A model generated the notes under the pieces. The model was not told the origin of the DNA, did not search any database, and saw only the letters and a program-made list of their open reading frames with translations. The translations under genes and the position numbers were made by a program. Shown here piece by piece: positions 1 to 48,255 of a DNA stretch of 48,255 bases (within the stretch, counting starts at the first letter, position 1; each line of letters begins with the position of its first letter). This DNA comes from Fibrobacterota bacterium (lineage in GTDB: Bacteria > Fibrobacterota > Chitinivibrionia > Chitinivibrionales > FEN-1185): contig PLWQ01000033.1 in assembly GCA_003165595.1 (NCBI GenBank), positions 91,501 to 139,755 of the forward strand, given 5' to 3'.

Positions 1-20
1 CAACGCGAGTGTTGTGTTTC

Positions 21-104
21 CGCTGGAAGGGGTGTGCCCCCGGATCACCGGCACGAAGCGCCGGAAGCCGGGGGCCAGGGGAAACCGGATTCGGTTTCCC
101 CACA
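21..104 (+). repeat. Intergenic hairpin repeat, copy R1
   Basis: This 84-base element is about 80% identical by eye to the copy at 2904-2989. It contains a GC-rich fold (CCCCGG near 38 and CCGGGG near 67) followed by a perfect 10-bp stem with arms GGGGAAACCG (77-86) and CGGTTTCCCC (91-100). It ends 22 bases before cimA, so it is either the terminator of a gene outside the window or part of the cimA leader. The repeated arrangement in intergenic DNA argues for a repeat family or a recurring structured RNA element. No protein is encoded. Confidence 0.7.
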
Positions 105-125
105 ACAAAAAATAGAAACGATTGC

Positions 126-1739
126 ATGAAATCAAGACAAACCATCAAGATTTATGACACTACACTGCGCGACGGCAACCAGGCGCTGGGCATAAACCTT
201 TCGCTCACCGACAAGCTCGATATCGCGGCGAAGCTTTCCGAACTCGGGGTTCACTACATCGAGGGCGGATGGCCCAACCCCACGAACAACGTGGACATCG
301 AGTTCTATAAACGGGCGTCGCGGCTCCGTCTGCGGCCCAGGCTCGCGGTATTCGGCTCGACGCGGCGTCCCGCAGCCTCCTGCGCAACCGACGCGTTCGT
401 GCAGGCGCTTGTCAAGGCGGAAGCGCCCGTTGCCACGATATTCGGCAAGTCGTGGGACCTGCATGTCCGGAAAGTGCTCAGGGTGACACTCGAAGAGAAT
501 CTGGCACTCATTCACGACACCGTATCGTACCTTGCCTCGCGGAAGGACGAAGTGGTCTACGACGCCGAGCATTTCTTCGACGGGTACAAACACAACCGCG
601 ATTACGCGCTTTCGACGCTCACCGTCGCCCAGGACTCGGGCGCAGATGTCATTGTCCTGTGCGACACAAACGGCGGTACGCTGCCCGCGGAGTTCCTGTC
701 GATATGGCAGGAGGTGAAGCGCCATGTCCGCTGCGCCCTCGGCGTGCATACGCATAACGACGCCGGGTGCGCCGAGGCGAATACGCTGCTTGCCGTTGGC
801 GAAGGCGCGACGCAGGTTCAGGGGACAATCAATGGCATCGGCGAGCGTTGCGGAAATGCGAATTTGTGCACGGTTGTTCCAGACTTGCAGCTCAAACTCG
901 GCTATGACGTGATCCCGCCGGCGGCATTGCGGCGGTTCACCGAGGTCTCGATATTCGTGTCCGAGGTTGCCAATGTGGCGCACAACATCCGCATGCCGTA
1001 CGTGGGCGAGTGCGCGTTTTCGCACAAGGCCGGGGCCCACGCCGACGGCGTGCGCAAAGCGAACGAATCGTTCGAGCACGTAAAGCCGGAGTCGGTTGGC
1101 AATACGCGGCAGTTTGTAGTATCGGCGCAGGCGGGGTCGAGCACCATACTCGAGCGGCTGGGTGCCCTGCACAGCAACCTCGACAAGAAGGATCCCCTTG
1201 TCAAGCAATTGCTCGCAAAAATCAAGGAGCTGGAGTCCGGCGGCTATCAGTTCGAGGCGGCCGACGCGTCGTTCGAACTCATCGCCCAGGAGATGCTTGG
1301 GCGCTTTACCGAATCGTTCGAGTTCAAGGGTTTCAGGGTGATCGAGGAGAAACGCGAGAGCGGGGACGTTTTTTCGGAGGCGACCATCAAGCTCAAGAAG
1401 GATGGCGTGTACGAGCATACCGCGGCCGAGGGCGACGGGCCGGTCAACGCGCTCGACAACGCGCTTCGAAAGGCGCTGGTGAAGTTCTACCCGAACTTGA
1501 GCGAAGTGAAGCTCGAAGATTTCAAGGTGCGCGTCCTCGATGGAACGCAAGGGACCGGAGCCAAGGTGCGCGTGCTCATCGAGTCGTCGGACGGCAGGGA
1601 GCGGTGGGGCACGGTCGGCGTCTCGGCAAACGTGATCGAGGCGGCGTGGCTGGCGCTCGTCGACAGCCTCAAATACAAGCTCATGAAGGACGATCGCCGC
1701 AGAAGGCTGCGCGGCAGGCGCAGTTCAGTTCGGATATAG
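126..1739 (+). CDS. cimA: (R)-citramalate synthase (LeuA family)
   Basis: Condenses acetyl-CoA with pyruvate to (R)-citramalate, the threonine-independent entry into isoleucine synthesis. The protein is 537 residues, the usual length for CimA. The N-terminal TIM barrel opens with the signature YDTTLRDGNQ, and the metal-binding HTHNDAGCAEAN and GTINGIGERCGN motifs follow. The C-terminal third is the LeuA-type regulatory dimer domain, which implies feedback control. The frame is open upstream to position 9, but that extension translates the R1 repeat, so the ATG at 126 is preferred even though it lacks a good ribosome-binding site. ilvE follows 25 bases downstream, which supports a branched-chain amino acid role. 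2-isopropylmalate synthase is the related alternative, but the 'TTLRDGNQALGINLS' opening and length favour CimA. Confidence 0.93.
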   Translation: MKSRQTIKIYDTTLRDGNQALGINLSLTDKLDIAAKLSELGVHYIEGGWPNPTNNVDIEFYKRASRLRLRPRLAVFGSTRRPAASCATDAFVQALVKAEAPVATIFGKSWDLHVRKVLRVTLEENLALIHDTVSYLASRKDEVVYDAEHFFDGYKHNRDYALSTLTVAQDSGADVIVLCDTNGGTLPAEFLSIWQEVKRHVRCALGVHTHNDAGCAEANTLLAVGEGATQVQGTINGIGERCGNANLCTVVPDLQLKLGYDVIPPAALRRFTEVSIFVSEVANVAHNIRMPYVGECAFSHKAGAHADGVRKANESFEHVKPESVGNTRQFVVSAQAGSSTILERLGALHSNLDKKDPLVKQLLAKIKELESGGYQFEAADASFELIAQEMLGRFTESFEFKGFRVIEEKRESGDVFSEATIKLKKDGVYEHTAAEGDGPVNALDNALRKALVKFYPNLSEVKLEDFKVRVLDGTQGTGAKVRVLIESSDGRERWGTVGVSANVIEAAWLALVDSLKYKLMKDDRRRRLRGRRSSVRI

Positions 1740-1764
1740 GACCATCTACAACGGGAGCAAAGTC

Positions 1765-2790
1765 ATGGGAAAGAACATCGATTGGAAGAACCTCGGGTTT
1801 CAGTACCTGCAAACAGAGTACTATGTCAAATGCGAATTCAAGAACCGAAAGTGGGGCGATATCCAGATCTGCACCGATCCGCACATCAGCCTGCACATAG
1901 CGGCCACCTGCCTGCACTACGGTCAGGCTTGCTTTGAGGGACTCAAGGCGTTCGGCAGAAAGGACGAATCCATCGCCATGTTCCGGCCCGACCAGAACGC
2001 GCAGCGCCTCATCAGCACCGCCCGGAGGCTCGTGATGGAGCCGCCCCCGCAGGAATTGTTCCTGTCGATGGCCACAAAGCTCATTCTGCTCAACAAAGCG
2101 TACGTGCCGCCTTACGGCACCGGCGCCAGCCTGTATGTCCGGCCCTTTCTCATAGGAACGAGCCCGCACATCGGCGTGCACGCGTCGGAAGAGTACGCTC
2201 TCATCATGCTGGCGTCGCCGATGGGCGCGTACTACAAGGACGGATTCTATCCTGTAAAGGCCTACATACAGGAAGAGTACGACCGCGCCGCTCCCAAAGG
2301 CGTCGGCGACGTCAAGGCCGGAGGTAATTATGCCGCCGGCATGATGGGCGATCTTGACGGGCAGAAGAAGGGATTTCCGATCTGTCTGTATCTCGACTCC
2401 GCCACGCACCTGTATATAGACGAGTTCGGCACGTCGAATTTTCTGGCCATCACCAAGGACGGCAAATACGCAACGCCCGATTCGTCAAGCGTGCTGCCCA
2501 GCGTCACCAACCACAGCCTGCAGGACATCGCACGGGACTTCGGTCTCACGGTTGAACGCAGGAAAATCCGGGTTTCCGAGCTCGCCGATTTTGCGGAAGT
2601 GGGCGCGTGCGGTACGGCAGTGGTTATCACGCCCGTCTCTTCCATCCGGCACGGCGACAGAGTGTATACCTTTGGCAAGGAAAACGAGGCGGGCGCAACC
2701 CTCATGCGGCTCTACAATGAGATAACGGGCATTCAGTATGGCGAGATCGAAGACCGTCACGGCTGGATGTACAGGGTGGATGCAGCCTAA
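1765..2790 (+). CDS. ilvE: Branched-chain amino acid aminotransferase
   Basis: PLP-dependent class IV aminotransferase that interconverts isoleucine, leucine and valine with their 2-oxo acids in the cytoplasm. The 341-residue length matches the longer BCAT type (about 340-360). The PLP-binding lysine is K184 in the motif VKAGGNYAAG, and the HYGQACFEGLKAF and YVRPFLIGT segments are typical. A GGGAG ribosome-binding site lies about 8 bases before the ATG. The gene follows cimA on the same strand after 25 bases, probably as one transcript. The downstream hairpins (2818-2989) would end transcription. Confidence 0.95.
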   Translation: MGKNIDWKNLGFQYLQTEYYVKCEFKNRKWGDIQICTDPHISLHIAATCLHYGQACFEGLKAFGRKDESIAMFRPDQNAQRLISTARRLVMEPPPQELFLSMATKLILLNKAYVPPYGTGASLYVRPFLIGTSPHIGVHASEEYALIMLASPMGAYYKDGFYPVKAYIQEEYDRAAPKGVGDVKAGGNYAAGMMGDLDGQKKGFPICLYLDSATHLYIDEFGTSNFLAITKDGKYATPDSSSVLPSVTNHSLQDIARDFGLTVERRKIRVSELADFAEVGACGTAVVITPVSSIRHGDRVYTFGKENEAGATLMRLYNEITGIQYGEIEDRHGWMYRVDAA

Positions 2791-2817
2791 GTTTATCTAC
2801 CTTGATGTCTCCTGTGG

Positions 2818-2842
2818 GGGGAAACCACTTTGTGTTTTCCCC
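2818..2842 (+). terminator. Hairpin after ilvE
   Basis: GGGGAAACCAC (2818-2828) pairs with GTGTTTTCCCC (2832-2842) with one mismatch and a 3-base loop, 28 bases after the ilvE stop. A second perfect hairpin, GATGCGC/GCGCATC, lies at 2860-2876, then repeat R2. The region separates convergent genes (ilvE plus, acyltransferase minus) and can act as a two-way terminator. There is no clean T-tract. Confidence 0.5.
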
Positions 2843-2903
2843 TAGCCCCAAGCCTCCTCGATGCGCTGTGCGCATCTGCGGGGTCTTGGAGCATACCCCT
2901 TCC

Positions 2904-2989
2904 CGCTGGAAAGGGTGTGCTCCCGGATCGCCGGCGCACAGCGCCGGAAGCCGGGGGCCAGGGGAAACCGCGAAGCGGTGTCCCCACCA
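2904..2989 (+). repeat. Intergenic hairpin repeat, copy R2
   Basis: Second copy of the R1 element. It begins with CGCTGGAA, has a 7-bp perfect hairpin CCGGCGC/GCGCCGG with loop ACA, and ends with a GGGGAAACCGC/GCGGTGTCCCC stem (one mismatch). The stem sequence differs from R1 while pairing is largely kept, which suggests the fold is maintained. It sits in the gap between the convergent ilvE and acyltransferase genes. Confidence 0.7.
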
Positions 2990-3002
2990 GTGGATACTGA
3001 TG

Positions 3003-4226
3003 CTAGCCTATAAATCCCTGTTCTTCAAACTTTCGATATCCCTTCAGGTACCTCAGATAACAGATCCACTTCATGGGGCTGTGCCGTTCGAATACGAACC
3101 GGTACAGCGTTCCCTCGTGCCCGAATTCCACGATGTCGCGTTTCTGAATAACGACATTCTCCATGTCCTGCACCGGAAATGATTGCGGAGGAAAAGCAGC
3201 GTTGTCATGGGTGAAGGTGAGACGGGACGGCGTCAGCGACATCGTACCTGCGCCTGTCTCGACAAACGAGAAGATATCCTTCCCCGCCTGCAGGCGCGCG
3301 CCTGAGCTTGTCGTGAGCACGGAATCGGGCGAGGCCGACCGGACCTTTTCCACAACCCGCCTGCGCTGCAGTTGCGCAAGGTCGTGCAAGTCGCCTGACG
3401 CGGGCGAATGCGGGTTGGCCGGCGTCAATCTGCATACAGCATCGATGGTCCATGCGCAGCCGCATGAACCGCAACGGATTTCGTTGCTCGTTGTCATGAG
3501 CGAATCTTCCTTTTTGCAAGCCGGGCACATCCACACGAAACGCTCCAGACCCAGGGCAAGGTCGTGGCCGGAAAACAGATCCGGCCTGTTGGCCGGATCC
3601 TTTATGTCGCTGTGCGTAATGCCGATTTTCATAACGCCGAACAGTTCGTCGTCGGAAAGCCCCCGGATCCGCTCCGGCGACACAACGTCGTACGTTACGA
3701 TAATGCGGCCCGTGCGGATGACGTCGGCCCACCACGGCTTGGTAAGGAAATTGCCGGTAACGCGGGCAATCACCAGACCCGACCGGCTCCGGCGCACGAT
3801 CTTCTCTATTCCCTTGTACATGAGCTGGGTTTCGCCGTCCCAGCTCGTTTGGCCCTCGGGGAAAATGCACACCGGATAGCCCGACGACAAAAGGGAAATC
3901 GTCTTCTTCATGGCCTTGAAATCGGACGCACCTTTCTTCTTTGGAAACGCGCCGATGCTGTTGAGGTACCAGCTCGATACGCTTCCGCGGGTAAATGCCT
4001 CGTCGTTGCACATGATGGCAAAGGGATATCTGCTGTAATAGCCGATGATCCACGGATCGAAAAACGTTCCGTGGTTCGACACGATAACGAACGGCGGCTT
4101 CGGAAGACGAGCCGAGTCTTTGGATTTTGTGAAGTGATAGCGGGGACCAAGGTAGAACCGGACGAAAAGCCGTGAAAACACGTTCCACATGATCCAACGG
4201 TAAAGATATAGTAAACGATGGCGCAT
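3003..4226 (-). CDS. PlsC-type acyltransferase with a zinc ribbon
   Basis: Family of 1-acyl-glycerol-3-phosphate acyltransferases, which transfer a fatty acyl group to lysophosphatidate or similar acceptors at the inner membrane. The catalytic NHGTFFD (HX4D, H52 to D57) and the acceptor-binding FPEGQTSWDG (from F122) are present in a domain of about 230 residues with a hydrophobic N-terminus. After it come CPAC (C234, C237) and CGSC (C252, C255), a four-cysteine zinc ribbon, and then about 140 residues ending in a compact domain rich in aromatic residues. Ordinary PlsC proteins are about 240 residues, so the 407-residue length reflects this C-terminal fusion. The substrate is not predictable. 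It is transcribed away from ychF and ends in the repeat region shared with ilvE. Confidence 0.85.
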   Translation of the reverse strand: MRHRLLYLYRWIMWNVFSRLFVRFYLGPRYHFTKSKDSARLPKPPFVIVSNHGTFFDPWIIGYYSRYPFAIMCNDEAFTRGSVSSWYLNSIGAFPKKKGASDFKAMKKTISLLSSGYPVCIFPEGQTSWDGETQLMYKGIEKIVRRSRSGLVIARVTGNFLTKPWWADVIRTGRIIVTYDVVSPERIRGLSDDELFGVMKIGITHSDIKDPANRPDLFSGHDLALGLERFVWMCPACKKEDSLMTTSNEIRCGSCGCAWTIDAVCRLTPANPHSPASGDLHDLAQLQRRRVVEKVRSASPDSVLTTSSGARLQAGKDIFSFVETGAGTMSLTPSRLTFTHDNAAFPPQSFPVQDMENVVIQKRDIVEFGHEGTLYRFVFERHSPMKWICYLRYLKGYRKFEEQGFIG

Positions 4227-4312
4227 GTGAGATTTCCAGGTAAAGACTTCCGGAATAGTTAAAAGCTAAGATCTCTTATAAGAAGGCAGAGACAAAATTG
4301 GCGACTGACTCT

Positions 4313-4501
4313 AGGGGACCTCTAAAAATTTAAAAACGCGGTCTGTCATTGCGAACGAAGTGAAGCAATCTCGCGTTTTTGAAAGGAATCAAGGGAGATT
4401 CGCAAAGCGGCTGCCCCCGTAGGATTGTAACCGGTCGAAGTCGCGGTGCCACGTCGCTTCGCTCCTCGCAATGACATTTCGGCAATTTCTGGAGGTTCCC
4501 T
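4313..4501. repeat. 189-bp foldback (MITE-like) intergenic element
   Basis: Most of the 322-base gap at 4227-4548 is this element. Its ends are an 18-base imperfect inverted repeat (4313-4330 against 4484-4501, 15 of 18 matching). Nested inside is a second inverted pair: TGTCATTGCGA at 4344-4354 and TCGCAATGACA at 4466-4476, extending imperfectly into GAAGC/GCTTC. No transposase or reading frame of note is inside. Short palindromic repeats with 'GTCATTGCGA' ends occur between genes in many unrelated bacteria, so a nonautonomous mobile or folded RNA element is likely. It lies just downstream of ychF and upstream of the acyltransferase, both on the minus strand. The rest of the gap shows nothing. 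Confidence 0.75.
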
Positions 4502-4548
4502 CTATCTTTCGACTTTAACTTTCAACTTGCAACTCGTTTTCGTGATCG

Positions 4549-5643
4549 CTACACATTGAATCTGAAGAACACGATGTCCCCATCCTGCACGATGTAATCC
4601 CTTCCTTCCGACCGAACCCTGCCGGCCGCGCGAATCGCGGCTTCCGACTTGTACTGTTCGAGGTCGGCAAGCGTAAAGACCTCTGCGCGGATGAAACCCT
4701 TTTCAAAGTCGGTATGGATGCCGCCAGCCGCCTTTGCGGCAGGCGTGCCCTTTCGAATGGTCCAGGCCCGGTTTTCCTTTTCCGTTGCCGTAAAGAACGT
4801 CTCCAGGCCCAGAAGGCGGTATGCGGCCATTGCCAGAACCGCAAGTCCCGATTTGTCGAGGCCGAGGCCGGCAAGGAATTCGGGCCGTTCTTCCGCGGGA
4901 AGATCGCTTATCTCCGCTTCGATCTTGGCGCATATCCGAACGACGTCCGAACCACGGCTCGATGCAAAGGTCCGCAGGGCTGCGGCAGGTGCGTTGTCGG
5001 CCAGGACGGCGCTTTCGTCAACATTTGCCACATAGAGAACGGGCTTTGCCGTAAGAAGGTTGAGCTCGGCAACGCAGGCGAGTTGATCCGGCGTCAGGTC
5101 AAGGTTACGCGCAGGCATACCCGACGAAAGCGATTCAAAAACCTTTTGGAATGCCGCAAGTTGTTCCTTGAGCGCCTTATCGCCCGATTTGGCCGCCTTT
5201 TCCACCCTGGCAATGCCGCGTTCTACCGTGCCCAGGTCCGCAAGCATCAGCTCGGTTTCAACAAGTCCCGCATCGCGAACAGAGTCCGCGCTCGCTTCAA
5301 CGTGCACCACGTTTTCGTCCTCGAAGCATCGAACCACGTGGACGATCGCGTTCACGTTTTTGATATGGCCCAGAAACTGGTTGCCCAGGCCTTCGCCCTT
5401 GGATGCCCCTTTGACAAGGCCGGCGATGTCGACAAGTTCGAGAAACGCGGGGACGACCTTCTGGGTCGGCGAGAGCCGGGTGATGCGGCCGAGTCTTTCG
5501 TCCGGAACGGCGACTACCCCGGTGTTGGGGTCGATGGTGGTAAACGGATAGTTTTCCACCTGCGCCTTGCCGCCGCTCAGCGCGTTGAACAGGGTCGATT
5601 TTCCCACATTGGGAAGGCCAACTATTCCTGCGGAGAGTGTCAT
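4549..5643 (-). CDS. ychF: Redox-responsive ATPase/GTPase YchF (OLA1 family)
   Basis: Universal P-loop NTPase of the Obg family that binds ribosomes and modulates translation and stress responses. The 364-residue length is standard. Walker A is GLPNVGKST (residues 9-17), followed by the G3 segment DIAGLVKGASKGEGLG. The G4 position reads NVDE rather than NKxD, the hallmark of YchF that shifts specificity towards ATP. A C-terminal TGS domain ends in DYIVQDGDIVFFRFNV, the typical YchF terminus. The ATG at 5643 has no ribosome-binding site, but no other start fits the conserved N-terminus. Confidence 0.97.
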   Translation of the reverse strand: MTLSAGIVGLPNVGKSTLFNALSGGKAQVENYPFTTIDPNTGVVAVPDERLGRITRLSPTQKVVPAFLELVDIAGLVKGASKGEGLGNQFLGHIKNVNAIVHVVRCFEDENVVHVEASADSVRDAGLVETELMLADLGTVERGIARVEKAAKSGDKALKEQLAAFQKVFESLSSGMPARNLDLTPDQLACVAELNLLTAKPVLYVANVDESAVLADNAPAAALRTFASSRGSDVVRICAKIEAEISDLPAEERPEFLAGLGLDKSGLAVLAMAAYRLLGLETFFTATEKENRAWTIRKGTPAAKAAGGIHTDFEKGFIRAEVFTLADLEQYKSEAAIRAAGRVRSEGRDYIVQDGDIVFFRFNV

Positions 5644-5709
5644 AGATTACTAAAATACGTCTACGGCGACTTTATCCTGCTGCACAAACGACGAGGGTAA
5701 ATTATTTCC

Positions 5710-5739
5710 TTGCACCGGCAGGGTCCATGGTTCTACATT
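5710..5739 (+). promoter_or_regulatory. Sigma-70-type promoter, possibly leaderless transcript
   Basis: TTGCAC (5710-5715), an 18-base spacer and TACATT (5734-5739). The predicted start of transcription falls at about 5746, beside the ATG at 5747, so the message would have essentially no 5' leader. Confidence 0.45.
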
Positions 5740-5746
5740 TGTAACA

Positions 5747-6127
5747 ATGAAGTCACCAGCCTGGAAATTCTATTTCTGGATTATCCTCTCATTCGACATG
5801 ATCTCGTTCGTGTTGCCGTTTGAAAGGGGTGTATGGGAGATCGTGGAAACGTGCTTCTTCGTGATCGCGCTGTGTGGGCTATTCGGATTCTGCTGGAAGA
5901 GAAGAATCATAGGCAGGCTGTTCTGGCAGGTGTTTTTTGCGGCTTTCCTGTGCTGGCTCCTGGTCTACTTCGCGCTGGGACGGTCTCAGGCCATGCAGAC
6001 AAGCCTGGGTTCGGTACCGGCGCTAACGCTGGTTGTCGTGGCGATCGTGGCAGCGGCGTTACATGTGCCTCTGGCGGCTGGGCTTTTCTTGTATGCATTC
6101 AGGAGAGATGTGTGGGAGGAAACGTAG
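5747..6127 (+). CDS. Small four-helix membrane protein, unknown
   Basis: I do not recognise this 126-residue protein. Four hydrophobic segments are visible (about residues 7-25, 32-50, 57-76 and 88-116), with basic KRRIIGR after the second and an RRDVWEET tail. That makes it a polytopic inner-membrane protein of the size of small DUF families. The upstream bases have no ribosome-binding site, but a promoter-like sequence ends 8 bases before the ATG. It is divergent from ychF. The consistent helix pattern supports a real gene, and no function can be assigned. Confidence 0.6.
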   Translation: MKSPAWKFYFWIILSFDMISFVLPFERGVWEIVETCFFVIALCGLFGFCWKRRIIGRLFWQVFFAAFLCWLLVYFALGRSQAMQTSLGSVPALTLVVVAIVAAALHVPLAAGLFLYAFRRDVWEET

Positions 6128-6251
6128 AGTGACGATGCTGCCCGGGGTCCATCGATGGCTCGCAAAATCATTCGGCACGTTGGCGAAATAACGCTGTTGT
6201 CAATAGGCAGCCGGGCCTCGTCGCGTCTTCTTGCAACAAGAGGAGGATTCC

Positions 6252-7406
6252 ATGTTCCGTGCGGCTCATCATGCAATCCCCGCTGCCGTGCGCTGGTCTG
6301 TAGCAACGGCGGTTACCGCTTTACTTGTGGCACTTCCCGGTTCTTTGCGTGCAGGGGAAGCGGACAATTGGCAACAGAATCATCCGGAATGGCTCTGGTG
6401 CGACGATTTCGAGTCCGCCGATACGACGCTGAGCCGCCGCTACCAGGATGTGTCCACGAATGGATTCTCAGTTGTTACCGGTGAATCGTTCGACGGCAGC
6501 CAAAGCCTCCGGCAGCATTACATGCAGGGCCAGGTTGACGCGGGCTGGATAATCAGGGTGAACGACACGGGATTCCCGGACCACATCTTTGTGCGCTGGT
6601 ACCACAAATTCGAGACGGGCTTTCAAGGCTTTCCGCCGAAAATGGCGCGCGTGCGGTATCGCGACCACACAACATGGGTATCCACGTTCGGGGTACATTG
6701 CTGGCTCGAAACCGATGGCGTTCTGGCCCTGGATGTTGCGGCCCCGAACAGTTCCCAGGCAAACAGCACGGGGTGGCTTCCCATAGCGCGCTCGGTATTC
6801 TCATTTGCAAACTCTCAGAACGTCGGACGATGGATCTGCTTCGAAATGGAGGCGCAGCTCAACACGCCGGGCTCAACCGACGGCCTTTACCGCCTCTGGG
6901 AAAACGACACCCTTCTGGCGGAGCGGACGGGCGTGGATCTGCGGGGAACCACCACGCAGAAAATCAACGAGGTCATGCTCGATTGCTACTGGAACGGCGG
7001 TTCGCCCAAACCGCAAAACCGCTATTACGACAATTTCGTGATTTCCACGAAGAAGATAGGCCCCTATAAAGGCGCCGGTTCCATCAAGAGCGGCGGTAGA
7101 CAAGGCGATGCTCCTCTTGCTCCTAAACGTAAAGCTACTGTACGAGTTATTCGCCGTGCCACTCCGGCATCGTTTGATTTCATCGTCACCTCACAGCCGG
7201 GACCGATGGCAGCGCTCTTGTATGACGTGCGCGGAAACAGGATTCTTGCACTGGCCAGCCGGTTCAGCACCACAGGAACGGAACGTATTTCGTGGGACGG
7301 CAGGGGGTGCAATGGAACGGCGTGCGCCCCGGGGGCGTACCTGGTGGAAGTGCGGGTAAACAACGTACGCGCGGGCGGCTTGTTGTTTGCATACGAAAGA
7401 TTCTGA
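6252..7406 (+). CDS. Secreted lyase-like protein with FlgD-like C-terminal domain
   Basis: A 384-residue exported protein. Residues 1-35 form a signal peptide (hydrophobic VATAVTALLVALP, then SLRAGEA). The central region (about 50-275) has the aromatic-rich pattern of concanavalin-like beta-sandwich proteins such as polysaccharide lyases: EWLWCDDFES, FVRWYHKFE, GRWICFEMEAQLN and a final YYDNFVIST strand. The last 80 residues resemble a FlgD-type immunoglobulin-like domain (ISWDGRGCNGTACAPGAYLV), often found at the C-terminus of secreted proteins. A strong GAGGAGG site precedes the ATG at 6252. A carbohydrate-binding or lyase role is an inference from the fold pattern; no catalytic residues were identified. 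Confidence 0.72.
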   Translation: MFRAAHHAIPAAVRWSVATAVTALLVALPGSLRAGEADNWQQNHPEWLWCDDFESADTTLSRRYQDVSTNGFSVVTGESFDGSQSLRQHYMQGQVDAGWIIRVNDTGFPDHIFVRWYHKFETGFQGFPPKMARVRYRDHTTWVSTFGVHCWLETDGVLALDVAAPNSSQANSTGWLPIARSVFSFANSQNVGRWICFEMEAQLNTPGSTDGLYRLWENDTLLAERTGVDLRGTTTQKINEVMLDCYWNGGSPKPQNRYYDNFVISTKKIGPYKGAGSIKSGGRQGDAPLAPKRKATVRVIRRATPASFDFIVTSQPGPMAALLYDVRGNRILALASRFSTTGTERISWDGRGCNGTACAPGAYLVEVRVNNVRAGGLLFAYERF

Positions 7407-7411
7407 ATTTC

Positions 7412-7441
7412 TTGACAAATGTATTACTGCGCTGCTATTTT
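7412..7441 (+). promoter_or_regulatory. Sigma-70-type promoter for the lipoprotein gene
   Basis: A consensus TTGACA (7412-7417), an 18-base spacer and TATTTT (7436-7441). It begins 6 bases after the preceding stop codon and would start a leader of about 37 bases that carries the GTGGAGGA ribosome-binding site of the gene at 7484. Confidence 0.65.
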
Positions 7442-7483
7442 ATGTGCATTCTCCGTTATGCAAACCTGTTCCGTGGAGGATTC

Positions 7484-8332
7484 ATGTCGTTTCGAAGGTG
7501 TGGTTATGTCTGTGTTGCGGCCTTGATTTTTCTCAGCCTCTCGTGCGGTGATTCCACCTCCGGCAACGGCAATCCCGTACAGCCGACCAAGGCCGGGTAC
7601 ACGATAACGGCCAGTTATCCCTACACGTCGGCGGGCGACAGCATTGTTGCAACCATGAATGTGAACATGTGCGACAGTACCGGTTTGAAACACGTTACAA
7701 CCATGACAATGAAATACATCATCACGGGGGAAACGCTTTCCGTCTGGTACGCTAGTTCTACCGGCGACGCGCTTTCCGCAGACCAGTCCGCAGGCATTCT
7801 TGTGTACCTGCGTCAAGGCCGGGGCTCCGGGCTCATTGGAACATGGACTATGATCGGCGGGAAAGACAGCCTCTCGTCGCCGGTGGATACCACAGGGGCC
7901 GGATACAGCACCTCCGATGTCACGGAATTCACCGGGACCACCATGGATTCGTACTGCAAAGGCACACCGGCGCAGAATGCGTATGAAACCTACAAAGCAC
8001 TTTTTGCATCGATGCCGGAGTACCAAATAACGGTGACCCAACCGAACGATCTAACGGTGCAGCTCCACGGTGCTACCTCCGGCGAAACCGTTTCAATAAC
8101 CTACGCTGCCGACTACAGCTCAATTACTTTTTCCAGCAGCGTTCAAGGTAATGCGCCGCACACGTATTATTTAAATCCGTCAACCTGTCCGAACGATATT
8201 ATGCCGACGTGGTTCTACTCGTTTCTCGAAGCGAATATCACTCCTACCACCTCAAAGCGGCTGGCCGCGGTATCGTTCAGGAGTCCGTGGCAGGCAATTT
8301 TTGATCCCGTCAGGATTCTTCTGCAGCGTTAG
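7484..8332 (+). CDS. Putative lipoprotein, unknown
   Basis: This 282-residue protein has a lipoprotein signal: a basic start, a hydrophobic run VAALIFLSLS and lipidation cysteine C21 in the LSLSC lipobox. The mature part starts with a Ser/Asn/Gly linker (GDSTSGNGNP) and is rich in Thr, Ser and Tyr in alternating beta patterns (YTITASYPYT, TMKYIITGETLSVWY), which suggests an envelope beta-sandwich protein. No family is recognised. The start at 7484 has a close GTGGAGGA site and its own promoter at 7412, so it is an independent unit. A strong hairpin follows the stop. Confidence 0.72.
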   Translation: MSFRRCGYVCVAALIFLSLSCGDSTSGNGNPVQPTKAGYTITASYPYTSAGDSIVATMNVNMCDSTGLKHVTTMTMKYIITGETLSVWYASSTGDALSADQSAGILVYLRQGRGSGLIGTWTMIGGKDSLSSPVDTTGAGYSTSDVTEFTGTTMDSYCKGTPAQNAYETYKALFASMPEYQITVTQPNDLTVQLHGATSGETVSITYAADYSSITFSSSVQGNAPHTYYLNPSTCPNDIMPTWFYSFLEANITPTTSKRLAAVSFRSPWQAIFDPVRILLQR

Positions 8333-8369
8333 AACTGGAGCTTTGTTCGCCAAAAGGCGGGGAATAAGG

Positions 8370-8405
8370 CAAGAGCCTCTTGCAGCGCAAGAGGCTCTTG
8401 TTCTT
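8370..8405 (+). terminator. Strong terminator hairpin
   Basis: A perfect 13-bp stem, CAAGAGCCTCTTG (8370-8382) and CAAGAGGCTCTTG (8388-8400), loop CAGCG, followed by TTCTT. It lies 37 bases after the lipoprotein stop and also faces the 3' end of the minus-strand deacetylase remnant, so it may work in both directions. Confidence 0.8.
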
Positions 8406-8468
8406 GACGGAAGGGTAATTCATCAAAGGGCATCATCCGACACGGATGCCTTCCGCCCTATTCACCCG

Positions 8469-9035
8469 CTAGCGGGACGGTTTGGCCGGCACTTTTACCG
8501 CTCTAAACAGTTGCCGGTAATCCTTTGCAAAATCCGGATCAGAAAGCAGTTGGGGGATGGTCACGAACGAATAGTTCTTCAATTTGAAGTCGGAGATAAT
8601 CTCCTCAAGTGCGGCAACCGTGTTTTCCTGTTTGGGATCGGCGCTGCGGTTAAGGCCGTCATGCAACAGCACAATGGCGCTCTTGCCGTTTGCGTGTTCG
8701 ACCCGTTTGAGGATAACCCGGGCCCGGGGGTGCCGCCAATCCTGGGGATCGACCGTCCAATTGACAAGAGTATATCCCATTGACTCAACATCATCGATCA
8801 TCCACGGAGACAGCCACCCGTGCGGTGGACGAAAGAGAGTTGTGTGAACTCCACAGGCCCCGAAAACCGCAGAGTCGGTGCGGCTGATCTGGAACCTCAG
8901 CTGTTTTTTCGATTCAATCGGTGCGTCGAACGGGTGCGACCAGGTGTGGTTGCCGACGCAATTGCCGTCGTCAATTTCACGCTTGACAAGGTTCGGGAGG
9001 CAAACAACTTTGGAGGAATTCCATGAACAACAGTC
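8469..9035 (-). pseudogene. 5'-truncated polysaccharide deacetylase (NodB domain)
   Basis: The minus strand encodes most of a NodB-family carbohydrate esterase: motif 2 as HTWSHP, motif 3 as RPPHGW, the DPQDW segment and motif 5 as LLHDG, in order and in one frame. The first catalytic motif (TFDDG, metal-binding aspartates) and any signal peptide are missing. Reading upstream, similarity ends with VVCLPNLVKREIDDGN near 9012 and an in-frame TAA follows at 9036-9038; no ATG, GTG or TTG lies between it and motif 2. The only ATG (8801) would give a 110-residue piece lacking motifs 1 to 3. The break coincides with the ribosome-binding site of the plus-strand gene at 9023, so a deletion or rearrangement probably removed the 5' end. 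Confidence 0.78.
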
Positions 9036-9808
9036 TTAAGACCGCCCTTATTACCGGTGCCTCTTCCGGGATTGGGAAATCGCTCGCCGAAAACTTTGCC
9101 AGGCACGGCTACCATGTTATTCTGGCCGCTCGAAGCGTAAACAAGTTAGAGGATACGGCAGGCGGATTGCGGTCGCGCTATGGCGCATCTGCAACCGTCA
9201 TTCCAGCCGACCTCGAAACGGTCGACGGCGCGGCAAAGCTGCATGCAGAAGTGAAAGAGCGTGGGCTTGTGCTCAGCGCATTGGCCAACAACGCGGGCTT
9301 TGGCTCTTTTGGCGAATTTAGAGACTGCGACCTCGCAACGGAATTGGCAATGATGCAGGTCAACATGAACGCGGTTGTCATCCTCACCAAGCTATTCCTG
9401 CCGGACCTGCTTTCCACCAAAGGAAAGATCATAAATACCGCTTCTACCGCCGCCTTTCAACCTGGGCCCTATATGGCCGTGTACTATGCGACAAAGTCGT
9501 TTGTGCTGAGCTTCTCGGAAGCATTGGCTTGCGAGCTAGAGGGAACCGGGGTCACCGTAACCGCATTCTGCCCCGGTCCGACAGCCTCCGGTTTTCAAGA
9601 CAAGGCCAATTTGAAATCTTCAGCGCTTGTAAAGGGCAAGAAATTGCCGAGCGCAGACACTGTCGCACGAGCCGGATATCGTGCGATGCAAAAGGGGCGG
9701 AGGGTGTATGTCCCGGGAATCAAGAATTGGTTCATGGCGCAAAGCGTTCGCTTTGCACCTCGCGCAGTTGTTGTACGGGTTGTGAAGGCGATGTCCAGAC
9801 CGATTTAA
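9023..9808 (+). CDS. Short-chain dehydrogenase/reductase
   Basis: Classical SDR, 261 residues, NAD(P)-dependent oxidoreductase of unknown substrate. The Rossmann motif TGASSGIG is at 11-18, NNAG at 89-92, and the catalytic triad is S141, Y154 and K158 (YYATK), with the expected 13-residue Ser-Tyr spacing. The A-A-R-S sequence after strand 2 (ILAARS) favours NADPH. The family resembles the DltE/YqjQ group often found with lipid or cell-wall genes. TGGAGG lies 6 bases before the ATG. The first bases of the gene overlap, on the opposite strand, the broken end of the deacetylase remnant. Confidence 0.9.
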   Translation: MNNSLKTALITGASSGIGKSLAENFARHGYHVILAARSVNKLEDTAGGLRSRYGASATVIPADLETVDGAAKLHAEVKERGLVLSALANNAGFGSFGEFRDCDLATELAMMQVNMNAVVILTKLFLPDLLSTKGKIINTASTAAFQPGPYMAVYYATKSFVLSFSEALACELEGTGVTVTAFCPGPTASGFQDKANLKSSALVKGKKLPSADTVARAGYRAMQKGRRVYVPGIKNWFMAQSVRFAPRAVVVRVVKAMSRPI

Positions 9809-9999
9809 GTGACCTCGTTAGCCACCCTCAGCACCTAGTGTTGTGTACCTAAATGTCTAAGCGGGTGTCCCCGCGAAACGGGACCGCGACTTTGGCTGCA
9901 TAGAGATTTCCTGGAGCAGCGGCTCTTGCCAATCTATTTATTCTTTCTAATGGATGACCGTTTTCACGGGCATGACAGCAAAGACTGATGTATGGCCAA

Positions 10000-10431
10000 T
10001 TAGACCCTTTTCCGAAGCTTACCCGTTAGCCACGAATCAATGCTTATTGCTCCGGGCCCGATCAAGAGCAGGCCCAGAAACACGATTCCATCTTCAATGG
10101 CGTGCGAGGCTATGGCGAGTCCTTGGTGAGACCCCAGGTGCATCAACATCGCCACTATCATATCAATTACCAGGAGAAGGCATGCGGGACGGAAGAAGAG
10201 TCCGCCAATCAGAAGGATTCCGCCGGCGAATTCCGCGAATGCCGCCATGAAACCCCAAAAGTCCGGCAGAAAATGGATTCCCAGAAAGCCCATAGCCATT
10301 CCCAGTTTGTGCCAGAATTCGGGGCCTCCGAACAGCTTGGGTGCTCCGTGATACATGAACATGATTCCCAGACCGATGCGCAGAATTAACAGCCCTTGGT
10401 CGCGGAACTTGTCCCCTGTGGCAAAAAACAT
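10000..10431 (-). CDS. DoxX family membrane protein
   Basis: A 143-residue, four-helix inner-membrane protein of the DoxX/DoxD family, which includes subunits of quinol oxidases and redox-stress proteins of unclear function. The family pattern is clear: LRIGLGIMFMYHGAPKLFGG after the first helix, then GFMAAFAEFAGGILLIGGLFFRPA, and a last helix near LGLLLIGPG. AAGGGGGG precedes the ATG. It stands alone between convergent SDR and the beta-helix cluster. The 190 bases downstream (9809-9999) hold a short GCGGG/CCCGC hairpin and no gene that I can see. Confidence 0.88.
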   Translation of the reverse strand: MFFATGDKFRDQGLLILRIGLGIMFMYHGAPKLFGGPEFWHKLGMAMGFLGIHFLPDFWGFMAAFAEFAGGILLIGGLFFRPACLLLVIDMIVAMLMHLGSHQGLAIASHAIEDGIVFLGLLLIGPGAISIDSWLTGKLRKRV

Positions 10432-10546
10432 TGAACCCCCCTTTCTTTGGTGTGAGCCGACGCAACACCAAACCCCGTTTGCCCTATTGAAGCTCAGCGC
10501 GATGAAATCACCAACGGAAGAAACCCGACGTACTGCTGCGGAAGTC

Positions 10547-11248
10547 CTAGTACAACTCGTTCATCAATTCCCACAACCCCTGAATTGAAAACCCCGCGGT
10601 ATCGCCTTTGAGAGCGGTTTCCGATCTGATGTTCGTTTTGTTGCCGAAAATGGTGTTGGGACCGGCAATGGGCTGCGACCCGATCTCGAGGCACACGCCG
10701 ATGGTATTGTCGGTAATGACGTTGTCTACCAGCACCGGCATGCCGAAGTCGGCAACAACGCCATAGACGTTGCGGTAGAACCGGCAGTTCTTCAAATGAG
10801 GTGAAGCTTTCTTTGTGCAATAGAGTGCATAGTGGTTGCCAACGAATTCGCATGAGTCAAACACCGGGCTCGATTCCCACACCAGGCATTGGTACATGCC
10901 CTCGAACCTGCAGTTGCGCAGGTAGGCGCCCGCCTCTTTTCCCATGATGACGATACCGTACCAGCAGGGCGAAGCGACTGCCCCGTGCGACCTGCCCGCA
11001 CAGGTGAAGGTTATGGGCTCGTTTGCGGTTCCCCTCGCTATCAGCAGCCCGTGCACCACAAATTTGTAGTAACCTGAAAACTGCACGGTGGTACCGGGCT
11101 TGATGGTGCACGTGACGCTTTCCGGCACCACGAAATTTGACTGCAGCAGCGTGTCCCTGGAGATGGTAAACGATTCCTTTTTGGCACAAGCGGGCAGGGC
11201 AAGAATGAGGAGGGCGGCGACGGCTGCGGCGATCTGTTTCATAGGCAT
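10547..11248 (-). CDS. Parallel beta-helix lipoprotein
   Basis: A 233-residue exported protein with a possible lipobox LPAC (C21) after AAVAALLILA. The mature part has the repeating turns of right-handed parallel beta-helices: IKPGTTVQFSGYYKFVVHG, LRNCRFEG, FDSCEFVGNHYAL, LKNCRFYRN and VDNVITDN, each about 22 residues. Such NosD/pectate-lyase-like proteins bind or act on surface polysaccharides, or serve as structural envelope proteins. It follows the 272-residue lipoprotein after 3 bases, so the two are translated together. It is a smaller relative of the beta-helix protein at 13135. Starting at the internal ATG 11242 is possible. Confidence 0.75.
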   Translation of the reverse strand: MPMKQIAAAVAALLILALPACAKKESFTISRDTLLQSNFVVPESVTCTIKPGTTVQFSGYYKFVVHGLLIARGTANEPITFTCAGRSHGAVASPCWYGIVIMGKEAGAYLRNCRFEGMYQCLVWESSPVFDSCEFVGNHYALYCTKKASPHLKNCRFYRNVYGVVADFGMPVLVDNVITDNTIGVCLEIGSQPIAGPNTIFGNKTNIRSETALKGDTAGFSIQGLWELMNELY

Positions 11249-11251
11249 CGA

Positions 11252-12070
11252 TCACTTTACCAGGTTGAGAAGGATGTCTTCCCGCCACGAAATTCTGAAC
11301 ATGCCCTGTGTGGCTGCCGGAACGTCAAAATGCACGGAGGCCCGTTCGAGCGACTTTCCGGAGACATTGACAACCGCATGCCCGTTTCCGCTGCCGGCCG
11401 AAGGCACGCCGCCATACAGCCCGGAGGTGTCGCGGTCCTTGAATTCCACGCGGTAGGTGAATTTCCATGAGAGAACGGCTATGACGTCGCCTGATCCGTT
11501 TGTACGAAGGCTGTCCATGGAGAAAGACTGGAACAAATGGCCGAGCGCGTTGCCTTGCTTTGTGTCAAGCGGAATGGTGCGCTCGCGGTCCCAGGTAGAG
11601 CCCGGACGGATCGGAATTTTCGGAAGCGCCGGCACGGTCTTGGCCAGGTCTTTGTAAAGGTCCCATTCTCCGATCCTCACCACCGGCACCGCGGATGAAT
11701 CCTCGGGCACGAAGGCGCCGTCGGCAAGCGCGCAGGAAAGCCGCACCGCGCGGGCCTGTTCCTTGAGGTTCTGGATTTCGGCGTCGCCCAGGATGGTTGA
11801 GGACACGGAAACGGACGCAACCGACGCATGAAGCAGCGCGGGGTTCTTTGTGTCCGGCCTTCCGCTCAGGGTGCATTGCGCCGCGCTCGTAAACGTCCGT
11901 TGCGTGTCGGCCGAGACGATCGACCCGTTGATGGTTGCGTTTACCGCGTACCGCCATTCGGGCCGTTTCGAGAAGTCAAGCGACAGCCGGACGCTGCCGG
12001 AATTGCCGCAGCCGGCCCAGAGAAAACAGGCGATAACGGCGACAATGTGCTGTTTGTTAATAACCGCCAT
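11252..12070 (-). CDS. Putative lipoprotein, unknown, first gene of a pair
   Basis: A 272-residue protein with a lipoprotein signal: HIVAVIACFLWAGC, lipidation at C21. The mature part has beta-rich stretches (WRYAVNATINGSI, VLSWKFTYRVEF) and motifs like RPGSTWDRERTIP found in uncharacterised envelope proteins of about this size. I do not assign a family. The start at ATG 12070 has an upstream AGAAAG ribosome-binding site. The frame stays open much further upstream, but that part is antisense to the regulator gene at 12170. It is divergent from that regulator across 99 bases and probably shares a regulatory region with it. The beta-helix gene follows 3 bases downstream. Confidence 0.7.
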   Translation of the reverse strand: MAVINKQHIVAVIACFLWAGCGNSGSVRLSLDFSKRPEWRYAVNATINGSIVSADTQRTFTSAAQCTLSGRPDTKNPALLHASVASVSVSSTILGDAEIQNLKEQARAVRLSCALADGAFVPEDSSAVPVVRIGEWDLYKDLAKTVPALPKIPIRPGSTWDRERTIPLDTKQGNALGHLFQSFSMDSLRTNGSGDVIAVLSWKFTYRVEFKDRDTSGLYGGVPSAGSGNGHAVVNVSGKSLERASVHFDVPAATQGMFRISWREDILLNLVK

Positions 12071-12147
12071 GCTGTCTTTCTTCTTGTAATTTAGGGGCGC
12101 GATAGGTAAAATAGAACGATGGCCGAAAAGTAATATCTGCAAAATAA

Positions 12148-12162
12148 TTCGCGACAAGCGAA
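12148..12162. promoter_or_regulatory. Possible operator, inverted repeat
   Basis: TTCGC and GCGAA separated by GACAA, in the 99-base divergent region, 7 bases before the start of the cyclic-nucleotide-type regulator. Position suggests autoregulation, but the arms are only 5 bases long. Confidence 0.25.
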
Positions 12163-12169
12163 GAACCAC

Positions 12170-13138
12170 ATGCAACCCTATACCAAGACATTCAAGACCG
12201 GCGCACACCTGTTTCACGAGGACGATCATTCCCGCGAGCTGTATATAATCCAGTCGGGCCGGGTCCGCGTGTTTCGCAGGGTGGGCCAACGGGACATCGA
12301 TTTGGCGGTGCTTACGCAGGGCTCGGTCCTCGGCGAAATGGCGCTCATCGACGGAAAGCCCCGCAGCGCATCGGCAATCGCCTGCGAGGACACGGCGGTC
12401 ATCATCATAGACGCGGACTCGTTCGCCAAACGCCTCCGTGGCGTGCCTTCGTGGTATATGTCTATGGTACGGGCCACGAGCGAAAAGATCCGCAAAGTGA
12501 ATTCGAGACTCGAGGCGATCCAGACAAGCACACACAGCCTTCACGTGGTGCTTGCGTTGCAATACTACTTTCTCCGGCACGGAGCCCCGGCCGAGGGGAA
12601 GCTCGAAAAATCGCTGGAGCTGGGGTCCACGGTGGCTCAATTTATCCAGCTGCTTACCGTGAACCATCAGTGCGTAATGTCGATTCTCGACATGCTGCAG
12701 CGCAATGGCATGATTGATGTGAAGAACAACCGCATCACGCTTGCGGATGAGGCGAAGCTGAACGGATTCTGCGAGTATCTGCGCCAAATGTTTCGCAAAT
12801 CGTTCGACAAAATGAGCGTTGTGACGCCGCGGTCGCAGAAGCTTATCGTCGCCCTCGGGCCCGCGGCGTCGTCGCGGCAGGCCGCGTCGGCAAAGGGCTG
12901 GGAAATTGCCGAAGCCGACATGGTTGCGGCGCTTTCCAAATGCGATGCTGCCGGCGCCGCGCTCGAAGCGGTAAACGAACTGAGGGACCTTGGTATCGTA
13001 ACGGTGGCGAGGACCGGCGGAAAGGCCGCTGCCGACAAGGACAATTCGCTGTCTGGATATCAATTCTTTGTTGATCCGGCGGCGTTCGAAAAGTATTTCC
13101 TGTATTGTTCCTACAAAGACATGGTGACGATCCTATGA
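12170..13138 (+). CDS. Cyclic nucleotide-binding domain regulator
   Basis: A 322-residue protein of the CRP/FNR superfamily by its N-terminal cNMP domain (about 1-115). The phosphate-binding cassette reads GSVLGEMALIDGKPRSA, with the glutamate (E56) and arginine (R65) that contact cyclic nucleotide in CRP, so ligand binding is plausible. The next region (about 120-215) is helical with a DNA-binding-like stretch (FIQLLTVNHQCVMSILDMLQRNGMIDVKN), followed by about 100 residues with a second winged-helix-like pattern (DMVAALSKCDAAGAALEAVNELRDLGIV). This is longer than CRP (about 210). Control of the adjoining surface genes is inferred from position. It overlaps the next gene by 4 bases (ATGA). 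Confidence 0.8.
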   Translation: MQPYTKTFKTGAHLFHEDDHSRELYIIQSGRVRVFRRVGQRDIDLAVLTQGSVLGEMALIDGKPRSASAIACEDTAVIIIDADSFAKRLRGVPSWYMSMVRATSEKIRKVNSRLEAIQTSTHSLHVVLALQYYFLRHGAPAEGKLEKSLELGSTVAQFIQLLTVNHQCVMSILDMLQRNGMIDVKNNRITLADEAKLNGFCEYLRQMFRKSFDKMSVVTPRSQKLIVALGPAASSRQAASAKGWEIAEADMVAALSKCDAAGAALEAVNELRDLGIVTVARTGGKAAADKDNSLSGYQFFVDPAAFEKYFLYCSYKDMVTIL

Positions 13139-14247
13139 ACAGCAATCGATCGAAGTCCCGTTTCGTGTGCTGCCTTGCGGCGACGGCCATCGTTGCCGCG
13201 GCAGCGGTGCAGCCGGTTGCGGCGGAGGAAACCGTGGGCGGATTCATCAGGAAAGACACGCGCTGGACGGAAGAGAACGGTCCGTATTACGTCACGCAGG
13301 ATGTCTTCGTGGTGCGGGGCGTTAGGCTCTCCATCATGCCGGGTACAAGAATTGTCGTCGGCAAACTCACGGTGCGCCAGCGCGACATTCCCCAGAACGA
13401 CGCCATCGATTCCTCGACCGTGGCAATTACCGTCGAAGGATCACTGGATTGCGTCGGCAGGCCCGACAAGCGGATAACGTTCCTGCCGCAGGACGGCGGC
13501 GGCCGCGCCAGCTCCTGGTACGGCATCGTGCTCAAGAAAGCCGCCGACCGGTCGACCCAGATCGGCTATACCAACATCAGCGGAGCGTACAAGGCGGTGA
13601 GCGTTTACGATTGCAGTCCTGTCATCCATCACTGCCAGGTTGATTTCAACAACGAGGGAATCGTATGCGGCACCCGCGGCGATGCCGAGGTCAGCAACTG
13701 CGTTGTCGCGCACAATTTCGCCGCAGGCGTCAAAGTCGCATCCGCCAACCCAGTTTTTGTCAACAACATCATCGCATTCAACAGGAACAACGGTCTCTGG
13801 TGCGACGGCGTGTCGACCATGACGTTCGAGTATAACTGCGTGTTTGGCAACGCCGACGGCAACCTGCTCGACTGCGACCCCGAACTCGGCGTGCTTCGCA
13901 AGAAGAACGACGGGAAGGACTCCGTCGACTACAGGAACAACCTTTTCAGGAATCCCGTCTTTGCTGGATCGGAATTCGATTCGGTTGCGGTGGAGCGCGA
14001 CCTTTCCCTTGGCACCGACCGGTCGAGGGTCCGCGACACCTCGCTTGCAAAAGTTTTGCACAACAGGCTTTCGGACTCGCTTGCCCTCAAGAAACGCGCC
14101 GCTCAATACCCTCCTTATGCCCTGTCCCGCTATTCTCCCTGTCTGCATGCCGGAACAACCTCTGCGGATATCCGCAACGAAGACGGCTCTCGCAGCGACA
14201 TGGGAATGTACGGCGGGACCAAGTTTTCCTCTGCGAGAAAGAAATAA
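13135..14247 (+). CDS. Exported parallel beta-helix protein
   Basis: A 370-residue protein with a signal peptide (ATAIVAAAAVQPVAAEE). The rest shows right-handed beta-helix turns: IMPGTRIVVGKLTV, ITVEGSLDCVGRPDKRITF, VYDCSPVIHHCQVDFNNEG, VSNCVVAHNFAAG, PVFVNNIIAFNRNNG, and a C-terminal SPCLHAGTTSADIRNEDGS, a cap often seen in NosD/PL-like proteins. It shares the layout of the protein at 10547 (a PGT turn, a SWYGIV or CWYGIV strand, then N-rich turns), so the two look like paralogues. Start is the ATG inside the ATGA overlap with the regulator gene, which implies translational coupling. Polysaccharide binding or a structural envelope role is likely but unproven. Confidence 0.78.
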   Translation: MNSNRSKSRFVCCLAATAIVAAAAVQPVAAEETVGGFIRKDTRWTEENGPYYVTQDVFVVRGVRLSIMPGTRIVVGKLTVRQRDIPQNDAIDSSTVAITVEGSLDCVGRPDKRITFLPQDGGGRASSWYGIVLKKAADRSTQIGYTNISGAYKAVSVYDCSPVIHHCQVDFNNEGIVCGTRGDAEVSNCVVAHNFAAGVKVASANPVFVNNIIAFNRNNGLWCDGVSTMTFEYNCVFGNADGNLLDCDPELGVLRKKNDGKDSVDYRNNLFRNPVFAGSEFDSVAVERDLSLGTDRSRVRDTSLAKVLHNRLSDSLALKKRAAQYPPYALSRYSPCLHAGTTSADIRNEDGSRSDMGMYGGTKFSSARKK

Positions 14248-14334
14248 GAGACGTTTAGGCGCCCGGGCTCATCGCGCATGGTGTTTTTGGTCGTTCCTCT
14301 TTGTCGAGGCCCTGTACGCTCCAGCACATCCTTT

Positions 14335-14378
14335 GCTGGAAGGGCGGATAAGCGACCCCGTTAGGGTTTCCCCACCAG
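14335..14378 (+). repeat. Degenerate copy of the R1/R2 repeat (R3)
   Basis: Begins GCTGGAAGGG and ends GGTTTCCCCACCAG, matching both ends of R2 while lacking most of its centre. A CCAGCA/TGCTGG hairpin (14321-14326 and 14334-14339) overlaps its left end. It lies between convergent genes ending at 14247 and 14393, like R2. Confidence 0.45.
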
Positions 14379-14392
14379 AAAAACCGACAACC

Positions 14393-15805
14393 CTATTTCG
14401 ACTTGGTCTTGCGGTACGCGTCGGAGTACTTGAAATGGCAGAATGCCTCGCGGAAGCACATGCCCACGGGGCGGTTGAATTGGCCGAGAAACGCGTCGGT
14501 GACCACTACCCAGAAATGGGCTTCGGTCATGTGAACGTCCATGGAGGGAAGCATGCGGACCATCGGGTCAGAGCCTCCTGCAAGGACGACGAGGGAATCC
14601 AGGGGCAGCTTCACGCTGTCGAGGGCGAGGTTCTCGTAGAACCAATCGTAGTAAAACGTTTCCATGCTGTAGTTATCGTAAGTGAAGCATTGCGTACTGT
14701 CTTTCTTTATGCGAACAGAATCGGTCGTGGAGGCGAGTGTAAAGCGGACTGTCGTATCGGCGCTCGCGGTGATGCACCGGTTCTTCACCGTGTAATACCT
14801 GTCGCGGGAAGTGTCGTTCACCACCGTGTCGTGAGATAGCGTAACGCCGCCGAGCGTATCGCCTGAATGCACGGTGTAGCTCACCATGCCGCTGTCCGCG
14901 GCCATGTAGTAGGAGTAGCCGGTGTCGACCACAAGCGTATCCAGCACGCTGTCGGGGAAAAGCTCGTTGTACAAATATTGAAGTCTCCATTTTCCCGCAA
15001 ATGCGGAATCGAACGGCGAAAAAGCCCGTGAAGGTCCGCCCTTCACCGCATAGACCCCGAGCCAGCGTATGCGGGGGTTTGTGTTGACGGGCACGACAGC
15101 GGACACCATGGGGATGCCTGCGACCCGGGTGTTGTAGCGCACAACAAAATCGATTTTTTCCGTGAGGCGTTGGCCGTCTTTGGCCAGGATCTGGGCAAAC
15201 ACATATGCCTTGATGGAGAACGCGTTGATGAGCACGCCCGCCGCGGCAATTGCCGAATCGAGAACATTGCCGGAATCGCCGGTGCTCAGGCGCGATCCCC
15301 ATGAGGAAAGAAACGTGTTGAGGCTTGCAGGTGACCCAAAGCTCACGGACGCGAAATCGTGCAGGAATCCTGCCAGGTCCTGCCTGGAAAGGGCACGCAT
15401 AGGTGAGGGCAGCAGGGGACGAATGAGCGCGATCTGCTGATCGGATATCGCCTGCGTTGTAAAGAAAACCGAATCCGGAATAATAAAGTTAAACATCTGG
15501 GAATCCGGGAGACTCGACGCGAGATTGAACAGCGCCAGCGGCTTGACGTTGAGGAAGGTGTCTGTGCCAAAGGCGCTGGTAATCACGTCCCACGATACGG
15601 TCCAGGAAACACTTCCTGCGCTGTCACCGGCGAAATAGGCGCGGGCGCGGACCGTGTCGCCCGGAGCACCTTCCGGATATGTACCGTGCACGTCGAAAAC
15701 AACGGTGAGCGGGCGTATCTTATTGGGCTCGATGCGGTCGTACCGGGTGGAAAACGGCGTGCAGGTGAGAAGAAAAAGCGCGATGAGGAGTGCCTGAGTC
15801 TTCAT
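14393..15805 (-). CDS. Large putative lipoprotein, unknown
   Basis: A 470-residue protein with a short signal and lipobox LLTC (C15), so probably an envelope lipoprotein. The mature part is beta-rich with Ser, Thr, Asp and Tyr repeats (STTRYDRIEPNKIRPLTVVFDV near the N-terminus; DTVRARAYFAGDSAGSVSW; VDTGYSYYMAADSGMVSYT), like extracellular Ig-like or adhesion proteins of the FCB group. No family is recognised. The ATG at 15805 is preferred over the upstream TTG (15823) because it gives the clean signal; GGAG lies 12 bases before it. It ends convergently with the beta-helix gene and starts 27 bases after the O-GlcNAc transferase stop, so it may be co-transcribed with it. Confidence 0.68.
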   Translation of the reverse strand: MKTQALLIALFLLTCTPFSTRYDRIEPNKIRPLTVVFDVHGTYPEGAPGDTVRARAYFAGDSAGSVSWTVSWDVITSAFGTDTFLNVKPLALFNLASSLPDSQMFNFIIPDSVFFTTQAISDQQIALIRPLLPSPMRALSRQDLAGFLHDFASVSFGSPASLNTFLSSWGSRLSTGDSGNVLDSAIAAAGVLINAFSIKAYVFAQILAKDGQRLTEKIDFVVRYNTRVAGIPMVSAVVPVNTNPRIRWLGVYAVKGGPSRAFSPFDSAFAGKWRLQYLYNELFPDSVLDTLVVDTGYSYYMAADSGMVSYTVHSGDTLGGVTLSHDTVVNDTSRDRYYTVKNRCITASADTTVRFTLASTTDSVRIKKDSTQCFTYDNYSMETFYYDWFYENLALDSVKLPLDSLVVLAGGSDPMVRMLPSMDVHMTEAHFWVVVTDAFLGQFNRPVGMCFREAFCHFKYSDAYRKTKSK

Positions 15806-15831
15806 GGCAAAAAAATACTCCAAACAGTTTC

Positions 15832-18006
15832 CTAGGGGTTAGGCCTTTCTTTCCGGCAACAATCGTTCCACATCCGCCGGTATGCCGATTCCAGGCCGCG
15901 GGTAAACCGCGCGCCGTCGCACAGCGGGCTTGCGGTCAGGGTGTCGCGCAGCCCGCCGCGAAGGAGCCTGAGTTTGTCAAGGGATGAGGCAAGCGACGTT
16001 GCCCGGGCCACGAATTCCTCCCGCGATCGCGCAATGCATTCTCCGAGGCTCACGCACGAAAGCACACTCGCCACCATTCTTCCGGCAAAACGGTCTGTGG
16101 CAAGCGTCACCACGGGAACGCCCATCCACAGCGATTCGCACGCCGAGGCGTGCCCGCTCCACGGCCGGGTGTCGAGCATGATGTCCATGCTGTTGTACAC
16201 CGCAAGGTGGCCCTGCGGGGGAACGGTGTCCAGCATGGTGATTCTCCCTGGAGCAACGCCGCAGGCCTCAAATTGCCCGGACAAACGCGCACGCGCTTCA
16301 CCATGCAGCGTTGTGCGGAATATGAGCAGCCTCGACAATGGAAGGGCACGCAGGACTTCGGACCACAGTTCGACCACCGATTTGTTGAGCCGGGACAGGG
16401 TGTGGGTTGAGCCGAAGGTCACGGCTCCGGCGGTGTCTGCGGGAAGCGGTCCAACGTCCGGCGCGGCCGGCGGCGGAGCATAGCAGCAGAAGCATCCGTC
16501 AAGCCGCAGCAGATTTTCCGTGTGCACCCGCGGCTCGCCCGGCGGGTCCGTTATTGAATCGGTGAGGCGAAAATCGATTGACGAAAGCCCGGTGGTGTTG
16601 GGATACCCGAGGTAGGTGGCCTGCACCGGAGCAGGCCTGAGCGCGAACAGCGGCAAACGGTTTCCGGCGCTGTGACCGGAAAGGTCCACCAGAACGTCTA
16701 TGCCGTCCTGGCGGATGCGTCCGGCAAGGCTCTCGTCCGGCATAGCCTCCGCGTCGATCCATGTGTCGCAATGCCGCCGGAAGAATTCGGTTTGCGCATC
16801 GGGTTTTTCGACTCCGGAATAACAGAAGATCTCGAATTGGCTCCTGTCGTGGTTACGGACAACCGGCGCCATGAACCTGGCAACCGGGTGATTGTTGAAA
16901 TCCGCGGACACGTAGCCGATCTTGAGCCTGCGGCCGGGAGCGGCATCGCAGGGACGCAGGGCGCTTCTGTGGAGCGGCCGTTCAAAGGTCACGCCGAACT
17001 TTTTGTGCTGTTCGTAAAGCTTTGCCGGGCCATACCGGGGATCGTAATTGAGCGTCCACAGGAGGCTGCTGTGGGCCTTTGCATGTATCCCATCGGCCGA
17101 AACGATGGCGGCAAAACAGTCTTCGGCTTCCTCATAATTTCCTGTTTTGTCCAGCGCTTCGCCAAGGTTGTAAATTGCTTCAGTAAAGGAGGGCCGCAGG
17201 CGAACTGCAGCCCTGAAACTCAAGATAGCAGCATCATACTCCTCAATGTCGCGCAGGCAATTGCCGAGGTTATAGCGTGCCTCGGGGAAGTCGGGCCGGA
17301 GTTGCAGTGCGGTTTTGTAGTGCTCCATGGCCCGGCGAACGTCGCCCGTTTTTGCGCACAGCATGCCGAGATTGTTGTAAGGGTCGGGGTTCGCGGGCGC
17401 AAGCTCGATGGCCTTGATAAATTCCATCTGCGCGCGATCGTTGTTCCCGGCTTTCTCATAAAGCAAACCAAGCGCGTTGTGGCCTTCGGCCCAGCCCGGC
17501 CTCAGGGCAACTGCGGCGGCCAGGCGGGACGCAGCCGCAACCGAATCTCCCAGCGTCCTGCAGATCTCCGACAGGTTCACGAGGGCATCAAAATAGGCCG
17601 GTGAACATGCAAGGGCGGCTTCAAGCGCCTCGCGCGCGGCAATAATATCACCGAGCGCCCGCAGCGACCCCGCGAGCTTGAACAGAAGGTTCGAATCGCG
17701 CGGGCTGAGGCCGACTGCCGTGCGCAGGCGCTTCGCGGCCTCGTCAAAGTGACCCTGGGCGTGAAAAATACTTGCACAATCGGAAATGAATTGCGAGTTG
17801 CCCGGCATTGCTTCGTCGGCTTTGCACAGGAGAAGCTTCGCTTCTTCAAGATTACCGGACTGCCTTCTTATGAGGCCAAGCAAGTGAAGCGCTTGTGCGT
17901 TGCCCGGGTCCAGGGCAAGTACACCGCCAACCGCATTTTCCGCGGCCAAAAAATTCCCTGCGCGAAAGAATTCGTCGGCTTCTTTTATGGCTGCTGTGTT
18001 ACTCAC
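15832..18006 (-). CDS. TPR O-GlcNAc transferase (SPINDLY type)
   Basis: Glycosyltransferase family 41, 724 residues. The first 330 residues hold about nine TPR units of 34 residues (for example LGLLYEKAGNNDRAQMEFIKAIELAP), which bind protein substrates. The catalytic half (about 358-712) has GYVSADFNNHPVARFM (H373 corresponds to the key His of the family), DLSGHSAGNR, the LGYPNTTGL strand, the HTLSRLNKS segment with the expected Lys, and DTRPWSGHASACESLWMGVP, which binds the sugar nucleotide. Such bacterial enzymes glycosylate Ser/Thr, for example in flagellins and adhesins; the substrate here is unknown. The start at 18006 gives a TPR-helix N-terminus. It is divergent from the giant TPR gene at 18361. 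Confidence 0.92.
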   Translation of the reverse strand: MSNTAAIKEADEFFRAGNFLAAENAVGGVLALDPGNAQALHLLGLIRRQSGNLEEAKLLLCKADEAMPGNSQFISDCASIFHAQGHFDEAAKRLRTAVGLSPRDSNLLFKLAGSLRALGDIIAAREALEAALACSPAYFDALVNLSEICRTLGDSVAAASRLAAAVALRPGWAEGHNALGLLYEKAGNNDRAQMEFIKAIELAPANPDPYNNLGMLCAKTGDVRRAMEHYKTALQLRPDFPEARYNLGNCLRDIEEYDAAILSFRAAVRLRPSFTEAIYNLGEALDKTGNYEEAEDCFAAIVSADGIHAKAHSSLLWTLNYDPRYGPAKLYEQHKKFGVTFERPLHRSALRPCDAAPGRRLKIGYVSADFNNHPVARFMAPVVRNHDRSQFEIFCYSGVEKPDAQTEFFRRHCDTWIDAEAMPDESLAGRIRQDGIDVLVDLSGHSAGNRLPLFALRPAPVQATYLGYPNTTGLSSIDFRLTDSITDPPGEPRVHTENLLRLDGCFCCYAPPPAAPDVGPLPADTAGAVTFGSTHTLSRLNKSVVELWSEVLRALPLSRLLIFRTTLHGEARARLSGQFEACGVAPGRITMLDTVPPQGHLAVYNSMDIMLDTRPWSGHASACESLWMGVPVVTLATDRFAGRMVASVLSCVSLGECIARSREEFVARATSLASSLDKLRLLRGGLRDTLTASPLCDGARFTRGLESAYRRMWNDCCRKERPNP

Positions 18007-18360
18007 TTAATTTCAACGTGTTACATGTGTATATAATTTGCTACGTATTTACTGAAAATAATTGCACTCTTGCTGCATAGACGTTATAATAGAGGTGAAA
18101 GAAGCAACGCGCTCCACAGTAAAATGGTTGATGATGTAAGGCAAGTGCAAGTTCGGCAGACCAAGGTTGATTTTGACAAGAGAGGGAAATGGCGCATTTT
18201 GGTTTATGCGCTTAATCAAATCAAGAGAATCAAACGGCCTAGTGTCCGGCCTAATATTGACAGAAAGTAAGAACATGACTTGTCGAGCGCCGGCAGGAGC
18301 GGATCACAAATCCGGCGCAACATGTCAACAACAAATGTGTCGAATGTGAAGGAGGAATTC
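18007..18360. other. 354-base divergent intergenic region
   Basis: The region between divergent TPR genes. The only strong signals are the plus-strand promoter at 18062-18090 and the GAAGGAGGAATTC ribosome-binding site at 18348-18360. A 48-codon frame (18124-18270; ATG, no ribosome-binding site) reads MVDDVRQVQVRQTK onward, with many Lys and Arg; I do not count it as a gene. The region is less GC-rich than its surroundings, which would suit regulatory DNA. Confidence 0.5.
18062..18090 (+). promoter_or_regulatory. Sigma-70-type promoter for the giant TPR gene
   Basis: TTGCAC (18062-18067), a 17-base spacer and a consensus TATAAT (18085-18090). Transcription would start at about 18097 and give a 264-base leader before the gene at 18361. 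Confidence 0.7.
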
Positions 18361-21180
18361 ATGCGTATCGCCGGCATCATCATCATCGCAGGCATTCTGG
18401 CGCTCACTGCAACAGATGCCCGTGCAAAACAACAGGCTGCCGCAAGAACCGGTATGAAGGCAACGGTCGATAAGCTTGCAGCAGCCCTTGAGCAAACCGC
18501 CGCAGAACAATTCCAATCCGGTCACGACAGCCTTGGCGCGGGTACTTGCATTAAGGTCTATGACCTGGACAATTCCGCCTACAAGGAGTTCCTTCTCAAG
18601 GCCGGCGATGGCTTTGCAAACTGCGGCGCGGCAAGCAAGGCCCAAAAGGCCTACGAAACATACCTTGAGAAATTCGGCGCAGATCAGCGGGCGCTTGTCG
18701 GCCTCGCTTCCATAGTTTATGGGGAGAAGGACTATGCTAAGGCGGCTGAGATTCTCAAACAAGCGCCGCTTGCCGTGGCCTCGCAGGAGCACCTGTGCAT
18801 GATGCTGGCCGAGTCGGACTTTGCAATAGGGCAATTCGACGAGACGGTTTCACTTCTGACGCAATCAAAATATTCGGCAACCAGGCGCAGCCTCGAATTG
18901 TGCGCACCTGCATATGAGAAAATGGGTGAGTTTCAGAAGTCCCTTGCATGTTGGGAAAAACTCGTGTCTATCTCGCAGGACAAAAAACGCTTTGAATACG
19001 GTTTCCGGATCGCCCGCATCTACGAACAACGTAACCAAAACGACAAGGCGGCCCGATGCTACGAGCAGATGCTGTCGGAATATCCCGACGATATCCGGTG
19101 CACCGAGCGGCTTGCAGCGCTTTGCCTGCAAACCCGAAATTTTCGCAGGGCCCAGCAACTGCTGCAGAAAGCAGTGACGCTGCCGAACGCCACGCCCGTG
19201 CTCAAGAAGATGCTTGGGCAAAGCTTGGCTGCACAGGGAAACAGGATACCGGCGATCAATTGGTACAAACAGTATCTCGAAGCGGTTCCGAACGATTCGG
19301 CCGCCTGGTGCGAGCTCGGCGGAGCTTATTATGAACAGGAACACTATGCGGAGGCAATTGAAGTTCTTGCAAAATCGGTTGCACTGCAGCCCCGCAATCA
19401 AGAATGCCTGGTGACCCTCGGCATCTGCTATGTGAAAACCGGGGACCTGATCTCTGCATCCGGCCCGCTTGAAAAAGCGCGCAGCATTAACAAATACGAT
19501 ATTCGGGCGCTGTCTTTGCTTGCTGCATGCTATCGCACGCAAAGCGACACAAAGAAACTGGGCAGCGTGCTGCGAGACTGGACGGTTGCGGATCCCAACA
19601 ACGCAACCCCCCGGTTCGAGCTTGGGGACAGGTACGTGTGGGAACAGAAATACCGAGACGCGATTCCACTCCTCGAAAGCGCGTGCGCTCTGGACAGCGC
19701 GGATGCCCAGATCCATCTGTCACTCGCAAAAGCTTACGAAAAGACCGGGGGCGAAGCAAACCGGCTCGCCCACCTGAGAAAAGCGCTGGCATGCTCACCA
19801 AAGAATGCGGAGGCACAGTTTGAGTTTGGAAAGCTCCTCTTGAGCCGCAGCCAGCGCGAAGCCGCAAAGCCTTATCTTGCAAAAGCCGTCATCTTGGAGC
19901 CCGGCTTTGCGTCCGCCCAGTTCGAATACGGCAGGCTGCTCTTGACCCTCGGCCTGCGTGACAGCGCGTACGAACATCTGAACGCCGCCGTGCAGCTCGA
20001 ACCGCTTAACACCGGCTATCTGGTTCAATTCGCGCAAGCGGCATATGCCGCGGGAAACAAGCAGACCGCGCTTGACATAATCAAACGGGCTTTGTCCAGT
20101 GACTCGTCCAATGCGGAAATTTTGCAGTGGGCGGGTCTCTTGTACAAGGAGACAGGCAGTATCGACACCGCCAAGCAACTCCTGCTCAGGAGCGTGGCCC
20201 GGGGAACAGCGTGCGCGTCCTGTTTCAAATACCTGGCCGACATTTACCTTGCCAACGGGGAATACGACCTGGCGGTTAAGTTCTTCAATCAGTCGCTCGC
20301 GCTTGGATCGTTCAGCGAGTCCGCGGCGCTCGGACTGGGTACGTCGCTGCTCATGACCGGCGACGCGGCGCGAGCCCAGATGATCTTCGAAAAAGCGCTA
20401 GCCGAGAATCCGAAAAGTGAAGAGGCGCTGTACCGGCTCTGTTCTGTGTACCTCAGGACCGGGGCCACAGGCAGGGCAAAAACGCTGCTTAGCACCACGG
20501 GCAACCAGCGCAAGAGCGGCTGGATTCGCCTGTGTGAAGGTGAAATCGCCGAGGCGGAGAACCGATCCGCCGAAGCGCTGATATCGTTCTCCGTGGCCGC
20601 AACCTTTATGCCGGAAAACCCACTCACACATGCCGGGCTTGGACGACTCAACCTGGCAGGAAAGCAGTTCGAGAAAGCGATTGAGAATTTCGGCAATGCC
20701 TCGGCCAGAGACCCGCATAACCCGGAATTCGTGCTTGGCATGGGAAAAGCCTACGAAGGAATGGATCAGAACCAAGCGGCGTTCGACCTGTATGCCGAAG
20801 TAGCGCGGCGCGTTCCGAGGAATCCCGAAGTTTTCTACCTGCTGGGAGAGGTGCTTGGCAAGCAGAAGCAACACCAGCAATCGGTGGCGGCTCTTATGCG
20901 CGGCATCGCACTAAGTCCCAGGGACTGCCGCATGTACTTTTGCCTGGGCAACGAATACCAGGCGCTCTCGCGGTTCAAGGAAGCACTTGACGCGTACAAA
21001 AAAGCGGTGCGGAACAAGAACGACGGAAGCCGCTGTTCCGAGGCGTACAAGGAAATGGGGAACATTTACTTTAATGACATAAAGGACGCGCCGAAGGCCA
21101 GGGACTGCTACGCGAAATATCTGAAAGCCGGCGGCAAGGACGAGAAGATTGTTGAAGTAGTGAACAGTATAAAGGGCTAG
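18361..21180 (+). CDS. Exported giant TPR protein
   Basis: A 939-residue protein built almost wholly of tetratricopeptide repeats (about 20 or more). The start at 18361 follows GGAGGAATTC and gives a signal peptide, MRIAGIIIIAGILALTATDA, with a likely cut after ARA near residue 23, so the repeat array is in the periplasm or beyond. Typical units are AWCELGGAYYEQEHYAEAIE and FEYGRLLLTLGLRDSAYEHL. Its role is probably a protein-interaction scaffold, as in exopolysaccharide, pilus or secretion systems; no catalytic domain is visible. It lies divergent to the SPINDLY enzyme and convergent with the amidohydrolase. The 130 bases downstream show no clear terminator. Confidence 0.85.
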   Translation: MRIAGIIIIAGILALTATDARAKQQAAARTGMKATVDKLAAALEQTAAEQFQSGHDSLGAGTCIKVYDLDNSAYKEFLLKAGDGFANCGAASKAQKAYETYLEKFGADQRALVGLASIVYGEKDYAKAAEILKQAPLAVASQEHLCMMLAESDFAIGQFDETVSLLTQSKYSATRRSLELCAPAYEKMGEFQKSLACWEKLVSISQDKKRFEYGFRIARIYEQRNQNDKAARCYEQMLSEYPDDIRCTERLAALCLQTRNFRRAQQLLQKAVTLPNATPVLKKMLGQSLAAQGNRIPAINWYKQYLEAVPNDSAAWCELGGAYYEQEHYAEAIEVLAKSVALQPRNQECLVTLGICYVKTGDLISASGPLEKARSINKYDIRALSLLAACYRTQSDTKKLGSVLRDWTVADPNNATPRFELGDRYVWEQKYRDAIPLLESACALDSADAQIHLSLAKAYEKTGGEANRLAHLRKALACSPKNAEAQFEFGKLLLSRSQREAAKPYLAKAVILEPGFASAQFEYGRLLLTLGLRDSAYEHLNAAVQLEPLNTGYLVQFAQAAYAAGNKQTALDIIKRALSSDSSNAEILQWAGLLYKETGSIDTAKQLLLRSVARGTACASCFKYLADIYLANGEYDLAVKFFNQSLALGSFSESAALGLGTSLLMTGDAARAQMIFEKALAENPKSEEALYRLCSVYLRTGATGRAKTLLSTTGNQRKSGWIRLCEGEIAEAENRSAEALISFSVAATFMPENPLTHAGLGRLNLAGKQFEKAIENFGNASARDPHNPEFVLGMGKAYEGMDQNQAAFDLYAEVARRVPRNPEVFYLLGEVLGKQKQHQQSVAALMRGIALSPRDCRMYFCLGNEYQALSRFKEALDAYKKAVRNKNDGSRCSEAYKEMGNIYFNDIKDAPKARDCYAKYLKAGGKDEKIVEVVNSIKG

Positions 21181-21310
21181 AGTCGTCCTCCGCCAAAACA
21201 CGACAACGCGCCTCGCCGAAGAAGGCATGGGCGGGCCTTGCATGCCCGGCTGCAAGAGCCTGTGCCGAGCGCAGGGCATTGTCACCCGAAAAGCGGCCGG
21301 CGCCGACCCC

Positions 21311-22537
21311 TCAATAGTCGGCGATAATCTCTTCCCCGTTGACAATAACGAGCCTTACTTCCGGTTCGCCCAGAATAAGCTCGTCGAGCAGGGAGGCGCC
21401 GGGCTTTTGCGGGAAACGCAGTCCGATGATGTCGGCGTTCATGCCGGCGGCCAGTCCTCCTATTTGTGAAGACATGCCCAGCGCCGTGGCCGGGTTCACG
21501 GTGATCCACCGGAGCATCTCCGACGCCGGAACATGGGGATATTTCTGGCGCGCGCAGAACAATTCGTCGAAAAGATTCATGGAACGCTCGCACGAGAGGC
21601 TCTCCGTCGCAGCGCACAGGGCGACGCCGCGGTTGATCGCCACATCAAGGGGAAAGGCCTTATGGCCGGCTTCGGCGGTGTACTGGAAACAAAGCACTAC
21701 CGACGCGCCAAGCTGTGCAAGCCGCTCGAGCTCCCATCCATTGACATAATTGCAATGGTAACAGATCGCGCCGGGCGGGACGAGGTTTTCCGCGAGCGCG
21801 TAGTCCATGGAGCCCCTGGCTACCTTGCCGAAAGGCCAGGGTTTCCTTCTCGTGATATGAAAAAACAAATCGCCGGTCTGGTCGGAAAATGCCTGCAGCT
21901 CCTCGGCGCTTTCCGCCACGTGACAAGACCATAAGTACCCGTTTTGCCGGCCGAATTCGGTGAGCGCCGCATGCCCGCCCGGCGACAATGAATATACCGC
22001 GTACGGCCCCGCGCCTACAGGCGCGTTCCGCCCTGCAGCGCCGATACGCTCCGAAATCGTGCCGATAATTTTTGCTTCCTCGTCGGCGCTTTCCGGATGC
22101 GCCTCGTGAAGAACGAAAGATCGGATCGGCTCCTTCGCGAGAACGCGCGGCGAAATTCCCCTTCGTGAACTATCCGCGACCGTGGTGATGCCGTGGGAAA
22201 GCAGCTCGCGGCTGCCGAGCCGCACCGCGTTCTCGACGCCGGCATCGGACAGCTGGCGAAGCCGCGTTGCACGCTTGGCAGTCCATGATGCGAACGTTTC
22301 GTCCTGACCCCTTGGCATATCGCGCAGCGCATTCTCCTCGAGATGGGTGTGGATGTTGATGAGGCCGGGCAGCAGAATCATGTCGCCAAGGTTGACAATG
22401 CGGTCATCGCCGCTTCGCTTTGCCCAGCCCCGCGGGCCGGCGCTCACGATGCGGCCGCCATCAACCGAGACAGCGGCGTTGTGTATGACCTCAAATGAAG
22501 GGGTGAGGACCCATTTTGCGAAATATATGGTAGCCAT
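21311..22537 (-). CDS. Amidohydrolase of the ATZ/TRZ (SsnA) group
   Basis: A 408-residue cytoplasmic metal-dependent hydrolase. It has the N-terminal beta-strand domain, then GLINIHTHLE with metal ligands H63 and H65, H206 in SCHVAES and H261 in CYHCNYVN. The position of the usual metal-binding Asp (in TDSLAS) reads ATESLSCERSMN, so E312 replaces it. Related enzymes deaminate guanine, aminofutalosine, S-adenosylhomocysteine or triazines; the substrate here cannot be told from sequence. The ATG at 22537 is preferred over an upstream TTG (22555) because the conserved MATIYFAKW start follows. It is the last of three minus-strand genes (signal peptidase, FlgM-like, this one). Confidence 0.82.
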   Translation of the reverse strand: MATIYFAKWVLTPSFEVIHNAAVSVDGGRIVSAGPRGWAKRSGDDRIVNLGDMILLPGLINIHTHLEENALRDMPRGQDETFASWTAKRATRLRQLSDAGVENAVRLGSRELLSHGITTVADSSRRGISPRVLAKEPIRSFVLHEAHPESADEEAKIIGTISERIGAAGRNAPVGAGPYAVYSLSPGGHAALTEFGRQNGYLWSCHVAESAEELQAFSDQTGDLFFHITRRKPWPFGKVARGSMDYALAENLVPPGAICYHCNYVNGWELERLAQLGASVVLCFQYTAEAGHKAFPLDVAINRGVALCAATESLSCERSMNLFDELFCARQKYPHVPASEMLRWITVNPATALGMSSQIGGLAAGMNADIIGLRFPQKPGASLLDELILGEPEVRLVIVNGEEIIADY

Positions 22538-22601
22538 AGGCGCGTCCGGACTCAAAATACAACGGGCACCTAGCGCGGAGAATTATTGCCGGGAGCGAAG
22601 G

Positions 22602-22895
22602 TTAGAAAACTTCAAACAGCAACTTTTCAATGAGGAAATCGTCGTCGACATGGCTCGCAGGGGAAGTTCTGCAGAAAATCTGCCTTATTTTCTCATCCAC
22701 GACATCATTGGGAATCTGGCGGACATACGCGCACATCCATTCAAAATCTTCATCGATGTCGTCTTTGGAAATGCACACAACGTCTACAACGGTCCCCTCT
22801 GGGGTTCTTTTGCGAAGGGGGCGAAGAGGTTGGAGACGGGCTTTCGACTGCCTACTGTTGTTAGCGTAACTGCCTATAAGCTGTTCGATGCGCAT
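22602..22895 (-). CDS. Possible FlgM-like anti-sigma-28 factor
   Basis: A 97-residue protein with features of FlgM, which binds and inhibits FliA (sigma-28): the N-terminal MRIEQLIGSY, the D-x-V-x-I-S motif as DVVCISKDDID, and a C-terminal helix pattern VVDEKIRQIFCRTSP with a following DDDFLIEKLLFEVF, matching the general form of the FlgM C-terminus (EEKVxxIKxxIxxGxYxVDPxxVAxKLL). FlgM proteins are about 90-110 residues. AGGAG sits 7 bases before the ATG. It is not next to other flagellar genes here, so this assignment rests on sequence pattern alone. A flagellin with a sigma-28 promoter lies at 36.6 kb, which makes a partner plausible. Alternatively it is an unrelated short helical protein. 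Confidence 0.5.
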   Translation of the reverse strand: MRIEQLIGSYANNSRQSKARLQPLRPLRKRTPEGTVVDVVCISKDDIDEDFEWMCAYVRQIPNDVVDEKIRQIFCRTSPASHVDDDFLIEKLLFEVF

Positions 22896-22915
22896 GATAC
22901 GACTCCTATGAGCAG

Positions 22916-22942
22916 TATCGGAAAAGGGGGTAGGGTGCTTGA
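22916..22942 (-). promoter_or_regulatory. Possible sigma-28-type promoter for the FlgM-like gene
   Basis: On the minus strand, TCAAGCAC (22942-22935) is followed by 12-13 bases and CCGATAC (22921-22915). The ideal is TAAAGTTT-N11-GCCGATAA, so the match is partial, with good -10 and weak -35. The transcript would start just before the AGGAG site of the gene at 22895. Confidence 0.3.
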
Positions 22943-23022
22943 CGACTTAATGCCTGTGCTGCAAAGATTTTGCTTAAGCGGTCAACTCGGTAAGAAGAAA
23001 AATGCGAGAACTGCGCGGCGGG

Positions 23023-23589
23023 TCAATACAGCAGAATAATCTTTCCCAGAATCCTGCTCGTCGGAACAAAGTAAATGCGCTCTCCGGTCGTGGAATCTTT
23101 CCAGTCGCGCGAGTCCTCGGATTCGTCGCGGTTGTCACCCATGACAAAGACCGTGCCTTCCGGAACTTTCAGAGGCCCGAGGTTGTCGCCGACGAGCAGG
23201 ATTGTATCCCGCGAATGATAGGCATACGGCTCAGCCAGCCTCAATCCGTTGATAAATATGTCCTTGTTCCTGATCTGCATGGTATCGCCGCCGGTCGCGA
23301 TTATCCGTTTGACAAGATTGTGATGAGAAAGAACGGGTGAGGGAAATGCGACAATGTCTTTTTGCTTGGGTTTTCTCACGTGATAGGTGATTTTTTCCAT
23401 GAGGTAACGGCCGCCTACATTTAATGTGGGGGCCATCGAGGACGATGTGACCTGGATGATATCGAAGGCGAAAAGGTGCAGCAAAAGGGTAATAGCGAAA
23501 GCTGTCAGAACGACTAACAGCAATCGTTTGAGGGAATACGGCGTTCGTTTCCCTGGAAGAGGCGAACGGAAAGTGATATTTTCAGGCAT
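23023..23589 (-). CDS. lepB: Signal peptidase I
   Basis: Membrane-bound serine protease that removes signal peptides from secreted proteins, 188 residues. One transmembrane segment (about 22-43, LLLVVLTAFAITLLLHLFAF) is followed by the catalytic serine in SSSMAPTL (S51) and the catalytic lysine in LVKRIIATGGD (K94). The C-terminal motif GDNRDESEDSR is diagnostic. The length is short but normal for the Gram-positive-like group. Upstream, 226 bases separate it from the divergent yajC. The FlgM-like gene follows after 127 bases. Confidence 0.95.
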   Translation of the reverse strand: MPENITFRSPLPGKRTPYSLKRLLLVVLTAFAITLLLHLFAFDIIQVTSSSMAPTLNVGGRYLMEKITYHVRKPKQKDIVAFPSPVLSHHNLVKRIIATGGDTMQIRNKDIFINGLRLAEPYAYHSRDTILLVGDNLGPLKVPEGTVFVMGDNRDESEDSRDWKDSTTGERIYFVPTSRILGKIILLY

Positions 23590-23725
23590 TGCCTTTTGCC
23601 CGGCTGATCAATCAAAACTAAATTCTCCAGCCACGAAATGCAAACGTGGCGGGTTGCCCTATTTTTGCCTCAAATATCCATCACCTCGTGAACGAATAAA
23701 CAAGGATAGCCGCTCTCGTTGGGCA

Positions 23726-23755
23726 TTGACTTCCGATCTCAGGCCAACATATATT
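23726..23755 (+). promoter_or_regulatory. Sigma-70-type promoter for yajC
   Basis: TTGACT (23726-23731), an 18-base spacer and TATATT (23750-23755), placing transcription start near 23762 and giving a leader of about 54 bases before the yajC start at 23816. Confidence 0.6.
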
Positions 23756-23815
23756 ACTAGCCTGAAAAATCCGTCGGAGAGTTCATTGAACCCTGTTAGA
23801 GAGAAAGGATATTCC

Positions 23816-24214
23816 ATGCGTTATTATTTTACGGCAGCTCTTGTGTTGTGTAACTCGCTGGCATTGTTCGCCCAGACAAGTGGAGCGGCTCCGGCCGCAG
23901 GCGGCAAGAGCATGATGCCCACCATTCTCATGATGGTTGTTGTTTTTGCCATCATCTACTTTCTCATGATCCTTCCGCAGCAGAAAAAGCAGAAGGAAAC
24001 CCAGAGCATGCTCAAGAATATGAAAAAGGGCGACAAGATAGTCACCATTGGCGGTTTGCTTGGAACCGTGGGCAACGTCAAGGACACTACCGTAATGGTG
24101 AAAATCGCGGATAACACGGTTGTGGAATTCAGGAAAAGTTCCATAGCGGCCATTATCACCGACGACAAACCGTTGGACAAGGCCGACGCCAACAAGTTGG
24201 AGAACAAAGCGTAG
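23816..24214 (+). CDS. yajC: Preprotein translocase subunit YajC
   Basis: YajC is a small inner-membrane protein associated with SecDF. The 132-residue product has a single transmembrane stretch (MMPTILMMVVVFAIIYFLMI) followed by the family signature LPQQKKQKETQSMLKNMKKGD and the VTIGGLLGTV core. The N-terminal segment before it (MRYYFTAALVLCNSLALFAQ) looks like a cleaved signal peptide, a less common addition to the family. AGAAAGGA precedes the start. The def gene begins 6 bases after the stop, so they form an operon. secD and secF are not in the window. Confidence 0.93.
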   Translation: MRYYFTAALVLCNSLALFAQTSGAAPAAGGKSMMPTILMMVVVFAIIYFLMILPQQKKQKETQSMLKNMKKGDKIVTIGGLLGTVGNVKDTTVMVKIADNTVVEFRKSSIAAIITDDKPLDKADANKLENKA

Positions 24215-24219
24215 GGAGT

Positions 24220-24759
24220 ATGTTCGATATCATTTACTACGGTGACCCTATCCTTCGCAAGAAGGCAAAGGCGGTCTCGGTATTCGACGGCAAGCTCAAG
24301 AATCTTGTGGAAGAGATGGTCGAGACCATGGCACAGAACGACGGCGTTGGCCTGGCCGCTCCCCAGGTCGGCGTGTCCAAGCGGATCGTGGTTATCGATG
24401 CCACCAAGGGCGAGGTTCCTCCGATCGTTCTTATCAATCCGGAATTCACCTACGTGTCCAAAGAGGTTGTTGAGCGCGAGGAAGGCTGCCTCAGCTTTCC
24501 CGACATCCACCTCGATATCAAAAGACCCGAGATTGTTTCTGTAAAGGCGTTTGACGAAACGGGTAAGGAATTCCACTTAGAAAAGGCCGCAGACCTCCTC
24601 GCTCGCGCGCTCCAGCACGAGATAGACCACATCGACGGACTGCTCATCATCGACCATGTGTCGCTGCTTCAGCGAAAGATGCTGTCGGGCAAGCTCAAAA
24701 AGATTTCCGCCATGGTGCCGGGCGAGGCGACCGGATCCGGAGAGGCAAAGGCCGTGTGA
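24220..24759 (+). CDS. def: Peptide deformylase
   Basis: Metalloenzyme that removes the formyl group from the initiating methionine of nascent proteins. 179 residues, with the three family motifs: GVGLAAPQ (42-49), EGCLS with metal ligand C90, and HEIDH with H133, E134 and H137. It lies between yajC and the SpoIID-like gene on the same strand, 6 bases after yajC and with a 4-base overlap downstream. Confidence 0.97.
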   Translation: MFDIIYYGDPILRKKAKAVSVFDGKLKNLVEEMVETMAQNDGVGLAAPQVGVSKRIVVIDATKGEVPPIVLINPEFTYVSKEVVEREEGCLSFPDIHLDIKRPEIVSVKAFDETGKEFHLEKAADLLARALQHEIDHIDGLLIIDHVSLLQRKMLSGKLKKISAMVPGEATGSGEAKAV

Positions 24760-26219
24760 CCTGTTCGCCCTTCGCGAGATCCTGCGTGACGCACGACCTT
24801 CCGCGATGTTTATTTACTACCATGATACGCTCGGCAGCTCTGTTCCCCGCAATCTTTTTGGGCGCGGCAATCGTCCAATGCGCCCCGTCCGCTTCTGCAA
24901 TTGCCCACGGCTCGCCCGGAGCGAGGACTTCACATAGGGGAAGCGCTCCGGCGCACGCAATGCTCGTGGCCCAGAACGATTCGCCGGTCCCGTCCGGCGG
25001 CGATGTGTGGGATCTTGAACCGGCTGGCCGTAAGGCCGGCGGCTACTATGCACAGGGGGAAGGGTTCCACGTTCCTTCGTCGAACGCGCGTATCATGCTG
25101 CGCCAGAATCTGTCTGCGGCCCGCTTGCATTTTCTGTCTCCGGTGGAGCTGGACAATGGTGGAACGCACGGTGCGGTGTCGTTGTCGGGGAGCGCAACCA
25201 TCGAGCGCGGCGACGCAGTGGGAAGAGTGTTTATCGCCGCGACCGGTCTGGGCAGGATCGGCGTCGCCGTTCCGTGCACGCTGCTTGCAAAGAGCGAACT
25301 TGCCATCTCCACGGTAGAGGGCGTTTCCTACCGGGGCTCCGTTATCGTCGCGCCCGACCAGGGCGGACTTTTTTCTCTTGTAAATTTTGTGGACGTGGAA
25401 GACTACCTGCGCGGCGTGGTGCCGCTTGAAGTGGGGAAGGGCGGAGTGGACGTTGCCGAAGCGGTCAAGGCGCAGGCCGTGGCTGCCCGCACTTACACGT
25501 TTCGGAAAATGCAGGATAACGCGCTTGCGGCGTTCGACCTCAACGCCACCGTTTCCGATCAGGTGTACGGCGGCGTCGGCGCCGAGGCGGAGGCGTGCAG
25601 CAAGGCAATTCTGGACACCAGGGACCAGGTCATGGTGTATCACGACAGCCTCATCTATGCCTACTACCATTCCACCTGCGGCGGGAGAACCGCAAACATC
25701 GAGGACGTGTGGAACAAGAGTGCGCTCGGCTACCTGCGCTCTGCAAACGACGTGAACGGGTGGAACGGCCCGTTCTGTGCTCAGTCCGGCTCCTTTACAT
25801 GGGAAGAACGATGGCCGCTTTCCGCACTTTCCGGCATCGTCATCCGGTTTTCCCGTGAGACATTTCCGCAGAATCCCTGCACCGGCGATGTGCGGGACGT
25901 TACCGTGGATTCGCGTTTTGCCTGCGGGCGCGTACGCCAATGCAGCGTGCATACGTCAAGCGGAACGTTTTCCTACGGCGGGGACAAGATCAGGTTCGTC
26001 TTTCGCCGGAACCTGCCCGGATTTCCCATTCTCAAAAGCAGCATCATCACCGGGGTTACCGTCCGCGACGGCGCCCTCATCATGAAGGGCAGGGGCTATG
26101 GCCACGGCGTGGGGATGTGCCAGACCGGCGCGCTGGGAAGGGCGCGAAACGGTGAAAAGTATGATGAGATTCTGCATGCATATTATGCCGGGATTGAGAT
26201 AAGAAAAGTGACAAAGTAA
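24756..26219 (+). CDS. SpoIID/LytB domain protein
   Basis: A 487-residue exported protein of the SpoIID/LytB family, whose sporulation members are peptidoglycan lytic transglycosylases. The signature is visible: EDYLRGVVPLEVGKG, then AVAARTYTF, YHSTCGGRTANIEDVWN, and GRGYGHGVGMCQTGALGRA near the C-terminus. Residues 190 onward match the family. A GTG at 24756 overlaps the def stop (GTGA) and is taken as the start by analogy with other overlaps here; the alternative ATG at 24822 gives a cleaner signal peptide (MIRSAALFPAIFLGAAIVQC), but has no ribosome-binding site. In non-sporulating bacteria such proteins modify or remodel peptidoglycan. The substrate is not known here. Confidence 0.85.
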   Translation: MTCSPFARSCVTHDLPRCLFTTMIRSAALFPAIFLGAAIVQCAPSASAIAHGSPGARTSHRGSAPAHAMLVAQNDSPVPSGGDVWDLEPAGRKAGGYYAQGEGFHVPSSNARIMLRQNLSAARLHFLSPVELDNGGTHGAVSLSGSATIERGDAVGRVFIAATGLGRIGVAVPCTLLAKSELAISTVEGVSYRGSVIVAPDQGGLFSLVNFVDVEDYLRGVVPLEVGKGGVDVAEAVKAQAVAARTYTFRKMQDNALAAFDLNATVSDQVYGGVGAEAEACSKAILDTRDQVMVYHDSLIYAYYHSTCGGRTANIEDVWNKSALGYLRSANDVNGWNGPFCAQSGSFTWEERWPLSALSGIVIRFSRETFPQNPCTGDVRDVTVDSRFACGRVRQCSVHTSSGTFSYGGDKIRFVFRRNLPGFPILKSSIITGVTVRDGALIMKGRGYGHGVGMCQTGALGRARNGEKYDEILHAYYAGIEIRKVTK

Positions 26220-26336
26220 CACAGCAGCGAAGCGATAATGGTGAGAAAAGGCAGAAGACAGAATTTAGGACAAGACGCAGGAGACCGTTTTGAAATGTTA
26301 AGCTAACGAATTCACACTTTTCATCAGGAGCCTCAC

Positions 26337-26864
26337 ATGTCCGCATTCATCGACCTTGCGAAGAAGCGGTATTCGGTGCGCTCGTATCAGGACAAACCTG
26401 TCGAGGAAGCTATGCTGCTCAAAATCCTTGAGGCGGGTATTCTCGCGCCGTCGGCATGCAACAATCAGCCGCTCGCGATTATTGTTGTCCGCAAGGATGA
26501 AACCAGAAAAGCGCTGCTTGCCGCCTACGAACGCCCTTGGCTTGCGCTGGCGCCGATTGTCCTGGCCCTGTGCTGCGAAACATCGCAAACCTGGAGGCGC
26601 AGCGACGGCAAGAACTTCGGTGACGTGGACGTGGCAATCGCAATGGATCACATCACGCTCGCGGCCGCGGAGGCGGGGCTGGGAACCTGCTGGATAGGAA
26701 ATTTCAAGGATGCCGAGGCCCGGGCCGTGCTCAAGCTGCCCGGCAATGTTGAACCCGTTGTGCTGACGCCGCTTGGATATCCGGCGTCACAACCGCCTGT
26801 CAAGAAGCGCAAGAGGTTGCAGGACATAGTCCACTGGGATCACTACGGCGGGAAGTATCAGTAG
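26337..26864 (+). CDS. Nitroreductase family protein
   Basis: FMN-dependent oxidoreductase family, 175 residues. The N-terminal RYSVRSYQDKPV and the LEAGILAPSACNNQP segments form the flavin-binding motif of nitroreductases, and AAAEAGLGTCWIGNF near residue 115 is the second flavin segment. The C-terminus VVLTPLGYPA fits. This is the short, NfsA/FRP-related type seen in many anaerobes, of unknown substrate. AGGAG lies 8 bases upstream of the start. It ends by overlapping, on the opposite strand, the last 7 bases of the pilus operon. Confidence 0.9.
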   Translation: MSAFIDLAKKRYSVRSYQDKPVEEAMLLKILEAGILAPSACNNQPLAIIVVRKDETRKALLAAYERPWLALAPIVLALCCETSQTWRRSDGKNFGDVDVAIAMDHITLAAAEAGLGTCWIGNFKDAEARAVLKLPGNVEPVVLTPLGYPASQPPVKKRKRLQDIVHWDHYGGKYQ

Positions 26865-27409
26865 TTCCACCTTATTCCCGAGCGCAGCGTGTCCGGCAGG
26901 TACCGCGTTTTCACGCGGTTGCGGATTTCGCTTGCAATGCCGCTGGCGGCCACGGCCCCCAGAGTAATGATGAGGGAGGCGTTGCAGGAACTGTCTGCGC
27001 CGGTTTGCGTCTGAACGGAGGAGGGCGCATCCTCTCTTTCCACGGCAAACCGGACGACGCGGGCGCCGTCGGAAGCAAACCGGAGCGCGGTATCGTTTTT
27101 GACAAGCGAATCGTTTCTGAGCCGGTACGTTACCGTGTCGCCTCCGGTGCGCACGAAAGTGATGGAGCCCGCGTCAAAGGCGATTACCTGAGACGAACGG
27201 CGCACGTCCCCGGCAACCATGGATGCGGCCAGCTCCGTCTGCGCATAAAACATGCTCTTGCGTTTCTGGAGCACGGTGTGTCGCGCCATAAAGGTCCAGG
27301 AAAAAAGGACCAGCGACACCAGGATGCTTCCGATGCTGAGCGCCACGACGAGCTCGACCAGGGTCATGCCTGCATTCGGGCGGCAGGATTTATCTGGTTG
27401 CGATGCCAT
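26858..27409 (-). CDS. Type IV pilus or type II secretion pseudopilin (PilW/GspJ-like)
   Basis: A 183-residue minor pseudopilin. The prepilin signal ends RPNAG|MTLVEL: G14, then M15 at +1, and the conserved glutamate E19 at +5. A hydrophobic helix (VVALSIGSILVSLVLFSW) follows. The C-terminal part has a disulfide-like or beta fold typical of GspJ/PilW. The start at ATG 27409 is chosen because it gives a short leader with a ribosome-binding AGGG nearby; longer alternatives add an implausible N-terminus. It overlaps the previous gene by 20 bases and is last in the operon. The +1 residue is Met rather than the common Phe. Confidence 0.78.
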   Translation of the reverse strand: MASQPDKSCRPNAGMTLVELVVALSIGSILVSLVLFSWTFMARHTVLQKRKSMFYAQTELAASMVAGDVRRSSQVIAFDAGSITFVRTGGDTVTYRLRNDSLVKNDTALRFASDGARVVRFAVEREDAPSSVQTQTGADSSCNASLIITLGAVAASGIASEIRNRVKTRYLPDTLRSGIRWNY

Positions 27410-27818
27410 TATATCCCTGCAACATGCGAAAGGTGAAGCCAAGACCGGACCCGAGCTTCCTCTTCACCGAAACAGCGTATTCCTGGTACAAAATAACCGA
27501 ATCCCGGGGCGGCGGCACATTCCCGCCGATGAGCGTTCGCGACACCTCGAATTCGATGCCATTGACGGTATCGGAATAGACGGTGTCGCCGGGCAGTACG
27601 GACGCCGACTCGCTGCTCCGGATGCGCTCGGCCTCGTTTTTAGCAATCGTTGTCGCGTACGACACGCCCGTGCGCCTTCCCGCAATCCGGTCGCCGGTAA
27701 CGATAAGGCTTACGACGGCCGACGTAATGGCGCTCAGAATAAAGAGCGCGATGAGGACCTCGACGATGGTCATGCCGGCCGTGCGACGGCATCGCACGAT
27801 TCGGCTATGCAGCTTCAT
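27390..27818 (-). CDS. Type IV pilus or type II secretion pseudopilin (PilV/GspI-like)
   Basis: A 142-residue minor pseudopilin with prepilin peptidase site TAG|MTIVEV (G15, M16, E20) and a hydrophobic helix LIALFILSAITSAVVSLIV. The following VTGDRIAGRRTGVSYATTIAKNEAERIRSS is characteristic of GspI/PilV, which often have a conserved helix with Asn-Glu-Ala. It is downstream of the large PilX-like gene (4 bases) and overlaps the next pseudopilin. It probably forms part of the tip complex that primes pilus or pseudopilus assembly. Confidence 0.8.
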   Translation of the reverse strand: MKLHSRIVRCRRTAGMTIVEVLIALFILSAITSAVVSLIVTGDRIAGRRTGVSYATTIAKNEAERIRSSESASVLPGDTVYSDTVNGIEFEVSRTLIGGNVPPPRDSVILYQEYAVSVKRKLGSGLGFTFRMLQGYNGIATR

Positions 27819-27822
27819 GCGG

Positions 27823-29397
27823 CTATCCTTCGTCCCAGCGGATCATGACGGCGGCCCTTCCCATGAAAAAGGGCCAGGCGTAACTTGCAATGGTTTGCAG
27901 CGGGCGAATCGACCCGACAAGGATGTTCTTCGGCGACGTGAATTGCGCAAACGGTGTTTGGCTCATAAAGGAATTGATGCTTGACATATCGGTAACCTGG
28001 TTGGCGCGCAGGATGCCGCACAGGCTGCCCTGAAGGACAATGGTTCCGGACGCCCACAGCGCGCCCGTGATCGCCGTGTTCCTGTCGGTTGCGATGCCGC
28101 CGGGGGTTCCGCAGGCGACAATGATGCCGTCTACCGAGGCGTTTTGGAGCAGCCGCACAGGAAGAAGGTTTTTCTTCCGTTGGGCGGTGTCTTTGGGCGG
28201 CTCTCCGTAGCACACAATGACGGACTTGTTTTCCACCCGCGCGTTCTTGCAGATGAGCACCGACGACAGGGCCAGCGCATTGCCCGAAAACGACGCTCTG
28301 TCGCTTACGACAAGACGTTTAGCGGTAAATGCCGACACATTGTGGAGCGAACTCTGATCGTAGCAATTAACCTCGCCGCTCGAAACGAACTCAACGTTCT
28401 CCACCGTCGTGTTTCCCGATATCTGGATGTCGCCCAGGACAAATACCCTGCGCTTCTCCTTCCAGACAATCGGGTCCATGGAGCCGCTCAAGAAAAGCGA
28501 GCCATTCACGACTTCGGGAATGCCTGCGCACTGGTCGCTCGATTGCACGGTGACCGGCGCCGTAGGGAGTGTGGAGTCCGCTTTTTCCGAGAGCAGTCCG
28601 CGATAATAGGAGACGAGATTGACAATGTCGGACAGGCGCAGGTCTGTGGACGCGGGAACCCGCTTCCCGTGTGCGCTGGCGGCCGCGCTGTCCGCCGCAG
28701 CTATCCCGGTCCTGACGCCCGCCGCCGGCGGAGGCGGTTGTTGCATCAGGGACGTTATTCCCGCAATAACGCCTCCCTCTGGCTTTGGTCCGGCCGCCAA
28801 ATAGCAAACGGTGTCGGCCGACGAATACAGTATCCCGCCCAGCAGGACCCGCACCGACTTGAAGACGCTTCTGAACTCCCCTTTGGAAATAAGGACCCTA
28901 AAGCACGGCTCCAGGGCAAGGGACACGCTTGCCGTGCCGAAGGAATCGACGCTGTACGGAGTAACAACCGTGGGACTGTCGTCGGGCACGAGCGCGGAGC
29001 CGCTGTCACCGCTGATGCTTACCCGCTTGCCGAACAGCTGTTTGTTGAACGACGAATCGAGCGCGTTGATATGCGCGAGCGTGTCGCTGTGCGGTTTTGA
29101 AAGCAGCTCCATCCCTTTCCAGATGCCTGCACGCGCGTTGCACAGCGCCTGGAACGCGGCCGGTCCGGCAAGGGCAGGCTTTCCTATGGTGAGCTGCGCG
29201 CTGATGTACAGCGACGCAACGATAAGAGCGAATGCCGCAAACACAAGGACCAGGGGAAGCGCTGCGCCGGATGCGGAGGAGAGGCGCGAGCCTACACACA
29301 AACCATTGCACAGCCGCCGTAAACGCGCGAAGAATGCCCGGAGCGATGCTCGCGGTTTCCTGGGGACGACGCGGGAATTGAAGCATTGCGACTGCAT
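27823..29397 (-). CDS. Large PilX-like protein with possible beta-helical C-terminal region
   Basis: A 524-residue protein in the middle of the pilus operon. Residues 43-65 are one hydrophobic segment beginning SGAALPLVLVFAAFALIVA, close to the start of PilX N-terminal domains (GAALLVALxxLLxLTLL). The rest is far longer than PilX or GspK (about 170-330). Residues about 330-470 alternate short beta strands and turns (NTTVENVEFVSSGEVNC, ASFSGNALALSSVLICKN, ASVDGIIVACGTPGG), resembling a bactofilin-like or beta-helical fold. The ATG at 29397 is chosen because GGGGG precedes it and an upstream TTG (29427) would add a poor N-terminus. A tip adhesin role is inferred. GspK is the alternative parallel. 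Confidence 0.62.
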   Translation of the reverse strand: MQSQCFNSRVVPRKPRASLRAFFARLRRLCNGLCVGSRLSSASGAALPLVLVFAAFALIVASLYISAQLTIGKPALAGPAAFQALCNARAGIWKGMELLSKPHSDTLAHINALDSSFNKQLFGKRVSISGDSGSALVPDDSPTVVTPYSVDSFGTASVSLALEPCFRVLISKGEFRSVFKSVRVLLGGILYSSADTVCYLAAGPKPEGGVIAGITSLMQQPPPPAAGVRTGIAAADSAAASAHGKRVPASTDLRLSDIVNLVSYYRGLLSEKADSTLPTAPVTVQSSDQCAGIPEVVNGSLFLSGSMDPIVWKEKRRVFVLGDIQISGNTTVENVEFVSSGEVNCYDQSSLHNVSAFTAKRLVVSDRASFSGNALALSSVLICKNARVENKSVIVCYGEPPKDTAQRKKNLLPVRLLQNASVDGIIVACGTPGGIATDRNTAITGALWASGTIVLQGSLCGILRANQVTDMSSINSFMSQTPFAQFTSPKNILVGSIRPLQTIASYAWPFFMGRAAVMIRWDEG

Positions 29398-29486
29398 AAG
29401 CCCCCGGAAAAAGGGAAGGCCTCCCAAGAATCATTGTGTGCAGCCTGACCGGGCACCTGGAAGCCAGGGTCTGTACCCGTGGGCCG

Positions 29487-29978
29487 TTACTCCTTGACAG
29501 AAAGCTCGTACGTGCCGCGCTTGTCGCGGAGCGTCACCGACGTCTTGCCGATCATGAGGATTTTCTGGCCGCCAAGCGTATCACCGATGCCCAGAATGGA
29601 GGTGCTGCCGCCGGCACCCTCCAGAATCGCGAGAGGATTGCTTTTGTAAAGAATTCCTTTGAGCACGAGCACGGGCCTTCCCGAGGTGGACTGCGCGCGC
29701 CGTGCAGCTGGTGCGGCGCTCTCCCGCGCTTCGGAAACGGGTTTGAGCGGACTCTCGAAGTCGCCTTTGTACGCTGTTGCCTCGGCAAGAGGCGGAAGGG
29801 ACAGCGCCTTTTCCACGAGCGCGAACGAGGCCGAAAAAGCCGATTCGGATTGCGCCGCGACAACCGCGGCCGGCTTTTCACGGTGCTTCAGGATGCCGCG
29901 CGCGAGGGAAATGCTGCCGATCCACGCGGCAAGGGCGCAGGCGCACAAGAGCGAGAGAACTGGTTTGGACATCGGCAT
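29487..29978 (-). CDS. GspC/PilP-like inner-membrane protein
   Basis: A 163-residue protein with one transmembrane helix (about residues 6-26, VLSLLCACALAAWIGSISLA), a linker, and a compact C-terminal domain (about 105-160: LVLKGILYKSNPLAILEGAGGS, then ILGIGDTLGGQKILMIGKTSV). This is the pattern of the homology region of GspC and of PilP, which link the inner-membrane platform to the secretin. It lies 4 bases downstream of the PilO-like gene, which supports the assignment. Gene boundaries are clear; the choice between GspC and PilP is not. Confidence 0.72.
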   Translation of the reverse strand: MPMSKPVLSLLCACALAAWIGSISLARGILKHREKPAAVVAAQSESAFSASFALVEKALSLPPLAEATAYKGDFESPLKPVSEARESAAPAARRAQSTSGRPVLVLKGILYKSNPLAILEGAGGSTSILGIGDTLGGQKILMIGKTSVTLRDKRGTYELSVKE

Positions 29979-29981
29979 ATG

Positions 29982-30530
29982 TTACTGCGCCTTCTTAAGG
30001 AAGCAGGTGACGAGAATGTGGACATCGAGGCCGTTTTTCTGGGCGGTAACCGCGAGCCGCTCCACACGCAGCGCCTGCGGCGTTCGTTCCAGCGAGGCGA
30101 CAAAACGGGCCAGCGAATGATACGAAGTGGTCATTTCCAGAACAACCGGATACTCTGCACGGTGCGCGGTCTCCTGCTGGGGAAGCATCTTTACAAACCG
30201 GATATCTGCCTCTTTTGCGCGCGAAATGAGGAGCTGCAAAAGGTCCGAAAGGCCGCCAGCCTCATAGTCGGCGGGCGCCGGCGCCGCACGGCCGGCAACG
30301 TCGGCAAGCAACCGCTGCCTGTCGAGAAGGCGTACCCGTATCTCCTGGTACCGGTTCCTGTCCGAAAGCAGTGATTTGAAGTAGTCAAGCTGAACGGCAG
30401 TCGCGCTAAGGACAGCCGCCTGGGGCACAAGCGCGAACCGCGCGAGCGCCAGAAACAGGAGGATCGTGCACGAAAAAACCGTGACGGGTATTATTTCACC
30501 GGCGAATCGCCGGAAAGCCGAAGCTTGCAT
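29982..30530 (-). CDS. PilO/GspM-like pilus assembly protein
   Basis: A 182-residue bitopic protein: one helix (about 12-33, IIPVTVFSCTILLFLALARF), a coiled-coil stretch (QLDYFKSLLSDRNRYQEIRVRL), and a ferredoxin-like C-terminal domain (YPVVLEMTTSYHSLARFVASLE, then LDVHILVTCF). The H-S-L-A-R-F-V-A-S-L-E pattern matches PilO, which pairs with PilN in the inner-membrane platform. It overlaps the end of the upstream PilN-like gene by 40 bases, unusually long, and precedes the GspC/PilP-like gene by 4. Confidence 0.75.
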   Translation of the reverse strand: MQASAFRRFAGEIIPVTVFSCTILLFLALARFALVPQAAVLSATAVQLDYFKSLLSDRNRYQEIRVRLLDRQRLLADVAGRAAPAPADYEAGGLSDLLQLLISRAKEADIRFVKMLPQQETAHRAEYPVVLEMTTSYHSLARFVASLERTPQALRVERLAVTAQKNGLDVHILVTCFLKKAQ

Positions 30531-31747
30531 GTTATCCTGAAGGAGACAATGTTGTGAACCTCATTTCGTTCGAGAGACGACAATGAAATGTCCGAATACA
30601 ATCCGCTGCTTGCCAGCGACGAGATAAACCCCGTTACCAGGGATTCGTTGCGAGCCCAGCCGGAGAACGCCGCGCCCACCTTGCCCGAGGCTGCGGAACC
30701 GTCCGTTCCTATCATGTCAAGGTACAGTCCGTCTGGCCTCAGGGTGCCCAGGGTCGAAAGCATCTTCGTCCATCGCGTCGACGCGGCGGCAACATCGTGA
30801 GCCAGCAGAATGGCGCGAGCCAGCGAATCGTTACTTGCGGTGAGCACCTTGATTTCCGGTGTTTTTGCAAGAATGACCCGGTATTGCTCCACGTACGATG
30901 CGAGACGCTTGCCGGCGACCCAAGCCGCGGCCGGCAGCGCTGCCGCCAGCAACAGGCCGCACACCGCAACGGCGGCGGAAAAGGCGTAGACGCCCGTGCG
31001 CACGCGCCGCAGGCCCGCACCCGGCGCCGCGCCCGCGAGACGGGGCACATTGCCGCAGGAACCGGCGAGCGCCGCGCCTGCGGCCTGCAGCGATTCGACA
31101 TCCGATGCGTCAATACCTGCTTTGGAAAGGCTAGGTCGGTGCACGGTGTAGCCCGAGTCCTGCGGCAGGTCGGTTGCGGCGTCAAAGGCATACAGGTGCG
31201 AAGGCCAGGGTATTGACCGCTGCGAGATTGACCAGAACCGGGAAAGCCTGCCCAGGTGCGACTCGAGGGCATGCGGAGAAGAAGGCGCCATGGAGAAAAC
31301 CGCAAGGAGCGAACCGTCGGCAACGATTCCTATTTTGTAAAATGGTCCGGCGTTGTGGACCGAAACGAATGACCGGGCCGTAGGGTCGAGCGCCAGCGGA
31401 AGCGTGCACAAAAATGCGTCGTCCGGAACCACGCCGACAAGGTTGCCGAAAAGGCGGTCCGAGAATGCCGCCAGGGCCGTATCGCTTGTCCGCGGCGTCC
31501 AACCGGCCGGCGCTTGCTGCGGGGAAGCGCCGGCTGCCTGGGAAGAAGACGGTGAACGATGCGTCTTCCAACGCGACGGCGCCGCGGCGACAACGCCGCG
31601 GTGGAGCAGCAGCAAGTTTCCGGCAACGCTGTCTGCATTCCAGCGGTCGGTGCGTTTTATGCGCCAGCCCTGCGCGGATTTTTCAAGGCTGGCGAGGAAA
31701 AAGGTCCCGTCGCCGCTGGAGAGTATGCCGTGTACCTGTTGAGACAT
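30491..31747 (-). CDS. GspL-type protein: PilM-like and PilN-like regions fused
   Basis: A 418-residue protein. Residues 100-240 keep traces of the actin-like PilM/GspL cytoplasmic fold (VSVHNAGPFYKIGIVADGSLLAV, and AAGAALAGSCGNVPRLAG as the last glycine-rich loop). A transmembrane helix covers about 252-279. After it comes a coiled coil and a PilN-like periplasmic domain (WTKMLSTLGTLRPDGLYLDMI, GWARNESLVTGFISSLASSGL). In type IV pili PilM and PilN are separate; a fusion resembles GspL of type II secretion, though the N-terminal part is degenerate and includes a Ser/Pro-rich insert (61-90). It sits between the secretin and PilO-like genes. Confidence 0.72.
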   Translation of the reverse strand: MSQQVHGILSSGDGTFFLASLEKSAQGWRIKRTDRWNADSVAGNLLLLHRGVVAAAPSRWKTHRSPSSSQAAGASPQQAPAGWTPRTSDTALAAFSDRLFGNLVGVVPDDAFLCTLPLALDPTARSFVSVHNAGPFYKIGIVADGSLLAVFSMAPSSPHALESHLGRLSRFWSISQRSIPWPSHLYAFDAATDLPQDSGYTVHRPSLSKAGIDASDVESLQAAGAALAGSCGNVPRLAGAAPGAGLRRVRTGVYAFSAAVAVCGLLLAAALPAAAWVAGKRLASYVEQYRVILAKTPEIKVLTASNDSLARAILLAHDVAAASTRWTKMLSTLGTLRPDGLYLDMIGTDGSAASGKVGAAFSGWARNESLVTGFISSLASSGLYSDISLSSLERNEVHNIVSFRITCKLRLSGDSPVK

Positions 31748-31769
31748 GGTCGACGTTTCCGTTCTTACG

Positions 31770-33929
31770 TTATTGCTGAGCCTTAACGCTGTCCTTCTGA
31801 GCCGGAGATGGCGTCGCGGGTGCCGGAAGTTCGGATGCCTTTGGATGAGCCGATTTCTCGCCTGTAACGGTTGCTGAAGCAGCGCTCTGGGATGATGAAG
31901 AATCTGGTGTTTTCGTAGGCGCTTTCCCGTTGATCCATTCTTCGGTTTTTCTATCCATGAATTTCTGATTGGTCTTGTCGAGGTTCTTCAATTCTTCGCC
32001 AAGGTTCACGTAACTTTCTTTTGTAAGAATATGCGGAGTAATGTATACCACGAGATTCGATTTTGATCGCGTCTTTCCCGTGTAGCTGAACAGTTTGCCA
32101 ATAAAGGGAATATCACCAAGAAACGGAATTTTTTGTTTGAATTGGCTTTCCTGGTTCTGCACCAGACCGCCCAGTATTATGGTTTCTCCGTCTTTAAGCC
32201 GTACGGTGGTTGATATGGAACGAACGGAGAGGTTCGGATACCCGTCGGCGTTGGTATTAACTTCGTTGGAAACCTCCGGAGATATTTCCGCCGTTATCTG
32301 GCCGCCCATGGAAATCCACGGTGTTATTTCGAGCTTGATGCCGAAATCGATGGGTTGGAACCGGATGGTATAATCGGTGCCGGTAACCGTTCCCGTCGTC
32401 ACTTTGTAGTAATTTGTCTGCTTGACGGTGATGCTCGCTTTGTTTCCGTTGAGCGTAACAATTGACGGCTGCGCCAAAACTTTGGCCTTGTCTTCGGTTT
32501 CGAGAAACTGAAGAAAAAGGAAAAAATCCTCCGGAATTTTTGAGACAAGGGTGTTGGTTGGGCCCAGACCGAGCGAAGACGTCAAGAATTCGCGAATGGC
32601 TTTTCCGCTTGTGCCGATGTCGGTCATATCGCTTGCGCCCTGACGCGCAAATGCCGGCGTGGGGTGGAAAAAGTACGAACTGTCAATGAGATTCGGGCGT
32701 TGCCCCGCGGATGCGCCGAAGTGGGAGTCAAGATTCTGCGTATATTCCACGATCACCGCATTGATGCTCACCTGCGGCGTCGGGACGTCGATGGTGTTGA
32801 TGAACTCCCGCACGCTCACGATGTCTTCCGAGGTCCCGGACACCAGAAGCGCATTCTGCTCCTTGATCACCTTGACGTTGTTCGGGGGGATGTCTTTGGG
32901 CAGTATCTGCATCACGCCGTCGGCCTTGATGCAGTTGAGGCGGATGAGTTCCGATTTAGAAAGCGCCTGGCCCGCGGGCGTCGCCGCGTTCCGGTCGCCG
33001 ATCAGGATGATGGAGTCCTTCTGGACAAAGGTGAACATGGTGCCGCCCAGCAGCAGGGCGAGCGCCTGAGTGAGCGGCACGTTCCGGAGCTTGGCATTGA
33101 TGTCGCCGCTAACGGTGCCGTAGGTGATGATCTGCATCTCGCTCTGCTCCGAGATTGCCTTGATAACGTCCTGGAGGTTGCCGTTTGTCACGTCGAGTGA
33201 AATCTTGCCGTTGGAATAATCGACGTTGAAAGTCGACGCTCCGCTCCGACCGCCGCTCCCGTGCTGAAATCCCGGATACGGAGACGGCGTGCCCCCTCCT
33301 TGCGATGCGGGAGTCCCGTCGCCGGTGAACACCTGATAGATGTTCCTTCGTTTAACAAGCTTGAGTCCGCTGCCTTCGAGCAGCGCGCGCAGTCCGTCGT
33401 CGAGCTCTACCTGATACAGCTTCCCGGATATCTTGCCTTCAACCTTGCTGTCGGGGACTATGGAAATCGCGGTTTTTGCGCTTATGTCCTTGAGGAATTC
33501 CTTGACGTCCATGTTTTGGACGTCCACGGTAAGCCTGCCTCTGGTAAAGCTTATCGCCGACCGCTGCTCCTCGGGTGGCTTCCGGATACGGTATACGTTG
33601 CCTTCCTTGCCGACTTCCAGCCCGATCGACTTGGCGAGCGTGCGTAGGCCCTCGATGACGGGAACGTCCGACAGATGCACCGTCACCTTGCCGGCTACAT
33701 CCTTGTCGAGCACGATGTTCAGGTTGTATCCCTTGGAAATGGTGCGAACCACGTCCTGGATATCCGCGTCCTTTACGTCAAGGGGGGACATGACCTGCAG
33801 CTCGGGATCCAAGGCTTTTTGTTCGGCCGGTTTTGCCTCAGCAGCGGCCTTTTGCCCGGTCGCGGGAGCGGCAATAACCGCGGCGCACCACGCCGCGACG
33901 AAAGCGAGAATACGCAGATACACCATCAT
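31770..33929 (-). CDS. Secretin (PilQ/GspD type) with three N0/STN-like domains
   Basis: Outer-membrane secretin, 719 residues, forming the channel through which the pilus or substrate leaves. A signal peptide (1-25) is followed by three related short domains of about 70 residues (about 46-117, 130-203 and 233-313), each with a V-x-D-V/A-D-I-x-D-V-V/I pattern (VKDADIQDVVRTIS, VQNMDVKEFLKDIS, VTNGNLQDVIKAIS). An N1-type domain (KVIKEQNALLVSGTSEDI) and the secretin core (LAQPSIVTLNGNKASITV, LKDGETIILGGLVQNQE, FLGDIPFIGKLF) come next. A Ser/Thr/Pro-rich tail of about 70 residues ends the protein. It overlaps the ATPase gene by 4 bases (ATGA). Confidence 0.93.
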   Translation of the reverse strand: MMVYLRILAFVAAWCAAVIAAPATGQKAAAEAKPAEQKALDPELQVMSPLDVKDADIQDVVRTISKGYNLNIVLDKDVAGKVTVHLSDVPVIEGLRTLAKSIGLEVGKEGNVYRIRKPPEEQRSAISFTRGRLTVDVQNMDVKEFLKDISAKTAISIVPDSKVEGKISGKLYQVELDDGLRALLEGSGLKLVKRRNIYQVFTGDGTPASQGGGTPSPYPGFQHGSGGRSGASTFNVDYSNGKISLDVTNGNLQDVIKAISEQSEMQIITYGTVSGDINAKLRNVPLTQALALLLGGTMFTFVQKDSIILIGDRNAATPAGQALSKSELIRLNCIKADGVMQILPKDIPPNNVKVIKEQNALLVSGTSEDIVSVREFINTIDVPTPQVSINAVIVEYTQNLDSHFGASAGQRPNLIDSSYFFHPTPAFARQGASDMTDIGTSGKAIREFLTSSLGLGPTNTLVSKIPEDFFLFLQFLETEDKAKVLAQPSIVTLNGNKASITVKQTNYYKVTTGTVTGTDYTIRFQPIDFGIKLEITPWISMGGQITAEISPEVSNEVNTNADGYPNLSVRSISTTVRLKDGETIILGGLVQNQESQFKQKIPFLGDIPFIGKLFSYTGKTRSKSNLVVYITPHILTKESYVNLGEELKNLDKTNQKFMDRKTEEWINGKAPTKTPDSSSSQSAASATVTGEKSAHPKASELPAPATPSPAQKDSVKAQQ

Positions 33930-35686
33930 GGCTGTTCCTTCCGGTTCTCCAAAAAGGATTGCTTGAGCCCCACGGTATCTTCCACCATCACCACGCGAAG
34001 AAGCTCGTCGGGAGAGGTGATGCCCTGTTCGATCTTTTCGAGTCCATTTTGGATCATGGATTTCATGCCGGCGGCCCGGAAAAATGAGCGGAGCGCCGCG
34101 TCCGATGCGTTTTCGGAAATCATGTTGCGGACCGTCTCATTTACCGATGCAAGTTCGAAAATGCCGGTGCGGCCCTTGTACCCCACGGCGTGGCAGACGT
34201 CGCATCCCACGGGCGCATAGTGGGGCGGCAGGGGAATGCCCGGAAGCATCACCTTCCACCGCTCGGCGGTTTCGCCCCGAGTTTCGGCGCGCTGCTTGCA
34301 GTGGGGACACAGCACGCGAACCAGGCGCTGCGCCAGAATTCCCAGCAGCGACGACGAAATGAGAAACCCCGGGATTCCCAGGTCGCGCAACCGTGTTATC
34401 GCGGCAAGGGAGTCGTTGGTGTGCAGGGTCGACAGCACGAGATGGCCGGTCTGCGCCGCCTGCACCGCGATCTCGGCGGTCTCCCCGTCGCGGATCTCGC
34501 CGATGAGGATGACATCCGGGTCCTGGCGAAGGATAGAGCGAAGCGTGGCGGCAAAGGTGACGCCGGCTTTCTCGTTGATCTGCACCTGGTTCACACCGTT
34601 TATCTTGTATTCGATGGGATTTTCTATGGTGGTTATGTTGATCGCCTTGCCGCGGATCCGGTTGAGGCATGCGAACAGTGTGGAAGACTTTCCCGACCCG
34701 GTTGGGCCGGTTACGAAAACCATCCCCTGCGGCTTTTCGATAAGTTCGGCGAGCTCGGCGTATTCCTTGTGCGGGATGCCGATGTTCGCCAGGTCCAGCA
34801 GGCCCATATCGTGCTTGAGAATGCGTATCACGGTTTTTTCGCCGTGGTGGGTAGGTAAAGTTGACACACGGAAATCGAACACCTCCCCATTGTGGTCGTA
34901 CCGGATACGGCCGTCCTGCGGCACGCGCTTTTCTGCAATGTCGAGGTCCGCCATGATCTTGATGCGCGAGGTGAGCGGCACGTACATGTTCCGTGCCACA
35001 TCCATGTGCCGGGTGAGCATGCCGTCGATCCGGTAGCGAACCACCGCGCCGTGTTCGGTGGGCTCGATGTGAATGTCCGAAGCGTTGAGCTTGATAGCCT
35101 CGTTGAAAATCAGTGACGCCATTTTCACCACCGGTTCGCTTTCGGTTCGCTTCTTGATTTCCTCAACAGACAGGGTATCGTCGCCCTGGGATTGCTTTTC
35201 GTACTCGCGCGATATCTTACCCATGGACTCTTTGAGGAGCGAAGAGCTTTCGAAAAGCTTGCGCCTGGCCGCATCCATCTTCGAAGGAGGGGTGAGGGTG
35301 GCTTCCACCACAAGTCCGGTGGCCGCTTCCACCCGGAGGATGGCGTCGATGTCGAGAGGGTCGCTCACGGCCGCCTTGAGCACCGTGCCGTCGTGACTGA
35401 GCGGCAGGCATTGTGCATCCTTGAAAGCGTCAAACGAAACATCGTTCATGCTGTCGCGGCTGACGCAGTCTTCTATGTCAACAAGAAAGGTCATGCCGAA
35501 CTGCCCCGCGAGCGTCTTGTACACGCCCTCTTCCGGCGCGCCGAACTTCTGTATCAGGCAATCGCCGATTCTCTGCCGCGATTCCGCCGAAGCCTGCTGG
35601 TCCCGCTGCCACGCAAGGGCCTTGTCAAGGGTTTCGCCGCTCACGATTCCGTTGCGGACCAGCAGGGTGCCGATTCGTTCTATCAT
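33926..35686 (-). CDS. Type II secretion/type IV pilus assembly ATPase (GspE/PilB)
   Basis: Hexameric ATPase that powers pilus or pseudopilus extension, 586 residues. The N-terminal domain (about 1-150) is a GspE/MshE N-domain. Walker A is GPTGSGKS (327-334), the Asp box is near IENPIEY, and Walker B is in VILIGEIRDGETAEIA. The zinc-binding tetracysteine (C460, C463, C495, C498; CPHC and CDVC) is present as in most PilB/GspE. It is the first gene of the operon on the minus strand. The frame continues to 35809, but the ATG at 35686 starts the conserved MIERIGTLLVRNGIVS. Confidence 0.95.
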   Translation of the reverse strand: MIERIGTLLVRNGIVSGETLDKALAWQRDQQASAESRQRIGDCLIQKFGAPEEGVYKTLAGQFGMTFLVDIEDCVSRDSMNDVSFDAFKDAQCLPLSHDGTVLKAAVSDPLDIDAILRVEAATGLVVEATLTPPSKMDAARRKLFESSSLLKESMGKISREYEKQSQGDDTLSVEEIKKRTESEPVVKMASLIFNEAIKLNASDIHIEPTEHGAVVRYRIDGMLTRHMDVARNMYVPLTSRIKIMADLDIAEKRVPQDGRIRYDHNGEVFDFRVSTLPTHHGEKTVIRILKHDMGLLDLANIGIPHKEYAELAELIEKPQGMVFVTGPTGSGKSSTLFACLNRIRGKAINITTIENPIEYKINGVNQVQINEKAGVTFAATLRSILRQDPDVILIGEIRDGETAEIAVQAAQTGHLVLSTLHTNDSLAAITRLRDLGIPGFLISSSLLGILAQRLVRVLCPHCKQRAETRGETAERWKVMLPGIPLPPHYAPVGCDVCHAVGYKGRTGIFELASVNETVRNMISENASDAALRSFFRAAGMKSMIQNGLEKIEQGITSPDELLRVVMVEDTVGLKQSFLENRKEQP

Positions 35687-35849
35687 ATGGATTTCAGGTG
35701 GAAGTATTTTAACGGATAAGCATATTTTAACCCAATCAAATATAATCGATTTGGTGCCGGCGAAAAAGTTCGGCAGGAATCTCTTCGGGGTTTCGGGCGC
35801 GGGCCGCAACCTACGGCCGCTGCTGTTTACACTTTAAGGAGGCGAAAGG

Positions 35850-36320
35850 ATGCGGGCAACCGTGGACCAACTGCAATGCATGAACGCGGCTCTTCAGGAG
35901 GCGATCAAGGCTCTCGACGAAGGAGAAGTGCCAGTCGGCGCGATTGTGGAAAAGGATGGAAGAATCATCGGCCGGGGATATAACCGCGTAGAGAGGTTGC
36001 ACGATGCCACGGCCCATGCCGAGGTCGTGGCAATCGGGGCGGCGTCGAGTCTCCTCAGCACGTGGCGCCTCGCCGGATGCACTCTATACGTTACTCTCGA
36101 ACCCTGCATCATGTGTCTCGGCGCCATAATGCAGTCACGCGTGGATGCCGTAGTCTACGGAGCGTCCGACCCGCGGCTTGGCGCCATTGACACGTTTCTA
36201 TACTGCCATGAGCTCGAACGCGCATATCGGTATTTCCCGCAAATTACCCGGGGGGTCATGAAGGAAGAGTGCGGCCAGTTGCTGGCCTCTTTCTTCAGGA
36301 ACGTGAGAAACAAGTCGTAG
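35850..36320 (+). CDS. tadA: tRNA-specific adenosine deaminase
   Basis: Deaminates adenosine 34 of tRNA-Arg(ACG) to inosine; zinc-dependent, 156 residues. The catalytic HAE (H56, E58) and the PCIMC motif (C86, C89) bind zinc. Motif layout and length match TadA. A strong GGAGG ribosome-binding site (AAGGAGGCGAAAGG) is placed 9 bases before the ATG. It is divergent from the pilus operon, whose ATPase start lies 163 bases away. Confidence 0.95.
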   Translation: MRATVDQLQCMNAALQEAIKALDEGEVPVGAIVEKDGRIIGRGYNRVERLHDATAHAEVVAIGAASSLLSTWRLAGCTLYVTLEPCIMCLGAIMQSRVDAVVYGASDPRLGAIDTFLYCHELERAYRYFPQITRGVMKEECGQLLASFFRNVRNKS

Positions 36321-36395
36321 CTCATGCCGACGGCTGTTCTTTATGGTAATTGATCCCTCTGAGCCCCGGTGATCCCAGAAATCGTCAGAAAGAGC

Positions 36396-36422
36396 TAAAG
36401 TTACCCGCGAAACGACCGATAA
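36396..36422 (+). promoter_or_regulatory. Sigma-28 (FliA) promoter of the flagellin gene
   Basis: TAAAGTTA (36396-36403), an 11-base spacer and ACCGATAA (36415-36422), against the family consensus TAAAGTTT-N11-GCCGATAA. The spacer is exact and 14 of 16 positions match. Transcription would start at about 36430, leaving a leader of about 145 bases before the flagellin ATG. Confidence 0.85.
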
Positions 36423-36573
36423 TTGTTTTAGGAGTTAATGTGTTCGCGGGGAGAAACGGCAAGTTCTTACTCCCTGTGACGAGATAAAGAAAGGAGGAAT
36501 GCCGAAAAATCGTCTGAGTCTTTCAGGTTAACATGGATTGTTAATCTATTTATCCACCAAACAGGGAGGTATC

Positions 36574-37425
36574 ATGCGTATCAACAGTAATATTCCTTCG
36601 CTTATTGCACAAGGCGCACTCTACAAAACCAACCAGTCTCTTTCCACCTCTTTGGAACGGCTTTCCACGGGTCTCCGCATCAACCATGCCAGCGACGATG
36701 CCGCGGGCCTTGGCGTTTCGGAAAACCTCATGACCCAGGTCAATGGTGTGACTCAGGCGCAGAGGAACGCTCAGGACGGAATCGCCGCCCTTAACATCGC
36801 GGACGGCGCGGCCAACGAAATAACCTCGGTGCTGCAGCGCATGCGCGAACTTGCGGTGCAGACATCCAACGATACACTCACCAGCACGGAACGCGGGTAC
36901 AGCCAGCAGGAATATTCCGCGCTTCAGAGTGAAATAGACCGTATCGCCGCTTCCGCCAATTACAACAAACAGTCCCTGCTTACCTCAACGGCGGCATCGC
37001 GGTTCGGCAACATGGCCACCGGTTCGGCGCTGTGGATCGACGCCAACCACACCTACGGCACCGACAGCATCACCATATCGATTTCGACGCTTACGTCGAA
37101 CCTGCTGGGAGTGAATTCTGCGGCTACGAACCTGACGACACAGGCGGGCTCGGCCACCGCGATCAGCATGATCGACACGGCGATCGACAGCGTGAACAGC
37201 ATGCGGGCCAATGTCGGGGCGTATGTCAACAGGCTCGAGCACGCGGTAAACAACCTCTCCGTGAGCGAGACGAACCAGACCGCGGCCGAATCGACCATCA
37301 GGGACGCGGATTTTGCTTCGGAGACAACGAGTTATACCAAGAGCCAGATTCTGACGCAATCGGCGACGGCGATGCTGGCGCAGGCAAATTCGCTTCCGTC
37401 AACAGTACTGACGCTGTTGAAATAA
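36574..37425 (+). CDS. fliC: Flagellin
   Basis: Structural protein of the flagellar filament, 283 residues. The N-terminal D0/D1 region (MRINSNIPSLIAQGALYKTN, then SLERLSTGLRINHASDDAAGLGVSE) and the C-terminal D1/D0 region (SAMTLTQ-like helices, ESTIRDADFASE, ending SLPSTVLTLLK) are well conserved. Only about 55 residues lie between them, so the surface-exposed D2/D3 domains are nearly absent, as in short flagellins. The start at 36574 follows GGGAGG. A sigma-28 promoter upstream and a strong terminator downstream make it a single-gene unit. A possible anti-sigma factor gene is at 22602. Confidence 0.95.
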   Translation: MRINSNIPSLIAQGALYKTNQSLSTSLERLSTGLRINHASDDAAGLGVSENLMTQVNGVTQAQRNAQDGIAALNIADGAANEITSVLQRMRELAVQTSNDTLTSTERGYSQQEYSALQSEIDRIAASANYNKQSLLTSTAASRFGNMATGSALWIDANHTYGTDSITISISTLTSNLLGVNSAATNLTTQAGSATAISMIDTAIDSVNSMRANVGAYVNRLEHAVNNLSVSETNQTAAESTIRDADFASETTSYTKSQILTQSATAMLAQANSLPSTVLTLLK

Positions 37426-37502
37426 CGGCAGATAGAACTATCACGCAGCGTTGTGCCTGCATCCCGCAGCGGGGTGAGGCAGGACGACACTTGGAGGTGG
37501 AG

Positions 37503-37532
37503 GAGCGGGCAATCGTGCCCGCTCTTTTTTTT
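37503..37532 (+). terminator. Rho-independent terminator of the flagellin gene
   Basis: A perfect 9-bp stem (GAGCGGGCA at 37503-37511 and TGCCCGCTC at 37516-37524), loop ATCG, and a run of eight T bases (37525-37532), 78 bases after the flagellin stop. Confidence 0.95.
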
Positions 37533-37545
37533 GCACGTCTGGAGC

Positions 37546-38385
37546 CTACTCCAGGGGAATCGACAACACCGGACATACGGACTGGTGGAGCACCTGCTCC
37601 GTATTGCTTCCAACCACCTTCTTGGAGAAAGTGTTCCGGCCTTCGGTTGCCATGATGACCAGGTCGGCGACATTCTCCCGGGCCGCAGCCGCAATGGCCG
37701 GAACAACCGGATCAGCCGAAACAACAGTCCGGAGGGAAAGCCCTTCAACCAGGGGACCGGGCAGTGAAGGAAAGGACTCGCCGCAATGCAACCCGATGAT
37801 CTCGGGCTTTGCTTGCGGGAAGATGGAAAGGAGTTTCTTGCAGAATGAGAACGCGGCCTGTGCGAATTCCGTGTCCGGAACCGGGATCAGGATCCTGTTG
37901 AGTACAACGGCGCCCGTATCCGGATTTACAAAGGATCTGCCGTTCGCAGGCACGTACAGCGTGGTTTGCCTGAATGCATCGGCAAGGTACTCCGCAAGAT
38001 CCTGGCCAAAGAGACTGCCGAGGCCGTGACGTTCGTGCGTCCCGATTACGAGGAGATCGTGCGGGCGCTTCTCCATCCTGCCGGTGATCACTTTCCTGGC
38101 GTTGCCATTCTTAACGATTTTGGTAACTCTAAGGCCGATTTTCTGCACGTCGCCGCGCTCCGAATTCGGCGGCAGCAGGCCCCATTTCTCAAGGACGGCG
38201 CGCACGCTCGGCGACTCAAAAGCCTCTCCTTTGTCCCTTATATCAATTATTTCGATCTCGCCGTGCGATTGGTAGGCTAGCGCGAGCGCGTGCGTAAACG
38301 CCACGAGCGAACCGGACGTGTGCTCGTGGACCGGGTGAATAATATTCAACGGGAAACCATTGACAGGGATTGCGGTATGTGGCAT
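37546..38385 (-). CDS. Tandem universal stress protein
   Basis: A 279-residue cytoplasmic protein with two UspA domains. The first (about 12-165) has DLLVIGTHERHGLGSLFGQ before a C-terminal strand; the second (about 170-279) reads ILIPVPDTEFAQAAFSFCKKL and VADLVIMATEGRNTFSKKVVGSNTEQVL, with a GSNTEQVLHQSVCPVL ending that resembles the ATP-binding G2xG9xGS motif of UspA. The start at 38385 gives the MPHTAIPVNGFPLNIIHPV strand and no good ribosome-binding site; an upstream start at 38475 adds 30 residues of uncertain value. Its promoter region is shared with the divergent gene at 38460. Confidence 0.85.
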   Translation of the reverse strand: MPHTAIPVNGFPLNIIHPVHEHTSGSLVAFTHALALAYQSHGEIEIIDIRDKGEAFESPSVRAVLEKWGLLPPNSERGDVQKIGLRVTKIVKNGNARKVITGRMEKRPHDLLVIGTHERHGLGSLFGQDLAEYLADAFRQTTLYVPANGRSFVNPDTGAVVLNRILIPVPDTEFAQAAFSFCKKLLSIFPQAKPEIIGLHCGESFPSLPGPLVEGLSLRTVVSADPVVPAIAAAARENVADLVIMATEGRNTFSKKVVGSNTEQVLHQSVCPVLSIPLE

Positions 38386-38459
38386 TTTCAAACCAGGCTT
38401 GGATGATGGTGAATCCAGAGTAGTAACATAATTGGAAGAAACAAAGCAAGGTAAATATA

Positions 38460-39716
38460 ATGGAACGGTGGACAAAAGCGGAAGCGCAATGCTGTGTGTA
38501 CAATTTTGGCTCCCTTATCGATGCGCAGAGAACAAGCCTCCTCGACTTCCTGAACGCGCATTTCCCGCCCTCGGTGTATCGGCAGCATCGTGCGCGGCAG
38601 CAAAACGCCGTCCGCAACGCGGAGCATGGAAAATCGCTTCTGAGCGGAGCTGAACAGAAATTCCCGCGCTGCATCCGGAAAAGCGAAGCGTCCGGGACGC
38701 CGGCCGATCTTGCGGGCTATGCCATCGTTCTTACCGCGGGCGGCGACGGGGAACGACTTCGTGCCAGTCTGCGTGAGCTCGGTGCAAGCGATGAATCGCT
38801 CCGGGATTTTACAAAAGCCACTTTTCCGCTGCCGGGCCTGCCTCAGGGATACGGTAGCCTGCAGGCAAACTGCGCGGTCATAGCCGACCTGTGCAGGCAC
38901 AGCGGACTGCCCGTGCCCGTGATCATCACCACAGGACCGGCATATTCGGCAACGGCAAAAGTTATTCCGGAAACACTGCAAAGCTACGGGAACTTCGGTC
39001 TTGCAAACATCCGCACCATTGCGCAGGATGAGCGGCTGCACCTGACGGCCGAGGGGCTTATTGTTGCTGTCTGTGAAGGAGACTTGGCGCGTCCTGCGGT
39101 GAATCCGGACGAGACCGGGGGGCCGTTCGTGAAGCTATCGGCGCCCGGGGAACACGGCGAACCCAGCGCCATCGAATGGCTGCGGTCGTTCTCGTGCAAA
39201 AAGATCATCGCTTTGCAGGCCACAGGGCTGTACGATCCGTCGGTAATCCTGGCAATGGCCGCGGCCGGCAAGCAACACGATTGCGTGGGCGTGGGCATTC
39301 TGCGGACCACGTTTCCGCCCAGCGACCCCTTTGGAACGTTCGTTATTGTCAAGAGAGACGGCCGGGAATCGCTTGCCATTGTCGAACAGGGAATACGTAA
39401 CGACGCCACGCGGGGGCTCACGGATGAAACGGGACAATATCATCTCCCGTACAACACGGGGCTCTATGTATTCGACACCGAACTGCTTGCCGGCAACGCC
39501 CTGCCGGACTATGCCACGCCTCCCAAGGAAATTCTCCCGTCGCTGCCGAGAAGCCCTAAAATAGGGTATGCGATCACCGACATCATGCCGCTGGCCCACA
39601 GCGGCGCGGTCCTTGCCGTGGAGCCCGATTCGTATGAGAATATAAAGAGCGCCGGTGACCTGCCGAAGCTGGCCGCGCTCGCGCAGCGGTTCGGCATAGT
39701 TGATTTGTGCAAATAG
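38460..39716 (+). CDS. UDP-sugar pyrophosphorylase-like protein
   Basis: A 418-residue nucleotidyltransferase-like protein. Its core has the glycine-rich loop LTAGGDGERL (91-100), the equivalent of LAGGxGTRL in eukaryotic-type UTP-glucose-1-phosphate uridylyltransferases. Further segments are KATFPLPGLPQGYGSLQANC, GGPFVKLSAPG and NTGLYVFDTELL. Residues 1-85 form an extra helical N-terminus. The substrate (a sugar phosphate with UTP) is inferred. The ATG at 38460 is close to an AGGTAAA sequence and is divergent from the stress protein. The next gene begins 19 bases after the stop, so the two may be co-transcribed. Confidence 0.72.
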   Translation: MERWTKAEAQCCVYNFGSLIDAQRTSLLDFLNAHFPPSVYRQHRARQQNAVRNAEHGKSLLSGAEQKFPRCIRKSEASGTPADLAGYAIVLTAGGDGERLRASLRELGASDESLRDFTKATFPLPGLPQGYGSLQANCAVIADLCRHSGLPVPVIITTGPAYSATAKVIPETLQSYGNFGLANIRTIAQDERLHLTAEGLIVAVCEGDLARPAVNPDETGGPFVKLSAPGEHGEPSAIEWLRSFSCKKIIALQATGLYDPSVILAMAAAGKQHDCVGVGILRTTFPPSDPFGTFVIVKRDGRESLAIVEQGIRNDATRGLTDETGQYHLPYNTGLYVFDTELLAGNALPDYATPPKEILPSLPRSPKIGYAITDIMPLAHSGAVLAVEPDSYENIKSAGDLPKLAALAQRFGIVDLCK

Positions 39717-39735
39717 CGGGAACAGGGGTGCCGTT

Positions 39736-40575
39736 ATGGAAGAAAGATTCGGAACCTCCGCAGGACTTTCGGGCGGCGAATGCCTGTTTATTGTAGGCTT
39801 CACCGGCGCCATCGTGAGCTGCGGCTTGTGCGCGGCTGCAAGTATCACCCACGGAACGGGGGCCGAGTTTTCCTCCTACGTGCGCCTTACTGCGTACCTG
39901 GGTCTTACCCTGCTGGTCTGGGCTCTCTTGCGCGTCACATTGACAAAGGAGATGAGTGAAACGCAGTTTGTCGTCTCCGAGGAGACTGTTGTCAAGATTC
40001 GTCCTCAGCGAATCGTGACGGTGCCGTTGGACCAGGTGGAGCGCCTGCGATACGTGCGGTTGCCCCTGGTGTCCAGTTTCGGATTGCTGAAGTCCGGGGA
40101 AGGCGTGGTCCGTATTTCGTTACGAACGGAGAACCTGGCCGGTCTCATTGGTGCGCTCACCACCGGTCTGGCGGCCAGGGGCAGGGCGTCGGTCTTTAGC
40201 GAAAAGGAAATGGACGACTTCCTGCTGGCGGCGAATCGTGCGGAGGAATCGAACGCCAGAATGAGACGGATTCTTCCGTACCTTCTCGGCATCGCCCTGC
40301 TGGTGTGCACGGTCGGGACCATGACGGCGATTTTCCTGTGGTGGTTTCCGCTTTTCCTGTCGCTCTTGTGGTCGGTATTCGGCTTGCTGCTGTTTATCAA
40401 TGCGCTCCGTTTCGCGGAACGCCAGCTTGCTCCGGAACAAGGTCGGCTTGGCAACGCTCGGGTGATGTCCGAAGATTCTGCACGCGACGCCCGGGCCTAT
40501 TTCCTCGCAGGCACAATTGTCTTTGTCGTGTATCTCGTCTGCGGCATTGCCCTCAGGTCGGCCTTCTCCTTATGA
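39736..40575 (+). CDS. Membrane protein, unknown
   Basis: I do not recognise this 279-residue protein. Hydrophobic segments are at about 17-38, 49-66, 183-202, 205-225 and 257-277. Between them is a cytoplasmic stretch (66-165) of beta character (FVVSEETVVKIRPQRIVTVPLDQVERLRYVRL) that resembles a PH-like or YdbT-type domain. AGGGGTG precedes the ATG at 39736. It lies 19 bases after the pyrophosphorylase-like gene and 13 bases before dus, so it belongs to the same run of genes, but nothing more can be inferred. Confidence 0.7.
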   Translation: MEERFGTSAGLSGGECLFIVGFTGAIVSCGLCAAASITHGTGAEFSSYVRLTAYLGLTLLVWALLRVTLTKEMSETQFVVSEETVVKIRPQRIVTVPLDQVERLRYVRLPLVSSFGLLKSGEGVVRISLRTENLAGLIGALTTGLAARGRASVFSEKEMDDFLLAANRAEESNARMRRILPYLLGIALLVCTVGTMTAIFLWWFPLFLSLLWSVFGLLLFINALRFAERQLAPEQGRLGNARVMSEDSARDARAYFLAGTIVFVVYLVCGIALRSAFSL

Positions 40576-40588
40576 TTGCGGTTCGTGC

Positions 40589-41605
40589 ATGAACCTCGGC
40601 CCGCTTCACCTCAAGCACCTTACTATTTCGCCGCCGCTCTTCTGCGCGCCCCTGGCGGGGGTTTCGCACTCCGCCTTCAGGCGCCTTGTCGCGGATTTCG
40701 GAGGATACGGCGCGCTGTGTACCGAAATGCTGCTCGGCAAGGCATTGCTCAATGAGAATGTCGGCGCGACTCCCTTTACAAAACGGCGTACTAAGGAGGG
40801 GATTGTCTGGTATCAGCTTGCATTGAACGGCAGCGAGGATATCCCGGCCATCATGGGCCGGTTGGATACCGTGCAACCGGCCGCCATCGATCTCAACGCC
40901 GGTTGTCCGGCGCCCGAAATGGAGCGCCAGGGCACGGGTGTTTCGCTGTTCGAAGATGCGGCGCGATTTGAGCGGGTGGTGAGGGCGCTCCGGCAAGCCT
41001 GGCCCGGCATCCTCACCGTAAAATGCAGGTTGTGGAAATCGGAGAACGGCTGGCAGCCGGAGTTTCTCCGGAGGCTGGCGATCATGGAAAACTGCGGCGC
41101 TGACGCCGTGACCGTGCATCCCCGGTTCTTTGGCGAAAAGCTCAAGCGAAGGGCCAGGTGGGACCTCTTCGAATGGATTTGCAGGCATACCGGGATGCCG
41201 GTCATTGCAAACGGCGACATCGGCTTTGCGTCCGACATCGAACAGAACGCCGAGGCCTTCGCGCCGGTCTCGGGGTTCATGATCGGCAGGCAGGCTGTGG
41301 TACGGCCATGGATCTTCCAGGAAATAGCGGCGCGCCTGTGGGGCGGGCCGGCAATCGAGTCGGTCGACTACGCCGCCGTGTGGCAGAAGTACTTCGATTA
41401 TGTCAACATCGATTTCCAGCCCCAGCGTGCAATAGGCAGGGTCAAGGAGTTTTCAAAATACTACGCATGCAATTTCTTTTTTGGACACCAGCTCCGGACC
41501 GCGGTTCAAAAGGCGCCGACGCTGGACGCGGCGCACGAGGCAGCGATGGCGTTTCTGTCCGCGCATCCGAAAACCGTGGAAAGGCCCGCGGTGGCGGGGT
41601 TATAG
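40589..41605 (+). CDS. dus: tRNA-dihydrouridine synthase
   Basis: FMN-dependent reductase that converts uridine to dihydrouridine in tRNA loops; 338 residues. The TIM barrel opens with APLAGVSHSAFRRLVADFGG (FMN phosphate loop region), followed by CTEM, NAGCPAPE (the catalytic Cys), TVKCRLW, the ADAVTVHPRF segment and VIANGDIGF, then GFMIGRQAV. The C-terminus is the usual helical bundle. The length is typical. The start at 40589 has no clear ribosome-binding site, which suggests coupling to the upstream gene. Which Dus type (A, B or C) is not assigned. Confidence 0.93.
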   Translation: MNLGPLHLKHLTISPPLFCAPLAGVSHSAFRRLVADFGGYGALCTEMLLGKALLNENVGATPFTKRRTKEGIVWYQLALNGSEDIPAIMGRLDTVQPAAIDLNAGCPAPEMERQGTGVSLFEDAARFERVVRALRQAWPGILTVKCRLWKSENGWQPEFLRRLAIMENCGADAVTVHPRFFGEKLKRRARWDLFEWICRHTGMPVIANGDIGFASDIEQNAEAFAPVSGFMIGRQAVVRPWIFQEIAARLWGGPAIESVDYAAVWQKYFDYVNIDFQPQRAIGRVKEFSKYYACNFFFGHQLRTAVQKAPTLDAAHEAAMAFLSAHPKTVERPAVAGL

Positions 41606-41720
41606 AAACGCGGTTCCGGCTGGAAATCCTTTTTGTCCGCTCGCGGCCTGATCCGGGGAATGCCGGTATCACGGCCAACAACTCCCCTTCCCATCCCCTG
41701 ACGAAAACTATTTTGTACCC

Positions 41721-42227
41721 ATGAAGATTTCGACAATCGGCCGCGTTTTCCAGACCGCCGGCGAAGTCCGGGATGCCATAGCTCCGTTGCGTTCTCAGGG
41801 AAAGACCCTTGTCTCCACCAACGGGTGCTTCGACATTGTCCATGCCGGCCATGTGCAGTACTTGCGCGAGGCTGCAACGCTTGGCGATATTCTTGTTGTG
41901 GGCGTCAATTGCGACGAGGTGGTGCGCAAACTCAAAGGGCAGGGCCGGCCGCTGCAAACCGAACAGGACAGGCTGTCGGTTGTCGCATCGCTGGCCATGG
42001 TGGATGCAGCCTTTATTTTCCGGGAAGATGATCCCCGCGCCTTTCTCGAAATGCTCAGACCAGATATCCACGTCAAGGGCGGCGATTACATCGCGAACGT
42101 TGTCGAAAAGTCGGTCGTGGAAAAATACGGCGGCGAAATCAGGATTGTTTCCTTTTTGCAAGGCCGTTCAACCACGTCGCTGGTCCGGCAGATCCGCGCG
42201 CAGGGCGGCGGGGCCGGCGCGATGTGA
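41721..42227 (+). CDS. rfaE2: D-glycero-beta-D-manno-heptose 1-phosphate adenylyltransferase
   Basis: Adds AMP to heptose 1-phosphate, the last step but one in making ADP-heptose for lipopolysaccharide inner core. The 168-residue protein matches the separate C-terminal domain of HldE. The nucleotidyltransferase signature NGCFDIVHAGHVQYLREA is at 34-51, and VKGGDYI is conserved further on, then the last LQGRSTTSLVRQI. Its presence indicates heptose-containing LPS. 115 bases upstream hold no gene. The TPR gene follows after 93 bases. Confidence 0.95.
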   Translation: MKISTIGRVFQTAGEVRDAIAPLRSQGKTLVSTNGCFDIVHAGHVQYLREAATLGDILVVGVNCDEVVRKLKGQGRPLQTEQDRLSVVASLAMVDAAFIFREDDPRAFLEMLRPDIHVKGGDYIANVVEKSVVEKYGGEIRIVSFLQGRSTTSLVRQIRAQGGGAGAM

Positions 42228-42320
42228 TGATCGACGTTTCGATTGAATTTCTCCGCGTTTTATGGTATCCTTGTTTATTATCAAGTCTTGGCACAATCCG
42301 CACGCGGGAGCTGCGCACCA

Positions 42321-44735
42321 ATGTCCAAACAAGAGACTTCTGTTCAGGTTTTTGAGTCCAAATTCAGCCAAAACCCCGAGTCGCTGGTGTTTTCCCGCCT
42401 TGCCGACGGTTATCGCAAGAACGGTGAAATCCAACAGGCCATTTCGGTGTGCTCGCAAGGACTCGCGATTCACCCCGATTACGTGACAGGCAGGGTTATT
42501 CTCGGGCGCTGCTACCTGGAGCAGGAAAAGCTCAAGGAAGCGATTGAGGAGTTCGTGAAGGTGGTGGGCCTTGACAGGCGAAATCAGGTTGCCCTCAAAA
42601 TGATAGCCGACATTTACGCCCGCCAGGGACTCAAGGAGAAGGCCGGAGACCTCTATGCTACACTGCTGGACATGGACCCCGACAACCAATCGCTTGTCAA
42701 GCTCTCCAGCACGTTCCGCGGCACGGGCCAGGCCAATGTGCTCGCGACCCTCGGGATCTCGACGGAGACGCCGCAAACGGCGGCGGTGAGGGCGGACGCC
42801 CCCGCCGCATCCAACGAGGTGATCGTCGACGTCGACAAGACGATACAAATGGAACTGGGCCCGCGGAGGCCGGCGGCGCCGGCCGGCGAAGAGGGCGAGC
42901 TCGGAGAAATGCTTGTCAAAACGCAACAATTCGATGCAAGGGAACTCGGCGCCGCCGCGGGTGCCTCCGAAGAGCGCGCCGGAGCCGTCGGCGTGGTCAC
43001 CGGCGACGACGTGAGTTCGCGCATGACAGCGATGTTCGAAGGCGAGCAAGCCGCTTCCGGGGCAGCCGAACCCGAGGTGCTCGATCACGTAGATATCGGC
43101 AGTGACAAGGCCCTGGAATCCGACGAGGAAATCGGCGCGGCGACGGTCAAAGGCGCGGGAACCGACATTGTATCGGGAAGCGATATCAGCTCGCGCATTG
43201 AGCAACTGTTCGGCTCCGAAGAGCCGCCCGCGGCTGCGACGGATTCCAACATCACCCGCGTTGCCGACAGTCGGGGATCCGTGCAAGCGCCTCCCACGCG
43301 GGAAATTTCCGGCAGCGAATTGCGGCCGGTGGAAAACTCGGCCATTTCCGGGGAAGATATCGCGTCACGTCTCAATGAGATGTTCGAAGATGCACCTGCG
43401 ATGGAACCTCTGGCGGCCGACCTTCCGCCGGAAGAACCTGCAGCCGTCGGCGCCTCCGCGGACGAAGCTGGTCCCTTTCTCGACATCGCGGCGGACATTG
43501 GGGCCAAGAGCATGTCGGGCGCAAACGAGGAAATCGTCGTCGAGGATGCCCGGGCAGCCGTGCCGCCCGAAAAAGAAGGTGTGATTTCGGGCGACGATGT
43601 CGCGCTGCGTCTCGATACCATCTTTGAAGAAGGGGAAAAGACCGAGCTGCCCGGAGCCGACAGCCTATCGGAAGCCGTTGCCACCCAGTCGTCGGAGGCA
43701 ACAGACGTGGCGACCGCGGAAGAAGGTACCGCGCGCGCCGGGGACGTACAGCACCAGGAAGAAGACACAAAACCGCCATTTGACATTGGGGAAAGCGGTA
43801 TCGTTATCGGTGACGACGAGTCTTCCTCCGAAACGTTGGTGACGGCCGGGACCGGCGTATCTGCTTCTGCGGATGCAACGCCTCCGGAACCGGCCATCGA
43901 CGATGCTGTTGAGCCTGAAGAAGACAATGCACCGGGAATGTCCGGCGACGACGTGGTGGGCAGAATGAACGAATTGTTCAGCGACAGCCTGATCAAGGAC
44001 GACGCGCTCAAGTCGGCCGAATCGATTCCCGAGGGCGACAAAGAGGATCAGGTGGTGAATCAGGGCTTCTACACCATGTCCGGCGAAAACGCGGAGACAT
44101 CTGAATCGGAAGATATTCTGCTGTCCGAGCTTGACAAGATAGATGTTGCCGCTCCGGAGTCCGACACGCTCGATCTGGCCCGGGAGCCCGAAGAAAAGAC
44201 CGTGCTCATGGACGAAGATGCGGGCGAAGAGGCTATGCCGGCAGGAAGCAAAGACCCGTTCCTGAGCGAGCCGTCCCGGCCGTCCGCCCCGATGGACAAG
44301 GCCGAATCCGACGACACGGTGCGCGCCGACCGACTTCTGCCGGTGGATGCGGAAGAAGAACCGGTCGACGATGCGGACCCCGAGCGGGCGGAAGCGTATT
44401 CCATCCCGGATCACGTGCTTACACCCACCCTGGCCGACATTTACTACCAGCAGGGACAGCCCCGGCTCGCGCTGCAGATCTACCGCCGGCTCCTCGAAGC
44501 CGACCCGGACAACGAACGCATGGCGAACCGTATCCGGGAAATTGAGACGAGTATCGCGTCGCAGGAAACCGAAGAAACCGTTGCCATGGATGCCGCGCCA
44601 AGAACAAATGGTGCCGCATCCCCCAGGGAAAAGCCTCAGGGCGAATACAAGAAGCGGGAAGCATCCGGGATAAAACCGCTCTCGGGGGTGCGCATCAAGA
44701 AGAAGTTCAAGAACAGGATTCGAAAAACGCGGTAG
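42321..44735 (+). CDS. Cytoplasmic TPR protein with five SGDD-type motifs
   Basis: An 804-residue protein with no signal peptide. The N-terminal 145 residues are TPR-like helices (SRLADGYRKNGEIQQAISVCSQG). Residues about 150-690 are an acidic, low-complexity, probably disordered region containing five copies of a 14-residue motif (227-240, 285-298, 343-356, 423-436, 541-554), consensus S-G-x-D-[IV]-x-x-R-[LM]-x-x-[MLI]-F-x. A second TPR-like pair follows (about 702-745: TLADIYYQQGQPRLALQIYR), and a basic tail, RIKKKFKNRIRKTR, ends the protein. I know of no family with this architecture. A scaffold binding one partner several times is the obvious inference. The ATG at 42321 gives the MSKQETSVQ start; the frame extends further without a better start. 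Confidence 0.75.
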   Translation: MSKQETSVQVFESKFSQNPESLVFSRLADGYRKNGEIQQAISVCSQGLAIHPDYVTGRVILGRCYLEQEKLKEAIEEFVKVVGLDRRNQVALKMIADIYARQGLKEKAGDLYATLLDMDPDNQSLVKLSSTFRGTGQANVLATLGISTETPQTAAVRADAPAASNEVIVDVDKTIQMELGPRRPAAPAGEEGELGEMLVKTQQFDARELGAAAGASEERAGAVGVVTGDDVSSRMTAMFEGEQAASGAAEPEVLDHVDIGSDKALESDEEIGAATVKGAGTDIVSGSDISSRIEQLFGSEEPPAAATDSNITRVADSRGSVQAPPTREISGSELRPVENSAISGEDIASRLNEMFEDAPAMEPLAADLPPEEPAAVGASADEAGPFLDIAADIGAKSMSGANEEIVVEDARAAVPPEKEGVISGDDVALRLDTIFEEGEKTELPGADSLSEAVATQSSEATDVATAEEGTARAGDVQHQEEDTKPPFDIGESGIVIGDDESSSETLVTAGTGVSASADATPPEPAIDDAVEPEEDNAPGMSGDDVVGRMNELFSDSLIKDDALKSAESIPEGDKEDQVVNQGFYTMSGENAETSESEDILLSELDKIDVAAPESDTLDLAREPEEKTVLMDEDAGEEAMPAGSKDPFLSEPSRPSAPMDKAESDDTVRADRLLPVDAEEEPVDDADPERAEAYSIPDHVLTPTLADIYYQQGQPRLALQIYRRLLEADPDNERMANRIREIETSIASQETEETVAMDAAPRTNGAASPREKPQGEYKKREASGIKPLSGVRIKKKFKNRIRKTR
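42999..43982 (+). repeat. Five-copy protein motif within the TPR gene
   Basis: DNA encoding the five motifs: 42999-43040, 43173-43214, 43347-43388, 43587-43628 and 43941-43982. Copies 1 to 3 are regularly spaced at 174 bases (58 residues); the later ones at 240 and 354. Examples are SGEDIASRLNEMFE and SGDDVALRLDTIFE. The codons differ between copies although the residues agree, so the motif is conserved by selection, not by recent duplication. Confidence 0.8.
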
Positions 44736-44802
44736 CACGGGCCGCGCGGCAATCGCCGGCTTCACGATCCGGACAGTCTTGAGATTCATTGCCCGTGTAA
44801 AA

Positions 44803-44898
44803 GATTAGCGGAAATCCCTTCGGGCGTTTCCGTCAGGGACCACGGCCTATGGCCGTGGGGCAATGCTAAACGTCGCCGCGAGTACGCGGCTTTTCTTT
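44803..44898 (+). ncRNA. Candidate structured RNA or repeat with terminator
   Basis: Closing stem TTAGC (44805-44809) with GCTAA (44865-44869). Inside are two hairpins: GGAAA/TTTCC (44810-44814, 44827-44831) around CCC-TTC-GGG, and CCACGGCC/GGCCGTGG (44840-44847, 44851-44858) with loop TAT. A three-way junction results. It is followed by GCCGCG-AGTA-CGCGGC and TTTTCTTT (44875-44898), a terminator form. No known riboswitch class is recognised. It could be a regulated leader or simply a mobile intergenic repeat. Confidence 0.4.
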
Positions 44899-44943
44899 AT
44901 TCCCCCCCTTCAGGGGTGAAATAAAGCCACCGCCTGTAGCGGT
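44895..44943 (+). repeat. Two further intergenic hairpins
   Basis: CTTTATTCCCCCCCT (44895-44909) pairs with AGGGGTGAAATAAAG (44912-44926), 13 of 15 positions. ACCGC/GCGGT (44929-44933 and 44939-44943) is a second small hairpin. With the preceding element, four or five hairpins fill the 275-base gap before the M24 peptidase at 45011. No promoter is evident downstream. Confidence 0.5.
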
Positions 44944-45010
44944 TGTCATTTACTCACCTGCGGGAGTCTTAACAAGAGAGATTCGTGCCCGCATTTCCGC
45001 ACACTCGACT

Positions 45011-46093
45011 ATGAGAAACAGCCGTCTTGCCGCCATACACGATCTCCTCGCGCAGGGGCCTTTTACTCACATTGTTCTCTCCGACCTTTGCGACATCGAA
45101 TACCTCACCGGGTTCCGGTCTTCCAATGTATGGTGTATCGTTTCAAAAAGCGCAAACACCCTGTGCTCCGATTTCAGATACCGCGAGGCGGCTCTCGCGT
45201 TTTGCAAAAGGCGCCGCGAATGGAAGTTCCTTGAAATCAAGGGAAACGATTTTTCGTTTCTGGGAGGGGCGCTCGGCAGGAACTGCGTCGCGGGCATACA
45301 ATCGAACGTGATCACCATCGACACGCTCGGCCGAATGAAACGTTCGTGCCCGGGCGTCAGGTTTGTGAAGCTCCCGGAAACATTCGGCCGCGTCTTTATT
45401 CCCAAGACCGAACGTGAAATCGAATCCATGCGAAACGCGGCGGCAATCGGCGACAGGGCATTTGCCGACACGGTCGGGCATGCGCGGCCGGGCATCACCG
45501 AGCGCGAGCTTGCGTCGTTTTGCGAAGACCGGTGCAGGAAATACGGCTCGGAGCGGCCGTCGTTCGACACCATCGTGCTGTTTGGCCGGAGGGCCGCGCT
45601 TCCGCACGGCGTGCCCGCGAACGTGCGGCTTGCCTCCGGCGATTGGGTGCTCTGCGATTTCGGCTGCACCGTGGATGGCCTCGCGTCCGACATGACGCGT
45701 ACCTTTGTGATAGGCAAGGCGTCGGCGAAGCAGAAACAGCTCTATGATGTGGTGCTCCGGGCCCAGGAAACCGCGCGCTGCGCCGTTGCCGCCGGAAAGC
45801 GCGCATGCGACATTGACAAATTGGCACGAGACGCAATCGAGGCGGCGGGATACGGCCCCCTGTTCGGTCATGCGACCGGGCACGGCGTGGGGCTGCGGGT
45901 CCATGAAAACCCTCGCATTGCCGGCTCAGACAAATCTATTTTACAAGAGGGTACGGTTATTACCATCGAACCGGGCATCTATCACCCCCGCTTCGGCGGC
46001 GTAAGAATCGAGGACATGGTTGTGGTGCGGGAAGGCGGGGGTGAAACCATCACTGGCGCACCGCGGGAGCTTATGCAGGCAGGACTCAAATGA
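45011..46093 (+). CDS. M24 family Xaa-Pro aminopeptidase-like protein
   Basis: A 360-residue metallopeptidase of the creatinase-aminopeptidase fold. A creatinase N-terminal domain (about 1-125: IEYLTGFRSSNVWCIV) precedes the catalytic domain, which has the dinuclear-metal ligands in the expected order: D in CDFGCTVDGLASD (two Asp), H in GHATGHGVG, E in TIEPGIYHP and E in RIEDMV. Xaa-Pro aminopeptidase (PepQ/PepP class) activity is likely; the substrate is inferred. The start at 45011 lacks a ribosome-binding site. It overlaps the following pilT by 4 bases (ATGA), an odd pairing. Confidence 0.9.
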   Translation: MRNSRLAAIHDLLAQGPFTHIVLSDLCDIEYLTGFRSSNVWCIVSKSANTLCSDFRYREAALAFCKRRREWKFLEIKGNDFSFLGGALGRNCVAGIQSNVITIDTLGRMKRSCPGVRFVKLPETFGRVFIPKTEREIESMRNAAAIGDRAFADTVGHARPGITERELASFCEDRCRKYGSERPSFDTIVLFGRRAALPHGVPANVRLASGDWVLCDFGCTVDGLASDMTRTFVIGKASAKQKQLYDVVLRAQETARCAVAAGKRACDIDKLARDAIEAAGYGPLFGHATGHGVGLRVHENPRIAGSDKSILQEGTVITIEPGIYHPRFGGVRIEDMVVVREGGGETITGAPRELMQAGLK

Positions 46094-47187
46094 CCAACAT
46101 TCACGCGCTCCTGAAAACGATGTTCGACAACAACGCTTCCGATTTGCATATGCGAGTGGGCACGTCGCCTACCTTCCGCGTCAACGGCGCGCTGTACCGG
46201 GCGCAAATGGACCCCGTGTCGTTCGAGGACATGGAAGCGGTGTGCGCCGAGATCATGCGGCCCGAGCAGAAAAAAGTATTCGACGAGACAAGCGAGCTGG
46301 ATTTTGCCATCGGTCTCAAGGGCGTGGGCCGGTTCAGAATCAATGCCTCCCGCCAGCGAGGCACGCCGTCGCTCGCCATCCGAGCCATCAAGACCCAGAT
46401 ACCCTCGTTTCCCGAACTCGGGTTGCCTAATGTGATCCTCGATATCGCCATGAAGAAGCGAGGGCTCGTCCTTGTTACCGGCACCACCGGAAGCGGCAAA
46501 TCCACGCTTCTGGCCTCCATGATCGATCATATAAACGGCAACGCGTCCGTCAACGTCGTCACCATTGAAGACCCGATAGAGTATCTTTACAAAGACAAGA
46601 AGAGCATCATTGCCCAACGGGAAGTTGGCACGGACACAAATGCTTTCGAAAACGCGCTGCGTGCGAGTTTCCGCCAAGACCCGGACGTGATCCTTATCGG
46701 TGAAATCCGCGACAAAGACACCATGGAAACCGCCATGAGCGCGGCGGACACGGGACACCTCGTGATGAGCACGCTCCACACCATGAACGCAATGGAGACC
46801 ATTTCCCGCATCCTTTCGTTCTTCCCGCCCCACGAGCATCAGCAGGTGAGGCTGGTGCTGTCAAACGTCCTTGTCGGCGTGATTTCCCTGCGGCTGCTGC
46901 CCAGGAAAGACGGCGCCGGACGGATTCCGGCCGTGGAGATCATGATCAACAACGCCGCGATTGCCGAATATATCCTCGATCAGGACAAAGCGCATCTGAT
47001 CATGCCCGCAATCTGCGAGGGATATACGCAGTACGGGTCGCAGTCGTTCGACCAGTCGCTGCTCCAACTCTTCAAGGACGACCTCATAACATTCCAGGTA
47101 GCGAAGCAGCATGCGAGCAATCCGGACGATTTCGAACTCAAGGTGCGGGGCGTGGAGGGAACAAGCGACAGGCAATGGGGCGGATAG
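46090..47187 (+). CDS. pilT: Type IV pilus retraction ATPase PilT
   Basis: Hexameric ATPase for pilus retraction and twitching, 365 residues. The PilT-type N-terminal PAS-like domain leads to GTTGSGKST (131-139, Walker A), IEDPIEYLY (Asp box), ILIGEIRDKDTMETA (Walker B) and HLVMSTLHTMNA (His box). The C-terminal segment (QSFDQSLLQLFKDD, then SNPDDFELKVRGV) resembles PilT/PilU. The tetracysteine of PilB is absent, as expected for a retraction enzyme. It is translationally coupled to the upstream peptidase gene by ATGA. The assembly ATPase is at 33926, so the two motors are encoded far apart. Confidence 0.95.
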   Translation: MTNIHALLKTMFDNNASDLHMRVGTSPTFRVNGALYRAQMDPVSFEDMEAVCAEIMRPEQKKVFDETSELDFAIGLKGVGRFRINASRQRGTPSLAIRAIKTQIPSFPELGLPNVILDIAMKKRGLVLVTGTTGSGKSTLLASMIDHINGNASVNVVTIEDPIEYLYKDKKSIIAQREVGTDTNAFENALRASFRQDPDVILIGEIRDKDTMETAMSAADTGHLVMSTLHTMNAMETISRILSFFPPHEHQQVRLVLSNVLVGVISLRLLPRKDGAGRIPAVEIMINNAAIAEYILDQDKAHLIMPAICEGYTQYGSQSFDQSLLQLFKDDLITFQVAKQHASNPDDFELKVRGVEGTSDRQWGG

Positions 47188-47277
47188 TTTGAGATTGTGC
47201 ATTGCAAAGGCAGAATAGACAAGGCTGATTGCTGGGTACGTGGAATCGGCCGCAACGAGCAATAAAGGAGAAAGCGT

Positions 47278-48012
47278 ATGTCCAGGACGGCATTGATTGC
47301 GACGGTGATATGCGCAGCGTTATCCTTGGCGCGGGCCGATGGCGTCGCGAAGGTCACCACCTTCGAAGGAGTCGTTCAAATTATGAAGAACGGCGCGTCC
47401 GAATGGCGAAATGCGAAACCGGGCACAACCCTTGAAATCGGCGACCAGGTGTTCACACATGAGGAGAGTTTTGCCGAGATTCGTTACGCCATAGGAACCG
47501 TCCTGCGCATGGACGAAAAGACCAAGGTAACCATCGAGGCATCGTCCGAAAAGACCATCAAGACAAAGAGCGCAATCGGCAACGTGTGGGTCAACATGAG
47601 AAAGCTCGTCGCTACGGGAAGGGAGTTTCAGGTGTCGACGCCCACCGCGGTCGCGGCTATACGCGGCACGGTGTTCGACATGTCAAGCGTGCCGGATTCG
47701 GCCTCGTATGTCGCCGTGTTCGAAGGCAAGGTCGCCGTCGGCCCTTCTGAAGATCTCAAGAAGAAACTAGAGCAGGAAAAGAAGAAAGCGACCAAGGTGG
47801 GAAAACCGGTTGAAGTGCCGGGTCCGGAGGAGATACCCGGACCGTACGAAGTTTCGCTCGAACAGTGGAGAACGATCGTTGCCGGCCAGAGGATCGCGGT
47901 GCGCACCGACGGAAAATTCGCGCAGGAAAAGATCGACATGCAGGCGGCGGAGAAGGAAAAATTCGTGAAGAAGAACCTGGCGATGGACAAGGAATTGATG
48001 AAAGAGAAATAG
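47278..48012 (+). CDS. FecR domain protein, exported
   Basis: A 244-residue exported protein. The signal peptide is SRTALIATVICAALSLARAD; a FecR domain follows (about 25-150), with GDQVFTHEESFAEIRYAIGTVLRM and the family motif TPTAVAAIRGTVFDM. The C-terminus is charged and helical (LKKKLEQEKKKATKVGKP; AAEKEKFVKKNLAMDKELMKEK). FecR proteins usually sense substrates in the periplasm or act as structural proteins; without a partner sigma factor or TonB receptor in view, the role is unknown. GGAG lies about 8 bases before the ATG. It follows pilT after 90 bases. Confidence 0.82.
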   Translation: MSRTALIATVICAALSLARADGVAKVTTFEGVVQIMKNGASEWRNAKPGTTLEIGDQVFTHEESFAEIRYAIGTVLRMDEKTKVTIEASSEKTIKTKSAIGNVWVNMRKLVATGREFQVSTPTAVAAIRGTVFDMSSVPDSASYVAVFEGKVAVGPSEDLKKKLEQEKKKATKVGKPVEVPGPEEIPGPYEVSLEQWRTIVAGQRIAVRTDGKFAQEKIDMQAAEKEKFVKKNLAMDKELMKEK

Positions 48013-48255
48013 ACCGGGATCGCCGGCCCGACTGAAAATCCGCACGGTGACGATCGGACGAAGATCGTGCGGCTCCTGATCATGGAATAACACAGCCCGC
48101 GCATTGCCGGCCCCTACCGGGTGTACATCCGGTAGTAATCGCGGTCCCCGAAGGTTCGCTGTCGCGTCTACTCCTGTAGTGTTGTATGCAGTCGTAGTCG
48201 TGGTGCTCCGGGGTTAGCAAACGACTACAAGATTCTTCTTCCTTGGGGATGGAAG
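48013..48255 (+). other. Final 243 bases, no gene seen
   Basis: No coding frame of note. CCGCAC (48040-48045) and GTGCGG (48067-48072) form a hairpin after the FecR gene, without a clear T-tract. Another small hairpin, TACCGG/CCGGTA, lies near 48116-48135. Nothing further is supported. Confidence 0.5.

Follow-up and report, generated by a model that had tools for sequence, protein, structure and literature searches.

Introduction

CsoS2 and EPYC1 repeat a short docking motif along a disordered chain and thereby cluster one partner, while the CheR pentapeptide of chemoreceptors and the C-terminal tip of SSB are short docking motifs that end flexible tails. FimV and HubP are polar hubs that recruit clients, and they combine an acidic cytoplasmic region with a C-terminal TPR unit (PMC12918733). 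In Myxococcus xanthus, the TPR protein SgmX (PMC7519303) recruits the pilus ATPase PilB (PMC11580455).

Here, we describe a gene located in a stretch of 48,255 nucleotides from a Fibrobacterota genome (contig PLWQ01000033.1; hereafter the window), whose product has TPRs at both ends and, in the acidic linker that joins them, five copies of a short motif that we call motif A. A limited literature search, which covered few subscription journals, returned no paper on this protein, its motif or the pair described below. An earlier sequence-only reading of the window, which could place the design in no described family, had proposed that the protein could be a multivalent scaffold built on linear motifs; motif conservation and AF2 models support this proposal, and we refer to the protein as the scaffold. 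The main new result beyond that reading is a second motif carrier, predicted to be membrane-anchored, with which the scaffold seems to form a pair.

Results

Domain architecture of the scaffold

The scaffold reading frame opens with ATG, with GGGAG about 9 nt upstream, and its product starts with an N-terminal TPR domain, continues as an acidic disordered linker with the five copies of motif A and ends in a C-terminal TPR unit followed by a basic tail (Table 1). Pfam finds TPRs at both ends of the protein, the C-terminal unit matching general TPR models. In the AF2 model, for which the input alignment consisted of 19 family members, the N-terminal domain has pLDDT values mostly above 90 and its Foldseek matches are TPR structures; the polar residues of its concave face (D29, R32, T56, R63, E67, N88 and K93) are near-invariant. 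The C-terminal unit, which the model sets at about residues 700-758, also exceeds a pLDDT of 90 across most of its length and is 77% identical within the genus, and the basic tail, in the form PLxGVRIKKK, is conserved at the end of the TPR family within the order. The linker comprises 543 residues, of which 24% are D+E and 6% K+R, and its pLDDT is mostly below 50, including around the motif copies. An acidic linker between two TPR blocks had already been read from the sequence, and both Pfam and AF2 bear this out. The chain starts directly with TPR helices and, as judged from the sequence and the predicted helices, has no transmembrane helix. No Pfam match to a LysM domain was obtained in the scaffold (P0001) or in P0002, and no FimV model, as would correspond to the FimV C-terminal domain, was among the NCBIfam matches up to E=1.

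Table 1. Features of the scaffold locus and of the membrane-protein gene; positions refer to the window unless a contig is named.
Feature	Residues	Position	Strand	Evidence
Scaffold gene, 804 aa		42321..44735	+	ORF, Pfam TPR matches, AF2
N-terminal TPR domain	8-143	42342..42749	+	AF2, conservation, Foldseek
Motif B, KTQQFDAREL	200-209	42918..42947	+	enriched over shuffles
Motif A copy 1, TGDDVSSRMTAMF	227	42999..43037	+	matrix, DNA pattern, profile, AF2
Motif A copy 2, SGSDISSRIEQLF	285	43173..43211	+	matrix, DNA pattern, profile, AF2
Motif A copy 3, SGEDIASRLNEMF	343	43347..43385	+	matrix, DNA pattern, profile, AF2
Motif A copy 4, SGDDVALRLDTIF	423	43587..43625	+	matrix, DNA pattern, profile, AF2
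Motif A copy 5, SGDDVVGRMNELF	541	43941..43979	+	matrix, DNA pattern, profile, AF2
Motif C, GFYTMSG	582-588	44064..44084	+	enriched over shuffles
C-terminal TPR unit, IPDHVLTPTLADIYYQQGQ...	695-758	44403..44594	+	Pfam, AF2
Basic tail, PLSGVRIKKK	786-795	44676..44705	+	alignment A4
pepP (M24 peptidase)		45011..46093	+	Pfam; synteny in 21 loci
pilT-like ATPase gene (PilT-A)		46090..47187	+	Pfam T2SSE; synteny; distribution
Membrane-protein gene, own genome		G000:C22, about 12573-13703	-	motif profile

Five motif copies in the linker

Translation of the reading frame confirmed the five copies at the residues proposed before. Each consists of a polar cap, [ST]GxD, followed by the pattern of an amphipathic helix, [IV]xxx[LIM]xx[LMIF]F. 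Two details of the 14-residue consensus starting with S that had been given for them need adjusting: copy 1 starts with T, and the core is better taken as 13 residues, with G or an acidic residue often coming next. Scored with a position-specific matrix that was trained on orthologues alone, with the window scaffold left out, the five copies reach 26.6-39.2 bits. No other part of the protein scores above -17.9, and the maximum among shuffled linkers (n=1000) is 8.9 bits. Used as a DNA pattern, motif A has six matches in the 5.39 Mb genome, namely the five scaffold copies and a sixth that is interrupted by a stop codon in frame. The reversed pattern has 0 matches in the same 5.39 Mb. Pairwise DNA identity between the scaffold copies is 49-67% over the 13 codons and the flanks are unrelated, in agreement with the previous observation that codons differ and that the surroundings are not conserved between copies. 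The even spacing of copies 1-3 (58 and 58 residues) was considered as a structural repeat and rejected, because a same-genus orthologue is spaced differently and the flanks are unrelated.

AF2 places helices at residues 231-237, 288-297, 346-351, 426-435 and 544-552, that is, on the five motifs, at low confidence (pLDDT blocks of about 43-59). The models thus agree with the proposal that each copy may form an amphipathic helix. Elsewhere in the linker there is little other structure and none of it is confident. Confident docking of a motif on either of the two scaffold TPR domains was not seen in the AF2 model.

Conservation among orthologues

Sequence matches to the scaffold were found in 48 of the 61 genomes searched, own genome included, and named contigs place the group in the Fibrobacterota (Chitinispirillia, Chitinivibrionia and their kin). 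The motif searches were made within Fibrobacterota, and one scan of genome contigs, for close scaffold relatives, also reached outside this phylum. Motif A recurs in most same-order orthologues, in about 1 to 15 copies whose positions are not fixed, and in some orthologues it is multiplied as near-identical tandem units of 28, 40 or 46 residues. Within the genus, identity is 69% in the motif and 68% in the N-terminal TPR domain, whereas the rest of the linker is only 43% identical. Fibrobacter orthologues have a diverged motif in 5-9 copies, of which some come close to the canonical form (SGSDVSSALSDMFG) and others follow the pattern IDxAFxxIFGEDELPEE, and a profile of this diverged motif, run on ten Fibrobacteraceae genomes, returned one open frame in each, the TPR orthologue. 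In families f9 and f10, the TPR protein is present and motif A is absent; in two genomes of family f7 (G013 and G016), the readable parts of the TPR linker are without canonical copies. In another genome, G024, the TPR linker (L050:7083-10493) is made up mostly of near-identical acidic repeats (IVESVIETEAIVDTE...) with almost no motif A.

That the motif itself is selected, as had been suggested, agrees with its persistence across the phylum while the linker drifts. The sequence-only reading had looked to a conserved number and position of copies among orthologues; this yardstick does not apply, because linear motifs are expected to vary freely in both respects, as they do here. Indeed, free copy number, a drifting disordered linker and a kept motif are together what would be expected of a linear motif.

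A second motif carrier

When relatives were searched with the DNA pattern of motif A, a second gene was matched repeatedly. Its counterpart in the own genome, which lies on a different contig from the scaffold gene, encodes an unannotated, single-pass protein of 376 residues with the C-terminus EEPIISGEDIENTMDSFFGLGGK. Proteins of this family begin with a transmembrane helix, to which a cytosolic helical domain of ~80 residues and then a linker of variable sequence are joined, and the motif forms the tip. AF2 predicts helices 2-62, 68-88 and 95-113 with high confidence and, at the tip, a helix at 363-370 with a mean pLDDT of 69, the best-scored stretch of the far linker; docking of the tip on the protein's own helical domain was not confident in AF2. 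All of the aligned full-length membrane proteins (26/26, alignment A5) terminate in motif A, and the motif residues G, D, D and F are invariant among these 26.

Within the order, about 30 genomes encode the family; outside it, 0 of 21 do. A search of Fibrobacter did not detect it, so the pairing of scaffold and membrane protein is found only within the order. Weak matches in G024, G008 and G044 were discarded, as on reading they were not orthologue-like. The membrane protein matched no Pfam or NCBIfam family, and the attempt to assign it a known fold gave no Foldseek match below E 0.7. Its gene neighbours, named by sequence (glycogen synthase-like, rRNA methyltransferase-like, priA and others), give no functional clue. 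In G025, the linker of the membrane protein (L100:4452-6503) contains an extended stretch of GGQFPPPH and GRQVPPQ repeats, and the C-terminal motif is kept.

Within the searches made here, motif A is confined to these two families. In the own genome, a motif profile matched the five scaffold sites and the membrane tip, the next match having E=0.755; since the profile was built with the own-genome motif sequences included, the lack of further own-genome matches is the informative part of this result. In the motif search of the 61 genomes, where proteins were assigned to families by contig and open frame, the matches listed (E down to 8.4e-4) all belong to the scaffold or the membrane family, and a third motif-bearing protein was found neither among these matches nor in Fibrobacter. 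A search for a solved structure containing the motif gave a single match, a designed protein, which we attribute to chance.

The two carriers do not always go together, since G013 and G016 have a canonical membrane tip and no canonical copies in the readable parts of the TPR linker. In G018, the motif is apparently missing from the TPR orthologue and also from what is probably the membrane orthologue, a protein identified by its weak similarity and by priA close by; the folded domains of both are kept.

Neighbouring genes

About 20 loci share the gene order TPR-pepP-pilT, often with a gene for a FecR-domain protein as well, and in Fibrobacter the TPR gene adjoins pilT. PilT-A, the ATPase encoded beside the TPR gene, forms a paralogue group of its own, with identities of 55% or more, that is absent from families f9-f11. 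A second PilT, of about 41-45% identity, is encoded elsewhere in most genomes. In G007, the locus contains the TPR, pepP and FecR genes, and pilT is missing. The adjacency of pepP and pilT in most relatives suggests a link to type IV pili, and a scaffold role in these pili is a possibility. A pilus or flagellar link had been suggested from the sequence and is only partly supported: pilT synteny speaks for it, but the motif survives the loss of pilT-A.

Two other regions of the window can be mentioned here. Positions 30494-35833 contain secretin, PilN-like and GspE/PilB-like genes, a cluster for either type II secretion or type IV pili. A flagellin gene (36532-37422) lies close to the scaffold gene, and is also found there in several relatives.

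Two further motifs

Motif B, [EKAD]Txx[hydrophobic][DN]..., is common to both families and reads EKTLQWDRNQL in the membrane protein (L110:694-1824). It is found 31 times in TPR linkers versus 6.2 when these are shuffled, and 14 times in membrane-protein linkers versus 0.9, an enrichment that is only suggestive because the pattern was picked after the sequences were inspected. GarA and OdhI have a phosphorylated threonine motif (FHA), and by analogy the resemblance of motif B to such phosphothreonine/FHA motifs may serve as a lead. Motif C, FYTxxG, whose pattern was also picked after inspecting the sequences, has 16 matches in 11 of the 28 orthologue linkers (shuffled mean 0.5). Related forms of it are seen in f9 and f10, and perhaps in Fibrobacter.

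Discussion

Motif A lies in a disordered region, is conserved while its flanks drift and recurs in an unrelated protein, all of which are features of short linear motifs. The occurrence of the same motif in the scaffold and in the membrane protein probably reflects a common docking partner. In the explanation that we prefer, the TPR protein would be a soluble multivalent scaffold, whose disordered tether, flanked by two TPR units, displays several motif copies, and the membrane protein would be a single-copy anchor, held by its one N-terminal transmembrane helix and presenting the motif at its C-terminal tip. Both proteins would dock into one site on a third, putative cytoplasmic partner; the single-copy tip would hold this partner at the membrane, while the multi-copy scaffold would gather many partner molecules into a cluster. 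For this explanation as a whole, including the idea that motif A is a true short linear docking motif, we estimate a probability of roughly 0.55. Our preference for it comes from G018, one lineage, in which the motif appears to have been lost from both proteins and the folds have been kept; the simplest reading of this double loss is that a shared third partner was lost. The undocked motifs of the AF2 models fit an external partner, and they fit the absence of any binding equally well.

We have weighed this shared partner against several alternatives. TPR grooves commonly bind peptides, and one could imagine that the N-terminal TPR groove of the scaffold itself binds motif A, in which case the membrane tip would recruit the scaffold and the internal copies would cross-link scaffolds to each other. 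The near-invariant polar residues on the concave face would suit such a role, and in family f7 groove residues and canonical linker copies are both lost (aligned by eye). However, all five motifs are undocked in the AF2 model, and the groove residues are present in families f9 and f10, where motif A is not. Conversely, G013 and G016 have other residues in the groove, according to the same by-eye alignment, and still a canonical membrane tip. Of the alternatives, this one survives best, and we consider it unlikely. Motif C may be a ligand of this conserved groove.

A second alternative is that the scaffold copies bind to the membrane protein, through its cytosolic helical domain, and that the tip of the membrane protein competes with them in cis or in trans. 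Among near-complete genomes of the order, a motif copy was scored in the TPR protein in 16 of 20 genomes with the membrane family versus 1 of 6 without it (Fisher p=0.0097, with counts compiled by hand, with kinship ignored and with some TPR genes cut by contig ends), and the tip stands out as the best-scored stretch of the far linker in AF2. Nevertheless, a mean pLDDT of 69 does not amount to confident docking, and the distribution of the two families argues in the other direction: Fibrobacter keeps its 5-9 motif copies without a detectable membrane family, G022 keeps motif copies with no membrane family found, and G018 keeps the probable membrane orthologue although the motif has gone from both proteins. 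We therefore regard the helical domain as a doubtful receptor, less favoured than the TPR groove.

The neighbourhood raises a third alternative, that the adjacent PilT-type ATPase is the partner and that the scaffold gathers PilT hexamers. The gene order in about 20 loci and in Fibrobacter is consistent with this idea, as are families f9-f11, which are without both PilT-A and the motif. In contrast, G007, where the locus has no pilT and the best PilT is 46% identical, keeps five motifs and the membrane tip; G003 is also without PilT-A and keeps the scaffold/membrane pair; and G008 and G018 present the opposite situation, with PilT-A kept and no canonical motif. An obligate partnership with PilT-A was rejected on these grounds, since G007, which is without it, still has the motif and both proteins, and we find PilT improbable as the partner that motif A recognises.

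The last two alternatives can be dismissed more briefly. That the copies are membrane-binding amphipathic helices and not protein-docking motifs, as their amphipathic pattern and AF2 helices could suggest, is highly improbable, because the acidic motif, with the acidic residues that often come after it, has the wrong charge for binding anionic membranes, because the [ST]GxD cap is, with F, among its most conserved parts, and because a transmembrane helix already anchors the membrane protein. Just as improbable is a motif without any function of its own that persists by tandem duplication of linker DNA: some orthologues do have near-identical tandem units, but the low DNA identity and unrelated flanks disfavour this origin for the window copies, and the motif is better conserved than the linker and also ends an unrelated protein.

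The shared-partner explanation has a practical side, as motif A is a defined peptide usable as bait and both proteins should return the same partner. The function of a scaffold that is spread across the phylum Fibrobacterota, and that is unannotated, becomes directly testable in this way. Moreover, the motif ranges in copy number from one to about fifteen and seems to have disappeared jointly from two proteins, which makes it a natural case in which to study multivalency.

How does the pair compare with the systems described so far? Like the polar hubs FimV and HubP, the scaffold has a long acidic region, a C-terminal TPR unit and a poorly conserved linker (PMC12918733). In contrast to these hubs, it has neither a LysM domain nor a match to the FimV domain, nor a transmembrane helix in the chain of the TPR unit; its anchor would be a separate protein, and the candidate docking motif is explicit and repeated in the scaffold. 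The similarity to SgmX, which as a TPR protein is also connected with an ATPase of type IV pili, is a functional parallel by description alone, and the scaffold differs from it in having a disordered linker that bears motifs and connects a small N-terminal TPR domain to a C-terminal TPR unit. By description, the repeated short motif on a disordered chain is also reminiscent of CsoS2 and EPYC1; however, the scaffold has two TPR units and, in addition, a single-copy, membrane-anchored co-carrier. The membrane protein, whose flexible tail terminates in its motif, recalls the CheR pentapeptide and the SSB tip, but the sequence is different and the motif is common to a multi-copy soluble scaffold. 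Tentatively, we could speculate that Fibrobacterota possess a previously undescribed two-part scaffold for one receptor, which would form receptor clusters at the membrane in a cell-envelope process and would be functionally similar to a split FimV/HubP.
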